Assembly: GCF_964036645.1 (NCBI RefSeq)
Contig: NZ_OZ038525.1
Span: 310,001-374,000 of the forward strand
DNA length: 64,000 nt
Direction of reading: 5' to 3'
Origin: Tenacibaculum sp. 190524A02b
GTDB taxonomy: Bacteria > Bacteroidota > Bacteroidia > Flavobacteriales > Flavobacteriaceae
Shown here in pieces: positions 1 through 64,000 of this stretch. Below the pieces are notes generated by a model. It saw nothing but the letters and a program-made list of their open reading frames with translations. It ran no database searches and was not told the DNA's origin. The translations under genes and the position numbers were made by a program. Each line of letters opens with the position of its first letter. The first letter of the stretch is position 1.

Positions 1-90
1 TTTGGGACAGTAAATATGGGTATACAATACCGTTTTTATATACTAAATGAATTAATTAGGAGGGATATTTTAAAATATTTTGGAAAATAA
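1..90 (+). CDS. 3' end of a plus-strand gene, probably an outer-membrane beta-barrel protein (partial)
   Basis: Frame 1 is open from the first base of the window to a TAA at 88-90, giving 29 residues that begin FGTVNMGIQYRFY and end in LKYFGK. Alternating polar and aromatic residues closing on YRF or YRFY are typical of a last beta strand in Bacteroidota outer-membrane proteins. The run is short and the start lies outside the window, so both the reality of the gene and its product are tentative. Confidence 0.35.
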   Translation, partial: FGTVNMGIQYRFYILNELIRRDILKYFGK

Positions 91-222
91 ATGCTAAGGT
101 TTGCTTAATAACTAACACCACTTCAATTTAAGCTAACCTAATTTAACCGTCTTTTTTTGATTGAATATTTCATAAATTAAGTAGTTATAATTTTAAGTTG
201 TAAATGGAATTGAGTAATATTT

Positions 223-262
223 AACTTCTTAACTTCTTAACTTCTTAACTTCTTAACTTCTT
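223..262. repeat. Five perfect 8-bp tandem repeats (AACTTCTT)
   Basis: Five head-to-tail copies of AACTTCTT, preceded by a partial match and followed by GAG. The repeat lies just beyond the stop codon of the convergent AraC-type gene and inside the short gap after the partial gene at the left end. No hairpin is formed. It looks like a slippage-prone microsatellite, with no role visible. Confidence 0.9.
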
Positions 263-282
263 GAGTTTATAATTGTAGGTAT

Positions 283-1392
283 TTAATTGGTATTGTTTTT
301 AAATTGTGTAGGGGTAAACCCTGTATGCTTTTTAAAAACATTGTAAAAAGTAGATTTAGAGTTAAACCCTGCTTCTAATGCAATAGAGGTAATAGTGTAA
401 CTCTCATAAGTAGTATTTGTTAACAATTGTTTGCTAAATTCAACACGATAGCTATTCATTAAAAAACTAAAATTATTTCCAGTTTCTTCATTAATAATTC
501 TAGATAGTTGACTGCTACTCATTTGTAATTCATTAGCCAGTATTTCTAAACTTAATTGGTTGTCTAAAAACCTACGGTTTTTTGAAATGTATTTTTCAAT
601 TTTTAAGAACTTTTTATGTGCATCGGTATTAATGTTTGTTTCTGGTAATGAAAGTTCTCTTATAGACTTTCGCTCTTCTATCTGTCTTAAAAAAATTAAT
701 GTTTGATAGCCTAGCCAATAAATTAAAACAGTTGTGGCAACTCTAAGAGGGTAGTAAAAAATAATAAAATTTTTAAAGTGTAAGTAAAACTCTATAATTA
801 AAGCAAAGCCCCATAAAACATAAATAAAGGCAGCAAATATTAAAAAATTTCTAAGCCATTTTAAATTATCATAGCTAAGTAAATCATGAAACCAGTCTTT
901 ATTATTTCTTATAATATGAAAAGAATACAAATAAATAGCAAAAGAAATAATAAAGCTAAAAGCTTCCTCTATAGAGGTATATTGTTCGTATAAGTAAGAG
1001 TAATGTTCTGTAGCATAGGTTTCTTTAGCATACCATAAATAAATTCCTTGAATAATAATGCTACAAAAAAAGATGGGAAGAATAACTTTTAAAAGATTAA
1101 AAAATCGTTTTTCAACACCTAAATAATGTACCACAAACATAAAGAAGAAAGGAGCTATTAAAAAGTGCCAAGGAATCTGAATATAATCTAAAAAAGAAAA
1201 ATTAAAAACCTCTTTCTTAGTCAGAAGCCAAGATTGTAAATTATTAAAAGAAATGGCTAAAGTCATTAGTGTTAAGTATAGAACACTAGAAGTTTTACCA
1301 TTTTTAGATTTACGCATTATAGCACTAAAAATAAAGCCATGAATAGCACTAACTATTAAAAATATATTAAATAAATCTACTAGTAACTGCAA
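283..1392 (-). CDS. AraC-family regulator with N-terminal seven-helix membrane domain
   Basis: 369 residues. The first ~240 are very hydrophobic, with about seven predicted membrane segments and short basic loops. The last ~110 form an AraC/XylS double helix-turn-helix domain: the first helices fall around LSLEILANELQMSSSQLSRIINE, and the second carries the family signature SIALEAGFNSKSTFYNVFKKHTGFTPTQF. Regulators of this build are common in flavobacteria and presumably sense a membrane-associated or extracellular signal and bind DNA directly. It is transcribed alone, divergently from the YjjG-like gene with a ~105 bp gap, so it could control that gene or itself. No ligand can be inferred. 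Confidence 0.9.
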   Translation of the reverse strand: MQLLVDLFNIFLIVSAIHGFIFSAIMRKSKNGKTSSVLYLTLMTLAISFNNLQSWLLTKKEVFNFSFLDYIQIPWHFLIAPFFFMFVVHYLGVEKRFFNLLKVILPIFFCSIIIQGIYLWYAKETYATEHYSYLYEQYTSIEEAFSFIISFAIYLYSFHIIRNNKDWFHDLLSYDNLKWLRNFLIFAAFIYVLWGFALIIEFYLHFKNFIIFYYPLRVATTVLIYWLGYQTLIFLRQIEERKSIRELSLPETNINTDAHKKFLKIEKYISKNRRFLDNQLSLEILANELQMSSSQLSRIINEETGNNFSFLMNSYRVEFSKQLLTNTTYESYTITSIALEAGFNSKSTFYNVFKKHTGFTPTQFKNNTN

Positions 1393-1485
1393 TTTTGTTA
1401 TTGTTAAAATTTAGGGCAATATACAGTTCAAAAATTAATATGAAAAATAAATAGTTAAAATAGTTTTAAAAACCATTTATACTTT

Positions 1486-1493
1486 TAAATTTG
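1486..1493 (+). promoter_or_regulatory. Bacteroidota -7 promoter box (TAAATTTG) for the YjjG-like gene
   Basis: Exact TAnnTTTG match ending 4 bp before the ATG. With the usual ~7 nt from box to transcription start, the transcript would begin on or beside the start codon, suggesting leaderless mRNA. No good TTTG -33 element was seen. Confidence 0.5.
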
Positions 1494-1497
1494 AAGT

Positions 1498-2175
1498 ATG
1501 ACAAATATTAAACATTTATTTTTTGATTTAGATCATACGCTATGGGACTTTGAAAAAAACTCTGAACTAACCTTCAAGCAAATATTTCAAGAACAAAATC
1601 TTTCCTTAGACTTTAAAAAGTTTATTAAGGTGTATTCACCAATTAACTTGAATTATTGGAGATTATACAGAGATGATAAAATATCTAAAGAAACATTGCG
1701 CTATAAAAGATTAAAAGAAACTTTCGATGCATTGGAGTATGTAATCTCAGATAAATTAATTGAAAAAATTTCTGAAGATTATATAAATTATTTGCCTAAT
1801 TTTAATAACTTGTTACATGGAACGGTGGAGATGTTAGAATATTTAAAGAAAGAATATCAATTGCATATAATTACTAATGGATTTGAAGAAGTACAACGCT
1901 TGAAAATGGAAAAATCAGGCATTGCTAACTATTTTAACATTGTAGTCACCTCTGAAAGTGTAGGAGTCAAAAAGCCTAACCCACGGGTTTTTGAGTATGC
2001 TTTAACAGAAGCAAAAGCACAACCAGAAGAATCTATTATGATTGGTGATAGTTATGAAGCAGACATAATGGGAGCTTTAAATATGGGGATGTTAGCTATT
2101 CATCTTACAGAAGAAAAGAGTAGTAATGGTATAGCAACTATAAGCTCATTAACAGAACTAAAGCAATATTTATAG
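1498..2175 (+). CDS. yjjG: HAD-superfamily hydrolase, YjjG-type noncanonical pyrimidine nucleotidase
   Basis: 225 residues, the usual size for YjjG. HAD motif I is FFDLDHTLWD with nucleophile Asp10 and acid/base Asp12. Motif II is HIITNG near residue 121, the motif III lysine lies in the SVGVKKPNP region, and motif IV is MIGDSYEADIMGA. The helical cap between motifs I and II fits subclass C1. YjjG proteins dephosphorylate non-canonical and ordinary pyrimidine nucleoside monophosphates in the cytosol, a house-cleaning role. Substrate specificity cannot be read from sequence, so a general phosphatase of the same family remains possible. Confidence 0.85.
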   Translation: MTNIKHLFFDLDHTLWDFEKNSELTFKQIFQEQNLSLDFKKFIKVYSPINLNYWRLYRDDKISKETLRYKRLKETFDALEYVISDKLIEKISEDYINYLPNFNNLLHGTVEMLEYLKKEYQLHIITNGFEEVQRLKMEKSGIANYFNIVVTSESVGVKKPNPRVFEYALTEAKAQPEESIMIGDSYEADIMGALNMGMLAIHLTEEKSSNGIATISSLTELKQYL

Positions 2176-2184
2176 AGATTAAAC

Positions 2185-2260
2185 GTTTACAATTTACCTT
2201 CCCCTTCCACTCATATTCATGTTGTAAACATAACTAAAGCTAATTATTATGGTAATTAGC
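2185..2260. repeat. Two adjacent perfect inverted repeats in an intergenic region
   Basis: GTTTACAA (2185-2192) pairs with TTGTAAAC (2222-2229), and GCTAATTA (2239-2246) pairs with TAATTAGC (2253-2260). Neither is followed by a T-run, so they are not ordinary terminators. They sit just upstream of a TAnnTTTG box and could be operator sites or RNA structures. Confidence 0.6.
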
Positions 2261-2278
2261 CAATACAATTTTTGACCT

Positions 2279-2286
2279 TAACTTTG
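2279..2286 (+). promoter_or_regulatory. -7 promoter box (TAACTTTG) of the 2.3-5.0 kb operon
   Basis: Exact TAnnTTTG match 18 bp before the ATG of the lipoprotein gene. It would drive the three closely packed genes that follow. The -33 region is weak. Confidence 0.5.
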
Positions 2287-2303
2287 AAAATTAAGAAATA
2301 TAT

Positions 2304-2852
2304 ATGAGAAGATTTTTGTATGCCTTTTTGTGTTGCAGTATTTCCTTGCTACAACTAACTTGTGTAAAAGATTTGGATTTTGATCAGGCAAAAGATTTAG
2401 AGATTACACCAACTTTTAAAATAGCGTTGGCTCATTCAAGTATAGAGCAAACGCTTTTTGTAAGTCCTTCAGGAGCTGAAGTTCCATCTATAACAGATCA
2501 ATCTAATTTTTATGCGTTTGAGAACAGTATTACTAAAGATTTGACTAAAATTGAGTTAGATTTTGAAGTGAAAAACCCTTTTAATAGACGTTTTGTAATT
2601 GATTTTAGATTGCTAGATGAAAATGGGGGAGAAGCCTATGATATTCCTGCTTTAGAAATACCTGAAAATGCTCAGAAGTTTGAGCATAAGGAAGTGATTG
2701 ATGTGGTTAACAATCCAAATGTTTTAAATACTAAAAAAATTGAAGCAGTTTTTAGTTTACTTCCAAGTACAGATGGATCAATCATTGATATCAATGTAAG
2801 AAAAGTATTTAGTTTTAAGTCAGCAGGAACCTTTTATTTTAAGATAGATTAA
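2304..2852 (+). CDS. Putative lipoprotein, first gene of an envelope operon
   Basis: 182 residues. The N-terminus is a lipoprotein signal peptide: basic MRR, a hydrophobic stretch, and a lipobox LQLTC placing the acylated Cys at about residue 20. The remainder is soluble and beta-rich by composition, with no motif I recognise. Its stop overlaps the next start (TAATG), so it is co-translated with the DUF5723-like protein. The pairing suggests an envelope complex or accessory lipoprotein, but function is unknown. Confidence 0.75.
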   Translation: MRRFLYAFLCCSISLLQLTCVKDLDFDQAKDLEITPTFKIALAHSSIEQTLFVSPSGAEVPSITDQSNFYAFENSITKDLTKIELDFEVKNPFNRRFVIDFRLLDENGGEAYDIPALEIPENAQKFEHKEVIDVVNNPNVLNTKKIEAVFSLLPSTDGSIIDINVRKVFSFKSAGTFYFKID

Positions 2853-4240
2853 TGAGAAAGTTAGTAATTATAATAACGTTCCTTACTCTAGGAATAAAAT
2901 CAGTGTACGCACAAAATAAACAGATATTATATAATTTTGATGAAATACCACAAACTTTACTATTAAATCCAGGAACAGAAACTAATTATAGGTTTCATGC
3001 AGGTATTCCGTTACTTTCAGGAATTTCTATGAATTTTGGAGTTACTGGAGCTACTGTTGCGGATCTTTTTAGACAAGATGGAGTAGATTTTAATGTAAAA
3101 TATAGAAATGTATTAAATAAGTTAACAGCAGATGACTATGTGCAAATTCATTCCCAAATAGATGTATTGAATGGTGGGTATAGATTGAATGATAGGGATT
3201 ATTTAAGTGCTGGTTTTTATACAGAGATTGATGCGTATGCTACAGTTCCTAAAGATGTGTTAACTTTACTAAATGAAGGGAATGAAGCTTATTTAAATAG
3301 AAGTTTCTTAATATCTCAGGCAAATATTAAAGCAGAAGCTTTAGGAGTTTTACATGTTGGACTTACTAGAAAGCTAAGTTCTAAACTAACAGTCGGAGCA
3401 CGCTTTAAATTGTACTCAGGTATTGTAAATGTTACTTCAACGAATAATGCAGGAAGTTTTAGTACTAGGTTAGGAGAGGATAATATTTATGAACATTATT
3501 TGAATGGAATTAACGTAACAGGATATACGTCAGGTGTAAATAATGGTAATAATGTTGATAAGGAGTCGGATATTTCTGCTTCAAAATTATTAGGAAGATC
3601 TTTTTTAGGAGGAAATTTAGGTGTTGGATTTGATATTGGAATGACCTATCATTTAAATCCGCAAACAGAAATTACCGCTAGTTTATTAGATATTGGTTTT
3701 GTTAGTTATTCTGAGGATATTAGAAATTTTACTGTGAAAGGTAATTATATTTTTTCTGGTATTAATTTTCAATATGATAATACAAATCCCGATTATTGGG
3801 GAGATTTAGATAGAGATTTTAACTCAAAAGTAGTTAGAGAAGAAAATACAGAGTCTTATACTGTTATGCGACCTATAAAATTCAATAGTTCTATAAGACA
3901 TCAATGGGGGAAATCTAGAAATGAAGAAAGTTGTAGTGATATTTCTTATAAAGATTATTATAACAATGCAGTAGGAGCTCAGTTGTTTTCAGTAATAAGA
4001 CCAGTAGGGCCAAAGTTTGCTTTAACAGGTTTCTATGAAACAAGATTATTAGAAGGTTTAAAAACTAAAATAACATATACCATAGATGATTTTTCATATA
4101 GTAATGTAGGTATTGGGCTATCAGCAAAATTAGGAAAAGTTAATATATATGGAATGGTTGATAATTTATTAAAAGTTACCGATATTGCCGATGCACACAA
4201 TGCCTCTTTTCAATTAGGCTTTAATTTAATTTTTAAGTAA
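2852..4240 (+). CDS. DUF5723-like outer-membrane protein
   Basis: 462 residues with a Sec signal peptide ending near YAQ. The mature part has the flavobacterial pattern of NPGTETNYRFHAGIPLLSGISMNFG near the N-terminus, followed by many short amphipathic beta strands (for example LGVGFDIGMTYHLNPQTEITASLLDIGF), and ends in FQLGFNLIFK, a typical last barrel strand. This resembles the DUF5723 family of predicted outer-membrane barrels. It starts on the stop codon of the lipoprotein gene and is followed 4 bp later by another exported protein. The role is unknown; surface assembly or adhesion are only guesses. Confidence 0.75.
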   Translation: MRKLVIIITFLTLGIKSVYAQNKQILYNFDEIPQTLLLNPGTETNYRFHAGIPLLSGISMNFGVTGATVADLFRQDGVDFNVKYRNVLNKLTADDYVQIHSQIDVLNGGYRLNDRDYLSAGFYTEIDAYATVPKDVLTLLNEGNEAYLNRSFLISQANIKAEALGVLHVGLTRKLSSKLTVGARFKLYSGIVNVTSTNNAGSFSTRLGEDNIYEHYLNGINVTGYTSGVNNGNNVDKESDISASKLLGRSFLGGNLGVGFDIGMTYHLNPQTEITASLLDIGFVSYSEDIRNFTVKGNYIFSGINFQYDNTNPDYWGDLDRDFNSKVVREENTESYTVMRPIKFNSSIRHQWGKSRNEESCSDISYKDYYNNAVGAQLFSVIRPVGPKFALTGFYETRLLEGLKTKITYTIDDFSYSNVGIGLSAKLGKVNIYGMVDNLLKVTDIADAHNASFQLGFNLIFK

Positions 4241-4244
4241 GAGT

Positions 4245-4982
4245 ATGAAAAATATAGTATATCTGCTGTTATTGGCTACAACCATTACTTTTGGACAGAA
4301 GAAGTTAAACAATTATAAATATGTAATTGTACCAAAACAGTTTGAATTTGTTAGTAAAAATGATCAATACCAAACGAGTTCATTAACTAAGTTTTTATTT
4401 AAAAAATATGGGTTTAACGCTTATATGGAAAATGAAGACCTGCCAAAAGATGTTTTAAATAATAGATGTTTGGCTTTAACAGGAGATGTAATTGATGAGT
4501 CGGGAGCATTTACTACAAAAAGTGTAGTAGAGTTAAAAGACTGTAATGATAAGTTGGTGTACCGTTCTCAGATAGGAAAAAGTAAAAAGAAAGAATATAA
4601 AACAGCCTATCATGAGGCTATTAGAAATGCTTTTAGATCTATACAAGGTTTGCGTTACAAATACCAACCGTTAAAAGAAGATATAAAAGCGTCAGCAAAA
4701 ATATTACCAGCCTTAAAGAAAGTGATAGAGTTAAAAAATGAAAATGTTAAAAATGAAGTAATATCAACCAAAGAAACATTATATGCACAGCCAACAGCTA
4801 ATGGTTTTCAATTAGTAGATACTCAGCCTAAAAAAGTATTTGAACTTTTAAAAACAAGTATAAAAGATGTCTTTGTTTTAAAAACTAAAGATGGAATTTT
4901 GTTTAAAAGTAATGGTGTATGGTTTGCTGAGTATTATGAAAATGGCGCTAAAGTTTTAAAACAATATAAGATCAAATTTTAA
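4245..4982 (+). CDS. Conserved exported protein of unknown function
   Basis: 245 residues with a short signal peptide ending at TFGQ, so probably periplasmic. The first half (KYVIVPKQFEFV, then KFLFKKYGFNAYME) looks like an alpha/beta domain. After residue ~140 comes a charged linker, then a small C-terminal beta domain (KDVFVLKTKDGILFKSNGVWFAEYY). I know no function for this type. It is the third gene of an operon with the lipoprotein and DUF5723-like protein and is followed by a strong terminator, which supports a shared envelope process. Confidence 0.7.
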   Translation: MKNIVYLLLLATTITFGQKKLNNYKYVIVPKQFEFVSKNDQYQTSSLTKFLFKKYGFNAYMENEDLPKDVLNNRCLALTGDVIDESGAFTTKSVVELKDCNDKLVYRSQIGKSKKKEYKTAYHEAIRNAFRSIQGLRYKYQPLKEDIKASAKILPALKKVIELKNENVKNEVISTKETLYAQPTANGFQLVDTQPKKVFELLKTSIKDVFVLKTKDGILFKSNGVWFAEYYENGAKVLKQYKIKF

Positions 4983-5039
4983 ATAGCATGTGATAGCCAA
5001 AGGGTTAATAATCTGAAGTTATAAGTGCCTATTTATATT

Positions 5040-5069
5040 AAAAAAAGCAGTTGAAAAACTGCTTTTTTT
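5040..5069. terminator. Bidirectional rho-independent terminator
   Basis: A-run, GCAGTT stem, short loop, AACTGC and a T-run. The stem is about 12 bp. It lies between convergent genes and touches the stop codon of rarA, so it serves both strands. Confidence 0.85.
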
Positions 5070-6339
5070 AATACTTGTATTTACCTTTCCAACGTTGTTT
5101 TAAAACTTCTCTAAATTGGTTTTCTCTCGCATTATTACCAGGCTCATAAAGCTTTGTGTTTTGTATTTCATCAGGTAAAAATTCTTGAGAAACAAAATTA
5201 CCTTGGTAATTATGTGAGTATTTGTAATCCTTACCATAATCTAAATCACGCATTAATTTTGTAGGCGCATTTCGTAAATGTAAAGGAACTGAAAGATCAC
5301 CAGTAGTTTTTACCAAGTTTTGAGCTTCACCAATAGCCATATAAGAAGCATTACTTTTTGCAGAATTAGCTAAATAAATAGCACACTGACTTAAAATAAT
5401 TCTAGACTCAGGGTTTCCTATAACAGAAACTGCCTGAAAGGTATTGTTAGCTAAAATTAGAGCAGTTGGATTTGCGTTTCCAATATCTTCTGAAGCTAAA
5501 ATTAATAATCTTCTAGCAATAAATTTTACATCTTCACCGCCTTCAATCATTCTAGCCAACCAATATACAGCTGCATTTGGATCACTACCTCTAATTGATT
5601 TAATAAAAGCTGAAATTATGTCATAATGTTGCTCACCGGTTTTATCGTATTTAACCGTGTTTTTTTGAATTTTTTTGAGAACCAATTCATTGGTGATTTC
5701 AATTTCATCATCAGCAATTACTAATAACTCAAAAATATTAAGCAATTTTCTAGCATCACCTCCAGAAACTTGAAGTAAAGCATCTGTTTCTTTTAAGGTT
5801 ATTTTCTTAGAGGCTATTATTTCATCTTTTTCCATAGCTCTATGGATAAGAGAAATTAAATCGTTTTTATCAAAAGAGTTTAAAATATAAACTTGACATC
5901 GAGAGAGTAGGGCAGGGATTACTTCAAAACTTGGGTTTTCTGTAGTAGCACCAACCAAAGTAACCCAGCCTTTTTCAACTGCACCTAGCAAAGAGTCTTG
6001 TTGAGATTTACTAAATCTATGAATTTCATCAATAAATAAAATAGGATTCTTTTGTGTAAATAAACCACTACTTTTTTTAGCTTTTTCAATAACTTCTCTA
6101 ACATCTTTTACACCAGAACTAATCGCGCTTAATGTATAAAAAGGTCTTCCAGATTCATTAGCTATAATAGTAGCCAGCGTAGTTTTACCAATACCAGGAG
6201 GTCCCCACAAAATTAATGAAGGAATAATTCCTTGTTTTATATGATGTGTTAAAATACCTTCTTCACCTACTAAATGTTGCTGACTAATATAGTCACTAAG
6301 AGTTTTTGGTCGGATACGTTCCGCTAAAGGCTGCGTCAT
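5068..6339 (-). CDS. rarA: Replication-associated recombination protein A (RarA/MgsA AAA+ ATPase)
   Basis: 423 residues, the expected size. The N-terminal LAERIRPKTLSDYISQQHLVG is the family signature. Walker A is GPPGIGKT (about 46-53), Walker B is LFIDEIHR (about 101-107), and sensor 1 is GATTENPSFE. The C-terminal part carries the clamp-loader-like tetramerisation region (RGSDPNAAVYWLARMIEGGED). RarA acts at stalled replication forks and belongs to the clamp-loader clade. It is a single gene with its own -7 box. Confidence 0.97.
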   Translation of the reverse strand: MTQPLAERIRPKTLSDYISQQHLVGEEGILTHHIKQGIIPSLILWGPPGIGKTTLATIIANESGRPFYTLSAISSGVKDVREVIEKAKKSSGLFTQKNPILFIDEIHRFSKSQQDSLLGAVEKGWVTLVGATTENPSFEVIPALLSRCQVYILNSFDKNDLISLIHRAMEKDEIIASKKITLKETDALLQVSGGDARKLLNIFELLVIADDEIEITNELVLKKIQKNTVKYDKTGEQHYDIISAFIKSIRGSDPNAAVYWLARMIEGGEDVKFIARRLLILASEDIGNANPTALILANNTFQAVSVIGNPESRIILSQCAIYLANSAKSNASYMAIGEAQNLVKTTGDLSVPLHLRNAPTKLMRDLDYGKDYKYSHNYQGNFVSQEFLPDEIQNTKLYEPGNNARENQFREVLKQRWKGKYKY

Positions 6340-6361
6340 TTTAGAATTTCTAATTTTATAT

Positions 6362-6369
6362 CAAAGTTA
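6362..6369 (-). promoter_or_regulatory. -7 promoter box (TAACTTTG) for rarA
   Basis: Exact TAnnTTTG on the minus strand, 22 bp before the rarA ATG, giving a leader of roughly 15 nt. Confidence 0.45.
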
Positions 6370-6447
6370 CTAATATTTAATCTAAATCTCTATGCTGTCA
6401 TAATTACAGTAATAAATATTTGGAAATGTTTTTGCTATTGAAAAAGT

Positions 6448-7173
6448 ATGAATACAACCAATCAATTGCAAATTTCAAGAGGGTCTTTTCGCTTACCATT
6501 ATTTTTAGTTCTTATTATATGGTTGGTATATTGGGTAGAAATAAAATTTGGATTTAATTTTAATAAGTTTGGAGTTTTGCCAAGAACTTTAAAAGGAATA
6601 CGAGGTGTTTTTTTTTCACCATTTATCCATAGTAATACGGGGCATTTATTTAATAATTCTATTCCTTTATTTGTACTGACTTCTTTATTGCTAATTTTTT
6701 ATAAAAAAGTGGCTGCAAAAGTATTGCTTTACGGAGGTATAATTACTGGTGTATTAACATGGTGTATTGCTAGAGAATCCTATCATATAGGTGCAAGTGG
6801 TATTGTTTACTTATTATTCAGTTTTACGTTTTTCAGCGGTATAATAAAAAAACACTTTCGATTAATAGCAGTTTCTTTAGTTGTAATTTTTTTATATGGA
6901 AGTATGGTTTGGTATGTATTTCCTATAAAAGAAGGAATGTCTTGGGAGGGACACTTATCTGGTTTTTTAACAGGAATTTTCTTTGCTTATATATATAGAA
7001 AACTAGGGATTGTTAAAGAAAAGTTTGCATTCTCAAAAACAGAATTTGATGATATGTTTGATGAGGATGGTAATTATGTGCCTCCACAAGAAGTTGAATC
7101 AATAGAGTCAATAGAAGAAGAGGAAGTGGTTGAGTTTAAATATAAGTATATATATAAAGGAGAAGAAGAGTAA
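6448..7173 (+). CDS. Rhomboid-family intramembrane serine protease
   Basis: 241 residues with six hydrophobic segments. The catalytic serine is Ser118 in GASG, the catalytic histidine is His169 in GHLSG, and the upstream HSNTGHLFNN loop (61-70) carries the conserved His/Asn residues of the oxyanion region. The C-terminal ~45 residues form an acidic cytoplasmic tail rich in Glu. Rhomboids cut transmembrane substrates within the lipid bilayer; the substrate here is unknown. It stands alone between divergent rarA and convergent rlmB. Confidence 0.93.
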   Translation: MNTTNQLQISRGSFRLPLFLVLIIWLVYWVEIKFGFNFNKFGVLPRTLKGIRGVFFSPFIHSNTGHLFNNSIPLFVLTSLLLIFYKKVAAKVLLYGGIITGVLTWCIARESYHIGASGIVYLLFSFTFFSGIIKKHFRLIAVSLVVIFLYGSMVWYVFPIKEGMSWEGHLSGFLTGIFFAYIYRKLGIVKEKFAFSKTEFDDMFDEDGNYVPPQEVESIESIEEEEVVEFKYKYIYKGEEE

Positions 7174-7210
7174 AAAAGGTTTACTATTTACTTTATAGTA
7201 AACCTTTTTT
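7172..7210. terminator. Bidirectional rho-independent terminator
   Basis: Perfect 15-bp stem (A6-GGTTTACTA with TAGTAAACC-T6) and a 9-nt loop, starting at the rhomboid stop codon and ending 10 bp from the rlmB stop. Confidence 0.9.
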
Positions 7211-7220
7211 GAATTTGTAT

Positions 7221-7958
7221 TTATAGTCGTTGTCTTACAGCTTCATATAAAAAAGCACCACAAGCAACAGAAACATTTAACGATTCAATTTCACCAAGTA
7301 AAGGGAGTTTTGCTTTATAGTCAGATAACTTTAAAACTGAGTTACTAACCCCTTTGTGTTCGGATCCCATTATAATGGCAATTGGTTGGTTAAAATCAAC
7401 ATCATAAACAGAATCATCTGTTTTTTCTGTAGCAGAAATTAACTTAACCTCGTGTGCTTGCAACTGAAAAATAGCATCTTTAATATGGTCTACTTTACAA
7501 ATAGGTACTTTAAAAGCAGCACCAGCAGAGGTTTTAATAGTTTCGGCATTTACAGGAGCACTCCCACTTTTTTGAATAATGATACCATGAACACCTGTAC
7601 ATTCAGCAGTTCTTATGATAGCTCCAAAGTTTCTAACATCAGATAATTGATCAAGTAATAAGAATAACGGTTTTTGAGTGTTAGCTAGTACATCTTCAAG
7701 TAAAGTTTCTAAATCATGAAACTCAATAGGAGATATTTTAGCTACCGCACCTTGGTGGTTATTATGTTTTGAAAGGCGGTCTAGTTTTTCAGAAGGAACT
7801 ACACTGGTTGATATTTTATGTTTTTTGATTAGTTTTTCTAATTGAAAAAATAGGTCACCTCTCAATCCTTTTTGTAAATATACTTTATTGATTGATGATC
7901 CGCTTTCAATAGCTTCTATTATAGCTCTTATGCCAAAAATTACTGTGTTATCTTCCAT
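7221..7958 (-). CDS. rlmB: 23S rRNA (guanosine-2251-2'-O)-methyltransferase RlmB
   Basis: 245 residues of the SpoU/TrmH (SPOUT) family. The N-terminal substrate-binding domain begins with VIFGIRAIIEAIESG. The catalytic domain shows motif 1 RNFGAIIRTAECTGVHGII, motif 2 IAIIMGSEHKGVS, and motif 3 LPLLGEIESLNVSVACGAFLYE, which form the deep trefoil knot and SAM site. RlmB methylates the ribose of G2251 in the peptidyl-transferase loop. TrmH-type tRNA paralogues are the alternative, but the N-terminal domain and motif spacing favour RlmB. Confidence 0.92.
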   Translation of the reverse strand: MEDNTVIFGIRAIIEAIESGSSINKVYLQKGLRGDLFFQLEKLIKKHKISTSVVPSEKLDRLSKHNNHQGAVAKISPIEFHDLETLLEDVLANTQKPLFLLLDQLSDVRNFGAIIRTAECTGVHGIIIQKSGSAPVNAETIKTSAGAAFKVPICKVDHIKDAIFQLQAHEVKLISATEKTDDSVYDVDFNQPIAIIMGSEHKGVSNSVLKLSDYKAKLPLLGEIESLNVSVACGAFLYEAVRQRL

Positions 7959-7962
7959 GGGG

Positions 7963-7970
7963 CAAAGGTA
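7963..7970 (-). promoter_or_regulatory. -7 promoter box (TACCTTTG) for rlmB, likely leaderless
   Basis: Exact TAnnTTTG followed by CCCC and then the ATG. The predicted transcription start falls on the start codon. Confidence 0.5.
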
Positions 7971-7997
7971 AATATAAAATCAGCAATTATTAAACTA

Positions 7998-8027
7998 AAA
8001 AACCAGAGAAAATTTTCTCTGGTTTTT
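7998..8027. terminator. Perfect 30-bp palindromic terminator downstream of susD
   Basis: AAAAACCAGAGAA and its exact complement flank AATT, ending in a T-run on both strands. It lies 46 bp past the susD stop. Confidence 0.85.
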
Positions 8028-8073
8028 GTCTATTTTAAGTTAAAATGTAAAGCATTAACTAAATGATAAAAGA

Positions 8074-9555
8074 TTAGAAGTGAGGATTAGCATCTACTTC
8101 TCTTTGTGGTATTTGGTAAATCATTCTAGCTTCCATAGCTGGTATTACTAAGTCAGCACCAGGCATAACAAGGTTTGTTCTACCATCTTTTCTGTTTAAT
8201 CCTACTCCATTTCTAGCCATATCAAATGAAGCAACACCGTCTCCCCAAAGTTCAATTCTACGGTATACTAAAATTTCGTCAATTAAGTCTTGTCCTGTTT
8301 TAGTAGATTTAGTGTAACTAGGATCTCTTACCGAGTTTAAATCAAACAAGGTTTGTTGAGCATCACCATCTTTACCTTGTCTTGCTTGGGCTTCTGCTTT
8401 AGTTAAATAAAATTCTGTATTTCTAAGGTAAATATAATCTCCTATGAATTGACCAGGGCCAGGCTGAGCAATAAATTTCAAACTTGTGTATTTAGGAGTT
8501 ATATTATAATGCCCCCATGTATCTGGTACTAATATTGTTCCAGGCGCATATTGCTGGTCTGCAAACCAAGCTTGTCTTTTATCGGTAGCTGGTATCATGT
8601 CATATAAATTAGAATTGATGGTTTTGAAATGATTCCAACCACTATAACCATCGTTTATTTGACTCGTATGAGAGAAGAATGAACCATATATTTCAGATGT
8701 AGCATCCGTTACCACAGAACCCCATATAGCCTCTGATAAGGAAAGCTCATCAAAACCATGAGTTACATCACTACTAATACTTCCAGCTTTCATGGCAATA
8801 TCAGCATATTTTTCTGCTTCAGACCAGTTTTCATAAGTTAGATAATATCTAGCCAAATAAGCAGCTACCACACTACCGTCAACTTCTTCTTTTGAAGCTC
8901 TATTGTAGTCTTTTAATCCTTGATATGCTAATGTTAAATCTTCAAGAATTCTTGCTTTCACTTGACCTACAGTAGATTTAGGTTGTGCTACAAATTCCCC
9001 AAAATCAATAGGGATCGCTTCTGTTTCGTCAGATGCTTTAGTATGTTGGTAGATTCTTAATAAATAAAAATAGGCTAATCCTCTGTATGTATATGATTTA
9101 GATTTGAAGATGACTTGCTCAGGAGTAGGGTTGTCTTTTATAGAATTAATAATCGAATTTGCGTTATTGATTACTTTATAAAAGAATTCAAATATAAAAT
9201 CATTATCGTTTGCTGTTAAAATAACATTGTCATAATTATTGAAAGCACCAAACCAAGTATTTCTACTCATATCCATGTCATTACTTCGTAAATCCATGCC
9301 TAGGTCTACGGCTTTTAAGCCAAACTCATCTTGTCCAGCTTCTCCATCTCTCAGGTAAGCTAAAATACCTGAGTCTATCGCTTTAATCCCCTGTGTACCA
9401 CCTGCTGCAGTGATAGCTTCAGCATGAGAATCAGTATGGTATCTTTCTTCTGAAAAATCTCGTTCATCAGAACACGAAACTAAAAGAGTCATTAAAAATA
9501 ATGTCGAAAACAAATATTTGTTGACTCTAATATTTAAAATTTTATTATTTTTCAT
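8074..9555 (-). CDS. SusD/RagB-family surface nutrient-binding lipoprotein
   Basis: 493 residues. The signal peptide ends in a lipobox LLVSC (Cys near residue 28) followed by acidic SDERD, consistent with surface export of a flavobacterial lipoprotein. Family landmarks are the early AITAAGGTQGIKAID segment, the TPR-like YTYRGLAYFYLLRIYQHT helix near residue 150, and the C-terminal SusD_RagB region with TEFYLTKAEAQARQGK, VYRRIELWGDG and IPQREVDANP. SusD proteins form the lid on a SusC transporter and capture glycan or peptide ligands. The gene follows its SusC partner by 7 bp. The ligand is unknown because no enzyme genes are attached. Confidence 0.95.
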   Translation of the reverse strand: MKNNKILNIRVNKYLFSTLFLMTLLVSCSDERDFSEERYHTDSHAEAITAAGGTQGIKAIDSGILAYLRDGEAGQDEFGLKAVDLGMDLRSNDMDMSRNTWFGAFNNYDNVILTANDNDFIFEFFYKVINNANSIINSIKDNPTPEQVIFKSKSYTYRGLAYFYLLRIYQHTKASDETEAIPIDFGEFVAQPKSTVGQVKARILEDLTLAYQGLKDYNRASKEEVDGSVVAAYLARYYLTYENWSEAEKYADIAMKAGSISSDVTHGFDELSLSEAIWGSVVTDATSEIYGSFFSHTSQINDGYSGWNHFKTINSNLYDMIPATDKRQAWFADQQYAPGTILVPDTWGHYNITPKYTSLKFIAQPGPGQFIGDYIYLRNTEFYLTKAEAQARQGKDGDAQQTLFDLNSVRDPSYTKSTKTGQDLIDEILVYRRIELWGDGVASFDMARNGVGLNRKDGRTNLVMPGADLVIPAMEARMIYQIPQREVDANPHF

Positions 9556-9562
9556 AATTAGT

Positions 9563-12500
9563 TTAATTAAGATTAATATTTACACCCAATGCAATCGTTC
9601 TATTGGCACCATATTCAGCAGAGGATCTTCCTACTGAATTCAAACGAGGGTCATAACCTTGCCTTGCACTGTATAGTAAAAATGCATTATTAATAGTTCC
9701 GTAAAAACGAACATTATTAACATGGAATTTTTTAAGGTATTCTTTTTCTAGTGTATATGATAAATTGATATTACTTAAGCTTAAGTAGCTTAAATCTACT
9801 AAATAAAGACTTGAGAATCTATATTGATTAGGGCTTAAAGGATCAACTCTAGGTAATTCACCAGTAGGGTTATCTAAAGTCCATGTTTTATCATAATCAG
9901 CAAAATTGGTTACATTTTGCGTGGCACCTAGTAGCCCAAAATATTCACTATCGAGCCCATACCCTCCTACTTGATAGGCAAATTGCATGCCTAAAGAAAC
10001 ATCTCCTAATTGAATGTTTGTGCCAAAACCACCTGTTAAATCAGGGATGGCTTCCTTACCTAAAAATGTTCTACCAAATTCAGCTGCATTAGCATAATCT
10101 TCGGTCATAACTCTCTCTCCAGAAGTTTGGTCTATGGTGTAGTATCGTGCGTTTCCATTGTCAGGATTTACACCTGCAAATTCTACCATATTATACTCAA
10201 AAATACTTCTACCTACTTCTCTACGGAAATTACCTACTTGAATTGGTTTATTATCTCTAGGTAACACAGTTATTTCATTATTTAGTGTAGAGAGATTTGC
10301 GTTAAAGCTTACTTTAAAATTTTCTTTATCTACAATATTCCACGAAAGTTCTGTTTCTAACCCACTATTAATCATTGTTCCTGAATTACTAGGTCTTTCA
10401 GTTATTCCTGGTGTTATTCCTATTGGAGTATTAAATAATAAGTTATCCGTTTCTTTTCTGAAGTATGTTAGTGATAAATTAACTTTATTAAATAAACCTA
10501 TTTGATAACTAACGTCAAAACTAGCAGAGTTTTCCCATGTCACATCTTTACCTCCTAGATATGTTAATTTCTGGGTTAAAGCCCCGTTATTTTCATCGAT
10601 GGTGTATTGATTTTCATAAGCTACTAAGTTACGAGTAGAAGTACCTGGGTAGAAAATTCTATCATTACCTGTGGTACCATAGTTTACAGATAATTTTGAA
10701 TAATTGATAGTATTAGAGTCTTTTAAGAAATTCTCATTACTCATTACCCATGAAGCCCCTGCTGACCAAAAGAATCCCCAACGTTCATCTGGATGAAAAA
10801 CAGAAGAAGCATCGTATCTTCCTGTTAGGTTCACGTAATAGGTATCTTTTAAACCGTAAATGAATCTAGAAAAATAGCCTTCTGTAAAATATTTGGTATT
10901 GTAATTACTAGCCGATGCATATACAGCGGTATTATCTAATATTGGGCTAAAATCACCAATTATATTTCTTTTTGACAGTGATAGCGTGGTGAATTTTTCT
11001 TCATAACTCTCATGACCTAAAAGCACATCAAAGTTATGATTACCATTGTCTCTTTTCCAAGTCAGTAACTGTTGATTGGTAAAAGCAGAGAAATTATCTC
11101 TATTATTTGTTAATAATCCATTTTGTGCTTGAGCAAAAGCACCGGCCCCAGGCTTTGTAAAATCTGTTCCTTGATCTACTTGAGTTAAGTAGTTCATTAC
11201 ATATTCAAATTGAAAATCCCAAGGAAGATCAATTTTAGCTCTTAAACCTCCATTAAAATTGTCTCTTACATTAGTCTCTATTGTATTTTCAATTACAGCT
11301 AAAGGGTGTTCTCCTACGGCATAATTTCTAGCTCCTCTACTGGTTCCATTAGGAAAAAATTGAGGGGAACCAAAATCATAAGCAAATCCGCTAGGGTTAT
11401 TAGGGTTTAAAATAGGTTGCCAATTTTCATCATATTGATAAACAGGGTAAATAGGGGCGATTCTTCTATTCCAAAAGAAAGCATTAGCAAAGTTTGTTGT
11501 TGGGACTCCTGCCGCTGTTAGCGTAGATGGAACTGCTTGACTTTCGGATTTTGCATAGGCAACATCACCACTTAAGGTTACTGCATCAAATATTTTTGCA
11601 GAAGTAGCTTTTAAACGAGCAGAATGTCTTTCAAAACTACTTCTAACGGTATACCCATTGTTGGTTTCAGAACCTAAAGATAAGTAATAAGTAACATCTT
11701 CAGAACCTCCTGATAAGCTAATATTATTAGAGTGAAAAGTAGCAGCATCTCTAAATAAAGCATCTTCCCATTTATCATTAACTAATAAAGTAGCTGAACT
11801 GTTTAGTTTACCAGTGGCAGGATTTACTAGTTGGTCGCCAGGAACATTGTAAAGATTATAATTTCCTAAACGAGACATTAAATTATCAGACGCAAATTGT
11901 CTCGCTTGTGCTAATGTGATAGGCGTTCCAGCAACATTTTGTCTATGAAACTCTGAATTGGCTAAAACACTGTGATACGCTTCATAAAACTCACCAGGCG
12001 ATTGCATAATGTTATATTCTTTAGCCCCTCTTTGTGTAATACCAACTCTACTATCTACGTTTATTTCTAATCTATTTCTAGCTCCTTTTTTAGTAGTAAT
12101 CATTAAAATACCATTAGCAGCTTTATTACCATATAAAGAGGTAGAAGACGCATCTTTTAACACCGTGGTAGATTCAATGTCTTTCGGATTTATACTATTT
12201 AAACTACCAGCATAAGGAACCCCATCTAATACAATAAGTGGTGCTTGATCGGCAGATACAGAATTGAACCCTCTAATTCTAATGATAGGGTCAGAACCTG
12301 GCTGACCGCTTGCTTGTATTACTCTCAAACCAGAAACTAAACCTTCTAAACTTTTTACAGGGTTAGAAAAGGTTGCATTTTCAACTTGTTCTTGGTCAAT
12401 AACACTAACAGATCCAGTAAGAGAGTTTTTAGATTGAGTACCATAGGCAACAACGACAACTTCTTTAAGGAGATTGTCTCCTTCCATAACAACATTTAAT

Positions 12501-12763
12501 TGACTAGAAGTGACTGTTTTTTCTACAGTTTTCATTCCAACAAAACTAAAAACAAGAACCTCTCCTTGTTTAGCTTTAATGGCGTAATTTCCATCAAAAT
12601 CTGTTTCAGTACCTTGAGTTGTACCTTTCTTTAAAATAGTAACCCCAGGTAATGGTCCAGATTCATCTGATACCGTACCTGAAATTGTCTTTTCTTGTGC
12701 ATAAGAAATATGCATAAGAAACGTTAGGATTAATGTGAAAATCCCATTAAACTTCGTTCTCAT
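9563..12763 (-). CDS. SusC/RagA-family TonB-linked outer-membrane transporter
   Basis: 1066 residues. Signal peptide (ends near SYAQ), a carboxypeptidase-regulatory-like domain (TISGTVSDESGPLPGVTILKKG), the SusC signature LKEVVVVAYGTQSK, a plug domain (LIVLDGVPYAG, then SINPKDIESTTVLKDASSTSLYG), and a long 22-stranded barrel region ending in RTIALGVNINLN. It imports a bulky nutrient across the outer membrane with TonB energy. It is the promoter-proximal gene of a two-gene unit with susD; no sigma/anti-sigma pair or hybrid sensor lies next to it. Confidence 0.97.
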   Translation of the reverse strand: MRTKFNGIFTLILTFLMHISYAQEKTISGTVSDESGPLPGVTILKKGTTQGTETDFDGNYAIKAKQGEVLVFSFVGMKTVEKTVTSSQLNVVMEGDNLLKEVVVVAYGTQSKNSLTGSVSVIDQEQVENATFSNPVKSLEGLVSGLRVIQASGQPGSDPIIRIRGFNSVSADQAPLIVLDGVPYAGSLNSINPKDIESTTVLKDASSTSLYGNKAANGILMITTKKGARNRLEINVDSRVGITQRGAKEYNIMQSPGEFYEAYHSVLANSEFHRQNVAGTPITLAQARQFASDNLMSRLGNYNLYNVPGDQLVNPATGKLNSSATLLVNDKWEDALFRDAATFHSNNISLSGGSEDVTYYLSLGSETNNGYTVRSSFERHSARLKATSAKIFDAVTLSGDVAYAKSESQAVPSTLTAAGVPTTNFANAFFWNRRIAPIYPVYQYDENWQPILNPNNPSGFAYDFGSPQFFPNGTSRGARNYAVGEHPLAVIENTIETNVRDNFNGGLRAKIDLPWDFQFEYVMNYLTQVDQGTDFTKPGAGAFAQAQNGLLTNNRDNFSAFTNQQLLTWKRDNGNHNFDVLLGHESYEEKFTTLSLSKRNIIGDFSPILDNTAVYASASNYNTKYFTEGYFSRFIYGLKDTYYVNLTGRYDASSVFHPDERWGFFWSAGASWVMSNENFLKDSNTINYSKLSVNYGTTGNDRIFYPGTSTRNLVAYENQYTIDENNGALTQKLTYLGGKDVTWENSASFDVSYQIGLFNKVNLSLTYFRKETDNLLFNTPIGITPGITERPSNSGTMINSGLETELSWNIVDKENFKVSFNANLSTLNNEITVLPRDNKPIQVGNFRREVGRSIFEYNMVEFAGVNPDNGNARYYTIDQTSGERVMTEDYANAAEFGRTFLGKEAIPDLTGGFGTNIQLGDVSLGMQFAYQVGGYGLDSEYFGLLGATQNVTNFADYDKTWTLDNPTGELPRVDPLSPNQYRFSSLYLVDLSYLSLSNINLSYTLEKEYLKKFHVNNVRFYGTINNAFLLYSARQGYDPRLNSVGRSSAEYGANRTIALGVNINLN

Positions 12764-13076
12764 TATATAATTATTTGAATTAACTAAAAGCTAATCTCTT
12801 AAATATTTCTTAAAAAAACAATTATTTTAACAATAAAGTAATCAGTATCTTAGAGTAATAGAGTGTGTTTTTGGGGTAAAAAGTATTTTTTTTAGTTAGT
12901 TTTGTATTGGTTCTTAGAGGTTAAGAGGTGTGAAGTGTTAAAAAATAAAAAGGAATTTTATTTTTGATAAAAATTATAGGATTTGTGAAAAAAAACAATT
13001 AAAGATACGTTTTAAAAGGGAATTCTAAATAATATACTATTTACTTTATAAGAAGTAAAATAAAAATATTTCTAGT
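12764..13076. other. 313-bp intergenic region upstream of susC
   Basis: AT-rich gap that must hold the susC promoter. No exact TAnnTTTG box was seen on the minus strand; the nearest resemblance is TACTTTAT around 12830. At its far end a small inverted repeat (TTTACTT/AAGTAAA, 13040-13059) lies downstream of the beta-helix lipoprotein gene but lacks a T-run. No gene was found here. Confidence 0.6.
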
Positions 13077-14576
13077 TTAAAAATCACTATTTTGATAGGC
13101 ACCAATATCAGGAGTTGAAGCTCTATCAGTACCTAATAAATCCAGCGTTAATGGAGTACTTATAGCTTTATTAATTGCGTCACTATTTTTACCTATGAAG
13201 AACTCATTTTCTGAAGGATTTTTAAAATCTGGAGTACCGTTAATAATATTGTTTTGATAATGCGTTATGTCTTCAAAATTTAAATGAATATTGTCTTTAT
13301 GTGTGTCATTTAAATCTTCAAATTGAAACATACAATTTTTAATGTTATAGTTAAATAGACCGCTTCCTCTTTGGTCTAATAGTAACTCTACATTATTATC
13401 ACCTTCAATGATACAGTTGGTGAAATTGGCTACAGCTAAATCACCAACATTGATAACATCCTGACCATTATCATCTTTAGACACAAAATAATCGCTTAAC
13501 CATACTGTTGGGTCTTTTCGTAAGCCATTTCTCCAGTAGTTGGCAAAAGTAGCATGTGTGAAGTTGTAAACTCCACCAATTATAGAAGCAAAAGAAGATT
13601 GCCCTGCATTAGCCACCACAAGATTTTCACCTTTAATGTTTCCATTTACTCCTAGCATTCCAAATAAAGAGTTATTGTATATTTCAGAGTTTTTTATGGT
13701 AAGTGTAGGAGTGTCTATTGCATTTGTACCATCTACACGTAATCCTATAGTGCCATTTTTAAGAATTATATTGGTTAGTTCATTGTCTTTACTACCTGAC
13801 CTCATCCATATGGTACCCCATTGTCCAGGTATATTGTCAAAACGATGTTCAAGTCTATCACCTTGAAAGATAATTTTTTTGTCCAATGTACCATTAGCTT
13901 TTATGCTTGCATCATTGTATACAATAATTCCTGAGTTTTTATGGAAGTGTATTTGAGCTCCTTCTTCAATAGTTAATGTTTTGTTAGGAGGAACTGCAGC
14001 ATATCCGTATATAACATAAGGTTTTTCAGCAGTAAAATTAAGCTCGCTGTCCTTTAAAAATCGACCTTGTATTTGATCAGTTGCACTTAAAGGAATTTGA
14101 TCTGGTTCAAAATAAGTTTTATAGGGAAATATAAAGTGGGCATCTTGTACTAAGGTAACTAAATCTACGTCTTGTTGATTGTTACCATTGTCAAAAAGTA
14201 TTTTATCTATATAAAGAGGGTCAGTAATAGAATTAAAGTCAATGGTAGTTTCTATAAAAACATATAAACTATCATTAGCTAAAAGATCGATATCTTTAAA
14301 TTCTTTCCCAGGAGTACCATCAACATTTAGTCGATAATTAGAATTAACTCCATTTTCTAGTTTTATAGAAGGTATTGTTATTGATTGATCACTCCTGTTA
14401 TATACTTTAAGATTGTATGTAGCTGAGCCAATATTGGTGAAAATTGTATCTAAAAAAACAGTGTCTCTAGAAAACTCCAAATTTCCAAAACTAGGAATTG
14501 TAGTAAAATCTTTTCTACATGAGCTATTAAATATAATAACTAGAATAACAAAAATTGAAAAGACATATTTTTTCAT
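13077..14576 (-). CDS. Lipoprotein with a right-handed parallel beta-helix region
   Basis: 499 residues. The signal peptide ends in lipobox FNSSC (Cys20). An N-terminal Ig-like domain (FSRDTVFLDTIFTNIGSATYNLKVYN) is followed, from about residue 170, by short repeated beta turns with Gly/Asn corners (GSKDNELTNIILKNGTIGLRVDG; IKNSEIYNNSLFGMLGVNG) typical of parallel beta-helix folds, and it ends in TPDIGAYQNSDF. Beta-helix proteins are often polysaccharide-binding or lyases, but no catalytic residues can be assigned. It is widespread in flavobacteria as an uncharacterised lipoprotein. Monocistronic. Confidence 0.75.
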   Translation of the reverse strand: MKKYVFSIFVILVIIFNSSCRKDFTTIPSFGNLEFSRDTVFLDTIFTNIGSATYNLKVYNRSDQSITIPSIKLENGVNSNYRLNVDGTPGKEFKDIDLLANDSLYVFIETTIDFNSITDPLYIDKILFDNGNNQQDVDLVTLVQDAHFIFPYKTYFEPDQIPLSATDQIQGRFLKDSELNFTAEKPYVIYGYAAVPPNKTLTIEEGAQIHFHKNSGIIVYNDASIKANGTLDKKIIFQGDRLEHRFDNIPGQWGTIWMRSGSKDNELTNIILKNGTIGLRVDGTNAIDTPTLTIKNSEIYNNSLFGMLGVNGNIKGENLVVANAGQSSFASIIGGVYNFTHATFANYWRNGLRKDPTVWLSDYFVSKDDNGQDVINVGDLAVANFTNCIIEGDNNVELLLDQRGSGLFNYNIKNCMFQFEDLNDTHKDNIHLNFEDITHYQNNIINGTPDFKNPSENEFFIGKNSDAINKAISTPLTLDLLGTDRASTPDIGAYQNSDF

Positions 14577-14637
14577 ACAATATAAAGTATTAAGATAAAA
14601 GCACTAAAAATAAGAATATAACCTTAAAAAGAATGAA

Positions 14638-15681
14638 TTATTGTTTTATTAATTCTATTTCAAAAAGCTTGCTCCAATGTTTTCCCGTAACAAACAAACG
14701 ATTATTTTCATGATCAAAAGCAATACCATTTAAAACATCGTCTTCATTAACCAAACGTTGTGTTTTTTCCATTTCTTTAACTAAACCAGTTAAGTTTATA
14801 ATACCTTCAACTACTCCAGTTTTAGGGTTAATTATAGCAATTAATGGTTTTTGCCAGTAATTAGCATATATTTTTCCATTAATATATTCTAACTCGTTTA
14901 GTTTCTCTATAGAAAGCTTATTAGTATACGCTTGTATATTTCTTTTTTCTTGCTGGTTTTTAGGATTTAAAAACCATATTTTGTTACTTCCATCGGATTT
15001 TATAAGTTCAGTTTCGGTATGTGTTAATCCCCAACCTTCATTACTATTATTGTATTTGAATTCACCTAATTTTTTAAAATTTTCTAAATCGTAGATGAAG
15101 CCTTTACGAGCTTGCCATGTTAACCAATAAATCTTATTATTAAAAATAGTCATCCCTTCTCCAAAATACTGGTCATTTAAATCAATTTTTTGTAAAACTT
15201 TCCCAGTCGTAATTTCAACTTTTCTTAGTGATGATTTACCTCTTTTACCAGTAGTTTCATATAAATAACCATTATGGTATTCTAAACCTTGTGTGTAAGC
15301 TTTTTTATCATGTGGATAGGTGTTAATAATTTTATAGTTATATATTTCTGGAGCTTTGTTTGCAAAAACCTCAATAGAGTTATTAACTCTCTTGGACTTA
15401 TTAGGGTAAAAGGCAATAGCAGTGACAGCATGTTTTCCTACACCAAAGTCTTTACTGTTAATAGCAATACTTTTCTCGTTTTTATTAACTCGTTTATTAT
15501 TAACATATATATGAACAGAATCAATAGCATTACCTTTTAATTGTTCAAACTTTATAGCTGCTTTATCACCTAAGTTAACTTTTTTTGTTGTGTTAAGCTT
15601 AAATTTATAACTGGTATCACTACATGAAGTTAATGTAATGATGCTTAAGCCTAGTAAGAAGAAATATTTAAAAATACGCAT
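14638..15681 (-). CDS. Glutaminyl-peptide cyclotransferase (glutamine cyclotransferase), lipoprotein
   Basis: 347 residues with lipobox TLTSC (Cys20). The first ~110 residues form an Ig-like domain; the rest is the plant-type five-bladed beta-propeller of glutamine cyclotransferase. Landmarks include HDKKAYTQGLEYHNGYLYETTGKRGKSSL, LNDQYFGEGMTIFNNKIYWLTW, GEFKYNNSNEGWGLT and the C-terminal VLNGIAFDHENNRLFVTGKHW. The enzyme converts N-terminal glutamine to pyroglutamate in exported proteins. In Bacteroidota, many proteins cleaved by signal peptidase I begin with Gln, as several in this window appear to, so a periplasmic role in capping them is plausible. Confidence 0.9.
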   Translation of the reverse strand: MRIFKYFFLLGLSIITLTSCSDTSYKFKLNTTKKVNLGDKAAIKFEQLKGNAIDSVHIYVNNKRVNKNEKSIAINSKDFGVGKHAVTAIAFYPNKSKRVNNSIEVFANKAPEIYNYKIINTYPHDKKAYTQGLEYHNGYLYETTGKRGKSSLRKVEITTGKVLQKIDLNDQYFGEGMTIFNNKIYWLTWQARKGFIYDLENFKKLGEFKYNNSNEGWGLTHTETELIKSDGSNKIWFLNPKNQQEKRNIQAYTNKLSIEKLNELEYINGKIYANYWQKPLIAIINPKTGVVEGIINLTGLVKEMEKTQRLVNEDDVLNGIAFDHENNRLFVTGKHWSKLFEIELIKQ

Positions 15682-15763
15682 GATTTTCAGTTTGAGTTAT
15701 AAATTTGTTTATTTGAACTACAAATTAAAACAATTTATTTGTTTGGAAATTAAAAAAAAGGGT

Positions 15764-15771
15764 TAAATTTG
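15764..15771 (+). promoter_or_regulatory. -7 promoter box (TAAATTTG) for ribosomal protein L31
   Basis: Exact TAnnTTTG with a TTTG 18 bp upstream (15742-15745) as a candidate -33 element. It predicts a start near 15778 and a leader of ~93 nt, long enough for post-transcriptional control of L31. Confidence 0.55.
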
Positions 15772-15870
15772 CACCCTCAAATAGCCATTGCAGGTTTTTG
15801 ATTTTTATTGAAGGCGTTTAAAGCTTTACCAACTTTAAGCAATTTCGTAATAAATTTAAAGTGTTTTAAA

Positions 15871-16122
15871 ATGAAAAAAGGTATACACCCAGAAAATTAT
15901 AGAATGGTTGCATTTAAAGATATGTCTAATGGAGATGTGTTTTTAACTCGTTCAACTGCAAATACAAAAGAAACTTTAGAGGTAGATGGAGTTGAGTATC
16001 CATTAATCAAATTAGAAATTTCTAGAACTTCTCACCCGTTTTATACTGGTAAGTCTAAGTTAGTAGATACTGCTGGACGTATTGATAAGTTCAAAAATAA
16101 ATATGCAAAATTCAAGAAGTAA
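15871..16122 (+). CDS. rpmE2: 50S ribosomal protein L31, type B
   Basis: 83 residues starting [21 protein letters not shown] longer in-frame reading from 15808 exists, but the conserved N-terminus and the upstream -7 box support the ATG at 15871. Type B L31 lacks the zinc-binding Cys residues of type A (none are present here) and contains the usual [19 protein letters not shown] core. It binds at the subunit interface of the ribosome. Single gene with its own promoter and terminator. Confidence 0.97.
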
Positions 16123-16150
16123 TTTTGTAACTTTAAAAAATATAAGAAGG

Positions 16151-16181
16151 AAGCTCCAAATGAAAATTTGGAGCTTTTTTT
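16151..16181 (+). terminator. Rho-independent terminator after rpmE2
   Basis: Perfect 10-bp stem AGCTCCAAAT/ATTTGGAGCT with loop GAAA and seven T, 29 bp past the L31 stop. Confidence 0.92.
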
Positions 16182-16220
16182 ATGCTGAAAATCTTGTATT
16201 TTAGCATTAAAATAAAAAAT

Positions 16221-17747
16221 ATGAGAGATACTATATTGGCAGTAGTTATTGTAATCAATGTACTTTGTGGAGTGTTAGCGTATTTCATTCCTCAAATGGG
16301 GAATTATATTTTATTAACTATAGCTTCGGCTTTTACCTTGCTGGCTATATATGATGCCTTTATTCAAAAAAAACACTCTTTAATGAGAGCTTTTCCAATT
16401 GTAGCTAGGTTACGTTGGGTATTTGAGGAAGAAAGAGAGAAGATACAGCAATATTTTATTGAAGATGATTTAAATGGAACTCCTATAAATAGAGAAAAAA
16501 GAAGTATTGTTTATCAAAGATCTAAAAAAGAAATTGAGACTGTGCCTTTTGGAACACAACATGATTTATATGAAAAAGGGTATGAATTTGTAAAACATTC
16601 GTTATTTCCTAAAAACCATCATCATGTTACTGGAGACAGAGTGTTAATAGGTTCAGATAAATGCGAACAAAAGTATAATGCTTCTATTGTAAATATTTCA
16701 GCAATGTCATTTGGTTCTTTGAGTAAAAATGCAATAATGGCTTTGAATCAAGGAGCAAAAATGGGAGGTTTTGCACATAATACTGGTGAAGGAGGTATTT
16801 CGCCATATCATTTGCAAGGAGGAGATTTGATTTTTCAAGTAGGTACAGGGTATTTTGGAGCAGGAAAAACGATAAATGGTAAGAGAGTCTTTGATGAAGA
16901 GATTTTTAAAGAAAATGCAACTCGTCCTGAAGTAAAAATGATAGAGATTAAATTTTCACAGGGAGCAAAACCAGGACATGGTGGAATTTTGCCAGCAAAA
17001 AAGAATACGGAAGAAATAGCTAAAATACGTTCAGTAGAACCTTTTACAAGAGTTGATTCACCACCAAAGCATGATGCTTTTTCTAACTTTGATGAAATGA
17101 TAGCTTTTATTCAAAGAGTTCGTGAGTTAAGTGAAGGTAAACCTGTTGGAATTAAATTTTGTGTGGGAGATAATGAGGAAATAGAAATGATGATTCAAGC
17201 ATTTGCTAAAGCAAAGAATTATCCAGATTTCATGGCTGTTGATGGAGGAGAAGGAGGAACAGGATCTGCTCCGTTAGAATTCTCAAATTATGTAGGTACA
17301 CCTTTATTAGATGGATTGGCTTTTGTTGCACAAATGTTAACTAAATACGGGTTAAAAGAGCAAATTAAAATAATGGCTAGTGGTAAAGCCATTGATGCTT
17401 TTGATGTTGTGAAGTATTTGGCTATAGGAGCAGATGTTATTGGTATGGCTAGAAGCTTTATGTTGAGTTTAGGTTGTATTCAAGCAAGAGAATGTAATTT
17501 AGATACCTGTCCGGTAGGAGTAGCAACTCAAGATGAAGATTTAGTTGAAGCTTTGGTAGTTGGAGATAAAAATGTACGTGTTAAAAACTATCATGTTAAA
17601 ACCATTGAAGCTGTAAAAGAATTAGCGGCAGCTATGGGAAAAGAAAAGATAACAGATATAAAAGCAAATCATATTTATAGAAGAAATAAAGCAGGTGATA
17701 TTACTTCTTTAGATAAGGTTTATTTTCAAGAGAAGGAAACAGCTTAA
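16221..17747 (+). CDS. FMN-binding glutamate synthase-like (GltB central domain) membrane-anchored oxidoreductase
   Basis: 508 residues. The first ~45 are two membrane helices; the rest is the GltB-type FMN/3Fe-4S barrel. Landmarks are SAMSFGSLSKNAIMALNQGAKMGG, NTGEGGISPYH, KFSQGAKPGHGGILPAKK, VDGGEGGTGSAPLEF and the cluster-binding CIQARECNLDTCPVG. Unlike true glutamate synthase it lacks the amidotransferase domain, so its substrate and electron partner are unknown. An in-frame ATG at 16182 lies in the L31 terminator T-run, so the ATG at 16221 is preferred. Confidence 0.88.
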   Translation: MRDTILAVVIVINVLCGVLAYFIPQMGNYILLTIASAFTLLAIYDAFIQKKHSLMRAFPIVARLRWVFEEEREKIQQYFIEDDLNGTPINREKRSIVYQRSKKEIETVPFGTQHDLYEKGYEFVKHSLFPKNHHHVTGDRVLIGSDKCEQKYNASIVNISAMSFGSLSKNAIMALNQGAKMGGFAHNTGEGGISPYHLQGGDLIFQVGTGYFGAGKTINGKRVFDEEIFKENATRPEVKMIEIKFSQGAKPGHGGILPAKKNTEEIAKIRSVEPFTRVDSPPKHDAFSNFDEMIAFIQRVRELSEGKPVGIKFCVGDNEEIEMMIQAFAKAKNYPDFMAVDGGEGGTGSAPLEFSNYVGTPLLDGLAFVAQMLTKYGLKEQIKIMASGKAIDAFDVVKYLAIGADVIGMARSFMLSLGCIQARECNLDTCPVGVATQDEDLVEALVVGDKNVRVKNYHVKTIEAVKELAAAMGKEKITDIKANHIYRRNKAGDITSLDKVYFQEKETA

Positions 17748-17762
17748 CTTAAATAAGTTTTT

Positions 17763-18857
17763 TTGGAGACAATTTTAAAGATTAATTCAAGATCATATAC
17801 TTTAGAACGTTATCCTAAAACAGAGGATAAGACTTTAAAAGCATGGAGTAATGCTGAGTTATTATGTTTAGAGTATATTAAAGGAAAAGAGTTTAATACG
17901 GTTCATGTTTATAATGATCGATTTGGTTTTTGGAACTGTGTTCTTCAGGATAAAGAAGTTATTACCATATGGAATTATGCTAGCCAGCAAAAAGCAATTA
18001 AAAAGAACTTACATTATAATGGAATTTCAAAAGAAGTTTACTTTAGTACTCCTTTAGATTCTTTAAATGGAATAAAATTGGCTTTGATTAAAATACCAAA
18101 ATCATTAGAGTTGTTTGAGTTGTATTTACAACAAATCCAAAAGTGTTCTAATGAGCATACTGAGGTTATTTGTAGTTTTATGACTAAGTATTTTTCATCA
18201 TCATTTTTAAAAATAGCCGAATCTTATTTTGATATTGTTGAACAAACAAAAGCATGGAAGAAAGCAAGATTACTGATATTAAAAAATCCTAAAAAAATAA
18301 TAAAAAGTAAAAGTTATATAAATGCAATAACGTATAAGGAGAAAAACTTTAAACAATGGTTTGGGGTATTTTCTTCTGGCAGTATTGATATTGGGACACA
18401 GTTTTTTTTAGAAAACTTGAAAGTTTCTCCTAAAGAAGTTCAAGTATTAGATTTAGCTTGTGGTAATGGTGTTATAGGGGCTACTGTTTTAGCACAAAAT
18501 GAAGATACAAAATTAACTTTTATTGATGATTTTAATTTAGCGGTTGAATCTTCAAAGATGAATGTTGATGTATTAAGATCAACTTTTATCTGTGATAATA
18601 ATTTAGAGAGTTTAGAAAAACATACATTTGATTTAGTAGTTTCAAATCCTCCATTTCACTTTGAATATGAGAATAACATAGAGGTAAGTTTAAACTTGTT
18701 TAAAGAGGTGTTTTCTTGTTTAAAGAAAACTGGACGTTTTGTATTAGTAGCTAATAAACACCTTAATTATAAAACACATTTAATTAAACTTTTTAGAAGG
18801 GTTGTTTCTGTTGCAGAAAATAAAAAGTTTATTATTTATGAGTGTTATAAAGAGTAA
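17763..18857 (+). CDS. rlmG: 23S rRNA (guanine-1835-N2)-methyltransferase RlmG-like
   Basis: 364 residues from a TTG start 15 bp after the previous stop. The protein follows E. coli RlmG through its length: SYTLERYP at the N-terminus (SLTLQRFP in E. coli), AWKKARLL, VFSSGSIDIGTQFFLENL (VFSRTGLDIGARFFMQHL in E. coli), SAM motif LDLACGNGVIG, catalytic NPPFH, and ANKHLNYKTHLIKLF near the end. It has the duplicated RlmG/RsmC architecture, with a degenerate N-terminal methyltransferase half and an active C-terminal half. RlmG methylates G1835 of 23S rRNA. The start codon is the only uncertain point. Confidence 0.88.
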   Translation: METILKINSRSYTLERYPKTEDKTLKAWSNAELLCLEYIKGKEFNTVHVYNDRFGFWNCVLQDKEVITIWNYASQQKAIKKNLHYNGISKEVYFSTPLDSLNGIKLALIKIPKSLELFELYLQQIQKCSNEHTEVICSFMTKYFSSSFLKIAESYFDIVEQTKAWKKARLLILKNPKKIIKSKSYINAITYKEKNFKQWFGVFSSGSIDIGTQFFLENLKVSPKEVQVLDLACGNGVIGATVLAQNEDTKLTFIDDFNLAVESSKMNVDVLRSTFICDNNLESLEKHTFDLVVSNPPFHFEYENNIEVSLNLFKEVFSCLKKTGRFVLVANKHLNYKTHLIKLFRRVVSVAENKKFIIYECYKE

Positions 18858-18868
18858 GAAGGTGCTTG

Positions 18869-19240
18869 TTAATTTGTCTGTTGTTTATGAGCGTCAACTT
18901 GAAAATTAATAGGGAGTTTTAACCTTATGGGTTTTTCTTTGTCAATAGTAATTCCTAAATCTAATTTAGATAGTCCTTCTATAATTTTTACACTTTCTTT
19001 ACTAAAAGCTTCATGAGGAGCTTCTGCAGTAACATTAACAGTTTTTCCTTCATGAGTTACGCCAAATTTAACAAGGGTTTCAATAATATCTCCACTTTTA
19101 TAACCTAAAGTTTTTGCAATACTATCAATTTTAGTAGAGTCGTAATTTAAAATAGCTTCAGTAATTACGGTTTCGTAATTTCCTTGTGCAGAAAGAATAA
19201 AGGTTGTAAAAAGGGAGGTTAAGAGTACTAATTTTTTCAT
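18869..19240 (-). CDS. Small exported protein with TonB C-terminal-like segment
   Basis: 123 residues with a signal peptide cleaved near LSAQ. The second half, from HEAFSKESVKIIEGLSKLDLG to EKPIRLKLPINFQV, resembles the C-terminal domain of flavobacterial TonB proteins (pattern P.KEAIRVV..LPKM, then KPVRVKYTLPINF). Unlike TonB it has no membrane anchor or proline-rich linker. It may be a free periplasmic TonB-like module or an adaptor; this is inference from a short match. Confidence 0.6.
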   Translation of the reverse strand: MKKLVLLTSLFTTFILSAQGNYETVITEAILNYDSTKIDSIAKTLGYKSGDIIETLVKFGVTHEGKTVNVTAEAPHEAFSKESVKIIEGLSKLDLGITIDKEKPIRLKLPINFQVDAHKQQTN

Positions 19241-19452
19241 ACTTGTAATTTACTAATCATTGACCAAAATATCGGCCGAAAATACTTATCTTTTTTGTAC
19301 CTAACAAAAAACATTAGGTTAGTTTAAAAGTAGTTTGTTATTTTATTGTTTAGGTTAGTACGAATAAAATCGTAAAAGCAAGTTAATTAAACTTTTTGAA
19401 TAATTTTTAGTTTTGATAATAAAAATATTAATATTAAATGTGAAATAGGTAA

Positions 19453-19483
19453 AAAAAGGCAAGTATACAAGACTTGCCTTTTT
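19453..19483 (-). terminator. Terminator after the first outer-membrane barrel gene
   Basis: 12-bp stem AAAAAGGCAAGT/ACTTGCCTTTTT with a 7-nt loop, directly past the stop of the minus-strand gene. Confidence 0.85.
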
Positions 19484-19487
19484 ATTG

Positions 19488-20162
19488 CTACAAATAAAAA
19501 GCAACTCCAAATACTATGTTTGAAGAATTGAAATTAAAAGAGAAATTATTGTTAGAAGCTTTTACGTTTCTATTTTCGTAATTTTTAGGAGAGGAAGTGG
19601 TGTAACCTAAGAAGCCTAGATTGGCTTCTAAAGCAATATTTTTACTAACAAAATAAGTTACTCCAGGTCTTATTCCTATAGAATAACGATCGAAACCATT
19701 TTTATTTTCACGATTATTTATTGAGTTTTTTAATTTACTTTGGCTATATAAATAGCTTAACTCTCCTTGTAACGATAGTAAAAATCGTTCACTTATGGAA
19801 AAGTATTTTTTTATGTATGGAGCTATGGTAAAACTGTTATTTACATTAGTAGAATTATTGTTTAAGGTGCTGTTGTCAATGTTTCTATTTTCATGTTGAT
19901 GATATCCATAACGGAGTCCCAATCCTACAACTAAATTATTACTTATTGTATAACCTATTTTGGGAGAAAAATTGAAACCAAAAGAATCGGAGTCTGCTTG
20001 TTGGTTGAAGTCAAAATTCTCATATGAGTTGTTGCTTGAATTTAAAGAGATTCCACCTGCCAGGTGCCAAGTTCCTTTTGAGATTGTTTTTTTGCTATTT
20101 TTTTCTTGTCCATTTGCAATTCCGAATCCAAGAATCATAACAATTAGAAATACTTTTTTCAT
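19488..20162 (-). CDS. Small outer-membrane beta-barrel protein (OmpW/OmpA-barrel-like)
   Basis: 224 residues. The start MKKVFLIVMILGFG is chosen over an upstream in-frame ATG because it opens a proper signal peptide (cleavage near ANGQ). The mature chain has eight short amphipathic strands: GTWHLAGGISL, FSPKIGYTISNNLVVGLGLRYGY, FTIAPYIKKYFSISERFLLSLQGELSY, YSIGIRPGVTYFVSKNIALEANLGFLGY, and a final strand NIVFGVAFYL. It is a close paralogue of the next gene, with which it shares the YFVSK.IALEANLGFLGY core. Function unknown. Confidence 0.8.
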   Translation of the reverse strand: MKKVFLIVMILGFGIANGQEKNSKKTISKGTWHLAGGISLNSSNNSYENFDFNQQADSDSFGFNFSPKIGYTISNNLVVGLGLRYGYHQHENRNIDNSTLNNNSTNVNNSFTIAPYIKKYFSISERFLLSLQGELSYLYSQSKLKNSINNRENKNGFDRYSIGIRPGVTYFVSKNIALEANLGFLGYTTSSPKNYENRNVKASNNNFSFNFNSSNIVFGVAFYL

Positions 20163-20297
20163 AATTAAATAAATTTTTAAGTTTTTAATTGCTTCTATAA
20201 GTAACAAGAATTGTTCCTACTGTTCTGTTTTTTTGTTAAAGTTTATGCTTGTTGAATGTTAAAAAAAATAATTTTTTGACTCTTTGGTTTTAACAAA

Positions 20298-20322
20298 AAG
20301 CACCACTTAAAAAGTGGTGCTT
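20298..20322 (-). terminator. Terminator after the second barrel gene
   Basis: Perfect 11-bp stem AAGCACCACTT/AAGTGGTGCTT with a 3-nt loop and a T-run on the minus strand. Confidence 0.88.
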
Positions 20323-20346
20323 AAAATCTATATTGTATTTTGTTGG

Positions 20347-21009
20347 TTACATATAGCATGTAATTCCAAATACAATGTTAGAAGCGTTAATATTAAAATC
20401 AAATTTGTTGGTAATGTTTTTATTATCTGAGTCGTTTTCAAAGCTAGTTGTTTTATAACCTAAAAAACCAAGATTAGCTTCTAGAGCTATACTTTTGCTT
20501 ACAAAATATGATAATCCTGGGCGAATACCAATATCAAAAGAATTCCCATTAGTTCTGTAAGTTCTATAATTGAAAGAATTATAATCTCTAAATTCACTTT
20601 TACTTTTAATGCTTGAGTAAGTTAGCTCACCTTTAACAGATAGTAAAAGGTTTTTACTTACAGAGAAGTATTTTTTTATAAATGGAGAAAAAGAAAAAAC
20701 ATGTGCTTTATCATTTCTATTATAATCATTTACATTTTGATTTTTACTATAGGAATACCCAATTCCTAGTCCAATAGCTAAGTTGTCATCAATAAATATC
20801 CCTGTTTCTGGAGCAATACCAAAACCAAATTTATTAACGTCAGGGGAATTATTACCTAAATTAGAATTAATTTTTTCATTTTCAGAGTTGATAGTGAATC
20901 CACCAGAAATAAACCAAGAATCTTTAGTGATGATTTTTTTACTGTTTTTTTCTTGTCCATTAACAATTCCTAAAGTAAGAATCATAGCTATTAAAAATAG
21001 TTTTTTCAT
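20347..21009 (-). CDS. Small outer-membrane beta-barrel protein, paralogue of its neighbour
   Basis: 220 residues with signal peptide MKKLFLIAMILTLGIVNGQ. The sequence runs parallel to the 224-residue neighbour across the whole length (ITKDSWFISGGFTINS; FGIAPETGIFIDDNLAIGLGIGYSY; FDIGIRPGLSYFVSKSIALEANLGFLGY; NIVFGITCYM). The pair is a tandem duplication in which each copy has its own terminator, implying separate transcripts. Function unknown. Confidence 0.8.
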   Translation of the reverse strand: MKKLFLIAMILTLGIVNGQEKNSKKIITKDSWFISGGFTINSENEKINSNLGNNSPDVNKFGFGIAPETGIFIDDNLAIGLGIGYSYSKNQNVNDYNRNDKAHVFSFSPFIKKYFSVSKNLLLSVKGELTYSSIKSKSEFRDYNSFNYRTYRTNGNSFDIGIRPGLSYFVSKSIALEANLGFLGYKTTSFENDSDNKNITNKFDFNINASNIVFGITCYM

Positions 21010-21085
21010 AATAATTGAATTTTTAAAATTAAGTGGGCGAAACTAATAAAAACTATTTTATAGAAATTATTTTTTTAGAAGAATT

Positions 21086-21880
21086 TTACATGTTTTCGTA
21101 GGCATGTTTTACAAGTTTAGCATTGTACTTTCTTTCTAATTTTCTAACAATAAAATGTCCAGTAGCCATGTCCTGAAAATGATCTATAAATAAAGTGTTG
21201 ATAATGGCGCCTCCAGCAGCTCCAACAATAGGTAATGATTGTGCTATAGTTTTTTCAGTAATCTGAACACCAAATTTTTCAGCAATTTTAGTAATAAATT
21301 TAAAAAATAAAGGAGTTCCTTCTTGGGCAATGCCTTGCTCGGTTATGTATTTGCTAACGTTAGTAATTGAATTGGCTAGAATAGTTCTTGTACTATAATA
21401 ACTAGATTCAACATTAGTTTTTTCTGTAGTTTCCTTTCCAAGAGCAAAAACTTCTAAACAAGCAAGTTTGGTTTCGGGCTTGTTTAAGGTTTCTCCATGA
21501 AATCGAGCTATATCAGCTATTGAGCGTAATATGATTGTAGTTGTAATAGGAAGTTCAAAAGCCAGCCCAGCTAAACCAAAAATTCCACCAATGGTTCCTG
21601 TTGCGCCAGCTGCAATTTTATGGAGCGTGTTGGTTGTTTTTTTTGAAGGCTGGTTATTAATGGTAAAAATAGCAGCATCAGTAGCTTTTAGTAATGAGTT
21701 TTTTGTGATATGACCTAGTTTAGTGCTAAAATTACTAGGTAAAAGCTTTAAGCCTTTTTCTATAGGGCTATCTAAATGTTGTGTTATTTTGGCAGCTAAT
21801 CCAGGGCTTTCTAATAATTCTTTAGCATGTTTTAACTCTTTTAGGTCTTTATCTGAAATAACATTTTTGGTTTGATTCAT
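21086..21880 (-). CDS. EcsC-family protein
   Basis: 264 residues. The central segment with Gly/Ala-rich helices (KIAAGATGTIGGIFGLAGLAFELPITTTIILRSIADIARFHGE) and the following KLACLEVFALG match the EcsC family, named after the third gene of a Bacillus ABC-transporter locus. A second Gly-rich stretch (SLPIVGAAGGAIINTLFIDHFQDMA) precedes the C-terminus. No signal peptide; probably membrane-associated from the cytoplasmic side. Biochemical activity is unknown. No transporter genes are adjacent. Confidence 0.85.
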   Translation of the reverse strand: MNQTKNVISDKDLKELKHAKELLESPGLAAKITQHLDSPIEKGLKLLPSNFSTKLGHITKNSLLKATDAAIFTINNQPSKKTTNTLHKIAAGATGTIGGIFGLAGLAFELPITTTIILRSIADIARFHGETLNKPETKLACLEVFALGKETTEKTNVESSYYSTRTILANSITNVSKYITEQGIAQEGTPLFFKFITKIAEKFGVQITEKTIAQSLPIVGAAGGAIINTLFIDHFQDMATGHFIVRKLERKYNAKLVKHAYENM

Positions 21881-21917
21881 ATTTTATAGCTTTTTATTTC
21901 TTTTTTTTGGAAAGTTT

Positions 21918-21925
21918 CAAATATA
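21918..21925 (-). promoter_or_regulatory. -7 promoter box (TATATTTG) for the EcsC-family gene
   Basis: Exact TAnnTTTG on the minus strand, 37 bp upstream of the start codon. Confidence 0.45.
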
Positions 21926-22094
21926 ATTAATAATTATTTATGGTTTTCTAGGTTTTTTTGTGGTTTTTTTAAATGTTTTATTGTGTTATGTTTTGTTTTT
22001 TAGTTTTTTTATTGATATATTCGTAGCTGTTGTGCTTGTTTTTTGAAGTAAGTGCAATGTTAAGAAATTTTAATATTAATCCCCTTGCTTTATT

Positions 22095-22382
22095 ATGAGA
22101 TTATTTTCGAGCGCACAAAAAATTGAAAAAGAACAGATTAAATTTTTGACATTTCCAAAAGAAGAAGTTTTAAATAAAAAAAATGAGCAGACTAATCGTT
22201 TTTTAGCTTTACAACGTGGTATGTATTTAGGAAACCTAGAGAGGGAGAAGGTAAAAATTGTTTTTGTTGATGATGCTGGATTGAAAAAAGTAGAAACTAC
22301 TATATGGGGAGTTACTGATAAATCGGTGATTCTCAAGCAGTCTACTGTCATTCCGTTAGAAAGAATTATGGCAATTGTGTAA
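22095..22382 (+). CDS. Conserved 95-residue protein with Sm/SH3-like C-terminal half
   Basis: 95 residues, not exported. The C-terminal half (VKIVFVDDAGLKKVETTIWGVTDKSVILKQSTVIPLERIMAI) has the strand pattern of a small barrel, with a closing IPL.RI segment like that seen in Sm- or SH3-type RNA-binding folds. A paralogue of the same length lies at 34276. Such proteins recur in flavobacteria without known function. It is a single gene with its own terminator. Nucleic-acid binding is inference. Confidence 0.75.
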   Translation: MRLFSSAQKIEKEQIKFLTFPKEEVLNKKNEQTNRFLALQRGMYLGNLEREKVKIVFVDDAGLKKVETTIWGVTDKSVILKQSTVIPLERIMAIV

Positions 22383-22440
22383 TTACCAAGAGCATTCCCT
22401 ATGCATAAAATGAAGTGAATATTTATTGGTAGAATTAATA

Positions 22441-22473
22441 AAAAAACGCATTTATTATTAATGCGTTTTTTTT
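22441..22473. terminator. Bidirectional terminator
   Basis: 12-bp stem AAAAAACGCATT/AATGCGTTTTTT, 7-nt loop and T-runs on both strands, between the convergent 95-residue gene and the ATP-grasp gene. Confidence 0.9.
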
Positions 22474-22490
22474 ATGGGCATAATTGAAAG

Positions 22491-23414
22491 TTAATTCATT
22501 AAATAATCTGCAAGAACATGTGATATTTTTTGACCAGTATGACTTTCGTAATAAGAATAACCTGGCATTGGGTTTACTTCAAAACAATAAACGTCTCCTT
22601 CATCGGTAAATCTTAAATCAATACCACTGAAATCTAGTTGTAGTGCAGCAGATACATTAATACAAGCGTTTTTTATGGTTTCTGGAATGGCAAAGGTTTC
22701 TAGTTCTGTAGTACCGCCATTTTTTCTAGCGTATCTATAGTCAACTCCTGTTGTGTGTATTTTTGTGGCTACTACTTCTTTGTCTATTACATGAACTCTA
22801 ACATCAAATCCTGATAGTTTTTTTTGAAATTGAACAGGACAAAAACGAATTTTTTCTAAACGTTCAGTGTCTAAAGGGTCAAATTCTTTTACTATAGAGC
22901 GAACTCCACTAATAGATTTGTAAATTACAGAGCCGTTTTTTTGATGGAAAGCAATGGCTTCTGTTGGGATGTTAGTAATTAGTGTGTTAGGTGTTTTTAA
23001 TCCATATCTTTTAATAATTTGAGCTTGATAGGGTTTGCTACTATTACTAAACATTTTACTGTGCCTATTTACTACTTTACTGTCTGTTACTTCTAACCAT
23101 TGGTATAAAGATTCGTGTACATTTCTAGAGTGTTCTTGTAAGTTTTGATTTTTATCTTTTACTTCAGGAATATTGGTTTCACTCATAAAGCGAGAGTATA
23201 CACTATCAAAGCTATTTAAATTATAGCTACAATTGGCTATATGTAATTCGCCTGTTGGTTTCTGATTTTTAAATTTCCAGTTAATTTGAATGTCTTCTAT
23301 TTGGCGCTGGTTAAAGATAACTACTTCTGCACCTTTATTGATAAGCGCATTTTTTACTTTGGCTATGGGAGCTTCACTTGGAATTCCACATAATAATACT
23401 TTACTAGTTTTCAT
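22491..23414 (-). CDS. RimK-like ATP-grasp ligase of an accessory cassette
   Basis: 307 residues. A pre-ATP-grasp domain (KVLLCGIPSEAPIAKVKNALINKG; SFDSVYSRFMSETNIPE) precedes a complete ATP-grasp fold: ATP-binding lysine region SVIYKSISGVRSIV, substrate loop QKKLSGFDVRVHVIDKEVVATKI, and the metal-binding GIDLRFTDEGDVYCFEVNPMPG. The family joins a carboxylate to an amine or hydroxyl via an acyl phosphate; relatives add amino acids to proteins (RimK) or cross-link side chains of peptides (graspetide ligases). It overlaps the upstream partner by 11 bp, so the two are translationally coupled. The substrate is not known; the neighbouring protease and small domain protein are candidates. Confidence 0.85.
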   Translation of the reverse strand: MKTSKVLLCGIPSEAPIAKVKNALINKGAEVVIFNQRQIEDIQINWKFKNQKPTGELHIANCSYNLNSFDSVYSRFMSETNIPEVKDKNQNLQEHSRNVHESLYQWLEVTDSKVVNRHSKMFSNSSKPYQAQIIKRYGLKTPNTLITNIPTEAIAFHQKNGSVIYKSISGVRSIVKEFDPLDTERLEKIRFCPVQFQKKLSGFDVRVHVIDKEVVATKIHTTGVDYRYARKNGGTTELETFAIPETIKNACINVSAALQLDFSGIDLRFTDEGDVYCFEVNPMPGYSYYESHTGQKISHVLADYLMN

Positions 23415-24090
23415 GGATAATGTGTTTTATAATGGCTACTAGTTTATCTCCATAATTAATAAGTGATGGAAAGGTATTGGCTTTTATAAAGTTTTTTTCG
23501 TCATTACTTACTGTAATTTCTAAGAGTGGTGTTTGGGCTAAGTTAGAAAGTTCAATACAGTTGTTGACTAATTGTTTGTTAATGCAATTGGTTATTATTT
23601 TTTTTCCAATTACGAGTATGTTTTTACCAATAGGTGTGTGTGTGTTATTATTGTTTACATTTTTAAATCCAGCAACATAGGCGGCTTTTGCCCATTGTTC
23701 TGGTGACCAAAATACACCGCTTAAACTGTAACCTATTGATGGGTTATATATTGGACAGCTTTCTTGGACTTGGTATAGCCAGCTCATTAAAAGTGCATTC
23801 ATTTCTGCATGAACGTACTGTTTTTCTACTTCTGCAGCTTTTTCCCATATTGGTGACTTAGGTATTTGTGTTCTGTTAAAAAGAAAGTTTAGATTTTTGT
23901 TAGATATTTCAACTCCTTTTTTTGTTTTTATATAAAAGCTGTTTTCATCTTCGTTAATTATTTGCTTCCATTCTTTAGCCATTAAAAGTTCTTCTGGACT
24001 AATTAATTCTATTGGGATGTTTTGTTTCTGTAAGGCTAAATAAAGCCATATAGCATCGTGATCTTGTGGGTGACTTAGTATTACGTTCAT
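23404..24090 (-). CDS. Degenerate ATP-grasp-like partner protein
   Basis: 228 residues. Order and spacing parallel the adjacent ATP-grasp ligase: a Rossmann-like start, NLNFLFNRTQIPKS (partner: FDSVYSRFMSETNIPE), a helix with HAEMNALLMSWLYQV (HESLYQWLEV), ENC-type NPSIGYSLSGVFWSPEQWAKAAYVAGFKN (NRHSKMFSNSSKPYQAQIIKRYGLKTPN), then a short NILVIGKKII strand and a C-terminus IKANTFPSLINYGDKLVAII where the ligase has CFEVNPMPG. The ATP-binding lysine lobe and metal-binding Glu/Asn are missing. I infer an inactive, shrunken paralogue acting as a regulatory or substrate-binding subunit. By sequence alone the match is weak but collinear. Confidence 0.65.
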   Translation of the reverse strand: MNVILSHPQDHDAIWLYLALQKQNIPIELISPEELLMAKEWKQIINEDENSFYIKTKKGVEISNKNLNFLFNRTQIPKSPIWEKAAEVEKQYVHAEMNALLMSWLYQVQESCPIYNPSIGYSLSGVFWSPEQWAKAAYVAGFKNVNNNNTHTPIGKNILVIGKKIITNCINKQLVNNCIELSNLAQTPLLEITVSNDEKNFIKANTFPSLINYGDKLVAIIKHIIHEN

Positions 24091-24108
24091 GAGTTAAGAG
24101 TTAAGTAA

Positions 24109-24144
24109 TCTTAAGAGTATTGTTGTTAAGCAATACTCTTAAGA
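24109..24144. other. Perfect 14-bp hairpin between the protease and ligase genes
   Basis: TCTTAAGAGTATTG pairs with CAATACTCTTAAGA around an 8-nt loop in the gap between two same-strand genes. On the minus strand it is not followed by a T-run, so it looks more like an mRNA-processing or stability element, or a partial attenuator, than a full terminator. Confidence 0.75.
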
Positions 24145-24153
24145 TAGGTTAGA

Positions 24154-25590
24154 TTACATGCTATCTGCAATGTCTTTATTCATCTTTTCTTGAGTTGCCA
24201 TAATGTCTTCTTCATTAGTTAAGGCTCCTGAAGATAAATCGGGTCTTAAATCTGATCCTATATAGGCGGTTAATGAAGATAACATTTCTTCCATTTGTGC
24301 TAATCTTTCTTCTATACTATTAGATCTTTTAATACCTGGGTTTATTGGATTGAAATCTCTAATTTCTCTAATTTTCCCTCCGTCAAAAGGTTTGTCTAGT
24401 TTGTCAGTTATTGGTTTATCAACCTTGTCTGGAATTAATCCTTTGTTGTCTGGTAGTTCTTTTCGAAGCTCTTTTTGGTATTCTTTTATTTCTTTTCGTA
24501 ATTCTTTTTTTAGTTCTTTTATTTCTTTTTTCTCTATTTTTTCAATTTTATCTTTTGTTTCTGCTTTTTCTAACTTCTCAGTTTTTAGTTCTTTGGTATC
24601 TTTTCTTAAATCTTTGAAGTCTTTAATAATACTCTTTGTAACTTTTTGGCAAATAGAAATATTTAATTCACTTAAAACAGCAGCAATAGGGTTAATGTAT
24701 GTGTACCCGGCATCATTACCTGCAAATAGTAGTCCGATTACTTTGTTGTTTGCATCTACCACAACAGATCCTGAATCACCACGTTTGCTAAATTTTGGAT
24801 TTACAGCGGTGTTTGGTCTGATACCAATTTGATTAGTTAGTGTTTTTACACCTAAGCTAGGACCGTAATTAACACTTACTGTAGCATTAATGGCATCTAC
24901 AAAACCTTCAGTTAATAGTGTGGTTCTTCCTCTTTTTTTAACAGGAGCGTTTAGTACAGCATTTGCTGTTCCTTTTACATCTCCTATATCAACAATAGAG
25001 CAATCACTTGGTCTTCCATTTAAGGTTGAAATGGCTCCATCTACTTTAGAGCTTAGTACTGCTCTTTGTAGAGCACCAACTCTATCAGTTCCAGGTGTAC
25101 CTGTGTCTACACGGCTTGGTTGGCACATAAAATCTCCAACATTCCATGTGTTATCTACGCACATTACATGGAAGTTACTTAATAAAGCAGGGTTGTTAGT
25201 AGCATTGTCTTTTACAATACATCCTAATGTACCAGTGAAAACTGAGCCTCCAATAACGCGTTCTGGTCCTATACTGATTCCTCCTTTTACTGTTGGGTAG
25301 GTTGTGGTATCTGCAAATGCAGAAATGTCTTGTAGTTTTTGAGCAAGCATTTGTGGGTATACTTCCATTTCAATGACATCTGTTTTTATACCGTTTATTG
25401 TTGTTGGTATTTTTTCTTTTTCACTAATATTTTTCTTTTTTTGTTTTACGTGTACTCGAATTGTAATTTCGTCTGTACGCTTACCATTACTGTATTTGTA
25501 GCCTACATCTACACCAGTTACCCCTTTTAGTTTAAATAAGTCTGCTTCTGCAGCTTCTTTTTGTACGATGATTTCGTCTAAATTCTTCAT
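24154..25590 (-). CDS. Trypsin-like (NAL1-type) serine protease with charged C-terminal tail
   Basis: 478 residues, no signal peptide. Residues ~1-75 form a small alpha/beta domain (VTGVDVGYKYSNGKRTDEITIRVHV; IPTTINGIKTDVIEMEV) common to NAL1-like bacterial proteases. The chymotrypsin-fold core follows: catalytic His in LLSNFHVMC (near 142), Asp in SSKVDGAIS (near 186) and Ser in KRGDSGSVVV (near 273). From ~315 the chain becomes a Lys/Glu coiled coil (KELKKELRKEIKEYQKELRKEL), then DKVDKPITDKLDKPF and an acidic Met-rich end. It is preceded by a gene encoding only the N-terminal domain and followed by the ATP-grasp pair. Probably cytosolic or released without a signal; its target is unknown. 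Confidence 0.85.
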   Translation of the reverse strand: MKNLDEIIVQKEAAEADLFKLKGVTGVDVGYKYSNGKRTDEITIRVHVKQKKKNISEKEKIPTTINGIKTDVIEMEVYPQMLAQKLQDISAFADTTTYPTVKGGISIGPERVIGGSVFTGTLGCIVKDNATNNPALLSNFHVMCVDNTWNVGDFMCQPSRVDTGTPGTDRVGALQRAVLSSKVDGAISTLNGRPSDCSIVDIGDVKGTANAVLNAPVKKRGRTTLLTEGFVDAINATVSVNYGPSLGVKTLTNQIGIRPNTAVNPKFSKRGDSGSVVVDANNKVIGLLFAGNDAGYTYINPIAAVLSELNISICQKVTKSIIKDFKDLRKDTKELKTEKLEKAETKDKIEKIEKKEIKELKKELRKEIKEYQKELRKELPDNKGLIPDKVDKPITDKLDKPFDGGKIREIRDFNPINPGIKRSNSIEERLAQMEEMLSSLTAYIGSDLRPDLSSGALTNEEDIMATQEKMNKDIADSM

Positions 25591-25638
25591 TGTTTTTAAC
25601 TTTTAATTTGATTATGGTTTTAGTTGTTAGCTCGGTTT

Positions 25639-25878
25639 TTATAAAGGTTTTATAATTCTGGTTTCTATAATTATGGGAATGTTGTTAAGTGATGTTGGAA
25701 TGTTGAGTTGTTGGTGAGTAACATTAGGGTTGTTTACTAATACTCTTACGCATAGTTCATCTGTGTATGTATTTCCTTTTTTATAGGAAGCGATTTCAAT
25801 ACCTGTAAAGAATTTTGATTGAATTACTTTTTGATTAATAGTGGTAAATACCTCTTTAGCGATTTCTAGGTTTTGCAT
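25639..25878 (-). CDS. Free-standing copy of the protease N-terminal domain
   Basis: 79 residues: FTGIEIASYKKGNTYTDELCVRVLVNN then IPTSLNNIPIIIETRI. This lines up with residues ~22-75 of the following protease (VTGVDVGYKYSNGKRTDEITIRVHVKQ, then IPTTINGIKTDVIEME), with the same strand order and Ile-Pro-Thr turn. It has no signal peptide and no other domain. It may act as a partner, inhibitor-like prodomain or modification substrate. It is the first gene of the cassette, with a -7 box upstream and a 48-bp gap to the protease. Confidence 0.75.
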   Translation of the reverse strand: MQNLEIAKEVFTTINQKVIQSKFFTGIEIASYKKGNTYTDELCVRVLVNNPNVTHQQLNIPTSLNNIPIIIETRIIKPL

Positions 25879-25954
25879 GGTTGTTAATTTGTTTTTTACA
25901 AGCTGTTTATAGGGGAAGATTTTGTGTGCTTGTAATTTTAGATGTATGGATATT

Positions 25955-25962
25955 CAAAATTA
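25955..25962 (-). promoter_or_regulatory. -7 promoter box (TAATTTTG) for the ATP-grasp/protease cassette
   Basis: Exact TAnnTTTG on the minus strand, 76 bp before the first gene, predicting a leader of ~70 nt. No convincing -33 element. Confidence 0.4.
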
Positions 25963-26104
25963 GAAAGGAATGAAGGATGTTTTTAGAGTGTATCTACCTG
26001 ATTTTAATGATGTTTTTAGATGTTTTTGAAGCAGGGTTTTTCCTGTGACTTATTATTGTAAGGGAAGGGTAGGGAAGAAAGGATAAAAGGAAAGGTGAGA
26101 TCAC

Positions 26105-26556
26105 TTTTTGAGTTGCTTACAGTCTTTTTTGGACTGCTTAGCTTGCTTTTTGAGTTGCTTACGGTCTTTTTTGGATTGCTTAGCTTGCTTTTTGAGTTGC
26201 TTACGGTCTTTTTTGGATTGCTTAGCTTGCTTTTTGAGTTACTTACGGTCTTTTTTGGGCTGCTTAGCTTGCTTTTTGAGTTGCTTACAGTCTTTTTTGG
26301 ATTGCTTAGCTTGCTTTTTGAGTTGCTTACGGTCTTTTTTGGGTTGCTTAGCTTGCTTTTTGAGTTGCTTATAGTCTTTTTTGGACTGCTTAGCTTGCTT
26401 TTGAGTTGCTTATAGTCTTTTTTGGATTGCTTAGCTTGCTTTTTGAGTTGCTTACGGTCTTTTTTAGATTGCTTAGCTTGCTTTTTGAGTTGCTTACAGT
26501 CTTTTTTGGATTGTTTAGCTTGCTTTTTGAGTTGCTTACGGTCTTTTTTAGATTAC
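26105..26556. repeat. 42-bp tandem array (~10.7 copies) with a 1-bp frame break
   Basis: Eleven successive units start with GAGTTGCTTA (one GAGTTACTTA) at exact 42-bp spacing from 26110 to 26529, except for the interval 26362-26403, which is 41 bp (four T instead of five). Units differ by a few substitutions. 42 bp is 14 codons: on the minus strand one frame reads QAKQSKKDRKQLKK per unit, and it meets TGA right after the array (26102) and TAA just before it (26556). No ATG lies in that frame. I interpret it as a decaying repeat-protein gene or a minisatellite. It lies between the acetyltransferase gene and the cassette. The rest of the ~810-bp gap (25879-26104 and 26557-26692) shows no gene. 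Confidence 0.9.
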
Positions 26557-26692
26557 TCAAAAGGGTTATACAAGGAAGCTACAGGCTGAAACTATAGTTT
26601 TCTTTTCTTTTTCATCTAAGTCAAAAACAGGTTGTTTTTCTTGTGAGTGAAATTTACATCAGAAATGGTTTGAGCTTTACTTAGAAGTTTGC

Positions 26693-27319
26693 TTATTGTT
26701 CATTCATCAACTTTTGAAAAAGGTCTATATATTGTCCTACATGAAAACCATCTAGGAGAGCATGGTGTACATGAACAGACATAGGCATTTCTTTTATACC
26801 ATTTTGTTCTGTCATTTTTCCAAAGGAAATTTTTGGGCAGCTATCATTAAAAGTAAAATTTCTAGCGTGAGATAAAGAGGTGAAATCAATCCATGGTATT
26901 GAAGAGTAATGAATCACGTTTTCACCAGAAACAGCAGGGATTAGATCTTTACTGTTTTGAACATTTTCTATTTCTTTTTTAGCTTCTTTTTCAAAATTGG
27001 TATAATCTTTAAAGTAGTTAATGTATGAAAAGCCAAAGGTGTTATTGGGTCTGCTTATAGTAGCAGAAGCATTTACTTTGTCAAAAATAATGACTTCGTC
27101 ATTTATAATTCTGTATTTAAAAGATTCTATACTGTTTGCAGCTACTAATGATTTGTGTAAATAGTACAGAAAGAAGGATTGTAGATTTTCTTTACAATAT
27201 TTATAAGCATTAGTGCAGTCTATGGTAACAGTTACACCAAAGAAGGGTTCCGTAAAATTTTTGAAAAAATTATAGATGTCTTTTCGATTCCAATTGTTTA
27301 GATCTATTTTGTTAGCCAT
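26693..27319 (-). CDS. Chloramphenicol acetyltransferase-like (CatA-type) O-acyltransferase
   Basis: 208 residues, close to the ~215 of type A CATs. It starts with the family-like KIDLNNWNRKDIYNFF, includes FTVTIDCT-like and FKYRI..DEV segments, a central IPWIDFTSLSHA, PKISFGK, and the catalytic signature HVHHALLDGFHVGQ with the active-site His and structural Asp-Gly. CatA enzymes transfer acetyl from acetyl-CoA to chloramphenicol; many chromosomal homologues in Bacteroidota have unknown acceptors. Monocistronic. Resistance cannot be inferred from sequence alone. Confidence 0.87.
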   Translation of the reverse strand: MANKIDLNNWNRKDIYNFFKNFTEPFFGVTVTIDCTNAYKYCKENLQSFFLYYLHKSLVAANSIESFKYRIINDEVIIFDKVNASATISRPNNTFGFSYINYFKDYTNFEKEAKKEIENVQNSKDLIPAVSGENVIHYSSIPWIDFTSLSHARNFTFNDSCPKISFGKMTEQNGIKEMPMSVHVHHALLDGFHVGQYIDLFQKLMNEQ

Positions 27320-27368
27320 TGTTATTAGAATTCTTACAACTTTAAAAGTATAAATAACTAATTAAATT

Positions 27369-27406
27369 AAAAAAAGGAATTGTATAATTATACAATTCCT
27401 TTTTTT
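27369..27406. terminator. Perfect 38-bp palindromic terminator
   Basis: A7-GGAATTGTATAA and its exact complement ending in T7, centred at 27387.5. It lies 20 bp past the stop of the metalloprotease gene and upstream of the CatA-like gene. Confidence 0.88.
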
Positions 27407-27425
27407 AGTGGTTAAAGTTGTTTGT

Positions 27426-30400
27426 TTATTTTTTCAGTATTACAGAGTTTTTTGATTCTTCCTCTGTAGTTATCTTAACTAAATATACTCCTGAATTTAA
27501 ATTGTTAGCTGTTAACTTTGTTTTTCCGGGGTTTTGGGTAAATGTTTCTTCTAGTAACATTTTACCTTGAAGGTTATACAGTTTTATTTGAATATTCTGT
27601 CCTTTTACTTTAGTTAAATCTATAGTAAAGGAATCAGTGAAAGGAACAGGGTAAATTGATGCTGTTGTGTCTAGGTTAATGTCATTATTACCTAGTGTGC
27701 CTCCTTTAATAGTGATGGTATAATCTTCAACTTCACCTTGTCTTGTAAGGTTTTCTCCACATGGTACTATGTAATCTTCTCTACCATATGCTAATTTAAC
27801 TCTCATTCTTACTTTAGTGTCTGGAGCTAAGGTTGCCGCATCTGGTATAGTGATTTGTGTTGAATAAGGACCTGCTTCATATTTATGGAATACTTTCTCG
27901 CCTGGGTCATTAAAATCAAAATTATTGTTCCAGTCTATCCAAACTCCAATAGCATTATACGTCCAATGTTCATTTTTTGTATTTAGTGTTAATGTTTGTT
28001 CGGTACCAGCATTTACTTCAATAGGAATGTCAGTATAATCAGAATAACCTGAGTTATTAGTTTCATTCATCATGTCTCCCAATTGAACTTTGGTGATGTA
28101 GACACCGTCTTCTACTTTTTGTTTAGCAGTACAGTATTCAGTTAAAGGCTCTGTATATTCTCCAATATTAACAGGTTGATGACTTAATGAGTTAGCCCCA
28201 TATTCTAAGATATCTATATATTCACCTTGTTCACCTACTTTTATTTTTATCCACATATAATATCTAAACCTTCCAACTGCATAGAAGTAACCAATATGAC
28301 CTGTTTTACCTTCCCATTTTTTATAGTCTTTACTATGAATTATAAAAGGACTTTTTATATTGTTTCCGTTTTTATCTCTAGGAAAAGTAAAATCTAATTT
28401 TTCGTCTAATACAGTTGTGTTTTCGTCTAAAATTTTAACATGAGTGGTGTTTGTATCATCAGCTATAATTTGTGCTCCAAATTTAACAGAAGCACCAAAA
28501 CCATCTGCATGCATTATTATTCTTGTCTCAGGTGTTGTTTTAGTGTAATCCACTTTATACTGGAACTTAAGACCACCTCCAGCTATTTGTAAATAGGTTT
28601 TGTCTTTATCTAACCTAGTGTTTACTTTATCACCTGTTATTTTTTTATCAACTGTAAGGAAAGTAAAGTCAGCTGGAGCGGTTAGTCCGTTTTCAGTATC
28701 ATTGGTATCTGTATAAGCTGATGGTTTTAAAGCAAATTTAGAGATGACATTTTTATTATGATTGGTTATGTTACCAGTAAAGGTAAATTGTAATCGTTTA
28801 CCATTGTCTAAAGTTTCTACTGAAGCAATACTAATACCTTCAGGTAACATGTTTACTATTTCATCTTTGTCACCATCACCATCACTATCATTCACATCTT
28901 TTATACCTATAACATAATCATCAGCGGTAACATTGTTTTTGAAGCTATTATTACCTCTTAAGATAAACTGAAATGTTTTTCTGTTTAATTCACCGTTATT
29001 TTGAATACTTTCATAGGTAAAAGGGTATCCAGTTATTAAATAGTTAACTGGGTTTAGTTGTTCAAATAATTCACCGCATTTTATTTCAGTTGTTGGAGTT
29101 ACAGGAAAGGCGGAGTCTATAAGTTTAAAGCCTAGTTTATCGTGTTCTGTTTTAAATAAAGTAAAACTTACCCATCTATAAAATATTTGTCCGTCGTAAG
29201 TAAGGTATGTACCTATATACAAATCTTTATCTAAATAATTATCAATATTTGGATCATCTTGAGAAATGATTTTTTTCCAATTTTTTTCTAAATCATGATC
29301 TCTATTATATAAACTCCAGTTTGATTCACTATTAATTACTTGTCCTTTATTTAGTAGAGCTATTTGGTCTGGGCCACTAGCTGATCCATCATTTTGTAAT
29401 ACAAATCCTGAAGCACCTGATTCAGTGTTGGATCTAACATATAAATTATTGTTACTAAATTTAAACGCCAAGACTGAATTTCCATAGTTTAGAGAAACAC
29501 GCATTCTTTGGTAGAAGCCAAACTCTTCATTATCTGAGTTGTTGTATAAGGTTCCTTCGGTTAGTAAACGTCTATATGGCGCTACGTCGTTATGGTTTCT
29601 AAACTGTATTTCAAAATCTATATCGGTAGCGTTTTCTATTTCCGATACATTTTTATTTTCAAAAGCGGCATTATTAAATGAGATTTTAAAATCTGTAACT
29701 GATCTTGCTGAATGATCAGTAGCGTTTCCTGTAAAAGTGAATAAAGCTTTATTGCTGTCAATAACATTAATTTTTGCAGATAAACCATCAGGAGTATTAG
29801 TTGTAGTAAAATGTGTGTTTTCTGTTAAGTCTTGACCAATAGTTGCGTTAGAAAAGTTTACGTTTTCTAAATAAATCATTGTTTTAGTACCTATAACTCC
29901 AGTATTTGCAATTCTTTCTTCTCTAAATTTACGACTACCACTTCCCAAGTCACTTGAATATGAAATACGAGATGTATTTGGGTTAGAAACATAAAGAGTT
30001 TCAGTTAGATTGGTGTCAGATATAACATTATCTCTCCCTGCTACATCACTATTTAAAGCAGCAATCATAGCTGCTTTTTGCCCATTTGTAAACATGCTTG
30101 TACATGGTGTGTAATTCATGAATTCATGAACATTAGTTTCTTGACCACAAGAAGAAAAAGTATAGTTACAATTATTGAAACCTTCTTTGTATTGTTGGCC
30201 AACTGTATTAGGCGTGTCATCAATGCCATCATCTGCATTACAAGCAGCAGAATCACCACTACTATATCCAGAACCCCATGAGTGATTTAAACCCAACCAG
30301 TGTCCAATTTCATGAGTAAGAATATGTCTGAAAGTAGATAGATTTTCTTCGTTTTCTACTCTATCTCCTAGTACCCAGTAAGCCATAGTAATTCCAGTTG

Positions 30401-31256
30401 AAGAGCCATTAGTAGTTAAGCCGTTATCGTGTTGAGGTAACCATGCATAACCTGAACCACCTTGAGTAGTATCTCCATCAACAAATTCATAGGTGTTATA
30501 CCTGTTAAGAATCCAAATGTTTAAGTATTTGTTTGTTGGCCATTTTGTTTGTCTTCTCATGGTGTGAAACTGGGCTTGGTTAGTTGTAAAAGCTCTGTAG
30601 TGTACACCATAAGTAATTCCATTGGTAGGTTTCCCTTCAGGATTTTTTTGAGCTAAAACAAATCTGATTCCTACTCTAGATTCATCTGTTTTGAATTGAT
30701 CTTGTATGGTGTTTCTGTTTTCAGATAATCCATTGAAATCTTCATTAACACGTTTAATAGCTCTTTTTACTTGGGTTTCAGTTAAAACAAAGTCATCATC
30801 ACCATCATGTATGACATGAAAAACAACAGGTATGGTATATTCTGGAATTGTAGTGTATTCTGGGTCAGTTTCAGGGTTAATAGGGATTATTAAATTTGAA
30901 GGAGTTGTTCTTCTTTGCCCATATTTTAATTGTTCAGCAATAACTCTTAATTGTTTTTCATAGTTTAAAGAAGCTTTTTTATAAGCTTCTTTTTCATTAT
31001 TACTTAAGCTTTTGTAGTGTTCATATTCTTTTAAGGTAGTATGGCATTGTTCATTTTTAAGAGCTTCAATTTTATTTTGATCCATTTTGTCAAAAGGATG
31101 AGATTGTCCGTATGAAGTGTTGTTGAAGGCTAGTGAAGTTATAAAGATAAAATGAAATAGTAGACTTTCTATTTTTAAAATAGAAGGTGGTTTTAGAATG
31201 TTTCTAACCTCATTGAAGGTGTTTTTAATTGTAGAAGGTGTAATGTTTTTAGTCAT
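27426..31256 (-). CDS. Secreted M43 (pappalysin-type) zinc metalloprotease with GEVED and T9SS sorting domains
   Basis: 1276 residues. Long N-terminal export signal (cleavage near SYGQ, ~51) and a propeptide; the M43 catalytic domain has HEIGHWLGLNH near residue 313 and the downstream Met-turn region HEFMNYTPC. Middle domains (FQFILRGNNSF.NNVTADDYVIGIKDV, repeated twice) are beta-rich. A GEVED domain (GEVEDYTITI) precedes the C-terminal T9SS type A sorting domain (SIYPVPFTDSFTIDL; LNSGVYLVKI). Secreted by the type IX system and probably cell-surface or extracellular. Monocistronic with a strong terminator. Confidence 0.92.
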   Translation of the reverse strand: MTKNITPSTIKNTFNEVRNILKPPSILKIESLLFHFIFITSLAFNNTSYGQSHPFDKMDQNKIEALKNEQCHTTLKEYEHYKSLSNNEKEAYKKASLNYEKQLRVIAEQLKYGQRRTTPSNLIIPINPETDPEYTTIPEYTIPVVFHVIHDGDDDFVLTETQVKRAIKRVNEDFNGLSENRNTIQDQFKTDESRVGIRFVLAQKNPEGKPTNGITYGVHYRAFTTNQAQFHTMRRQTKWPTNKYLNIWILNRYNTYEFVDGDTTQGGSGYAWLPQHDNGLTTNGSSTGITMAYWVLGDRVENEENLSTFRHILTHEIGHWLGLNHSWGSGYSSGDSAACNADDGIDDTPNTVGQQYKEGFNNCNYTFSSCGQETNVHEFMNYTPCTSMFTNGQKAAMIAALNSDVAGRDNVISDTNLTETLYVSNPNTSRISYSSDLGSGSRKFREERIANTGVIGTKTMIYLENVNFSNATIGQDLTENTHFTTTNTPDGLSAKINVIDSNKALFTFTGNATDHSARSVTDFKISFNNAAFENKNVSEIENATDIDFEIQFRNHNDVAPYRRLLTEGTLYNNSDNEEFGFYQRMRVSLNYGNSVLAFKFSNNNLYVRSNTESGASGFVLQNDGSASGPDQIALLNKGQVINSESNWSLYNRDHDLEKNWKKIISQDDPNIDNYLDKDLYIGTYLTYDGQIFYRWVSFTLFKTEHDKLGFKLIDSAFPVTPTTEIKCGELFEQLNPVNYLITGYPFTYESIQNNGELNRKTFQFILRGNNSFKNNVTADDYVIGIKDVNDSDGDGDKDEIVNMLPEGISIASVETLDNGKRLQFTFTGNITNHNKNVISKFALKPSAYTDTNDTENGLTAPADFTFLTVDKKITGDKVNTRLDKDKTYLQIAGGGLKFQYKVDYTKTTPETRIIMHADGFGASVKFGAQIIADDTNTTHVKILDENTTVLDEKLDFTFPRDKNGNNIKSPFIIHSKDYKKWEGKTGHIGYFYAVGRFRYYMWIKIKVGEQGEYIDILEYGANSLSHQPVNIGEYTEPLTEYCTAKQKVEDGVYITKVQLGDMMNETNNSGYSDYTDIPIEVNAGTEQTLTLNTKNEHWTYNAIGVWIDWNNNFDFNDPGEKVFHKYEAGPYSTQITIPDAATLAPDTKVRMRVKLAYGREDYIVPCGENLTRQGEVEDYTITIKGGTLGNNDINLDTTASIYPVPFTDSFTIDLTKVKGQNIQIKLYNLQGKMLLEETFTQNPGKTKLTANNLNSGVYLVKITTEEESKNSVILKK

Positions 31257-31510
31257 GTTGTTATTGATTTACATAAAGTTGATACAATGATAACATGACT
31301 AAGGGTAAATGTAATGGGTGTTTTTTATCTGATAGTAGTATTAAATTACCTTTAAATATTGTGTTTAAAGATTTTTGTTGAAAAAAAATGTCGAATACGT
31401 GTTTTTTGTTGTAAAATTAACAGTGAAAACGCATGTTTGTTGAGATAATTTAAATTTGTGGATTAGGACTTATTCTTAGTTTAGAACAAGAGTTGTGTGA
31501 TTGAAAAAAG

Positions 31511-32890
31511 TTAATTATTTTCTATAATCACTTTTTCTGACTTTATGTAAATTAAATCTTTATTAGGGCTGTAAATGTTAATCAGTAAATAGTAAACTCC
31601 AGAGGCAAAGTTATCTAGATGTATAGTGTGTTGATTAGTGTTTGTACTGAAGGTTTTTACCAGTTTTCCATTCATATTGTATAGGGTACCAGTAGTAAAA
31701 TACATTTCTTTAGTGTCTTTAATGCTCAAATTTAAAAAGCCATTGCTAGGATTAGGGTACGTTTTACAAATTAAAAGTGGAGTAGCGGTGAAGATATTTT
31801 CACAGCTATTATTGTAGGTAATGTTTTCTGTATTTTTTAAAGTGAAATTTTTAATGTCTTTTTTGTAGTCTGTCCAAGTATCAGTTTTGTAAACATCTTT
31901 GTAACTCCAAAATACAATGCCTCCGTAACCATTGTTTTTACATAATTTTTGTTGGTTTAAAGGAGATGTTTGTTGATTGAATAGATCTACGGAAAAGCTT
32001 ACTTCAGAAATAAGTATTGGTTTGTTCAGTTTCCATTCTTGAGCTTGATTTATATGAGGTGACATTGTGTTGCCCATATAGTTATAAAAGTGAAAAGAGT
32101 AAAAGTCAAGATATACTTTAGAGCAGTTAAAACCTAATTGATGGAATTCACTTTCATGCCAGTAGTTTTTAGTGCTATTGTTTTTAAAAGGTTTAGCAGA
32201 ACCAATAGTGATATTTTGATCGGTGTTTTCTCTTATGGCTTCTATACATTTTCCAATGAATTGTTGCATTTCTATTTTACTTACCGTTTGTTGTGTAGTA
32301 CCGCCATAGTCAACATTCATTCCCCATTCAGGTTCATTCATGATTTCCCAGGCTAGAATATTACATTGTTTTTTTAAGCTTTTAACCATGGGGATAAGTG
32401 CCTTTTGAATATAGCTATTTGTTTTTTGTTTGTTTTTAATAAGGTCTGCATGAAGCCCAGCATATTTACCAGCTACCTTAGTGTAATCTTCAAGCATATC
32501 GTGTGACCAAAGTGTAAGAATAACCATTAAAGAATGTTCATTCGCTAATTTTACAACGTTATTAAGTTGTTGTAAAAAATTATTGTCTAACCCAGTTACA
32601 TAGCCTTGTTCATCAAAATTAGGGTTAGCTCTACCATCGCAATGAATCCATATTCTAACACAATTAACTCCATTTTCTTGCAAGTCTTTAAAGGAGTCTT
32701 TGAACCAATTAGAGTCGTATCCTTCTCCCCATATATGATGTTCTCCAAAATCCCATCCGAAATTATTCCAAGGAATATTAACACCATTTATATAGTATTC
32801 TTTTCCGTTGAGATGAATAGTATTAATTTGTGCATTATTAATGAAAGGGTAAAAGGAAATTAGAAAAATAAGGTATAACTTTTTATTCAT
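31511..32890 (-). CDS. Secreted glycoside hydrolase family 5 enzyme with T9SS sorting domain
   Basis: 459 residues from the ATG at 32890, which opens a signal peptide (MNKKLYLIFLISF, cleavage near NNAQ); an upstream in-frame start would overlap the preceding gene. GH5-type barrel with VNCVRIWIHCDG, acid/base Glu in ILAWEIMNEPEWG, and nucleophile Glu in PILISEVSFS. The C-terminus carries a T9SS type A domain (KTYPNPSNGFLNLSI; FASGVYYLLINI). The early HLNGKEYYINGVNIPWNNFGWDFG resembles GH5 beta-mannanases and related enzymes, but the substrate cannot be assigned. It lies 13 bp downstream of the serine hydrolase gene, so probably in the same operon. Confidence 0.88.
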   Translation of the reverse strand: MNKKLYLIFLISFYPFINNAQINTIHLNGKEYYINGVNIPWNNFGWDFGEHHIWGEGYDSNWFKDSFKDLQENGVNCVRIWIHCDGRANPNFDEQGYVTGLDNNFLQQLNNVVKLANEHSLMVILTLWSHDMLEDYTKVAGKYAGLHADLIKNKQKTNSYIQKALIPMVKSLKKQCNILAWEIMNEPEWGMNVDYGGTTQQTVSKIEMQQFIGKCIEAIRENTDQNITIGSAKPFKNNSTKNYWHESEFHQLGFNCSKVYLDFYSFHFYNYMGNTMSPHINQAQEWKLNKPILISEVSFSVDLFNQQTSPLNQQKLCKNNGYGGIVFWSYKDVYKTDTWTDYKKDIKNFTLKNTENITYNNSCENIFTATPLLICKTYPNPSNGFLNLSIKDTKEMYFTTGTLYNMNGKLVKTFSTNTNQHTIHLDNFASGVYYLLINIYSPNKDLIYIKSEKVIIENN

Positions 32891-32903
32891 AGCAGCTTTT
32901 TTT

Positions 32904-33986
32904 TTAGTTAATGCTTGATAGTTCATTACTGATTTTAGCTCTAAATTCTTTGTTGGTCAAAATTTTTAGTATAAATGCATTGTGGGTTTTGGTAAGTTCT
33001 TTTCTTTCGGAAGGAGTAAGGTTGTTGAAAAAATAAACAACTTCTGTAGTATTCCCCTTTTTGTCAGTAGCATAAAAGGTATTTGTAAAAACGAAAGCAG
33101 TTGAACCACCTTTAGTGCCTGCATGTTGTAACCATTTTTGGTTTTTGGGGTTCTTCATCAAAGATTCTAAAGCTTCATCAAGATAGCTGTGAGTTTTTTT
33201 ACTTAAATAAGATTTAGAGTTTAATTTATTCATTAACTCTGTATATTCACTTACTGTAGAGCTAGGTAAATTGTCAGATCTTACTTTTTGAATATTAATT
33301 CTTAAATCTCCTTTGTTTTTTTTATAAGTAGAATCTAATAGTAATTTATTATGGATGCTATGAGTAGCGTTTATATATTTTTTAAGGGGAAGATTTTTTA
33401 GTTTATTTTTTAGTTTTGTTCCAATGGTATTAGGGAATAGTTCTTTGCCTACGAATAAAGAAGATACCATATAGTAAATTTCAGTATGTTTTTGTATGCC
33501 AAGTTCTTTAAGACGTCTATTAATATTTTTAAGCCCTAGTCTATGGCATAACCATTCAGTATTGGCATTTGAACTATATCTAATCATTCCTTTAGTGATT
33601 TCTCGGATAGAAATTTTATTGTTTATAATTTTTGATTTACTTTTTTCTAACCATTTTGAATGTGATCCTCCGTCCGTATTTTTAACATGGAATTTTTCTA
33701 GCTCGCTAATATGAATTTTTTCATCTGGATTTATTAAGCTATTAGCTGCTTGTATAGCATATTCTATAGCAATAATTATTTTTACGGTACTAGCTAAGGG
33801 CATTATTTTGTTTGAATTAACATTGGCTATAATGTCTTTGTTTCGTACAATTTTAATAGCAGATCTTTGCGGATGTTTTTTTATAAACTCTAAGACAATA
33901 TTTTCTTTTTGGGAGTTAGATTGAAAGCTTATAATAGCTATGAGGATACCTAAGATAGGGATTAATATAAACAGTTTTCTTAGCAT
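32904..33986 (-). CDS. Class A beta-lactamase-like serine hydrolase
   Basis: 360 residues from the ATG at 33986; a TTG 24 bp upstream lies inside the -7 box and is unlikely. One N-terminal membrane anchor or signal. Motifs of the penicillin-recognising fold: SxxK as LASTVKII, the SDN-like triad as YSSNANTEW, and KTG-like KGGS in HAGTKGGSTAFV. These fit class A-type serine hydrolases. The omega-loop Glu of true beta-lactamases is not obvious, so a peptidase or esterase is equally possible. First gene of a pair with the GH5 enzyme. Confidence 0.8.
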   Translation of the reverse strand: MLRKLFILIPILGILIAIISFQSNSQKENIVLEFIKKHPQRSAIKIVRNKDIIANVNSNKIMPLASTVKIIIAIEYAIQAANSLINPDEKIHISELEKFHVKNTDGGSHSKWLEKSKSKIINNKISIREITKGMIRYSSNANTEWLCHRLGLKNINRRLKELGIQKHTEIYYMVSSLFVGKELFPNTIGTKLKNKLKNLPLKKYINATHSIHNKLLLDSTYKKNKGDLRINIQKVRSDNLPSSTVSEYTELMNKLNSKSYLSKKTHSYLDEALESLMKNPKNQKWLQHAGTKGGSTAFVFTNTFYATDKKGNTTEVVYFFNNLTPSERKELTKTHNAFILKILTNKEFRAKISNELSSIN

Positions 33987-34007
33987 TTGACTTTTACTTT
34001 TGTGGAA

Positions 34008-34015
34008 CAAAAATA
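34008..34015 (-). promoter_or_regulatory. -7 promoter box (TATTTTTG) for the serine hydrolase/GH5 pair
   Basis: Exact TAnnTTTG on the minus strand, 21 bp before the preferred ATG. It contains the alternative TTG, which argues against using that codon as a start. Confidence 0.45.
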
Positions 34016-34152
34016 AAATATTATAGAATTATAGGGTGAAAAAATACTAGGTTTTAGTTTTTATGGTTGTTAATAACTTTCACTTTAGTTTGTTCTCTTG
34101 GGGCCAGTATTGATGCTATTTGTTTATTAAATATAATTTACTATATTTAAGT

Positions 34153-34194
34153 TGTTAATAATTATTAACATATGTTATCAACAATTGTTGATAA
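34153..34194. promoter_or_regulatory. Two back-to-back perfect palindromes (18 and 20 bp)
   Basis: TGTTAATAATTATTAACA (34153-34170) and TTATCAACAATTGTTGATAA (34175-34194) are each perfectly self-complementary and separated by 4 bp. They contain four TTATYAACA half-sites, and a fifth copy lies at 34068-34076. The second palindrome overlaps a TAAATTTG box (34192-34199). Strong candidate operator or protein-binding site; similarity to DnaA boxes is partial. Confidence 0.75.
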
Positions 34195-34199
34195 ATTTG
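34192..34199 (+). promoter_or_regulatory. -7 promoter box (TAAATTTG) for the second 95-residue gene
   Basis: Exact TAnnTTTG 76 bp before the ATG, overlapped at its left by the 20-bp palindrome, a position suited to repression. Confidence 0.45.
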
Positions 34200-34275
34200 T
34201 TTATTTTTACACTCAATTTATTGAAATGTAGTTTTTTATGTTTTGTAAGTTGAATTATTAAATTCCCCATATATT

Positions 34276-34563
34276 ATGTTCTTTAAAAAAACAAAAAAAG
34301 TAAAAAAGGAAAACCAAGAGAAGCTCTTGAGATTTCCAAAGATTGATGTATTAGAGCACAGGATTGATCAGGTAAATGATGCTTTGAACCTTAAAAGGGC
34401 ATTCTTTGCTGAAAATTTAAATCGAACAAGACTGAAGATCTTTTTCAATGATCATTCAGGTTTACAAAAAGTTGAAACTTCTGTTTGGACTATTTCTAAA
34501 AAAGCAATTACTCTAAAAAATAATACAGTAATTCCGCTCAGTGATATTGTAGCGGTAGCATAA
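34276..34563 (+). CDS. Conserved 95-residue protein, paralogue of the gene at 22095
   Basis: 95 residues, with the same length and layout as its paralogue: a basic N-terminus, LLRFPKIDVLE (paralogue FLTFPKEEVLN), then RLKIFFNDHSGLQKVETSVWTISKKAITLKNNTVIPLSDIVAV. The conserved core is K.ETS.W...K..I.LK..TVIPL..I. Likely a small beta-barrel, cytosolic, possibly nucleic-acid binding. It differs from its paralogue in having a Lys-rich start (MFFKKTKKVKKE) and an elaborate palindromic promoter. Confidence 0.75.
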   Translation: MFFKKTKKVKKENQEKLLRFPKIDVLEHRIDQVNDALNLKRAFFAENLNRTRLKIFFNDHSGLQKVETSVWTISKKAITLKNNTVIPLSDIVAVA

Positions 34564-34565
34564 AT

Positions 34566-34598
34566 AAAAAAGCCCTCGGAAACTCCGAGGGCTTTTTT
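34566..34598. terminator. Bidirectional GC-rich terminator
   Basis: 15-bp stem AAAAAAGCCCTCGGA/TCCGAGGGCTTTTTT with a 3-nt loop; the strongest terminator in the window. It separates the 95-residue gene from convergent gcvP. Confidence 0.95.
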
Positions 34599-34620
34599 AT
34601 GTTGGTATTTGTCTTGTTTT

Positions 34621-37476
34621 CTAAGCTTCAGCTTCCATATAATCTTCAATAGGATTACAAGAGCACACAAGGTTTCTATCACCAAAAGCGTCATCAACTC
34701 TACGTACAGATGGCCAAAATTTATTTTCAGCAATATAATCTAGAGGAAAAGCAGCTTCTTTACGAGAATAAGGTAAATCCCATTCATCAGCAACTAACAT
34801 TTCTTGTGTATGTGGCGCATTCTTTAAAACATTGTTGTTATCATCTTTAGAAGCGGTATCAATTTCTTTTCGGATAGAAATTAAAGCATCACAAAAACGA
34901 TCTAATTCTGAAATACTTTCACTTTCAGTAGGTTCAACCATGATAGTTCCTGCTACAGGGAAAGATACTGTTGGCGCATGAAATCCGTAATCCATTAGAC
35001 GTTTAGCAATATCTCCAACTTCAATTCCGTTTTGTTTAAATGCTCTACAGTCTAAAATCATTTCATGAGCAGCACGTCCCATTTCACCAGTGTATAATGT
35101 ATCAAAATGACCTTGTAAACGCTCTTTCATGTAATTAGCATTTAAGATAGCATTTTTAGTAGAATTGGTTAATCCGTCAGCTCCTAACATAGCTATATAG
35201 CCATAAGAAATAATACAAGCTAAGGCAGAACCCCAAGGAGCAGCAGAAATAGCGGTAATGGCATTGTCTCCTCCAGTTCCTACTACTGGGTTAGTTGGTA
35301 AAAACGGTACTAATTGAGGAGCTACACAAATTGGTCCAACTCCAGGTCCACCTCCTCCGTGAGGAATGGCAAACGTTTTATGTAAGTTTAAGTGACAAAC
35401 ATCGGCACCAATTGTTGCAGGATTAGTTAATCCAACTTGGGCATTCATGTTTGCACCATCCATATATACTTGACCACCATTGTCATGTATAATTTGAGTG
35501 ATTTCTTTAATGGCTTTTTCATATACACCATGTGTAGATGGATAGGTAACCATTAAAGCAGCTAAGTTATCTTTATGTTTTTCAGCCTTAGCACGTAAAT
35601 CTTCTACATCAATATTACCTCTTTCATCCGTTTTAGTAACTACAACCTTCATTCCAGCCATAATTGCAGAAGCAGGGTTGGTTCCGTGAGCAGAGGCAGG
35701 AATTAAACAGATATTTCTATGAGTATCACCATTAGCTTCATGATAAGCTCTGATTACCATTAAGCCAGCAAATTCTCCTTGTGCTCCAGAGTTTGGTTGT
35801 AATGAAGTACCAGCAAAACCTGTTACAACATTTAATTGTTGTTCTAAGTTTTTAAGCATTTCTTGGTAACCCTCAGCTTGGTTTAATGGAACAAATGGAT
35901 GGATATTACCCCATTGTGGATTGCTTAAAGGTAACATTTCAGAAGCAGCATTTAACTTCATAGTACATGATCCTAACGAAATCATTGAGTGATTTAAAGC
36001 TAAATCTTTACGTTCTAATTTTTTAATATAACGCATCATATCAGTTTCTGATTGATACGTATTGAATACTTCGTTTTCTAAGAAAGTAGTATTTCTTTTT
36101 ACTTCTGTAGGTATTGCATTAGCTGAACTAAATTCTTCAATAGTAATGTCTTGGATATTAAAAGCTTGTTCAAAACAATCAACAATAGCGTTTATTTCTT
36201 TTAAACTTACTGTTTCGTTTACAGAAATAGAAACATGGTTTTCATCAACATAATTAAAGTTAATTCCATTAGCTTCCGCTACACTACGTAATTTAGCAGC
36301 TTCCACTTCAACTAAAATTGTATCAAAGTAAGCTGTGTTTTTTTGCTTAAAACCTAATCTTTCAAGAGCAGATGCAATAGTTGTAGTTGCTGTATGTACT
36401 CTATTAGCTATGTAGTTTAATCCATCTTTTCCATGGTAAACGGCATACATACCAGCCATAACAGCTAATAATACTTGTGCAGTACAAATGTTAGAGGTAG
36501 CTTTTTCACGTTTAATATGTTGTTCACGTGTTTGTAAAGCCATACGTAAAGCTCTGTCTCCATTTCTATCTTTGGTAACACCAATAATACGTCCAGGAAT
36601 ACTACGCTTATATGCTTCTTTAGTTGCAAAGTAACCAGCGTGAGGTCCACCATATCCTAAAGGAATACCAAAGCGTTGCGTAGTTCCAACTACTACATCA
36701 GCACCAAATTCAGCAGGAGCTTTTAATACAACTAATGATAAAATATCCGCTGCTACAGCTACTTTTATATTATTGGCATTTGCTTTAGCTACAAAATCAG
36801 TGTAATCATATACTTGTCCGTGTTTTCCTGGGTATTGTACAATAGCTCCAAAGAATTCATCTGAGAAATCAAAGTTTTCATGATTGTCAATAACTAATTC
36901 AATTCCAATTGGAATAGCACGTGTTTTAAGCACCGATAACGTTTGCGGTAAAATTTCAGAAGAAACAAAGAATTTATTAGCACCAGCTTTTTTCTTAGCT
37001 CTTTCTCTAACATCAAATAATAAAGCCATTGCTTCTGCAGCTGCAGTAGCTTCATCTAATAAAGAAGCATTGGCTAATTCCATTCCAGTTAAATCACAAA
37101 CCATAGTTTGGTAATTAAGTAAAGCTTCTAAACGACCTTGAGCAATCTCTGCTTGGTAAGGTGTATAGGCTGTATACCATCCTGGATTTTCTAATATGTT
37201 TCTTTGAATTACGCTAGGTATAATAGCTTCATGATATCCTAAACCTATATAGCTTTTAAAGACTTTATTCTTTGAGGCTAATTCGTTTATATGATTTAAG
37301 TACTCATATTCACTCATAGCTGGCTCTAAGTCTAGCTCTCCATTTAATCGGATATCATCAGGAATAGTTTCATTAATTAATTGATCTAAAGAATCTACGC
37401 CTATGGTCTTAAGCATGTTTTCATGATCTTTAACACGCGGACCTATATGTCTTAATTGAAATGAATTTGTGTTCAT
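34621..37476 (-). CDS. gcvP: Glycine dehydrogenase (decarboxylating), P protein of the glycine cleavage system
   Basis: 951 residues from the ATG beginning [13 protein letters not shown], the conserved N-terminus; a start 27 bp upstream is less likely. Single-chain P protein with two homologous halves: the N-terminal half has [21 protein letters not shown]; the C-terminal half has [28 protein letters not shown], the PLP-binding [21 protein letters not shown], and ends [24 protein letters not shown]. It decarboxylates glycine and passes aminomethyl to lipoyl-H protein. The gcvT and gcvH genes are not adjacent, which is usual in flavobacteria. Confidence 0.98.
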
Positions 37477-37500
37477 TTGTGCTGTTTGTTTTACGTGAGC

Positions 37501-37508
37501 CAAAAATA
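37501..37508 (-). promoter_or_regulatory. -7 promoter box (TATTTTTG) for gcvP
   Basis: Exact TAnnTTTG on the minus strand, 24 bp before the preferred gcvP ATG. No glycine-riboswitch-like structure was seen in this short leader. Confidence 0.4.
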
Positions 37509-37604
37509 ATTAAATTAGATGATTATACTAATATGTTTTTGATGTAAACTGTTAATTTATTAACCGAATATTAACATACTAAACAGATATGCTATTTTTG
37601 TTTA

Positions 37605-38423
37605 ATGAACTATTTGAAAATTATTTTTAATTTTTACATAAATTCTAGTATTCATGTGGCATTGGCGGTTTGTTCTTTGCTTAGAGTTACAGAATTATAT
37701 TTTGAATTACCTTATAATAAAATTTTAAATAATGTAGTATTCTATGGTACTATAACAGGATACAATTTTGTTAAATATGCAGGAGTAGCTAAACTACATC
37801 ATAAAAGTTTGACTAAAAACTTAAAGGTTATTCAAATTTTTTCGTTGATATGCTTTCTTTTGCTGTGTAATTATTTGTGGAGATTACCTGTTGACATTAT
37901 TTTATTTTTTGTTCCATTTGGAGTTTTGACTTTGTTGTATGCTATTCCAGTTTTTAAACGTTTTCAAAAAAGTTTACGAAATATAAGTTATTTGAAAATT
38001 ATTGTAGTTGCTTTTGTATGGGCAGGAGTAACGGTTTTATTGCCTATATATGAGGAGGTAGAAATGTTTAGTCAGTTTAAAGTTTTTGGAGTATTCTTTC
38101 AGCGATTTTTACTAGTTATTGTTCTTATTTTGCCTTTTGATATTAGAGATATGAAGTTTGATGCTATTTCTTTACAAACGATTCCAAAGAAAATAGGGGT
38201 GTTTAAAACAAAATTGTTGGGTGTTTTTTTAGTGGTTATATGTTTTACATTAGAATTATTCATAACAAAAACTTATTACCAACGATTATCTTTATTTTTT
38301 ACATTATTGGTTTTTACTTTTCTTTTATTACAATCTAAGGAGGACCAATCAAGGTATTATAGTTCATTTTTGGTAGAATCAGTACCAATTATTTGGTGGG
38401 GTTTACTAGTGGTTATAACATAA
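37605..38423 (+). CDS. UbiA-like polytopic membrane protein
   Basis: 272 residues with about eight hydrophobic segments. The sequence resembles flavobacterial UbiA-superfamily proteins: an early YNFVKYAG segment where UbiA has its first polar motif, and LPFDIRDMKFDAISLQTIPKKIG, which recalls the second Asp-rich motif (D..D..D) of aromatic prenyltransferases. The first motif is weak, so prenyltransferase activity is uncertain. It is isolated, transcribed away from gcvP. Confidence 0.6.
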   Translation: MNYLKIIFNFYINSSIHVALAVCSLLRVTELYFELPYNKILNNVVFYGTITGYNFVKYAGVAKLHHKSLTKNLKVIQIFSLICFLLLCNYLWRLPVDIILFFVPFGVLTLLYAIPVFKRFQKSLRNISYLKIIVVAFVWAGVTVLLPIYEEVEMFSQFKVFGVFFQRFLLVIVLILPFDIRDMKFDAISLQTIPKKIGVFKTKLLGVFLVVICFTLELFITKTYYQRLSLFFTLLVFTFLLLQSKEDQSRYYSSFLVESVPIIWWGLLVVIT

Positions 38424-38637
38424 GGTTAATTTTATATTGTTGATATTTAGTGTTTAAGCTAGTGGTTTTAGATAATTTATATTTTTAGTGTAGCTTATTT
38501 GTTTTTTTAAAAAATGAATACATGAAATTTAAATAAACTGTAAAAAAATGTGAAAAATTGTAAATGTTATCATTTTGTGATACTTTTTTATCGAATCATT
38601 TGTAATTTGCAGGCATACAATACAACACATATTAATA

Positions 38638-40539
38638 ATGAACACAACAAGTACCTTAAAAAGAAATTATGTTTTTGACTTTGATAGTACATTAACTAAA
38701 GTTGAAGCTTTGGATGTTTTAGCAGAAATAACCTTAGCTAATAATCCTCAGAAAAAAGAGATTATTGAAGGGATTACTAATATAACAAACCTTGGAATTG
38801 ATGGCGAAATTTCATTTCCAGAATCGTTAGAGAGGCGTATTAAAATGTTAGATGCTAAAAAGTCAGATTTAACCCTTTTAATAAAAGAATTAAGAAGAAA
38901 AGTGTCTGTGTCCATTGAAAGAAATAAAGAGTTTTTTGAGCAATTTTCTGATGATATTTATGTAATTTCAGCAGGGTTTAAGGAATTTATAGATCCAATA
39001 GTTGCAGAGTATAATATACCTTCTGAAAGGGTATATGCTAATACTTTTGAATTTGATGACAATGATAGTATTGTTGGCTTTGATAGAGAAAATGTTTTGT
39101 CTACTCATAATGGTAAAATTCAATGTTTAAAAGACTTGAATTTACAAGGTGAGATTCAAGTAATAGGAGATGGGTATAGTGATTATGTTACTAGAGAAGC
39201 TGGTGTAGCGGATACCTTTTTTGCCTACACAGAAAATATTAAAAGAGATAAAACGGTAGCAAATGCTGATTATATTGCTCCAAATTTAGATGAATTTTTA
39301 TACGTAAATAATTTGCCAAGAAAAATATCATACCCAAAAAATAGAATAAAAATTCTATTGTTAGAAAATATACATGTAGATGCTAATACAAAACTTACAG
39401 AAGATGGGTTCTCTGTGGAAACAGTATCAAGAAGTTTGTCAGAGGATGAGCTTATAGAAAAATTAAAAGATGTACATGTTTTAGGAATTCGTTCTAAAAC
39501 ACAGGTTACTAAAAAGGTTATTCAAGCTGCTGAAAAACTAATGGTTGTGTCTGCATTTTGTATTGGGACTAAACAAATAGATTTAGAAGCTTGTAAAGAA
39601 AATGGAATTGTAGTTTTTAATGCGCCTTATAGTAATACTCGTTCTGTTGTTGAATTAGCTATTGGAGAGATCATTATGTTAATGCGTAGTGTTTTTCAAA
39701 GGAGTACAGAGTTACATAATGGGCAATGGAATAAAACAGCTCAAGGATCAAGAGAAGTGCGTGGTAAAAAATTAGGGATTGTTGGGTATGGTAATATAGG
39801 AAAACAACTTTCTGTTTTAGCGGAAGGGTTGGGTATGGATGTATATTATTATGATGTGGAGGATAAGTTGGCTTTAGGAAATGCAACTAGAATTAATACT
39901 TTAAAAGAGTTATTAAATATTTCAGATGTAGTCACGTTACATGTGGACGATAATTCAGCTAATAAAAACTTTATTGGTGAAGAGGAAATAGCTCAAATGA
40001 AAGATGGGGCACATTTAGTGAATCTTTCTAGAGGGTTTGTAGTGGATATTCAAGCGTTGGTAACGGCATTAAAATCAGGTAAGTTAGCTGGTGCTGCTGT
40101 AGATGTTTATCCAGAAGAGCCTAGAAAAAATGGTGATTTTTATACGGAGCTTAAAGGATTGGATAATGTGATTTTAACACCGCATGTTGGGGGTAGTACA
40201 GAAGAAGCTCAAAGAGATATTGCAGATTTTGTACCTAATAAAATAATGGCATATATAAACTCAGGTAATACTGTTGATGCAGTTAATTTCCCTAATATAA
40301 GATTACCTAAGCATAAAAATGCACATCGTTTTTTACATATTCATAAAAATGTTCCTGGTATTATGGCTAAGATTAATAAAGAATTAGCAGCTTACGAGTT
40401 AAATATTACTGGGCAATATCTTTCAACTGATGATAAAGTAGGGTATGTAATTACGGATGTAGATAAAGAATATAATCAGGAAGTTATAGCTAAGCTTAAA
40501 GAGGTTGATGGAACTATAAAGTTTAGAGTACTTTATTAA
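38638..40539 (+). CDS. serA: Bifunctional phosphoserine phosphatase / D-3-phosphoglycerate dehydrogenase (SerB-SerA fusion)
   Basis: 633 residues. Residues ~10-225 are a HAD phosphatase of SerB type: YVFDFDSTLT (Asp14, Asp16), VISAGF (motif II), and VIGDGYSDYV (motif IV). Residues ~230-540 are a 2-hydroxyacid dehydrogenase: GIRSKTQVT, NAD-binding GIVGYGNIGKQ, Arg in LVNLSRGFVVD, Glu in AVDVYPEEP, His in LTPHVGGSTEEAQ. A C-terminal ACT domain (HKNVPGIMAKINKEL) is probably the serine feedback site. The chain covers the first and third steps of serine synthesis; SerC is elsewhere. Known in Bacteroidota, rare outside. Confidence 0.93.
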   Translation: MNTTSTLKRNYVFDFDSTLTKVEALDVLAEITLANNPQKKEIIEGITNITNLGIDGEISFPESLERRIKMLDAKKSDLTLLIKELRRKVSVSIERNKEFFEQFSDDIYVISAGFKEFIDPIVAEYNIPSERVYANTFEFDDNDSIVGFDRENVLSTHNGKIQCLKDLNLQGEIQVIGDGYSDYVTREAGVADTFFAYTENIKRDKTVANADYIAPNLDEFLYVNNLPRKISYPKNRIKILLLENIHVDANTKLTEDGFSVETVSRSLSEDELIEKLKDVHVLGIRSKTQVTKKVIQAAEKLMVVSAFCIGTKQIDLEACKENGIVVFNAPYSNTRSVVELAIGEIIMLMRSVFQRSTELHNGQWNKTAQGSREVRGKKLGIVGYGNIGKQLSVLAEGLGMDVYYYDVEDKLALGNATRINTLKELLNISDVVTLHVDDNSANKNFIGEEEIAQMKDGAHLVNLSRGFVVDIQALVTALKSGKLAGAAVDVYPEEPRKNGDFYTELKGLDNVILTPHVGGSTEEAQRDIADFVPNKIMAYINSGNTVDAVNFPNIRLPKHKNAHRFLHIHKNVPGIMAKINKELAAYELNITGQYLSTDDKVGYVITDVDKEYNQEVIAKLKEVDGTIKFRVLY

Positions 40540-40600
40540 TTGAGGATTAATCTGTAAAAAGCTTTAAATGAATCACTTTTTAGGTTGTTCTTTGAGTTTG

Positions 40601-40658
40601 AAAATTCTACTTTAAAATAAATAGTTATATTTAATCGTTTATTTTAAAGTAGAATTTT
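40601..40658. repeat. Perfect 21-bp inverted repeat upstream of the acyltransferase gene
   Basis: AAAATTCTACTTTAAAATAAA (40601-40621) is exactly complementary to 40638-40658, with a 16-nt loop. It ends 12 bp before the GTG start of the next gene. It may terminate serA transcription (TTTTAATAATT follows) or form a leader hairpin close to the start codon. Confidence 0.85.
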
Positions 40659-40670
40659 AATAATTATTGT

Positions 40671-41468
40671 GTGAAAAAGAATGTAGAATATAGGTCTAGG
40701 CTTACTTTAAGCCCTTGGAGAAAAATTTCTGTAGGATCTTGGAAACCAAAAGGAGACTCATCGATTTATGTATTTGAAGATATTACTGTAGATAAAGTAT
40801 TGTTGTTTTGTAAGCTGCACAAAATTTCTTTTACTTCATTTTTAATAAAGGTTTTATCAAAAACGATACAAGAAAATCCTAGAATAAATAGTGTAATTCG
40901 ATTTGGTAATATATACCAAAGAGAAAACATCTCAGTATTTGCGCATGCTTTAAAAAATAGTTTAGAAGACGATCTTTCTGGGATATTAATAGAAAATGCA
41001 CATACTATAAAAATAGAAGAAGTTGATGCTATTTTTAAAAATGAATTGACAGTATTAAAAGAGGGAAAAGATGCTTATGTTAAGTCAAAAAACAATTTTA
41101 AATTAATTCATCCTTTTTTAGTTAAAAGTATACTTAACTTTTTGAGTTTTATAAGTTATAGTTTAAATATACATTTAAGTTTTTTAAAAATTCCTAAAGA
41201 TTCTTTTGGAAGCATTATGTTAACTAATGTAGGGAGTTTAGGTATAGCAAAAGCATTTTGTCCAATAGCACCATATACAAGAATTCCTATGGTTGTGTCT
41301 GTTGGAGGTGTAACTTTAAAACCGTGGATAGTTGATGGTCAAATACAAAAAGTAAATCTCGTAACTTTTGGATTTACTTTTGATCATAGGATAATGGATG
41401 GCAAGCATTTTGCAGATTTTATAACAACATTTAGAACTTTTTTTGAAACACCTGAATTAATAAAATAA
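40671..41468 (+). CDS. 2-oxoacid dehydrogenase E2-type acyltransferase domain protein, lipoyl-less
   Basis: 265 residues from a GTG start. It consists only of the CoA-dependent acyltransferase catalytic domain: RLTLSPWRKISVGSW at the N-terminus, SFTSFLIKVLSKTIQENPRINS, SIMLTNVGSLGI, and the active-site FTFDHRIMDGKHFADF with catalytic His and Asp. Lipoyl and E1/E3-binding domains are absent, so it is not a dehydrogenase core. Such proteins in Bacteroidota are probably acyltransferases of unknown acceptor. A fatty acid hydroxylase gene follows within 6 bp, suggesting a two-gene lipid-modifying unit. Confidence 0.82.
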   Translation: MKKNVEYRSRLTLSPWRKISVGSWKPKGDSSIYVFEDITVDKVLLFCKLHKISFTSFLIKVLSKTIQENPRINSVIRFGNIYQRENISVFAHALKNSLEDDLSGILIENAHTIKIEEVDAIFKNELTVLKEGKDAYVKSKNNFKLIHPFLVKSILNFLSFISYSLNIHLSFLKIPKDSFGSIMLTNVGSLGIAKAFCPIAPYTRIPMVVSVGGVTLKPWIVDGQIQKVNLVTFGFTFDHRIMDGKHFADFITTFRTFFETPELIK

Positions 41469-41474
41469 TTGCTT

Positions 41475-42116
41475 ATGAAAAATATGGCTTCAGATAATCA
41501 TTATTTATTGCGTTTTTTTACATCTAAAAATCCAATGTATTCACTTATAAAAGTGCTGCCATTATTAGCATTTTTAATATATGTATTAATGAGTAGTCCA
41601 TTTCACTACCTACAAATTATAGCTTTTGGTTTAGGAATTATTTACTGGAGTCTTTTTGAGTATTTTGTACATAGAATTGTTTATCATAAAAGAACTAATA
41701 ACAAAGAGTTGCAATGGTATCTTGATGCTTTTCATTTACATCATCATAAAAATTTAAGAGATTACCGAGTTTTAAATGCCGGTTTTTTATTAGTTTATCC
41801 ATTAGCATTGTCACTTTTACTAATTGTTTACTGGTTTACTAATAGTATAGTACTGATGGCAAGTTTTGGTTTTGGAGCTATACTTTATTATTTGTTTTAT
41901 GAGTACGTACACTATGAAATACATCATAAAATACATAAAACAAAATATTTAAAAAATATTCAGAAATACCACTTATACCATCACTATTATAAATGGAATA
42001 AGAATTTTGGTAATACCACAACTCTTTGGGATAAAGTTTTTGGAACTTATGATGGTACATATAAAACAATTGTTTATACAGAAGAACAAATAAATGATTT
42101 AATATTGAAAAAATAA
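41475..42116 (+). CDS. Fatty acid hydroxylase / sterol desaturase-family membrane enzyme
   Basis: 213 residues from the ATG at 41475 (a TTG 6 bp earlier is possible). Four or so membrane segments and the di-iron His clusters of the family: EYFVHRIVYH, DAFHLHHHKN, YEYVHYEIHHKIHK and YHLYHHYYKWNKNFG. The closing NFGNTTTLWDKVFGTYDG is also characteristic. Family members hydroxylate fatty acids or sterols with O2 and an electron donor; a 2- or 3-hydroxylation of an acyl chain is likely here. Operon with the lipoyl-less acyltransferase; converges on the IclR gene with a 10-bp gap. Confidence 0.88.
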   Translation: MKNMASDNHYLLRFFTSKNPMYSLIKVLPLLAFLIYVLMSSPFHYLQIIAFGLGIIYWSLFEYFVHRIVYHKRTNNKELQWYLDAFHLHHHKNLRDYRVLNAGFLLVYPLALSLLLIVYWFTNSIVLMASFGFGAILYYLFYEYVHYEIHHKIHKTKYLKNIQKYHLYHHYYKWNKNFGNTTTLWDKVFGTYDGTYKTIVYTEEQINDLILKK

Positions 42117-42126
42117 AGTTTACATT

Positions 42127-42903
42127 TTATAAAGAATCAAAATTGCTAACCTCTTTTTCTATTATAGTTGCTCCCTTTTGCAAAATAGAGATATAGCTAT
42201 TGATATTTTCTACTCTAAATCTACTTAAAGGGCCAGAAGCACTTATACTAGCAATAACTTTATTGTTTTTATTTCTGATAGGAATAGCAATACAAACTAA
42301 ACCAGACTCAAGTTCTTCCATGTCTAAAGCATACCCTTGAAGTTGTATTTTTTTTAACTCTTGTTTTAGTTTAGGTTTATTAGCAAGTGTGTTTTGTGTA
42401 AAAGTATCAAGTTTAAGGTTATTTATTGTGTTTTCTTGTTCTATAAAAGGAAGGTAACTTAATAATAATTTTCCAGCTGCTGTAGCATGAATAGGTTCGT
42501 AAGAGCCAATAGAAGTATTTATTTTTAGCCCATGTAAGCTATCAGCTTTATCAATGTGAAAAACTTTATTGTTTTTTAAAACACTTAATAAAACTGTTTC
42601 TTGTATTTCTAAGGCTACATTTTTTATAGGCTCATGAGTAAGTGCTTTAATAGATTTATAAATAGAAACTCTATTTCCTAGTTCATAAAGTTTGCTTCCT
42701 AAACTGTATTTGTCATTATACGTTTGATGTACAATGTTTAAATGCATTAACGTATTTAATAATCTATATGTAGTACTTTTATTATAGCCTGTTTTTTGGG
42801 CTAATTCTCTTACACCCCAAACTTTTTTCTCATCTGTAAAAGCATCCAATAAAGTAAAGGCTTTTTTTACAGACTGGTTGATGTTTTTATCAAGTTCATT
42901 CAT
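42127..42903 (-). CDS. IclR-family transcriptional regulator, probable regulator of the kynurenine operon
   Basis: 258 residues from MNELDKNINQSVKKAF; an ATG 57 bp upstream would add an unlikely Phe/Tyr-rich extension. Winged HTH at ~5-70 (GVRELAQKTGYNKSTTYRLLNTLMHLNIV), then the IclR effector domain (GSYEPIHATAAGKLLLSYLP; ELESGLVCIAIPIRNKNNKVIASISASGP). IclR proteins commonly control aromatic catabolism in response to a pathway intermediate. Divergent placement next to kynU suggests it controls that operon with kynurenine or a downstream metabolite as ligand; this is inferred from location. Confidence 0.88.
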   Translation of the reverse strand: MNELDKNINQSVKKAFTLLDAFTDEKKVWGVRELAQKTGYNKSTTYRLLNTLMHLNIVHQTYNDKYSLGSKLYELGNRVSIYKSIKALTHEPIKNVALEIQETVLLSVLKNNKVFHIDKADSLHGLKINTSIGSYEPIHATAAGKLLLSYLPFIEQENTINNLKLDTFTQNTLANKPKLKQELKKIQLQGYALDMEELESGLVCIAIPIRNKNNKVIASISASGPLSRFRVENINSYISILQKGATIIEKEVSNFDSL

Positions 42904-43032
42904 AAAATTAACACTATAATCTTGACTAAAATAATAAAAATGTATAAATTTATAAAACACCGTTTTGAATAGTGAAACGTTTTTGATAATACTATTAAGT
43001 ATCTTTAAGCATTCGATAAGATTTTGAAAAGC
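42904..43032. promoter_or_regulatory. Divergent promoter/operator region of the IclR gene and kynU
   Basis: 129-bp gap between divergent genes. GTTTTGAATAGTGAAAC (42962-42978) has GTTT/AAAC ends and could be an operator half-palindrome. TATCTTTA (43000-43007) is a 7/8 match to TAnnTTTG in front of kynU. Both assignments are weak. Confidence 0.35.
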
Positions 43033-44292
43033 ATGTACAAAACAACATTAGACTTTGCAATACAATTAGATAAAGAAGATAAATTGTCTTATTTAAGAGA
43101 GCAATTTCATATACCAAAAGATAAAAAAGGAAATAATTGGTTGTATTTTACAGGAAACTCATTAGGCTTGCAACCAAAACAAACCCAACAATACATTCAA
43201 CAAGAGTTAAATGATTGGGCTAAATATGGAGTAGAAGGGCATTTTGAAGGAGAAACGCCATGGTTACCTTACCATGAGTTTTTAACAGAGAAAATGGCAA
43301 AAATAGTTGGAGCAAAACCTATAGAAGTTGTAGTCATGAATACCTTGACAACAAACTTACATTTATTAATGGTTTCTTTTTATCAGCCAACAAAATCAAA
43401 ATATAAAATTGTTATTGAAAGTGATGCTTTTCCTTCAGATAGATATGCAGTACAGTCTCAATTAAAGTTTCATGGTTTTAATCCCAATGAAGATTTAATT
43501 GAATGGAAACCACGTAAAGGGGAAGAGTTATTAAGAATTGAAGATTTAGAAAAAATAATAGAAAAACAAGGAGATGAAATAGCTTTGCTATTAATTGGAG
43601 GCGTAAATTATTATACAGGACAATATCTAGATATAAAACGAATTGCAGAAATTGGACATGCTAAAGATTGTGTAGTAGGAATAGACTTGGCACATGGTGC
43701 AGGAAATGTACAACCAAATTTACATGAAAGTGGTGTTGATTTTGCTGCGTGGTGTACTTATAAGTACTTAAACTCTGGACCAGGAAGTTTAGCTGGATTA
43801 TTTGTGCATGAAAAACATGCTAAAAATAGAAGCTTACCAAGGTTTGCAGGTTGGTGGAATCATAATAAAGAAACCCGATTTAACATGCGTCAACCATTTG
43901 ATGTGATGGAAGGAGCCGAAGGTTGGCAGTTAAGTAATCCGCCTATATTGTCCATGGCGGCTATTAGAGCTTCTTTAGATATGTTTGATGAGGTTGGTAT
44001 GGAAGCCTTACAAGAAAAATCGGAAAAATTGACAGGTTATTTTGAGTACTTAATTCAACAAATAGACACCGATAGAATAAAAATAATTACACCTAATAAC
44101 CCCAAAGAAAGAGGTTGTCAATTATCAATACAAGTACAAAACGCAGATAAAAGTTTGCATGAAAAATTAACAGCGCATCATATTATAACAGATTGGAGAG
44201 AGCCGGATGTAATACGTTGTGCACCAGTACCCATGTATAACAGTTTTGAAGATGTGTATAGAATGGTGGAAATTTTAAAGGAGTTATTATAA
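43033..44292 (+). CDS. kynU: Kynureninase
   Basis: 419 residues from the ATG at 43033 (a TTG 9 bp earlier is less likely). PLP-dependent fold type I enzyme. Landmarks: LYFTGNSLGLQPKQT, GHFEGETPWLPYHEFL, MNTLTTNLHLLMVSFYQP, the Asp of GIDLAHGAGNV, PLP Lys in CTYKYLNSGPGS (about K244), and FAGWWNHNKETRFNM. It cleaves kynurenine to anthranilate, or 3-hydroxykynurenine to 3-hydroxyanthranilate, plus alanine. With kmo and 3-HAO downstream, the second reaction is the one expected in this pathway. First gene of the operon. Confidence 0.97.
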   Translation: MYKTTLDFAIQLDKEDKLSYLREQFHIPKDKKGNNWLYFTGNSLGLQPKQTQQYIQQELNDWAKYGVEGHFEGETPWLPYHEFLTEKMAKIVGAKPIEVVVMNTLTTNLHLLMVSFYQPTKSKYKIVIESDAFPSDRYAVQSQLKFHGFNPNEDLIEWKPRKGEELLRIEDLEKIIEKQGDEIALLLIGGVNYYTGQYLDIKRIAEIGHAKDCVVGIDLAHGAGNVQPNLHESGVDFAAWCTYKYLNSGPGSLAGLFVHEKHAKNRSLPRFAGWWNHNKETRFNMRQPFDVMEGAEGWQLSNPPILSMAAIRASLDMFDEVGMEALQEKSEKLTGYFEYLIQQIDTDRIKIITPNNPKERGCQLSIQVQNADKSLHEKLTAHHIITDWREPDVIRCAPVPMYNSFEDVYRMVEILKELL

Positions 44293-44302
44293 AGTTTTTA
44301 TT

Positions 44303-44605
44303 ATGGAGAAGAAAGTAACGAATTATAAAAAATGGTCTTTTAAGTTTTTAATATATGTAGTATTGTTAAATATACTTATAGCTTATTTAACAGCAATTAC
44401 TCCAATTGGCTTAGGTAATAATGGAGAAATGTTGTCAATAAGAATAACTGTTTTATCACTTCTAATTTTAGGACTATTAGTTTCTGGTATAGTTTTAACT
44501 ATTTTGAGTGTTAAAAATAAGGAAGAAAAAAATTATCAATACAAAGTTTCAATCTATGGATATCCAATTTTTATACTAATTAATTTGATTTTTGGTTTTT
44601 TGTAA
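44303..44605 (+). CDS. Small integral membrane protein in the kynurenine operon
   Basis: 100 residues with three hydrophobic segments (FLIYVVLLNILIAYLTAI, ITVLSLLILGLLVSGIVLTIL, GYPIFILINLIFGFL) and charged ends. It is tightly packed between kynU (10-bp gap) and kmo (3-bp gap), so it is certainly in the operon. No family is recognised. A role in metabolite passage or in docking Kmo to the membrane is possible but unsupported. Confidence 0.7.
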   Translation: MEKKVTNYKKWSFKFLIYVVLLNILIAYLTAITPIGLGNNGEMLSIRITVLSLLILGLLVSGIVLTILSVKNKEEKNYQYKVSIYGYPIFILINLIFGFL

Positions 44606-44608
44606 AAT

Positions 44609-46021
44609 ATGAATAAACAAGATAAAATAGTAATCATAGGAGCAGGTTTATGCGGAAGTTTATTAGGACTTCGATTAGCACAACGCGGTTATAAAATTGA
44701 GCTATATGAAAGCAGACCTGATTTACGAAAAGTAGACATCTCAGCTGGACGTTCTATTAATTTAGCTCTGTCTGATAGAGGGTTTAAGGCTTTACGACTA
44801 GCAGGGGTAGAAGAAAAAGCTAGAGAGTTATGTATTCCCATGTATGGTAGATTAATTCATGATGATGAAGGAAATACATTTGCATCTAATTACTCTGGTA
44901 GAGAAGGTGAGTATATCAACTCAATTTCCAGGCAAGACTTAAACGCTTTATTGTTAGAAGAAGTAGATAAGCATGAAAATGTAACTATCCACTTTAATAG
45001 TAAATGCACATCGGTAGATATTGAAAATAAGATAGCCCATTTTAAAAGTTATAAAACCAAAGAAGAGTTTTCTGTAGAAGCAGATGTAATATTCGGAACA
45101 GATGGAGCTGGATCCGCTTTGAGAAAAAGTTACTACTTAGAAAGAAAGTTCTTATTTAGTTATAGTCAGAATTATTTAACACACGGATATAAAGAGTTGG
45201 AAATTCCAGCTGATAAAAACGGAAAACATCAAATAAGTAAAGATCATTTGCATATATGGCCTAGAGGGAAATATATGCTAATAGCTTTACCGAATTTAGA
45301 CGGAAGCTTTACTGTAACTCTTTTTTTGAGTTATGAAGAAGGAGAATACAATTTTAACAATTTAACTACAGAAGAAAAAGTGACTGCGTTTTTTGAGTCG
45401 CAATTTCCAGATGCTTTGAAGCTAATACCAAGTATAAAAGACGAATTTTTTAATAATCCAACAGGAGCCTTAGGAACCGTGAAGTGTTCACCTTGGTATT
45501 ATAAAGGAAATACCTTATTAATGGGAGATGCAGCACATGCAATTGTACCGTTTTATGGGCAAGGAATGAATGCTTCATTTGAAGATGTAACCGTTTTTGA
45601 TGCTATTTTAGAAGCCAATGAAGGTAATTGGGAAGCTGTTTTTAAAGAATATCAAAAAGTAAGAAAACCAGATACAGATGCCATAGCGGACTTAGCAGTA
45701 GATAATTATTATGAAATGAGAGACCATGTGGCTAATCCATTATTTAAACAAAAAAGAAAAATAGAAATGGAGTTGGAAAAAACATTTCCAATAGAATATT
45801 ATTCAAAATATGCTATGGTAACTTTTAATGAAGAAATGCCTTATGCTGAAGCTATGAAAAAAGGAAGAGCGCAAGACAAAGCTTTGTTAAATATGGTAGC
45901 AGATAAAGAGGTTTCTAGTGATAATAGTTTAACAAAAGAAACCTTAAGAGTAATATTAGGGAAAATAAAAGAAGAAACGAATGAGATTTTAGAAGAGGAT
46001 AAAATAGCTGGATTGAAATAA
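44609..46021 (+). CDS. kmo: Kynurenine 3-monooxygenase
   Basis: 470 residues of the FAD-dependent aromatic hydroxylase family. FAD motif IIGAGLCGSLLGLRLAQRG near the N-terminus, the substrate/FAD DVSAGRSINLALSDRG-like segment (here VDISAGRSINLALSDRG), FGTDGAGSALR, and GDAAHAIVPFYGQGMNASFEDV. It adds a hydroxyl at C3 of L-kynurenine using NADPH and O2. A hydrophobic C-terminal anchor like that of the mitochondrial enzyme is absent, as in other bacterial forms. Its stop overlaps the next start (TAATG). Confidence 0.97.
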   Translation: MNKQDKIVIIGAGLCGSLLGLRLAQRGYKIELYESRPDLRKVDISAGRSINLALSDRGFKALRLAGVEEKARELCIPMYGRLIHDDEGNTFASNYSGREGEYINSISRQDLNALLLEEVDKHENVTIHFNSKCTSVDIENKIAHFKSYKTKEEFSVEADVIFGTDGAGSALRKSYYLERKFLFSYSQNYLTHGYKELEIPADKNGKHQISKDHLHIWPRGKYMLIALPNLDGSFTVTLFLSYEEGEYNFNNLTTEEKVTAFFESQFPDALKLIPSIKDEFFNNPTGALGTVKCSPWYYKGNTLLMGDAAHAIVPFYGQGMNASFEDVTVFDAILEANEGNWEAVFKEYQKVRKPDTDAIADLAVDNYYEMRDHVANPLFKQKRKIEMELEKTFPIEYYSKYAMVTFNEEMPYAEAMKKGRAQDKALLNMVADKEVSSDNSLTKETLRVILGKIKEETNEILEEDKIAGLK

Positions 46022-46542
46022 TGAAAACATATATCATTTTACTTAGAGGTATTAATGTATCAGGGAAAAATAAACTTCCAATGGCAGAATTAAAAACCTT
46101 ATTGCAAGATTTGAATTTTGAAAAAGTACAAACCTATATTCAAAGTGGAAACATAATTCTAAAATCAGAAGAAGAAAAAGCAACAATATCAAACAAAATA
46201 AAAACAGAAATAGCTAATAAATATGGTTATGATGTCCCAGTCTTAACAAAGACTATTGAGGAGTGGAGAGAAGGCATAGAAAACAATCCTTTTAAAGAAG
46301 TAGCAGAAAAGCAACAATATTTTACATTTTTGTCTGAAGCCTCTAAAATAACTGAAATAGAAGTAAACGCTAAAGAAGATGAGTTTACAATAAATAACAA
46401 TATGGTTTATGTAAATGCAGTGGGAGGTTATGGGAAAACAAAACTGAATAACAATTTTTTTGAGAAAAAATTAAAGGTAGAAGCTACCACACGTAATTTA
46501 AAAACAACATTAAAACTATTAGAGTTAGCTAATAAAGAATAA
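46021..46542 (+). CDS. DUF1697-family protein
   Basis: 173 residues, typical for the family. Signature [28 protein letters not shown], then YIQSGNIIL and a C-terminal [26 protein letters not shown]1697 proteins are cytosolic with unknown function. Translationally coupled to kmo and 2 bp before the RidA-type deaminase gene, so it is placed inside the pathway operon, but it could be a passenger. Confidence 0.9.
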
Positions 46543-46544
46543 TC

Positions 46545-46955
46545 ATGGAAAGTAAAGTAATTAAAGGGAAAGCAATACCAAGAGGAAAATTTCCACATGT
46601 TAAGCAAGTAGGAGATTTTATATATGTTTCTGGGACTAGTTCAAGAAGACCAGATAATTCTTTTGAAGGAGTTGAAGTAGATGAATTTGGAACGACTAAT
46701 TTAGATATACGTAAACAGACCAAAGCAGTTATTGAAAACATTAGCGATATTCTTGATGAGGTTGGTGCAGGTTTAGATGATATTGTAGATGTAACTTCCT
46801 TTTTAGTAAATATGAATGATTTTGGAGGCTATAATGAAGTGTATGCACAATACTTTGATTATAATGGTCCAACAAGAACAACTGTTGCGGTGCACCAACT
46901 TCCGCATCCACATTTACTCATTGAAATAAAAGTAGTAGCTTATAAAAAACAATAA
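46545..46955 (+). CDS. nbaF: RidA-family 2-aminomuconate deaminase
   Basis: 136 residues of the RidA/YjgF fold: an N-terminal [66 protein letters not shown], and [27 protein letters not shown]. The [10 protein letters not shown] segment and longer length distinguish it from housekeeping RidA and resemble the 2-aminomuconate deaminases of nitrobenzoate and tryptophan catabolism. It would convert 2-aminomuconate to 4-oxalocrotonate and ammonia, the step after the semialdehyde dehydrogenase encoded downstream. Confidence 0.87.
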
Positions 46956-46957
46956 TA

Positions 46958-47650
46958 TTGTTAGACTTTCAACAACATAAAATACAATTAGAAGAAAACG
47001 GATTTTCTATAACAGAAGCTATTTTTAGTCATTCTGAAGTTGAGTGTTTAAAAGAACTGATAGAAAAACCAGAAACCTATGCTGTAAGGCAACTTTTAAA
47101 TAAGCACCCTCAAATCAAGGAAAAACTATTCGAAAATAAAAAGTTTCAAGAATTAGTGAAAACTATTTGTGGTACAAAGTATTTTATAACCAAAGGAATC
47201 TATTTTAATAAACCTGCACAATCAAATTGGTTTGTGGGATATCATCAAGATATAAGTATAAGTGCAAAAAATAAAATAGTATCAGAAGGCTACACTAATT
47301 GGACAAATAAAAAAGGACAATTGGGCGTAATACCACCACCAACTATTTTAGAACAAACGGTAACCATAAGAATTCATTTAGATGATACTGATGAGACAAA
47401 CGGAGCTCTGAAAGTAATTCCTAAAAGTCATAAAAATGGAATAATTAGAGTTGACCAAAATTTTACGATAAAAAACTTAGAAAAGGAAGTAGTTTGTAAA
47501 GTGAAAAAAGGAAGTGTAATGTTGATGAAACCATTGCTACTACATGCATCTTCAAAATCAACAGCAAAGCAAGATAGAGGTGTTATTCATATAGAGCTTT
47601 GTAATGAGGAAATACCTATGCAGTGGTTAGAAAAAAAGAAAATTATATGA
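46958..47650 (+). CDS. Phytanoyl-CoA dioxygenase (PhyH)-family oxygenase
   Basis: 230 residues from a TTG start 2 bp past the previous stop. Double-stranded beta-helix Fe(II)/2-oxoglutarate oxygenase: iron ligands His and Asp in GYHQDISI, distal His in PLLLHASSKS, and the 2OG-binding Arg in QDRGVIHIEL. Other landmarks are TVTIRIHLDDTDETNGALKVIPKSHKNG. It hydroxylates an unknown substrate. It lies within the kynurenine operon between the deaminase and an exported protein; it has no defined step in the pathway. Confidence 0.85.
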   Translation: MLDFQQHKIQLEENGFSITEAIFSHSEVECLKELIEKPETYAVRQLLNKHPQIKEKLFENKKFQELVKTICGTKYFITKGIYFNKPAQSNWFVGYHQDISISAKNKIVSEGYTNWTNKKGQLGVIPPPTILEQTVTIRIHLDDTDETNGALKVIPKSHKNGIIRVDQNFTIKNLEKEVVCKVKKGSVMLMKPLLLHASSKSTAKQDRGVIHIELCNEEIPMQWLEKKKII

Positions 47651-48315
47651 AAAAAGAATATATAACATTAATGATAATAGTAATGCATATGTTTTTTATA
47701 AAAACATATGCTGATTTAGGTGAAGGGTATCGTTTTTATGGAGAAGTAGTTGTTAAAGGCGAAAAAGTAAGAGGTTATTTTTATGAACATAGTTGGGGTG
47801 AGCTTAATCCAGGTTTCTCAGTATTAAAACTATACAAAGAAAATAATCGAAAAGAAGTGGTAGTTTACCCTGAAATAAAAACCTTAACGCATAATGGTAC
47901 AAATGAGGACTTTGCATTAAAAGGTTCTGGGATTAAAATTCAATTGCATAAAATAATAGAAATAAATACCTATAATAGATTAAAAACGAGTCCAGATAAA
48001 GTTTTGATCTTGTTAACTCAAAAAGAGTATGAATTAATAACTAAAAGGAGAGTTAATTTTGATTATGTACATTTTAAGGATTATGATACGCTAGTGGCTG
48101 AAAACTGTTTTGATTTGTTAATATCACCAAAAAATAAAAAAGAATTAGAGGCAGAAGCTAAAATACTTTCTGATAAATTAAAACAAAAAATAGAAAAATT
48201 AGGAGGTAATCTTGAAATGGAAAATGGAGGTTTATATTGGAAGTATTTCGATGCAGAAAAAAAGAAATTATTAGAAAAAGAAATAATAGTTGTAACCATT
48301 TGTAATGCTTTATAA
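47647..48315 (+). CDS. Exported protein of unknown function in the kynurenine operon
   Basis: 222 residues starting at the ATG that overlaps the PhyH stop (ATGA). A signal peptide (KKEYITLMIIVMHMFFIKTYA) precedes a beta-rich N-terminal domain (GYRFYGEVVVKGEKVRGYFYE) and a C-terminal helical, Lys/Glu-rich segment (KELEAEAKILSDKLKQKIEKLGG). No family is recognised. Periplasmic. Translational coupling suggests a linked function, but none can be named. Confidence 0.65.
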   Translation: MKKEYITLMIIVMHMFFIKTYADLGEGYRFYGEVVVKGEKVRGYFYEHSWGELNPGFSVLKLYKENNRKEVVVYPEIKTLTHNGTNEDFALKGSGIKIQLHKIIEINTYNRLKTSPDKVLILLTQKEYELITKRRVNFDYVHFKDYDTLVAENCFDLLISPKNKKELEAEAKILSDKLKQKIEKLGGNLEMENGGLYWKYFDAEKKKLLEKEIIVVTICNAL

Positions 48316-48322
48316 ATTAAGT

Positions 48323-49765
48323 ATGGATATAAAAAACTACATAAACGGTGAGTTTATAGCACCAATAGCCAATAATTACATAGATAATTACAATCCATCA
48401 GTAGGTAAAGTATATGGCAAAATCCCCAACTCAACAAAAGAAGATGTAGCGTTGGCATATCAGGCAGCTAAAAAAGCATTTCCAAGTTGGTCTTCAACAA
48501 CATTAGAAAAGAGAAGTCAAATACTATCCAAAATAGCACAACAAATTCAAGAAAAACTAGAAATGTTAGCTAATGCTGAAGCAAAAGATAATGGAAAACC
48601 ACTGAGTTTAGCAAAAAAAGTAGATATACCTAGAGCTTCTTCTAATTTCCAGTTTTTTGCCAATGCCATCACACAATTTTCATCAGAATCACATGAAAGT
48701 ATTGGGTTAAATGCCATTAATTTCACACTACGTCAATCTATTGGAGTTGTGGGGTGTATTTCTCCATGGAATTTACCATTATACTTATTTACATGGAAAA
48801 TAGCTCCTGCTATAGCAGCTGGAAATTGTGTGGTAGCTAAACCTAGCGAAGTTACTCCAATGACAGCCTATTTATTAGGAGAAATATGTACAGAGGCAGG
48901 ATTACCAAAAGGTGTTTTGAATATTGTTCATGGTTTAGGAAGCACTACTGGACAAGCTATTATTGAACATCCAGATATTAAAGCAATCTCTTTTACAGGA
49001 GGTACTACTACAGGTGCACACATTGCCAGAACAGCAGCGCCTATGTTTAAAAAATTATCGTTAGAATTAGGAGGGAAAAATCCTAATATCATATTTGCAG
49101 ATTGTGATTATGATAAAATGTTAGCTACAACTGTACGCTCATCTTTTGCCAATCAAGGACAAATATGTTTATGTGGAAGTCGAATTTTTGTAGAAGAAAC
49201 TATCTATGAAAAGTTTAAAAAAGATTTTATTCAAAAAGTATCGAATTTAAAAATAGGCAATCCTTTTGATGAAGATACAGCTATAGGAGCATTGGTGTCA
49301 AAAGCACATTTAGAAAAAGTAAAATCGTACATTGATATAGCTGAACAAGAAGGTGGAAAGATCCTTTATGGTGGACAAAAAGTAATCGTAAAAGGTAACG
49401 AAGAAGGTTATTATTTACAGCCAACAATTATTGAAGTTTCTGATAATCAATGTAAGTTAAATCAAGAAGAGATTTTTGGTCCAGTAGTAACTATAATGCC
49501 ATTTAAAAACCAAGAGGAAGCTTTAGCTATGGCAAATGATGTAAAGTATGGGTTGTCCGCAACATTGTGGACTAATAACTTAAATAGAACTATGCAAATA
49601 AGTAAAAAGTTACAAGCAGGAATTGTGTGGGTAAATACGTGGTTGAATAGAGATTTAAGAACACCTTTTGGAGGAGTGAAAGCAAGTGGTGTGGGAAGAG
49701 AAGGTGGTTTAGAAGCCTTACGCTTTTTTACTGAACCTAAAAATATATGTATAGAATATAATTAA
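48323..49765 (+). CDS. nbaE: 2-aminomuconic semialdehyde dehydrogenase-type aldehyde dehydrogenase
   Basis: 480 residues from MDIKNYINGEF; an earlier start would only add a short tail overlapping the upstream gene. ALDH superfamily: NAD-binding GCISPWNLPLYLFTWKIAPAIAAGN, general base Glu248 in LELGGKNPN, catalytic Cys282 in NQGQICLCGSR, and EEIFGPVVTIMPF. The INGEF...YNPSVGKVYG start and overall length match the 2-hydroxy/2-aminomuconic semialdehyde group. With the decarboxylase and deaminase in the operon, 2-aminomuconate semialdehyde is the likely substrate. Confidence 0.88.
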   Translation: MDIKNYINGEFIAPIANNYIDNYNPSVGKVYGKIPNSTKEDVALAYQAAKKAFPSWSSTTLEKRSQILSKIAQQIQEKLEMLANAEAKDNGKPLSLAKKVDIPRASSNFQFFANAITQFSSESHESIGLNAINFTLRQSIGVVGCISPWNLPLYLFTWKIAPAIAAGNCVVAKPSEVTPMTAYLLGEICTEAGLPKGVLNIVHGLGSTTGQAIIEHPDIKAISFTGGTTTGAHIARTAAPMFKKLSLELGGKNPNIIFADCDYDKMLATTVRSSFANQGQICLCGSRIFVEETIYEKFKKDFIQKVSNLKIGNPFDEDTAIGALVSKAHLEKVKSYIDIAEQEGGKILYGGQKVIVKGNEEGYYLQPTIIEVSDNQCKLNQEEIFGPVVTIMPFKNQEEALAMANDVKYGLSATLWTNNLNRTMQISKKLQAGIVWVNTWLNRDLRTPFGGVKASGVGREGGLEALRFFTEPKNICIEYN

Positions 49766-49773
49766 AGTATAAA

Positions 49774-49842
49774 TGTCATCTCGAGCGCAGTCGAGAGATT
49801 ATTAAGTACAAAAAGCAGGTCTTGACTGTGCTCGACCTGACA
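49774..49842. repeat. 69-bp dispersed-repeat-like element with imperfect terminal inverted repeats
   Basis: The left end TGTCATCTCGAGCGCAGTC and the inverted right end TGTCAGGTCGAGCACAGTC match at most positions for about 22 bp. It is GC-richer than its surroundings and sits in an intergenic gap of the operon. This form is the kind of dispersed intergenic palindrome common in flavobacterial genomes; only one copy lies in this window. Confidence 0.75.
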
Positions 49843-49854
49843 AAAAATGAATAA

Positions 49855-50631
49855 ATGAACTTAAACATACAAAATAAAAACGCATTAGTTTGCGGAAGCA
49901 CACAAGGTATTGGTAAAGCCACAGCAATTTTACTCGCAGAAGAAGGAGTAAACGTAACATTAGTAGCACGTAATGGAGAAAAGTTAAAAACAGTTATAAA
50001 AGAATTACCTAATAACAATCAAAATCATAACTATATTGTTGCTGACTTTTCAAACCCAGAAGAATTAAAACAAAAAATAACGGCTTCAGCATTAAATTAT
50101 CATATTTTAATTAATAATACTGGAGGGCCAGCTGGTGGCCCAGTTTTTAATGCAAAATTGGAAGAGTTTGAAAAAGCATTTACAATGCATTTAAAATGTA
50201 ACCATGTGCTAACACAAGCCGTAGTGCCTTTTATGAAAGAGGCAGCATATGGAAGAATTATCAATGTAATTTCTACATCGGTAAAGCAACCTTTAGATGG
50301 ATTAGGAGTATCTAATACTATTAGAGGTGCAGTTGCTAATTGGTCAAAAACGATGGCAAATGAGTTAGGAGCGCACGGAATAACTGTAAACAATGTATTA
50401 CCAGGAGCTACAGCTACAGAAAGATTAAATGAAATCATTAATAATAAAGCTAAGAAAACAGGGAAAACAGTAGAAGATATTGCGGAGATAATGAAAAATG
50501 CATCACCAGCAAAACGTTTTGCAGAACCTGAAGAAGTAGCACACGCAGTAGTCTTCTTGGCAAGTGAAAGAGCTAGTTACATTAACGGAATTAATGTTCC
50601 TGTTGATGGAGGAAGAACAAAATCATTATAG
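49855..50631 (+). CDS. Short-chain dehydrogenase/reductase with atypical active site
   Basis: 258 residues. The Rossmann fold is complete: GSTQGIGKATAI cofactor loop, ADFSNPEEL, NNTGGPAGG, and a C-terminal PVDGGRTKSL. The catalytic Tyr-x3-Lys is replaced: where YxxxK should lie there is LGVSNTIRGAVANW, with Ser at the Tyr position and Arg at the Lys position. This Ser/Asn-Arg form is a recognised divergent SDR group. Activity may be altered or carried by other residues. It lies between the semialdehyde dehydrogenase and 3-HAO genes, so an intermediate of the pathway is a plausible ligand. Confidence 0.85.
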   Translation: MNLNIQNKNALVCGSTQGIGKATAILLAEEGVNVTLVARNGEKLKTVIKELPNNNQNHNYIVADFSNPEELKQKITASALNYHILINNTGGPAGGPVFNAKLEEFEKAFTMHLKCNHVLTQAVVPFMKEAAYGRIINVISTSVKQPLDGLGVSNTIRGAVANWSKTMANELGAHGITVNNVLPGATATERLNEIINNKAKKTGKTVEDIAEIMKNASPAKRFAEPEEVAHAVVFLASERASYINGINVPVDGGRTKSL

Positions 50632-50695
50632 CAGAATTAAGATTCTCTAGAATGTTTTTATAGTTTTTAATCGTCTAAAGAAAATCTAAAAAATT

Positions 50696-51217
50696 ATGAG
50701 CAAGTTAGTACAGCCTTTAAATTTTAAAAAATGGATAGATGAACATCGTCATTTATTAAAACCACCTGTAGGAAACAAACAAGTCTGGAAAGAAGGAGAA
50801 TATATAGTAATGGTAGTTGGAGGACCTAACAATCGTAAAGATTACCATTATAATGAAACACCAGAATTTTTCTACCAAGTAGAAGGAGATATGGTTTTGA
50901 AAATTATAGATGATAAAGGAGAAATGATAGATGTAGAAATAAATGAAGGAGACATTTATTTGTTGCCATCGAAAATACCACATTCTCCACAAAGAAAAGC
51001 AAACACAGTTGGATTGGTAATTGAGTACCCACGTTCAGAAGGTATGATGGATGCCTTAGAGTGGTATTGTGAAAATTGCGGGAATCAGCTGTATAGAGAA
51101 AAATTTGCATTAGATAATATAGAAACAGATATGCCTAAAATATTTGATAAGTATTATTCAGACAAAGACAAATGTACTTGTAATAATTGTGGAACAATAA
51201 TGGAAGCTCCTAAGTAA
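50696..51217 (+). CDS. nbaC: 3-hydroxyanthranilate 3,4-dioxygenase
   Basis: 173 residues, the bacterial size. Cupin fold with iron ligands in KDYHYNETPEFFYQVEGD (His, Glu) and LPSKIPHSPQR (His). The C-terminal rubredoxin-like metal site is present: CENCG and CTCNNCG. It opens the ring of 3-hydroxyanthranilate to 2-amino-3-carboxymuconate semialdehyde (ACMS) using Fe(II) and O2. Its product is used by the decarboxylase encoded next. Confidence 0.97.
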   Translation: MSKLVQPLNFKKWIDEHRHLLKPPVGNKQVWKEGEYIVMVVGGPNNRKDYHYNETPEFFYQVEGDMVLKIIDDKGEMIDVEINEGDIYLLPSKIPHSPQRKANTVGLVIEYPRSEGMMDALEWYCENCGNQLYREKFALDNIETDMPKIFDKYYSDKDKCTCNNCGTIMEAPK

Positions 51218-51220
51218 ACT

Positions 51221-51310
51221 ATCTCGGGGCAACCCCATGAGACATTTAATAAGACAATAAGTTTAATTTCAAGGCAAGCCTCAGGGTATTATAACTTCTG
51301 GCGGTGCCAA
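51221..51310. repeat. Intergenic repeat-like element with three small hairpins
   Basis: Between 3-HAO and the decarboxylase gene: CTCGGGGCAACCCCATGAG, AGGCAAGCCT and TGGCGGTGCCA each form a short stem. The block is GC-richer than its surroundings and resembles dispersed intergenic sequences of flavobacteria. No coding potential. Only one copy was seen in the window. Confidence 0.55.
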
Positions 51311-51369
51311 TAAAAAACAAATAAACTAAAAACTAACTCAAAGTTATTGCTAACAAAAAACTAAACAAA

Positions 51370-52455
51370 ATGAAAAAACGGAAACTACGCATTAACGGAC
51401 ATTCACATTTGTTACCTTATCCAGAGGAAATTCCACAGTTTATGAAAGACAAAGGAATTTTTTGGGTAGATAAGGATAGAAAATTTATGTTGCAAAAAGA
51501 TTGGAGTCGTCCAGTAACGGATTCTAGTTTCTTTTTAGATGAAAAACTAGCTTGGATGGAACATTTTAAAATAGACCATGCAGTAGTTTTAAACCTTTCT
51601 CAGCTATATGGAAATGGTTTACGTTTAGAAGAAATGAAACAAGCTTTACGTTTTCAAAACGATTTTAATGCCAAAGTACAACATGAGCACCCGTCTAAGT
51701 TTACTTGTGGGTTTGTTGTGCATCCAGGATTTGTTAGAGGAGCATGTTGGGAAATAGAGCGATGTGTAGAAGAATTAGGAATGCGATTGTTGTGTTTACC
51801 AACACACTACATGGATACTATAGGAACATGGCGTTGTATTTTTGATGAAGAAAATGAGCCTATTTTTGAGTTAGCAGATAAATATAATTTAGCGGTTGAG
51901 GTACATCCATATGATGGAGAAAAATTTATAAAACTTCAAAACACCTCATGGCGCTTTCATTTGATATGGATGTTAGCGCAGTGTGCAGATGCTTATCATT
52001 TTTTAACCTTAAATGGATATTACGAAAAATATCCAAACATGCGTGTTTGTTTTGCACACGGAGGGCAATTAGCGCAAATGAATTTAGGAAGAAGAATCCA
52101 AGGATTTGATGGACGTTCAGATTTATTTGAAGGAAAAATTCATCCTAGAAAAGCAGTAGGACATAAAAATATTTTCTTTGATACCTTGGTGCATGATACT
52201 GGTTCATTAGATCTTTTAATTAAAAATCAAGGGTCAAAACAAGTATTAATTGGGTTGGATGACCCATATCCATTAGGAGAAATGGAAAGTGATAAACAGT
52301 CATCTTATCCTGGTAAAATATTAGATTTGGCTATAAAAAGAGATATTATAACTGAGGTTGAGCGAGATGAAATGTGGGAAGACAATGTACTACAATGGTT
52401 GTTTGGTGATGACGATAATGCTAAAAAAGAACTAGTAAATAGTATTTTAGCATAA
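51370..52455 (+). CDS. nbaD: 2-amino-3-carboxymuconate-6-semialdehyde decarboxylase (ACMSD)
   Basis: 361 residues of the amidohydrolase superfamily. Zinc ligands His11-x-His13 in INGHSHLLPYP, a further His in AVEVHPYDG, catalytic His in CFAHGGQLAQM and Asp in LIGLDDPYPLGEME. The sequence also has GFVVHPGF and LCLPTHYMDTIGTW. ACMSD removes CO2 from ACMS, keeping the pathway away from quinolinate/NAD formation. Last gene of the operon, with a 17-bp terminator after it. Confidence 0.96.
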   Translation: MKKRKLRINGHSHLLPYPEEIPQFMKDKGIFWVDKDRKFMLQKDWSRPVTDSSFFLDEKLAWMEHFKIDHAVVLNLSQLYGNGLRLEEMKQALRFQNDFNAKVQHEHPSKFTCGFVVHPGFVRGACWEIERCVEELGMRLLCLPTHYMDTIGTWRCIFDEENEPIFELADKYNLAVEVHPYDGEKFIKLQNTSWRFHLIWMLAQCADAYHFLTLNGYYEKYPNMRVCFAHGGQLAQMNLGRRIQGFDGRSDLFEGKIHPRKAVGHKNIFFDTLVHDTGSLDLLIKNQGSKQVLIGLDDPYPLGEMESDKQSSYPGKILDLAIKRDIITEVERDEMWEDNVLQWLFGDDDNAKKELVNSILA

Positions 52456-52474
52456 AATAAAACCATAAAGAACT

Positions 52475-52514
52475 AAAAAAAAGATATTCATAGAAAGATG
52501 AATATCTTTTTTTT
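52475..52514 (+). terminator. Terminator of the kynurenine operon
   Basis: Perfect 17-bp stem ending in eight T, 6-nt loop, 19 bp past the ACMSD stop. Confidence 0.93.
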
Positions 52515-52555
52515 ACTAATAATTTTTTGTTCTTTTGGTTATTAAATATGCTTTA

Positions 52556-53665
52556 ATGTCTCAAGTAACCCAATTTCATAATTTATCTCACATTTTTATT
52601 TCATTAATAGGGGCTATTTTATTATTAGCTATTTATTATAATATTCGAAAAAGATTCTATCAAGTTTTAGAAGAAGGGAATACAATAAAAAGGGTTGATA
52701 AAGGGTTATTGTATTTAAGTTTTGGAATGTTGGTATGGGTATTTTCAGGAAGCTGGGCTTTTATAGCAAATCATTTTAATTTTGAAGAAACCCTTAGTTA
52801 TCAAATAGGCGTTAACCTGTTATCTACCTTTAATAACCTATTTTGGTTGTTAGCACTTTATTATGTGTATGATGCGCCTAAGTTTATTTATAGAAATGAA
52901 AAGAATGTTAAAATAATAGCTACAATAATTATTGTAGTAGCTTCTATAACTTTACTGCTTTCTTTTAGTTTGGGTACTAAAATATATTACGGAGTAAAAT
53001 TAACTTCTATACCTGATGTATTATTAACTACTTTTTTATGTTTTTTAATGGCGGTGTCTTTTTTCAGAACTTTTATGCATCGTGATTTAAAATTAGTAGC
53101 ATTTATAGCTGTATTTGCAATTTTTTTGTTGTTCATATCACAGTTATCAGATGTTTTTACTCAGTTAAATAATAATTTCTTTAATCATCTTATTAGAGTT
53201 ATAACCAAAACATCATTAGTTGCAGTATTTTTAGTACTAGCAACCAGTTGGGTGATTCAACTAGCGCATACGCCCAAACCAAATGAGATGAAAATTAGTT
53301 TTTTAGATTGGTCTTTAATAGAGTTAACCATTCCTTCTAAAGGTATTATAAATGAAAAAATAGATTTTGGTTCAAAAACAACTCAATATAGAAACCTATT
53401 AAATTTTGCTTTTAAAAGAAAATATATGCTTGCAAATGAGCAAAGTATAAAGGTTTGTTACGGTGGAGAAATAAAAAGCCAAACCTATGTTACTAGAATT
53501 ATAGATAATATAAATGCTATTTTACAATTACCGCAAGACAGTAAATTAGAGCGTAAAGATATTATTACATTCATAGGTGAAAGTAAATATAGATTACGAA
53601 TCTTACCACAGAATATTTTTATAGAAGAAGCGCTATTGAATGAATTTAAAAAGAACAAATCGTAG
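52556..53665 (+). CDS. Polytopic membrane protein with cytoplasmic C-terminal domain
   Basis: 369 residues from the ATG at 52556 (an upstream TTG would add seven residues). About seven membrane helices through residue ~235 (IFISLIGAILLLAIYYNI; LLYLSFGMLVWVFSGSWAF; LLTTFLCFLMAVSFF), then a soluble ~130-residue domain (SFLDWSLIELTIPSKGIINEKIDFGSKTTQYRNLL). The layout resembles 7TM receptor-like sensors, but no output domain is recognised. Single gene. Confidence 0.7.
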   Translation: MSQVTQFHNLSHIFISLIGAILLLAIYYNIRKRFYQVLEEGNTIKRVDKGLLYLSFGMLVWVFSGSWAFIANHFNFEETLSYQIGVNLLSTFNNLFWLLALYYVYDAPKFIYRNEKNVKIIATIIIVVASITLLLSFSLGTKIYYGVKLTSIPDVLLTTFLCFLMAVSFFRTFMHRDLKLVAFIAVFAIFLLFISQLSDVFTQLNNNFFNHLIRVITKTSLVAVFLVLATSWVIQLAHTPKPNEMKISFLDWSLIELTIPSKGIINEKIDFGSKTTQYRNLLNFAFKRKYMLANEQSIKVCYGGEIKSQTYVTRIIDNINAILQLPQDSKLERKDIITFIGESKYRLRILPQNIFIEEALLNEFKKNKS

Positions 53666-53956
53666 TTTTTTTTAAAAAAAATTATAACAGTCTTTTAAAT
53701 TATTTTTTTAGCAAAAATAGTATCGTTTTTTGTGCTTCTATGTTAATATAGTATTTGTGTTTAATGTTTTGTTTTTCAGTTGTTTATATGTTTGTTTAAA
53801 AAAAGGAATTTTAATGTTTTTGAGAATATGGTATTAATGTTTTTGATAAAGTGTTTTTTTGATAATTTATAGTTGTTTTTGTTGAGGATAAAATAATTTT
53901 ATGTAGGGTTTTTTATACAGAGCCTGTTCTATTTTAGAACGATAAAATTTACTAAT

Positions 53957-56593
53957 ATGCAAAAAAAACTAATTTTTTTCATCATGGTTGTTTCTATGAT
54001 GAAAGGTTTTTCACAAACTAACCATTGGAAAAAACTTGCGAAGTCCCCATCGAAAGGTATTAATTTAAAAAGAGCAAAAAATCTACCAGACAAAATATTG
54101 TTTCAACTAGACTTTGAACAATTTAAGAAATCTCTAAAACAATCTGCTAGAGAAAGGTCAAAAGCAAAGTCATCAAATTTAATAATGCAGTTTCCTAATG
54201 CTCAAGGAAAAATGGAAACTTTTAAAATAGCTGAAAACGCTGTGTTAAGTCCAGATTTATCTGCAAAATTCCCAGGCATAAAATCTTACATAGGAATTGC
54301 TGTCAATAATTCAAGTTCAGTAATTCACTTCAGTATTTCTCCAAAAGGATTAAATGCGATGAGATTATCTGTTGGAACGAATGATGTTTTTATAGAACCA
54401 TATGGAAATAAAGAAACGTATTCGGTTTTTACAAGAGCTCAAAAAGAAGAAGAAAAACCAAACTTCAAATGTAATACAAAAGCTGTAAGTCATAAAAAAG
54501 GGCAAAAGCGTAGTAAAAATTCAGCTAGAAATGCGGATGATGGAATATTAAGAACTTATGATATTGCAGTAGTAGCTTCTGATGAGTACTATGCCCACCA
54601 TACTGCTGGAGAAAGAGGAACTGCAGCGCAATTAGAAGCTATAGTTGTTGGAGCTATTAATACCTCATTAACTCGTGTAAATGGAATTTATGAAAGAGAT
54701 TTTGCAATTCATTTAAACTTAACATTTACAAGAGTTTTTACTAATAGCCGCTTAAATCCAGATCCTTTTAGTTTTAACGACGATCCAAATACAGTAAGAA
54801 GTTTAAGAGAGTTAACTTCTATTTTTGAAAATGCTAGGGTTAATGGTGCTCGAATCCAATATGATTTTGGTCATTTATTTGGAGCAGGAGATGATTCAGG
54901 TTTTGCACCAGGAGAAGTTTGTAATGGAGCTAATGTTAATAATATTGATCATAAATCTAAAGCATTTACATTGGGAGTTAATCCAGAAGGAGATGTTTTT
55001 GATGTTGATTTCTTAGCACATGAAATAGGACATCAATTTGGAGCTAATCATACTTGGACATCTAGAAGAAATGAGAGAACAGGAGTACAAATGGAACCAG
55101 GAAGTGGTTCAACTATTATGGGATATGCAGGTTTAGAAGGGGCAAGAAATGTTCAGTTGAATTCTGATCCTTATTTTCATGCAGCATCAATTGAGCAAGT
55201 AACAAATTTTATAGGCGGTACTGCTTGTGATGTAGAAACTAGAACAAGAAATAATACACCACAAGCTGATGCTGGAAATAATTTTGTAATTCCAAGAGGA
55301 ACCGCTTTTGTTTTAGAAGGAGAAGGACAAGACAGAGATGCAAATGATAGATTAACGTATACTTGGGAGCAAATGGATAGTGGAGATAATACATCTACAG
55401 TTCCAAGTGTAAATAGAAATGTAGGACCAGCTTTTCGTTCTTTTGCACCATCAATCTCAAACAAAAGATATTTTCCAAGATTAAGTACTGTTAAGCAAGG
55501 AAATACTTCATGGAGATGGGAAGCTGTACCTAATGTATCACGTACAATGAATTTTAGATTCACAGTAAGAGATAATAGAGCAGGTGGAGGAGCTAATAAT
55601 AGTGATAATATGACGGTAAGAACTGTAGCCACAGCAGGCCCATTTGTAGTAACAGCACCTAATGCTACTGGTATTCAGTGGGAAGTAGGAAGTCAAGAGA
55701 CTGTTAGGTGGAATGTGGCAGGAACTACAAGAAACGGAATTAATGCTAGGACAGTAGACATATTTTTGATGGTTGATGAAACTGAAATTGATGATGAAAA
55801 TAATGATGGAATTGATGATGATGGACAGAGTTTTGACTTAATTTCATTAGCTAGTAACGTTACTAATGATGGATCACATACAATTACAGTACCTGATAAT
55901 GTTGGAACAGGAAATAGAATTATGGTAAAAGGACATAATAACATATTCTTTGATTTATCAAATGAAGATTTTGAAATTATAGAAGGTAATAATGCTGCTT
56001 GTACTAATGTAAATTTCTCTTTAACATTAGATGAATTTCCTAATGAAACAAGTTGGAGTATTATAAATACAGGTACAGGAGCAGAGATAGAATCTGTTGC
56101 ATCGTTTAGATCAGCAGATCAAAGTACAACTAAAGTAACTGAACTTTGTTTAGAAAATGGAAGTTATAGACTTACAATTAATGATAGTATTGGAGACGGA
56201 ATATGTTGTAGTTTTGGAAATGGGTCGTATACATTATCAGTGAATGGCGTTTCACAAGCACAAGGAGGAAATTTTGCTCGCCAAGAAGTTGTGAATTTTG
56301 TAATAGGTAATAATGCTGCCAAAACAGGTAAGGTTAAAGAGGCGGTTATAACAGATGCTGAAAAAGAAACTAAAGTTAAACTATATCCAAATCCATTAAC
56401 AGGTGATGAACTAAAAATTATAGCAACTAAAAAAGCCTCTTACTATGTTATTCATGATGTTACAGGAAGGTTAGTAAAACAAGGAAATGTAAATAATAAA
56501 CGAATTAACTTAGCATCACTGTCAACAGGTACTTATTTAATTACATTAGATTTTAATGGTGAAAAAGAAGTACAACGTTTACTAGTGAATTAA
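53957..56593 (+). CDS. Secreted reprolysin-type (M12B) zinc metalloprotease with T9SS sorting domain
   Basis: 878 residues. Signal peptide (cleaved near GFSQ), propeptide with a basic region (KGQKRSKN) before the catalytic domain. Zinc motif HEIGHQFGANHTW near residue 354 and a Met-turn in STIMGYAGL. Next are PKD- or fibronectin-like domains (AGNNFVIPRGTAFVLEGEGQDRD; NATGIQWEVGSQETVRWNV), a Cys-containing DGICCSFGNGSYTLSV module, and a C-terminal T9SS type A domain (KLYPNPLTGDEL; LSTGTYLITLDF). Extracellular or surface protease. Monocistronic; the 290-bp gap before it is AT-rich with no clear box. Confidence 0.93.
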   Translation: MQKKLIFFIMVVSMMKGFSQTNHWKKLAKSPSKGINLKRAKNLPDKILFQLDFEQFKKSLKQSARERSKAKSSNLIMQFPNAQGKMETFKIAENAVLSPDLSAKFPGIKSYIGIAVNNSSSVIHFSISPKGLNAMRLSVGTNDVFIEPYGNKETYSVFTRAQKEEEKPNFKCNTKAVSHKKGQKRSKNSARNADDGILRTYDIAVVASDEYYAHHTAGERGTAAQLEAIVVGAINTSLTRVNGIYERDFAIHLNLTFTRVFTNSRLNPDPFSFNDDPNTVRSLRELTSIFENARVNGARIQYDFGHLFGAGDDSGFAPGEVCNGANVNNIDHKSKAFTLGVNPEGDVFDVDFLAHEIGHQFGANHTWTSRRNERTGVQMEPGSGSTIMGYAGLEGARNVQLNSDPYFHAASIEQVTNFIGGTACDVETRTRNNTPQADAGNNFVIPRGTAFVLEGEGQDRDANDRLTYTWEQMDSGDNTSTVPSVNRNVGPAFRSFAPSISNKRYFPRLSTVKQGNTSWRWEAVPNVSRTMNFRFTVRDNRAGGGANNSDNMTVRTVATAGPFVVTAPNATGIQWEVGSQETVRWNVAGTTRNGINARTVDIFLMVDETEIDDENNDGIDDDGQSFDLISLASNVTNDGSHTITVPDNVGTGNRIMVKGHNNIFFDLSNEDFEIIEGNNAACTNVNFSLTLDEFPNETSWSIINTGTGAEIESVASFRSADQSTTKVTELCLENGSYRLTINDSIGDGICCSFGNGSYTLSVNGVSQAQGGNFARQEVVNFVIGNNAAKTGKVKEAVITDAEKETKVKLYPNPLTGDELKIIATKKASYYVIHDVTGRLVKQGNVNNKRINLASLSTGTYLITLDFNGEKEVQRLLVN

Positions 56594-56683
56594 TAAGAAA
56601 AGAGATAAATAGTAGATATTTTTGGAGGAAACCAATACCTATTTTTAAAAAGGTAATTATCTAGTACTGGTTGAATCTTTTAT

Positions 56684-56712
56684 AAAAACACCTGTATATC
56701 AGGTGTTTTTTT
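56684..56712 (+). terminator. Terminator after the M12B protease gene
   Basis: 11-bp stem AAAAACACCTG/CAGGTGTTTTT with a 5-nt loop and a T-run. Confidence 0.88.
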
Positions 56713-56812
56713 AATTACAAAAAGTTACAACGCCTTATTCTTTGTGACAATTAGCTACAATGATTTTAAAATGATTTATCTGAATATACATTCGCTAAAA
56801 ACAATTTAATAC

Positions 56813-58360
56813 ATGAAAAATCATACAGCTACAAGTGATGTTTTAGGACATCCAAAAGGATTGTTATATTTATTTTTTGCAGAATTATGGGAGCGTTTTT
56901 CTTTTTATGGAATGAGAGCTTTACTGGTTTTGTACATGACTAAACATTTATTGTTTTCAGACCAAATGTCGTTTGGAATATATGCAGCTTATATGTCGTT
57001 AGTATATGTTACTCCAATGATCGGAGGAATGCTTGCAGATAAAATAATAGGGTTTAGAAAAGCCATTATGTTAGGTGGTATTTTAATGGCATTAGGTCAC
57101 TTTTTTTTAACATTTGAGCAACCAATATTCTTTTACAGTTCATTATCGTTAATAATTATAGGAAATGGTTTTTTTAAACCTAATATTTCATCCTTAGTAG
57201 GAAAGTTATACAAGGAAGGAGATAATAGGAGGGATGCAGGTTTTACTATATTTTACATGGGCGTAAACATTGGAGGCGCTATTGCTCCTTTATTATGTGC
57301 TTGGTTGGCAGAGTTATATGGTTGGCATTATGGGTTTGTGTTAGCAGGAATTGGAATGCTTATTGGTTTATTAGTATTTAAAGATGGATTGAGAAAAAAT
57401 GTTTTTGAAGAACATGGATTAATATCTAATAAAACACTTTTTTATAAAAAAAAGCTAGGGATAACTATTGGAAACTTGGTAACTGTAGGTGCATTTTTAG
57501 CTGTACCAATATTTGCACTAATTGTCAGATTTCATGAATTTGAACATTATTTAGTTTGGCTAGTATCCATTTTTTTAATCGTTTATTTATTTAATATTTT
57601 AAAAAGTGTAACATTAAAAGAAAGAAAACAACTAATTGTAGCCATATACTTTACAGTATTATATACACTTTTTTCAGCCATTTTTGAACAAGCAGGAAGC
57701 TCTTTAACACTATTTGCAGATAGAAATGTAAATCTCATAGGAGTAAATGCAGCTCAAACCAATAGTTTAAACTCAGGATTTATTATTTTATTAGCTATTC
57801 CATTTTCTATTTTATGGACTTATTTAAGTAGAATAAATAAAAACCCAAACTCAGTAATAAAGTTTGGGCTAGGTTTATTTTTTTTAGGGTTAGGATTTGT
57901 TATTTTCGGGTTGTCAGGTTATCAAGTAGATGAACTAGGAAAAACGCCTATGTTTTATCTAATAATAGGTACGCTAATTTATACTATTGGAGAATTATGT
58001 TTGTCTCCAATAGGGCTCTCTAAAATGACAGAATTATCACCAATAAAATACATTGCCTTTATTATGGGAGTTTGGTTTTCTGCTAATTTCTATGGGCATT
58101 TTTTTGCAGGTAAAATAGCGAAGTTAACCACAGTTTCTAGTGGAGATTTAGGAGTTTTTTCTCAAGGGATTTTAGGTAATATAACAGAACTAATAACGGG
58201 TTTATCTAGTGAAATAGTTTTAACACAAAAACCTATTTTTCATCAATTGTATTCTTACGTGTCAGTATATGCAGGTTTTGGAATTTTAACCATTTTAATA
58301 AGTGTATTGGTCTTGTTATTTTCACCTTTTATTAAAAGAATGATGGGAAATATTCATTAA
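56813..58360 (+). CDS. POT-family proton-dependent peptide transporter
   Basis: 515 residues, about 14 membrane helices. The POT signature ELWERFSFYGMRALLVLYMT on helix 1 has the proton-coupling ExxERFxYYG motif (FSFYG here). FFKPNISSLVGKLY (the PTR2 motif) and FTIFYMGVNIGGAIAPLLCAWL follow. It imports di- and tripeptides with protons. The nearby secreted M12B and M43 proteases make a protein-degrading, peptide-using lifestyle plausible. Just upstream (56742-56760), TTGTGACAATTAGCTACAA is an imperfect palindrome that could be a regulator site. Confidence 0.94.
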   Translation: MKNHTATSDVLGHPKGLLYLFFAELWERFSFYGMRALLVLYMTKHLLFSDQMSFGIYAAYMSLVYVTPMIGGMLADKIIGFRKAIMLGGILMALGHFFLTFEQPIFFYSSLSLIIIGNGFFKPNISSLVGKLYKEGDNRRDAGFTIFYMGVNIGGAIAPLLCAWLAELYGWHYGFVLAGIGMLIGLLVFKDGLRKNVFEEHGLISNKTLFYKKKLGITIGNLVTVGAFLAVPIFALIVRFHEFEHYLVWLVSIFLIVYLFNILKSVTLKERKQLIVAIYFTVLYTLFSAIFEQAGSSLTLFADRNVNLIGVNAAQTNSLNSGFIILLAIPFSILWTYLSRINKNPNSVIKFGLGLFFLGLGFVIFGLSGYQVDELGKTPMFYLIIGTLIYTIGELCLSPIGLSKMTELSPIKYIAFIMGVWFSANFYGHFFAGKIAKLTTVSSGDLGVFSQGILGNITELITGLSSEIVLTQKPIFHQLYSYVSVYAGFGILTILISVLVLLFSPFIKRMMGNIH

Positions 58361-58379
58361 TAGAAAATCAAATAGAAGT

Positions 58380-59318
58380 ATGTTTAAATATAATTATATA
58401 GCACTTAGAGTATCAAAAAAAATGTTGATTCTATGTTTTCTTTTACTCTTAGGATGTAAAGTAAAGAAAGATTCAAAATTAAAAGCAAATGAACCAACAA
58501 CCATAATAACAGAAGAGTATGAGTTAATTAAAAGTAATAATTCAAATGCTTTATTAATTGTTTTTCCAGGAGGAGGTGAACTCCTTAGTGATACTAAGAA
58601 AAACTTCAAGATTATTGAAAAAGCTATTAGTAGTAATATTTCTGTTCTATTGATAAACTTTAATCGTCATTTATGGATTGATGAAGAAACTTCCAGTCAA
58701 TTGAAAATAAAGATTGAAAAAATAGTTGAAGAGAATAATTTAAATAGTCAAGAGGTTTTTATAGGCGGAATGTCAATAGGAGGTACAGTTGCTATTTCAA
58801 TAGCTAATTATTTGTGTAAGTCAAACTCTTTAGTACAGCCAAAAGGTGTTTTTGTGGTGGATTCACCAATAGATTTATATGCACTTTACCAGAGTTCTAA
58901 AAAAGATATAATAAGAACAGACTTGACAAAAGAAAGACTTACCGAACCAAAATTTATAATTAAGTATTTTGAAAATGAGTTTGGAAAAGATGAAAACTTA
59001 CTTATTAACCTTCAAAAGGTATCGCCTATTACAGTACGTACATTTAATTCAAATAAAATTCAGAATTTAAAAAATAAGAAAATTCGTTTTTATACAGAGC
59101 CAGATACTTTATGGTGGAAAGAAAACAGGAAAACTAATTTTGAAAGTACTAATGCATATGTACTCCAAAAAAGTTATCAGTTATTAAAAGATAAAGATTG
59201 GCAAAACATAGAGCTTATTCAAACAGAAAACAAAGGATACAGAAGAAATGGAGATAGACATCCTCATAGTTGGTCAATTATTGATGTAGATGATTTAATT
59301 AACTGGATTTTAAAGTAG
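58380..59318 (+). CDS. Alpha/beta-hydrolase-like lipoprotein
   Basis: 312 residues. Lipobox LLLGC (Cys26 from the chosen ATG; an in-frame ATG at 58422 would leave a very short signal). Alpha/beta-hydrolase landmarks: oxyanion segment LIVFPGGGE, nucleophile elbow GGMSIGGTVA with Ser, and a C-terminal HPHSWSIIDVDD that could provide the catalytic His. Esterase or peptidase activity in the periplasm or outer membrane is likely. It follows the peptide transporter by 19 bp and may be cotranscribed. Confidence 0.78.
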   Translation: MFKYNYIALRVSKKMLILCFLLLLGCKVKKDSKLKANEPTTIITEEYELIKSNNSNALLIVFPGGGELLSDTKKNFKIIEKAISSNISVLLINFNRHLWIDEETSSQLKIKIEKIVEENNLNSQEVFIGGMSIGGTVAISIANYLCKSNSLVQPKGVFVVDSPIDLYALYQSSKKDIIRTDLTKERLTEPKFIIKYFENEFGKDENLLINLQKVSPITVRTFNSNKIQNLKNKKIRFYTEPDTLWWKENRKTNFESTNAYVLQKSYQLLKDKDWQNIELIQTENKGYRRNGDRHPHSWSIIDVDDLINWILK

Positions 59319-59327
59319 GTTTCAAGA

Positions 59328-59360
59328 GTGCTTTTTATTTAAAATATAAATAAAAAGTAC
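59328..59360 (+). terminator. Hairpin after the hydrolase lipoprotein gene
   Basis: 13-bp stem GTGCTTTTTATTT/AAATAAAAAGTAC with one G-T wobble and a short loop, 9 bp past the stop. No terminal T-run, so termination is uncertain. Confidence 0.45.
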
Positions 59361-59436
59361 GCTGAGTTATGGTAAAATATTTGATATTTAAATGTTGATA
59401 TTTGTACTAAACTATTTTGTAAATCTAAAATTAATA

Positions 59437-60054
59437 ATGTTAGAAAATTTTATAAAAAACATTAAAATAACTGAAGAAGAGTTAATAAATGAACTTCAAA
59501 AAAATGCGACTATAACGCATCATAAGAAAGGAGATTTTATTATTAAAAATCAACAATATATAAAAGTTTTAAAAATAGTTTTACAAGGTAAAGTAAGAGT
59601 TTACCAAGAAAATGATAGTAGAGAAATTCTAATATATTACCTCACTGCGATGGAAACCTGTACATTGTCTTTATCAGCTTGTTTTGAAGACTGTAAAAGC
59701 ACAGTGAATGCTCTTGTAGAGGAAGATTGTACACTACTTAACATTCCTGTTAGATTTGTGAAAGATTGGAACTTTAAATATAAATCTTGGAATAATTTTA
59801 CTGCCAAAACCTTTAGGGATAGTTATATACACCTAATTAATCAATATGCAAACTTGGCATTTCAACCACTTAAAGATAGATTGTTTGATTATATTGTTTC
59901 TAAAGCTAAAAATAACATTCTAAAAAAATCACACCAAGAGCTAGCCAGAGAATTAGGTACAAGAAGAGAGGTGGTATCTAGACTTTTAAAGACTTTAGAA
60001 AAAGATAAAAAAATTCATTTAGGTCAAAAACAAATAGAAATAGTATTGAAATAA
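59437..60054 (+). CDS. Crp/Fnr-family transcriptional regulator
   Basis: 205 residues from MLENFIKNIK; an earlier ATG gives an unlikely Phe-rich extension. N-terminal cyclic-nucleotide-binding-like domain (KKGDFIIKNQQYIKVLKIVLQGKVRVY) without the canonical cAMP phosphate-binding Arg-Ser pair, so the ligand is not cAMP with any confidence. C-terminal winged helix has HQELARELGTRREVVSRLLKTLEKD. The two Cys pairs in TCTLSLSACFEDCK may matter for redox sensing. A perfect TGTGA-N6-TCACA site lies 33 bp beyond its stop, before the next gene. Confidence 0.87.
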   Translation: MLENFIKNIKITEEELINELQKNATITHHKKGDFIIKNQQYIKVLKIVLQGKVRVYQENDSREILIYYLTAMETCTLSLSACFEDCKSTVNALVEEDCTLLNIPVRFVKDWNFKYKSWNNFTAKTFRDSYIHLINQYANLAFQPLKDRLFDYIVSKAKNNILKKSHQELARELGTRREVVSRLLKTLEKDKKIHLGQKQIEIVLK

Positions 60055-60086
60055 TTTATGTTTGAAATGCTATAGATGCAATGGCA

Positions 60087-60102
60087 TGTGATAAAAGTCA
60101 CA
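60087..60102. promoter_or_regulatory. Perfect CRP/FNR-type palindrome TGTGA-N6-TCACA
   Basis: TGTGATAAAAGTCACA matches the CRP consensus at all ten conserved positions. It lies between the Crp/Fnr gene and the NTF2-like lipoprotein gene. A 7/8 -7 box (TTTCTTTG, 60125-60132) would put the site near -45 from the start, close to a class II activator position. It is probably bound by the adjacent regulator. Confidence 0.7.
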
Positions 60103-60159
60103 AGTATAATTCTTTTAATCGTTCTTTCTTTGCATAAATAAATTTAAAACAAGAACGAA

Positions 60160-61053
60160 ATGAAAAGTAAAAAAAATAGAATACTAGTATTAATATTAAT
60201 GACAGTATTTAGCTCTTGTGGGCAAAAATTAAAAGAAACCGTAGTAGAAAAAACAGAGCAATCGTACATTTCACATTCCCCTACAGCACATCATAATATA
60301 GCATTAGAAGTACTAAAAGCAAGTAAAACATGGACAGAAAACTTTAATAAAGGGAATTCAGAATATTGTGTAAATGCTTATAATGAAACTGCTGTATTAA
60401 GTGCAACTCCTATAGGAGTAAAAAAAGGAAGAAAAGAAATAGAAAGTTTTTGGAAACCATTTATAGCATCAGGAGCAACAAACTTAGTGTATAGTAATAT
60501 TAAAATTGAAGTAGTAAATGAAAATACTGCGTTCTTATCTGCAAACTTTAGTATGAATGTTGTAGCAGGTGTTATTTATCAAGAAAAATGGGAAAAGAAA
60601 AAAGATAAATGGGTGTTAAGTTATGATAATTTTCAAGTATTAGAACAATATAAAACACCAAAAGAAAACTTAACTAACCCAGTTGCGAGTCATACTATTT
60701 TAGAAAATGTTATTAAGGAATCTATAAAATGGACAAACGGATTTAATGCAGGAAAAGGAAAAATATGTGGTAATGGTTACTCAGAAAATGCTACTATGAA
60801 TGCTGTTCCATTTCAAACGGTAAACGGAAAACAACCTATAGAAGGATTTTGGTCAAAAATGATAGCTGACGGGGCTACAAACTTAACTTATCATAACCCT
60901 ATTTTTGAAGTGATAACAGATAATAGTGTTACTTTATCCTCTTTGTGGAGCATGAATATTGGAGAGGGTAAAATTTATCAAGAGAAATGGGAAAATATAA
61001 ATGGTCAATGGAAATTAACCTATGATGAGTTTCAAGTATTAAAACAATACTAA
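60160..61053 (+). CDS. Lipoprotein with two tandem NTF2-like (SnoaL/DUF4440-type) domains
   Basis: 297 residues; lipobox FSSC (Cys20). Two homologous domains: residues ~45-165 and ~170-297. They share matching blocks: TWTENFNKGNSEYCVNAYNETAVLSATP with KWTNGFNAGKGKICGNGYSENATMNAVP; IESFWKPFIASGATNLVYSN with IEGFWSKMIADGATNLTYHN; and KWVLSYDNFQVLEQY with QWKLTYDEFQVLKQY. NTF2-like folds often bind small ligands or catalyse simple reactions. Under likely control of the Crp/Fnr regulator next door. Confidence 0.78.
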   Translation: MKSKKNRILVLILMTVFSSCGQKLKETVVEKTEQSYISHSPTAHHNIALEVLKASKTWTENFNKGNSEYCVNAYNETAVLSATPIGVKKGRKEIESFWKPFIASGATNLVYSNIKIEVVNENTAFLSANFSMNVVAGVIYQEKWEKKKDKWVLSYDNFQVLEQYKTPKENLTNPVASHTILENVIKESIKWTNGFNAGKGKICGNGYSENATMNAVPFQTVNGKQPIEGFWSKMIADGATNLTYHNPIFEVITDNSVTLSSLWSMNIGEGKIYQEKWENINGQWKLTYDEFQVLKQY

Positions 61054-61183
61054 TAATTTAAAAGACTATTTATGGAGTTATGAATAGTTTTTTTTTCTTG
61101 CTTAATTCAAGTTGAAAGAATTTATTAAGTTTTTATATTAATATACTATCTTCGTTACTAATCAACTTATTTAAATAATAACT

Positions 61184-61984
61184 ATGAAATCTAACGAACA
61201 TTATTTTGAAACCAATAAGGAAACTTGGAATAAAAAAGTAGCAGTGCATGCTAAAAGTAGTATGTATGATTTAGAAGCTTTTAAAAAAGGAAAAAGTTCA
61301 TTAAATAAATACGAATTAGAAGCGCTACCAAATGTTGAAGGAAAATCTTTACTGCATTTGCAATGTCATTTTGGGCAAGACACTTTAAGTTGGAGTAGAA
61401 TGGGAGCTAAATGTACTGGAATTGATTTATCTAATGAAGGAATAAAGTTAGCGAAAGAATTAAACCTAGAGTTGGGTTTAGATGCTGAATTTGTTTGCTG
61501 CAATGTTTACGATGTAGAAACCTATGTACATGAAACATTTGATATTGTTTTTACTAGTTACGGAACTATTGGTTGGTTACCAGATTTAAAACCATGGGCA
61601 AAAATGATAGCCGCTAAGTTAAAAAGTGGAGGAACGTTTTTTATGGCAGAATTTCACCCTATAGTTTGGATGTTTGATTATTTAGAAAACGAGTCAGTTT
61701 TAAAATATGGATACAATCAAAAAGAAGTGATTTACGAAGAGTACTCAGGAACGTATGCAAATAATGAAGCAGAAATTATGAGTAAAGAATATGGTTGGAA
61801 TCACGGATTAGGAGATGTTATTACTGCATTAACTTCAGAAGGTTTACAGATAGAATATTTAAAAGAGTATGATGAAAGTCCATATGATGTATTACCTAAT
61901 TTAGAAGCCACCAAAGAAGGAATGTATGTAACTAAAGAGAAGTTATATCCATTAATATTTACATTAAAAGTAACAAAGCCTTAG
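61184..61984 (+). CDS. Class I SAM-dependent methyltransferase
   Basis: 266 residues. SAM motif I is SLLHLQCHFGQDTLSWSRMGAKCTGIDLS, followed by the acidic loop (ELNLELGLDAEFVCCNVYD), motif IV FDIVFTSYGTIGWLPDL, and SGGTFFMAEFHPIVWMFDY. Resembles small-molecule methyltransferases of the UbiE/Methyltransf_11 type; the substrate is unknown. The last codons and stop lie inside a perfect 28-bp palindrome. Single gene. Confidence 0.85.
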   Translation: MKSNEHYFETNKETWNKKVAVHAKSSMYDLEAFKKGKSSLNKYELEALPNVEGKSLLHLQCHFGQDTLSWSRMGAKCTGIDLSNEGIKLAKELNLELGLDAEFVCCNVYDVETYVHETFDIVFTSYGTIGWLPDLKPWAKMIAAKLKSGGTFFMAEFHPIVWMFDYLENESVLKYGYNQKEVIYEEYSGTYANNEAEIMSKEYGWNHGLGDVITALTSEGLQIEYLKEYDESPYDVLPNLEATKEGMYVTKEKLYPLIFTLKVTKP

Positions 61985-62001
61985 CATATGCTAAGGCTTT
62001 G
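61974..62001. terminator. Perfect 28-bp palindrome ending the methyltransferase gene
   Basis: CAAAGCCTTAGCAT and its exact complement, overlapping the stop codon. The arms end in TTTG on both strands; probable bidirectional terminator between convergent genes. Confidence 0.7.
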
Positions 62002-62023
62002 TCTATAGATAAATATATTTATT

Positions 62024-62662
62024 TTATTTAAAAGTTGAAGTGATTTGAATGGCAACTTCATCCCAAGTTTTAGATACACCATCAGCACCTTTGTGTAATT
62101 CTTTACAAGCTTCGTTTAAAGAAGCTAAAGCTTTTTCAGCTTTCCAGTCAGTGATTTTCATAGTGGAATTCATGTTAAAAACCTTATCTTTTATAGAATA
62201 AGTAAAAGGAAGTTTTTTAGTAACGCCATTCATAGTAATGTCAGAATAACCAATAGAATCATTTTCTAGAACTAATTTTCCAGAAAGTAATTCCGTTTTA
62301 TCCATAATACCAAAAAAGAACTTCTTGATTTTAAAATCTCTACTAGTATCTTTAGTAAAAATGCTACTTACAGGTACAGAGAATTCAGCATTGTTAATAG
62401 CTTCTTTTGCAGTAGCACCGTCACCACCTTTAGTAATCTCTACTTTTTGGAATTGTCCTTTTACAGGAACTTTTTCAGTAGTCTTATAAGCTGTCCAGTT
62501 AATTGCATTTTCAGCATTCTTTAAAGAGAAAGGAGCTTGTTTTTCTACTTCTTTAACCTCTTCTACGTTTGTTTCAGTAGCTTCCTTTTTTGCTTCTTTT
62601 TTACAAGAAGTTAGTTGTAGTGCTATAAAGCAAATAAATAAAGGAACAATTATTTTTTTCAT
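62024..62662 (-). CDS. YceI-family lipoprotein
   Basis: 212 residues; lipobox LQLTSC (Cys20), then a Lys/Glu-rich linker to ~45. The rest is YceI-like: NAINWTAYKTTEKVPVKGQFQKVEI, a central AEFSVPVSSIFTKDTSRDFKIKKFFF, ITMNGVTKKLPFTYSI and AWDEVAIQI-like end (TWDEVAIQITSTF). YceI proteins are lipocalin-like barrels binding isoprenoid or lipid ligands. Its start overlaps the acyl-CoA-binding protein stop (ATGA). Confidence 0.88.
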   Translation of the reverse strand: MKKIIVPLFICFIALQLTSCKKEAKKEATETNVEEVKEVEKQAPFSLKNAENAINWTAYKTTEKVPVKGQFQKVEITKGGDGATAKEAINNAEFSVPVSSIFTKDTSRDFKIKKFFFGIMDKTELLSGKLVLENDSIGYSDITMNGVTKKLPFTYSIKDKVFNMNSTMKITDWKAEKALASLNEACKELHKGADGVSKTWDEVAIQITSTFK

Positions 62663-62928
62663 GAGTGTTGTTTTATAATAGTATTTACTAAGTTAATATA
62701 TTCTTTTTTGGCATCCTCGGAGCTCATCCCTTTAAGTTGAACCCAAGCATTAAATTTAAACGCATTTCTCAAACCTTTAGTATTAGAATTCAATGGAAAC
62801 TGGTCTCCTTTAACAGCTTGCTTATAATAGGCATAAAGTCTAAGCATAATGTCTGGAGGTAACCTTTCTTCCATGTTAGAAGCTATTCTATAAGCTTCTT
62901 TAAATTGTGAATCTAAATCACGGGTCAT
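62659..62928 (-). CDS. Acyl-CoA-binding protein (ACBP)
   Basis: 89 residues from MTRDLDSQFKEAYRIA, the ACBP size. Four-helix bundle signature: LDSQFKEAYRIASNMEERLPPDIMLRLYAYYKQAVKGD, NAFKFNAWVQLKGMSSEDAKKEYINLV, including the conserved Tyr, Lys and Trp of the acyl-CoA headgroup site (LYAYYKQA, FNAWVQLKGMS, AKKEYI). A longer in-frame start would overlap cdsA. It shuttles long-chain acyl-CoA in the cytosol. It is placed 28 bp after cdsA and overlaps the YceI gene, fitting a lipid-metabolism operon. Confidence 0.93.
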   Translation of the reverse strand: MTRDLDSQFKEAYRIASNMEERLPPDIMLRLYAYYKQAVKGDQFPLNSNTKGLRNAFKFNAWVQLKGMSSEDAKKEYINLVNTIIKQHS

Positions 62929-62956
62929 AAAAAAGACGTTTATTAGGTAACTTTTT

Positions 62957-63751
62957 TTAAAGTAAAAAGTGTATGTACAAATATACAAAAGGAGCTAGAA
63001 AGTAAAGACTATCAAGTCTGTCTAATAAACCTCCATGTCCAGGCATAATAGTTCCACTATCTTTTACATTAGCTTGCCTTTTAAATTTTGACTCAATTAA
63101 GTCGCCTAAAGTACCAAAGATAGAAACAATTAAAGCTATAATAATCCAGTTTAAAATAGAGAATGTAGCAGAGATATAGCCAATTAATACTCCAATAATT
63201 AAGGAAAAAACCAACCCACCTATAAATCCTTCAATTGTTTTTTTAGGTGAAACTTTCTCAAATAGTTTTGTTTTACCAAAATTTTTACCTACTAAATAGG
63301 CAAAACTATCATTGGTCCATATTAAAATAACAATATAAATAATAATATAAGGCTGATAAGTATTTTCAATAATTGGTAAAATCATTAAATAAGTAAAAGG
63401 TAGAATAACATATCGAATACATAAATCCAACTTATCCATGAAATTTTGTGGCTTATCAGCTTTGTGCTTATATAAATTGTATAATAATTGAATGGAAGAT
63501 AAAAGAGTAGCAATAAGAATAAATAAGTTTATTCTTTCAGATACATACCATTTTAAATAGCTAATTATTAGTGGTAATAATAAATATGGGATAAAGTTTT
63601 TAAATTGGATTAACTTAGTAAACTCCCATAAACAAATAATAGCGAATAAAGCTATTAAAATAGAATAAGAATCAACAGAGTATAATATTGCTGAGATAAA
63701 AATTATTGCATAAACTAGTGCAGAAATACTTCTTGTTAGTAGATTTTGCAT
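62957..63751 (-). CDS. cdsA: Phosphatidate cytidylyltransferase (CDP-diglyceride synthase)
   Basis: 264 residues, about eight membrane helices. C-terminal CdsA signature S.FKR..N.KD.G...PGHGG.LDR.DS is present as SKFKRQANVKDSGTIMPGHGGLLDRLDSL; the upstream NDSFAYLVGKNFGKTKLFEKVSPKKTIEGFIGG is also typical. It makes CDP-diacylglycerol from CTP and phosphatidic acid, the branch point of phospholipid synthesis. Two bp after the LUD-like gene stop. Confidence 0.96.
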   Translation of the reverse strand: MQNLLTRSISALVYAIIFISAILYSVDSYSILIALFAIICLWEFTKLIQFKNFIPYLLLPLIISYLKWYVSERINLFILIATLLSSIQLLYNLYKHKADKPQNFMDKLDLCIRYVILPFTYLMILPIIENTYQPYIIIYIVILIWTNDSFAYLVGKNFGKTKLFEKVSPKKTIEGFIGGLVFSLIIGVLIGYISATFSILNWIIIALIVSIFGTLGDLIESKFKRQANVKDSGTIMPGHGGLLDRLDSLYFLAPFVYLYIHFLL

Positions 63752-63753
63752 TA

Positions 63754-64000
63754 TTAAAGGTCTTCAAAAAGTAATAAGTAAAGGTTTTTAGAATTACTAT
63801 TACCGTAATTTAAAAAATCATCACTATTCTTTTGTATTGTGTAATTGGTTACTGAGCTAATATTTGTAGGAATATTACCGCTGAAATGCGTTTTTATTCC
63901 TGTTAAACCTTCGCTTGTATTTTTAACAAGTTGACTAGTGGTGGCATAGACTATAAAATTCTCAGATAATTCAGAAATTTTTTGACTACCCAATTGATTT
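63754..64000 (-). CDS. LUD (LutC/YkgG)-domain-like protein, C-terminal part only
   Basis: The last ~80 residues of a minus-strand gene running off the right edge; the frame stays open to the window end, so the TTG near 63993 is not its start. The text (ENFIVYATTSQLVKNTSEGLTGIKTHFSGNIPTNIS, ending KNLYLLLFEDL) matches the C-terminus of LUD-domain proteins found next to cdsA in flavobacteria. Function cannot be judged from this part. Confidence 0.6.
   Translation of the reverse strand, partial: NQLGSQKISELSENFIVYATTSQLVKNTSEGLTGIKTHFSGNIPTNISSVTNYTIQKNSDDFLNYGNSNSKNLYLLLFEDL

Follow-up and report, generated by a model that had tools for sequence, protein, structure and literature searches.

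An ATP-grasp pair encoded beside proteins with a Lys/acid-rich tail and a conserved C-terminal motif: a candidate protein-modification module in Tenacibaculum and other bacteria

In corallotide, plesiocin and microviridin the leader lies ahead of the core; most of the known precursors of graspetides are short and have their leader at the N-terminus. All three are peptide products of an ATP-grasp synthetase; the cores of corallotide and plesiocin are repeated, with five Lys-Asp isopeptide repeats in corallotide, mapped as Lys9-Asp13 (PMC13097080), and microviridin carries one Glu-Lys amide. ThfB, the fuscimiditide synthetase, is reported to work with a leader that has been placed at the C-terminus (PMC13003496) and to cyclise or cross-link whole proteins (PMC12291112). 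In branch 8 of Makarova et al. 2022, a graspetide-type ATP-grasp is accompanied by peptidases of unrelated families and by a truncated, inactive ATP-grasp; no precursor was found, and the peptidases were proposed to supply peptides from elsewhere for the ligase (PMC8939145).

The window analyzed here is a stretch of 64,000 nucleotides from Tenacibaculum sp. 190524A02b. A preliminary description of it had listed four minus-strand genes at 22491-25878, and all of them were present as ORFs, with those of the degenerate and the live ATP-grasp overlapping by 11 bp (Table 1). The region holds 5 terminator-like sites, where shuffled sequence gives a mean of 3.0. A plasmid or phage origin was considered and rejected, as the window ligase had no match in either collection (E 1e-30 and 1e-20).

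Table 1 Features of the cassette, in window coordinates
Feature	Position	Strand	Basis
NAL1_N-like domain of the protease N-terminus, here as a free 79-aa protein	25639..25878	-	ORF; similarity to protease N-terminus; relatives
478-aa tailed trypsin-like serine protease, the cargo and proposed ligase substrate	24154..25590	-	ORF, Pfam, structure match, invariant residues
Proposed core: tail rich in Lys, Glu and Asp, protease aa 313-394 (approximate)	24409..24654	-	Composition
Conserved C-terminal motif region, protease aa 429-462, with YIGSDLRPDLSSGALTNEED at its end; proposed recognition element	24205..24306	-	Motif search
Degenerate paralogue of the ATP-grasp ligase, 228 aa; partner proposed to lack catalytic activity	23404..24090	-	Profile match to live ligase
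Complete ATP-grasp ligase of graspetide-synthetase type, 307 aa	22491..23414	-	Profile and structure-chain matches
Terminator-like hairpin, 13 pairs, behind the operon	22440..22472	-	Consensus match only

We consider it fairly probable that these genes represent a stand-alone modification module, in which the ATP-grasp pair cross-links the Lys/acid tail of a cargo protein by way of a C-terminal motif. In our reading, the peptidase itself would be the precursor, its tail the core and the C-terminal motif the recognition element. The likeness to branch 8 (perhaps 7) lies in the graspetide-type ATP-grasp, the peptidases of unrelated families and the truncated ATP-grasp, which is found in 76 of 80 loci and appears inactive from its sequence. 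The loci are very probably the same set (PMC8939145); the difference is that a precursor is proposed here, namely the tail and C-terminal motif that the adjacent protein carries. The preliminary description knew of no system with exactly this set; the combination is not wholly undescribed, although the similar published loci came without a precursor. Neighboring proteases of diverse families also recall graspetide group 32 of Carter et al. 2026, but that study reads the proteases as maturation or resistance factors, and to equate our loci with group 32 is a guess (PMC13097080). Compared with the graspetides above, the loci have a ligase of the synthetase type, with scores below the model cut-offs, and an adjacent protein that by its sequence carries a putative recognition motif and an acid/Lys core. 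Instead of a short precursor with an N-terminal leader, they encode full-size enzymes with a C-terminal motif, together with a degenerate partner gene; the shortest uncut upstream protein has 138 aa and the longest 1422 aa.

The complete ATP-grasp ligase anticipated in the preliminary description matched RimK in Pfam (PF08443, E 3.7e-12), and its best NCBIfam model was TIGR04187 (ATP-grasp ribosomal peptide maturase), at 126 bits against a cut-off of 350. As its graspetide-type matches stay below the cut-offs, the ligase is placed in a separate subfamily. The scores for rimK_fam (71.6 bits, cut-off 143.4) and for the GwsG-type model TIGR04192 (grasp-with-spasm; 43.5 bits, cut-off 230) did not bear out either of these types. 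With the ligase profile, graspetide-type chains scored 78-138 bits and RimK and alpha-L-glutamate ligase chains 35-43 bits (RimK chains 39 against 138 for the best graspetide-type chain); judged by this profile, the closest resemblance of the ligase is to graspetide synthetases and not to RimK. These scores also bear on the alternative of a RimK- or PGM1-like elongation, in which the ligase would attach amino acids, or some other small amine or acid, to the tail or motif and make no internal cross-links. RimK-family ATP-grasp ligases carry out such additions, and the RimK match in Pfam and the acid-rich tail are in keeping with them, yet the profile favors graspetide-type structures, and the strong Lys-over-Arg preference of the tail (see below) is unneeded for additions to acids. 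We hold elongation to be unlikely.

The shrunken ATP-grasp relative had no Pfam match, and a profile-profile comparison with the live ligase confirmed the relationship first suggested (probability 97.6%, E 2.7e-12, 240 columns, 13% identity). Given the two internal gaps in the alignment of its profile and the changed residues at two positions invariant in the live family, this paralogue is proposed to be catalytically inactive. It lies directly upstream of the ligase in the 76 of 80 loci, from many phyla, and since the degenerate-live pair recurs in this way it is not due to chance. The 80 loci are the best-scoring of 262 relatives and not a random sample. A script chose the upstream protein, taking the longest ORF on the same strand with its end near the degenerate gene; two picks (L079 and L093) were replaced by hand. 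The wider module is three genes, namely the tailed protein, the degenerate ATP-grasp and the live ATP-grasp. Co-occurrence, which the preliminary description had proposed as a check for all four families, held across phyla for these three; a free copy of the domain was present in 10 of 18 trypsin-like loci (window counted).

The same domain does occur both free and fused ahead of the protease, as had been noticed. Between the 79-aa protein and the protease N-terminus there was a direct match (BLASTP E 1e-4, 48 aa aligned), and the match was clearer through relatives: the free domain of L021 matched L021's own protease (phmmer E 8.7e-8) and that of L036 the protease of L052 (phmmer E 7.5e-31). 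Beside other cargo types, no free domain was detected by a single-sequence search, and we regard the free 79-aa domain as an accessory that goes with trypsin-like cargo. The role first suggested for the shared domain, that of a recognition element or leader, was therefore rejected: a single cargo type showed it, and it is the C-terminal motif that all cargo types seen have in common. The window protease gave weak sub-threshold Pfam matches (Nal1_C 18.2 bits, NAL1_N 17.2, Trypsin_2 16.1) and a weak match to the solved serine proteinase 2sfa (E 8.2e-4). Its assignment as a trypsin-like protease was nevertheless sustained by His141, Asp184 and Ser273 (in GDSG), which we take to be the catalytic triad; none of the three varies among the 18 sequences aligned (17 relatives besides the window), and by sequence the triad is intact.

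The motif, with the consensus HFIxxxLRPDLSxGALxxE, was found by pattern in 74 of 77 proteins just upstream of the degenerate gene (window included). The motif profile was built from 69 sequences and the window, leaving out near copies (L022, L062, L070), L083, whose motif is far from the end, and the pattern-less L063, L066 and L092. A genome-wide search with it (E up to 0.01) gave a match in 47 of 49 genomes, and exactly one motif-bearing place in 46 of them; the genome of L039 has two, both in the locus. The best 150 candidates were scored in G094, G096 and G098, the last being one of the two genomes with no match. All matches lay within the fetched locus except one, on a second contig beside a cut-off degenerate gene. 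In the window genome the protease site was found once genome-wide (E 2.4e-15). L063 has no motif by pattern or by genome-wide search, while the upstream pick of L066 was in the wrong frame and its motif came from the genome-wide search. In a reciprocal test over 395 genomes of the window's phylum, the motif and ligase searches picked the same 3, with roughly 1 kb between the two sites; among 398 genomes of another phylum, the motif matched in none but the centre genome. In the literature searched, no description of RPDL as a known motif together with ATP-grasp was found. It counts against the proposed module that L063 lacks the motif and that 49 of the 74 proteins continue for at least 35 residues from the motif start.

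A Lys/Glu/Asp-rich tail precedes the motif in 71 of the 74 motif-bearing proteins, which supports the earlier suggestion that the protease tail is the modified substrate; in the window the tail is 82 aa with 24 Lys, 3 Arg, 13 Glu and 7 Asp. The Lys:Arg counts were 862:107 in the tails and 408:1337 in the pre-tail parts of the same proteins at 40 loci with >60% GC, and 657:88 and 592:432 at the 31 other loci. Charged windows of flanking ORFs gave 105:2212 and 102:100 as a control, but these ORFs were called mechanically, and some of them are surely spurious and, where the DNA is GC-rich, rich in Arg; the same-protein control is sounder. Lys/(Lys+Arg) was higher in the tail than in the rest of the protein in 61 of 62 cases. 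Within the tails, Lys-Lys and acid-acid neighbors occurred at 0.07 and 0.08 of expectation, and an acid at +1 from Lys was enriched 2.1-fold. The numbers of Lys and acids per tail were correlated (0.91), which is partly a length effect. Taken together, the tail composition looks selected. Several observations count against the tail as a cross-linked core. Charged tails with no covalent modification exist, and the strongest Lys-Lys period was 3, 6 or 9 in only 37 of 72 tails. An acid at +4 was enriched 1.5-fold, with +5, +8 and +11 equally high; stapling specifically at i,i+4 was dropped as inseparable from the tail repeat. Three motif-bearing proteins (L069, L070 and L076) have no charged tail by the threshold used. 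L069 and L070 are separate records that agree in coordinates and in ligase sequence; L069 has 19 Lys and 1 Arg within 140 residues ahead of the motif. L076 has no Lys in that span, so modification could instead fall on the motif or on the segment that follows it.

The part ahead of the tail varies: it may be trypsin-like (as in the window), a subtilase, M6, astacin or M64 peptidase, an unknown domain, or nothing. Peptidases are the commonest cargo, and the trypsin-like, S8, M6, M12A, M64 and C13 families presumably represent four clans. Pfam was run on 5 of 8 M6 proteins, on 6 of 11 and 2 of 4 of two subtilase clusters, and on 4 astacin-like proteins; the remaining labels come from sequence clustering, which also groups tail-rich proteins by composition. 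The prevalence of peptidases, like the proposals in PMC8939145 and PMC13097080, would suit a peptidase that makes or matures a peptide from another protein for the ligase, or serves maturation or resistance, with the tail as a docking spacer only. Against such a role stand the single motif-bearing place in 46 of 49 genomes (a motif-free peptide elsewhere would escape the search), the apparently selected tail, and the 20 of 77 tail proteins with no cargo domain labeled (16 clear, 1 cut by a contig end, and L050, L066 and L084 doubtful). We give the spacer role only a slim chance. For four tail-only proteins, no NCBIfam model matched at E 0.01.

On the ligase tree, which omits L038 and L100 (ligase split over two frames), the cargo labels required 18 changes, the least possible being 8, so the tail and motif persist while the cargo is exchanged. 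Repeated change of cargo over a constant C-terminal element would also be expected of a sorting or assembly tag, with the ATP-grasp pair joining the protein to another partner by an intermolecular isopeptide in the manner of a sortase. Cargos beyond peptidases, such as a lectin-like domain in L039 (sub-threshold B_lectin match) and a Rho_N-domain protein in L126, speak for such a tag, as does the window protease, in which a simple hydrophobicity scan, the sole criterion used for secretion, found no hydrophobic N-terminal segment. Within flanks of at most 6 kb, even the most widespread gene family is present at no more than 7 of 80 loci, which speaks against a common partner encoded nearby, and we consider the tag improbable.

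We therefore return to the intramolecular cross-linking of the tail as the preferred reading. The cargo protein would end in the Lys/acid-repeat tail, then a probably helical stretch, then the motif. The live ATP-grasp, which probably forms a complex with its degenerate paralogue, would recognize the motif as a 'follower' and activate tail Glu/Asp side chains as acyl phosphates, and Lys side chains would attack these to form isopeptide (lactam) links within the molecule. Graspetides have links of this kind, among them the Lys-acid isopeptides of corallotide and the Glu-Lys amide of microviridin. Recognition at the C-terminus can work, to judge from ThfB, where it was engineered and here is apparently natural (PMC13003496). 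The active protease or other cargo would then bear a cross-linked tail, which may stabilize, anchor or regulate it. Of the first interpretation of the cassette, the ligase-protease-substrate module with the charged tail as likely substrate thus survives, and the N-terminal domain as recognition element does not. That the motif-guided pair builds an isopeptide ladder as a general covalent tail system, on six peptidase families and on lectin-like and other domains, is a bolder claim, which we put forward tentatively, as somewhat short of an even chance.

Makarova et al. 2022 left two ATP-grasp branches with no precursors, and the motif and repeat tail would answer for one of them (PMC8939145). 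The tail as substrate would supply the missing substrate of a known, unexplained enzyme group. If true, graspetide chemistry would have a new role, on full-size enzymes with a C-terminal recognition element, and the tail and motif might provide a transferable tag for protein cross-linking.

The four genes of the module lie on one strand in the window and are followed by a hairpin. Just upstream of the operon, a 42-bp unit is present in 10.8 copies (26104-26554); its minus-strand frames are Lys-rich and interrupted by frame changes. The genes flanking the module, for an EcsC-family protein (21086-21880) and a chloramphenicol acetyltransferase-family protein (26693-27319), were not counted in it.

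Features of the ATP-grasp module, in transcription order
Feature	Position	Strand	Remark
79-aa domain protein (free domain)	25639-25878	-	first gene
Protease, 478 aa	24154-25590	-	second gene
Degenerate ATP-grasp, 228 aa	23404-24090	-	third gene; shares 11 bp with the ligase gene
ATP-grasp ligase, 307 aa	22491-23414	-	last gene
Terminator-like hairpin	22440-22472		after the four genes

The top NCBIfam model for the ligase was TIGR04187 (ATP-grasp ribosomal peptide maturase, 126 bits), followed by MvdC, MvdD and RimK family models, all below their cut-offs. Against solved chains, the ligase family profile scored 78-138 bits with the graspetide type and 35-43 bits with RimK or alpha-L-glutamate ligases; we take 7drm to be the plesiocin enzyme and 5ig8/5ig9 to be microviridin enzymes. 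Lys166, Asp266, Glu279 and Asn281, presumably the nucleotide and metal ligands of ATP-grasp enzymes, were unchanged throughout 37 aligned sequences. No Pfam family matched the degenerate protein. In profile-profile alignment, a profile of 71 degenerate sequences matched the ligase profile with 97.6% probability across 240 columns. In a second alignment the degenerate protein has two internal gaps, roughly 52 and 24 ligase residues long, that remove the region around Lys166 and the DYRYA stretch; at the positions of Asp266 and Glu279 the window protein has Thr193 and Lys203. Judged from sequence, the degenerate protein resembles a paralogue in which inner parts are lost and the two ends preserved, and it is very likely catalytically inactive.

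Excerpts of Makarova et al. 2022 (PMC8939145) describe a truncated, inactive ATP-grasp as typical of branch 8 and peptidases of several unrelated families in most branch 7 and 8 loci, and state that precursors for these branches could not be predicted. Carter et al. 2026 (PMC13097080, in part) report diverse proteases neighbouring group 32, interpreted there as maturation or resistance factors. The open-access full texts searched showed no prior description of the tail or motif presented below.

A contig scan of one genome per species (84,980 species) yielded 305 pattern stretches, including 262 relatives, and the best 80 loci of the latter were analysed. In 76 of these 80, the immediate upstream neighbour of the ligase is a degenerate homologue. 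In three exceptions (L033, L064, L098) the contig starts at the ligase or shortly before; in the fourth, L077 from Microcystis, the ORF at that position matches weakly (E 0.4). Two loci have a ligase spread over two frames, by sequencing error or decay (L038 5998-6942, L100 5998-6960). The proteins encoded upstream of the degenerate gene in the 76 loci and the window (77 in total) were compared.

The pattern [FY][IV]..RP[DENS][LVT] occurs near the C-terminus of 74 of these 77 upstream proteins (the window and loci among the best 80 of 262 relatives). L092 has a variant, the L066 motif is in a different frame, where the genome-wide profile search recovered it, and the L063 upstream protein lacks the motif by pattern. 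A motif profile (34 columns, 70 rows) was run on 49 whole genomes with E up to 0.01 and matched 47, once in each save for two matches in L039's genome. There, a subtilase (1634-3613) and a lectin-like protein (3672-5174) each carry the motif and have one common ligase pair. Comparison of coordinates across the 49 genomes placed all matches but one inside the fetched loci; the exception, in L033's genome, was on a different contig, where the motif belongs to a 165-aa tail protein whose gene immediately precedes a cut-off degenerate gene. Six of the searched loci (L033, L063, L064, L066, L077, L092) had neither a row nor a near copy in the profile; the motif was found in four of them and missed in L063 and L092.

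Within the window's phylum, the ligase search at E up to 1e-40 and the motif search at E up to 1e-5 picked the identical three of 395 genomes. The motif occurs once in the whole window genome. Of the other two, L125 codes for an M6 peptidase and L126 for a Rho_N-domain protein; each of these proteins carries the motif as well as a Lys/acid tail. In the phylum to which L028's genome belongs, 398 genomes were searched for the motif and that genome alone had it. The host is probably a Tenacibaculum, as a protein with 98% identity to the ligase is recorded for Tenacibaculum sp. 190524A02b. Only the window's own genome among 97 searched in its genus has a close ligase at the 1e-40 threshold, although a protein with 77% identity is recorded for another Tenacibaculum. 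Since the window ligase groups in the tree with two Algibacter sequences and one Nitrosomonas sequence, horizontal transfer is suggested.

A charged tail precedes the motif in 71 of the 74 motif-bearing proteins (the window and loci from the best 80 of 262 relatives), and strongly charged windows covered 60 residues or more in 67/76 upstream proteins versus 40/544 flanking ORFs. The tails contain 25% Lys, 19% Glu, 8% Asp, 3% Arg and 4% Ser plus Thr. At loci above 60% GC (n=40), K:R was 862:107 in the tail versus 408:1337 before it in the same proteins; at the other loci (n=31) it was 657:88 versus 592:432. Relative to shuffled tails, an acid at +1 from Lys is enriched 2.1-fold, and KK and acid-acid neighbours are nearly absent. 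Pooled tails have a period of 3; individual tails differ, the top Lys-Lys period being 3, 6 or 9 in 37 of 72. These features fit a need for Lys amines paired with acids; charge alone would leave Arg permitted. L076, with the motif and zero Lys in the preceding 140 residues, is a counter-example. At least 35 residues separate the motif start from the protein end in 49 of 74 proteins (e.g. L036, L038, L094), and some ends bear a Lys/Asp-rich stretch such as AKQAKDNKD, which could be a second core.

Cargos, the parts before the tail, were labelled by sequence clustering, with Pfam run on part of the members. They comprised 18 trypsin-like (including the window), two subtilase clusters (11 and 4), eight M6, four confirmed astacin-like (L056, L067, L075, L085), one M64 (L096), a lectin-like cargo (L039, 25.8 bits, cut-off 32.4) and eight forming a Streptomyces/Kitasatospora group, in which two proteins in one Pfam run and two in another had no match. 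Twenty upstream proteins, 16 of them clear, were labelled tail-only. L077, outside the 77, gives a match to C13 peptidases (E 4e-6). In a 79-ligase tree, with bootstrap still unsettled and 26 forks unresolved, the cargo labels require 18 changes against a minimum of 8 and a shuffled mean of 46.3, which indicates that cargos are clustered yet have been swapped several times. His141, Asp184 and Ser273 were retained in all 18 trypsin-like cargos, and a crude hydrophobicity test saw no hydrophobic signal segment in the window protease.

Small companion ORFs track cargo type: the free domain in 10/18 trypsin-like loci, a second family in 7/8 M6 loci and, for the subtilases, a third in 4/4 loci of the smaller cluster and a fourth in 3/11 of the larger. 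These ORFs (about 80-100 aa, specific to peptidase types; e.g. L061 6937-7233, L060 6984-7256, L088 2490-2762) matched no Pfam family above cut-off and may encode inhibitors or folding helpers. A possible oxygenase (sub-threshold WelO5 match, L126 2791-3486) adjoins the L126 tail protein, with a homologue near the Myxococcus locus (L084 6906-7616, minus strand); corallotide clusters, as described in part of PMC13097080, likewise contain an oxygenase.

The most likely reading of these data is that the ligase would recognise the C-terminal motif and, perhaps assisted by the degenerate paralogue, join tail Lys to Glu/Asp as cross-links. Precedents in other systems, drawn from excerpts of the respective papers, make C-terminal recognition and protein cross-linking plausible: ThfB tolerates a leader moved to the C-terminus (PMC13003496) and cyclises and cross-links whole proteins (PMC12291112), corallotide has repeated Lys-Asp isopeptides, and rosaritide synthetase requires a partner protein (both PMC13097080). 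A purely inhibitory role is disfavoured by the existence of non-peptidase and tail-only members; candidate purposes of the modification are shielding of the Lys-rich tail from proteolysis, a rigid spacer, anchoring, or inhibition in cis.
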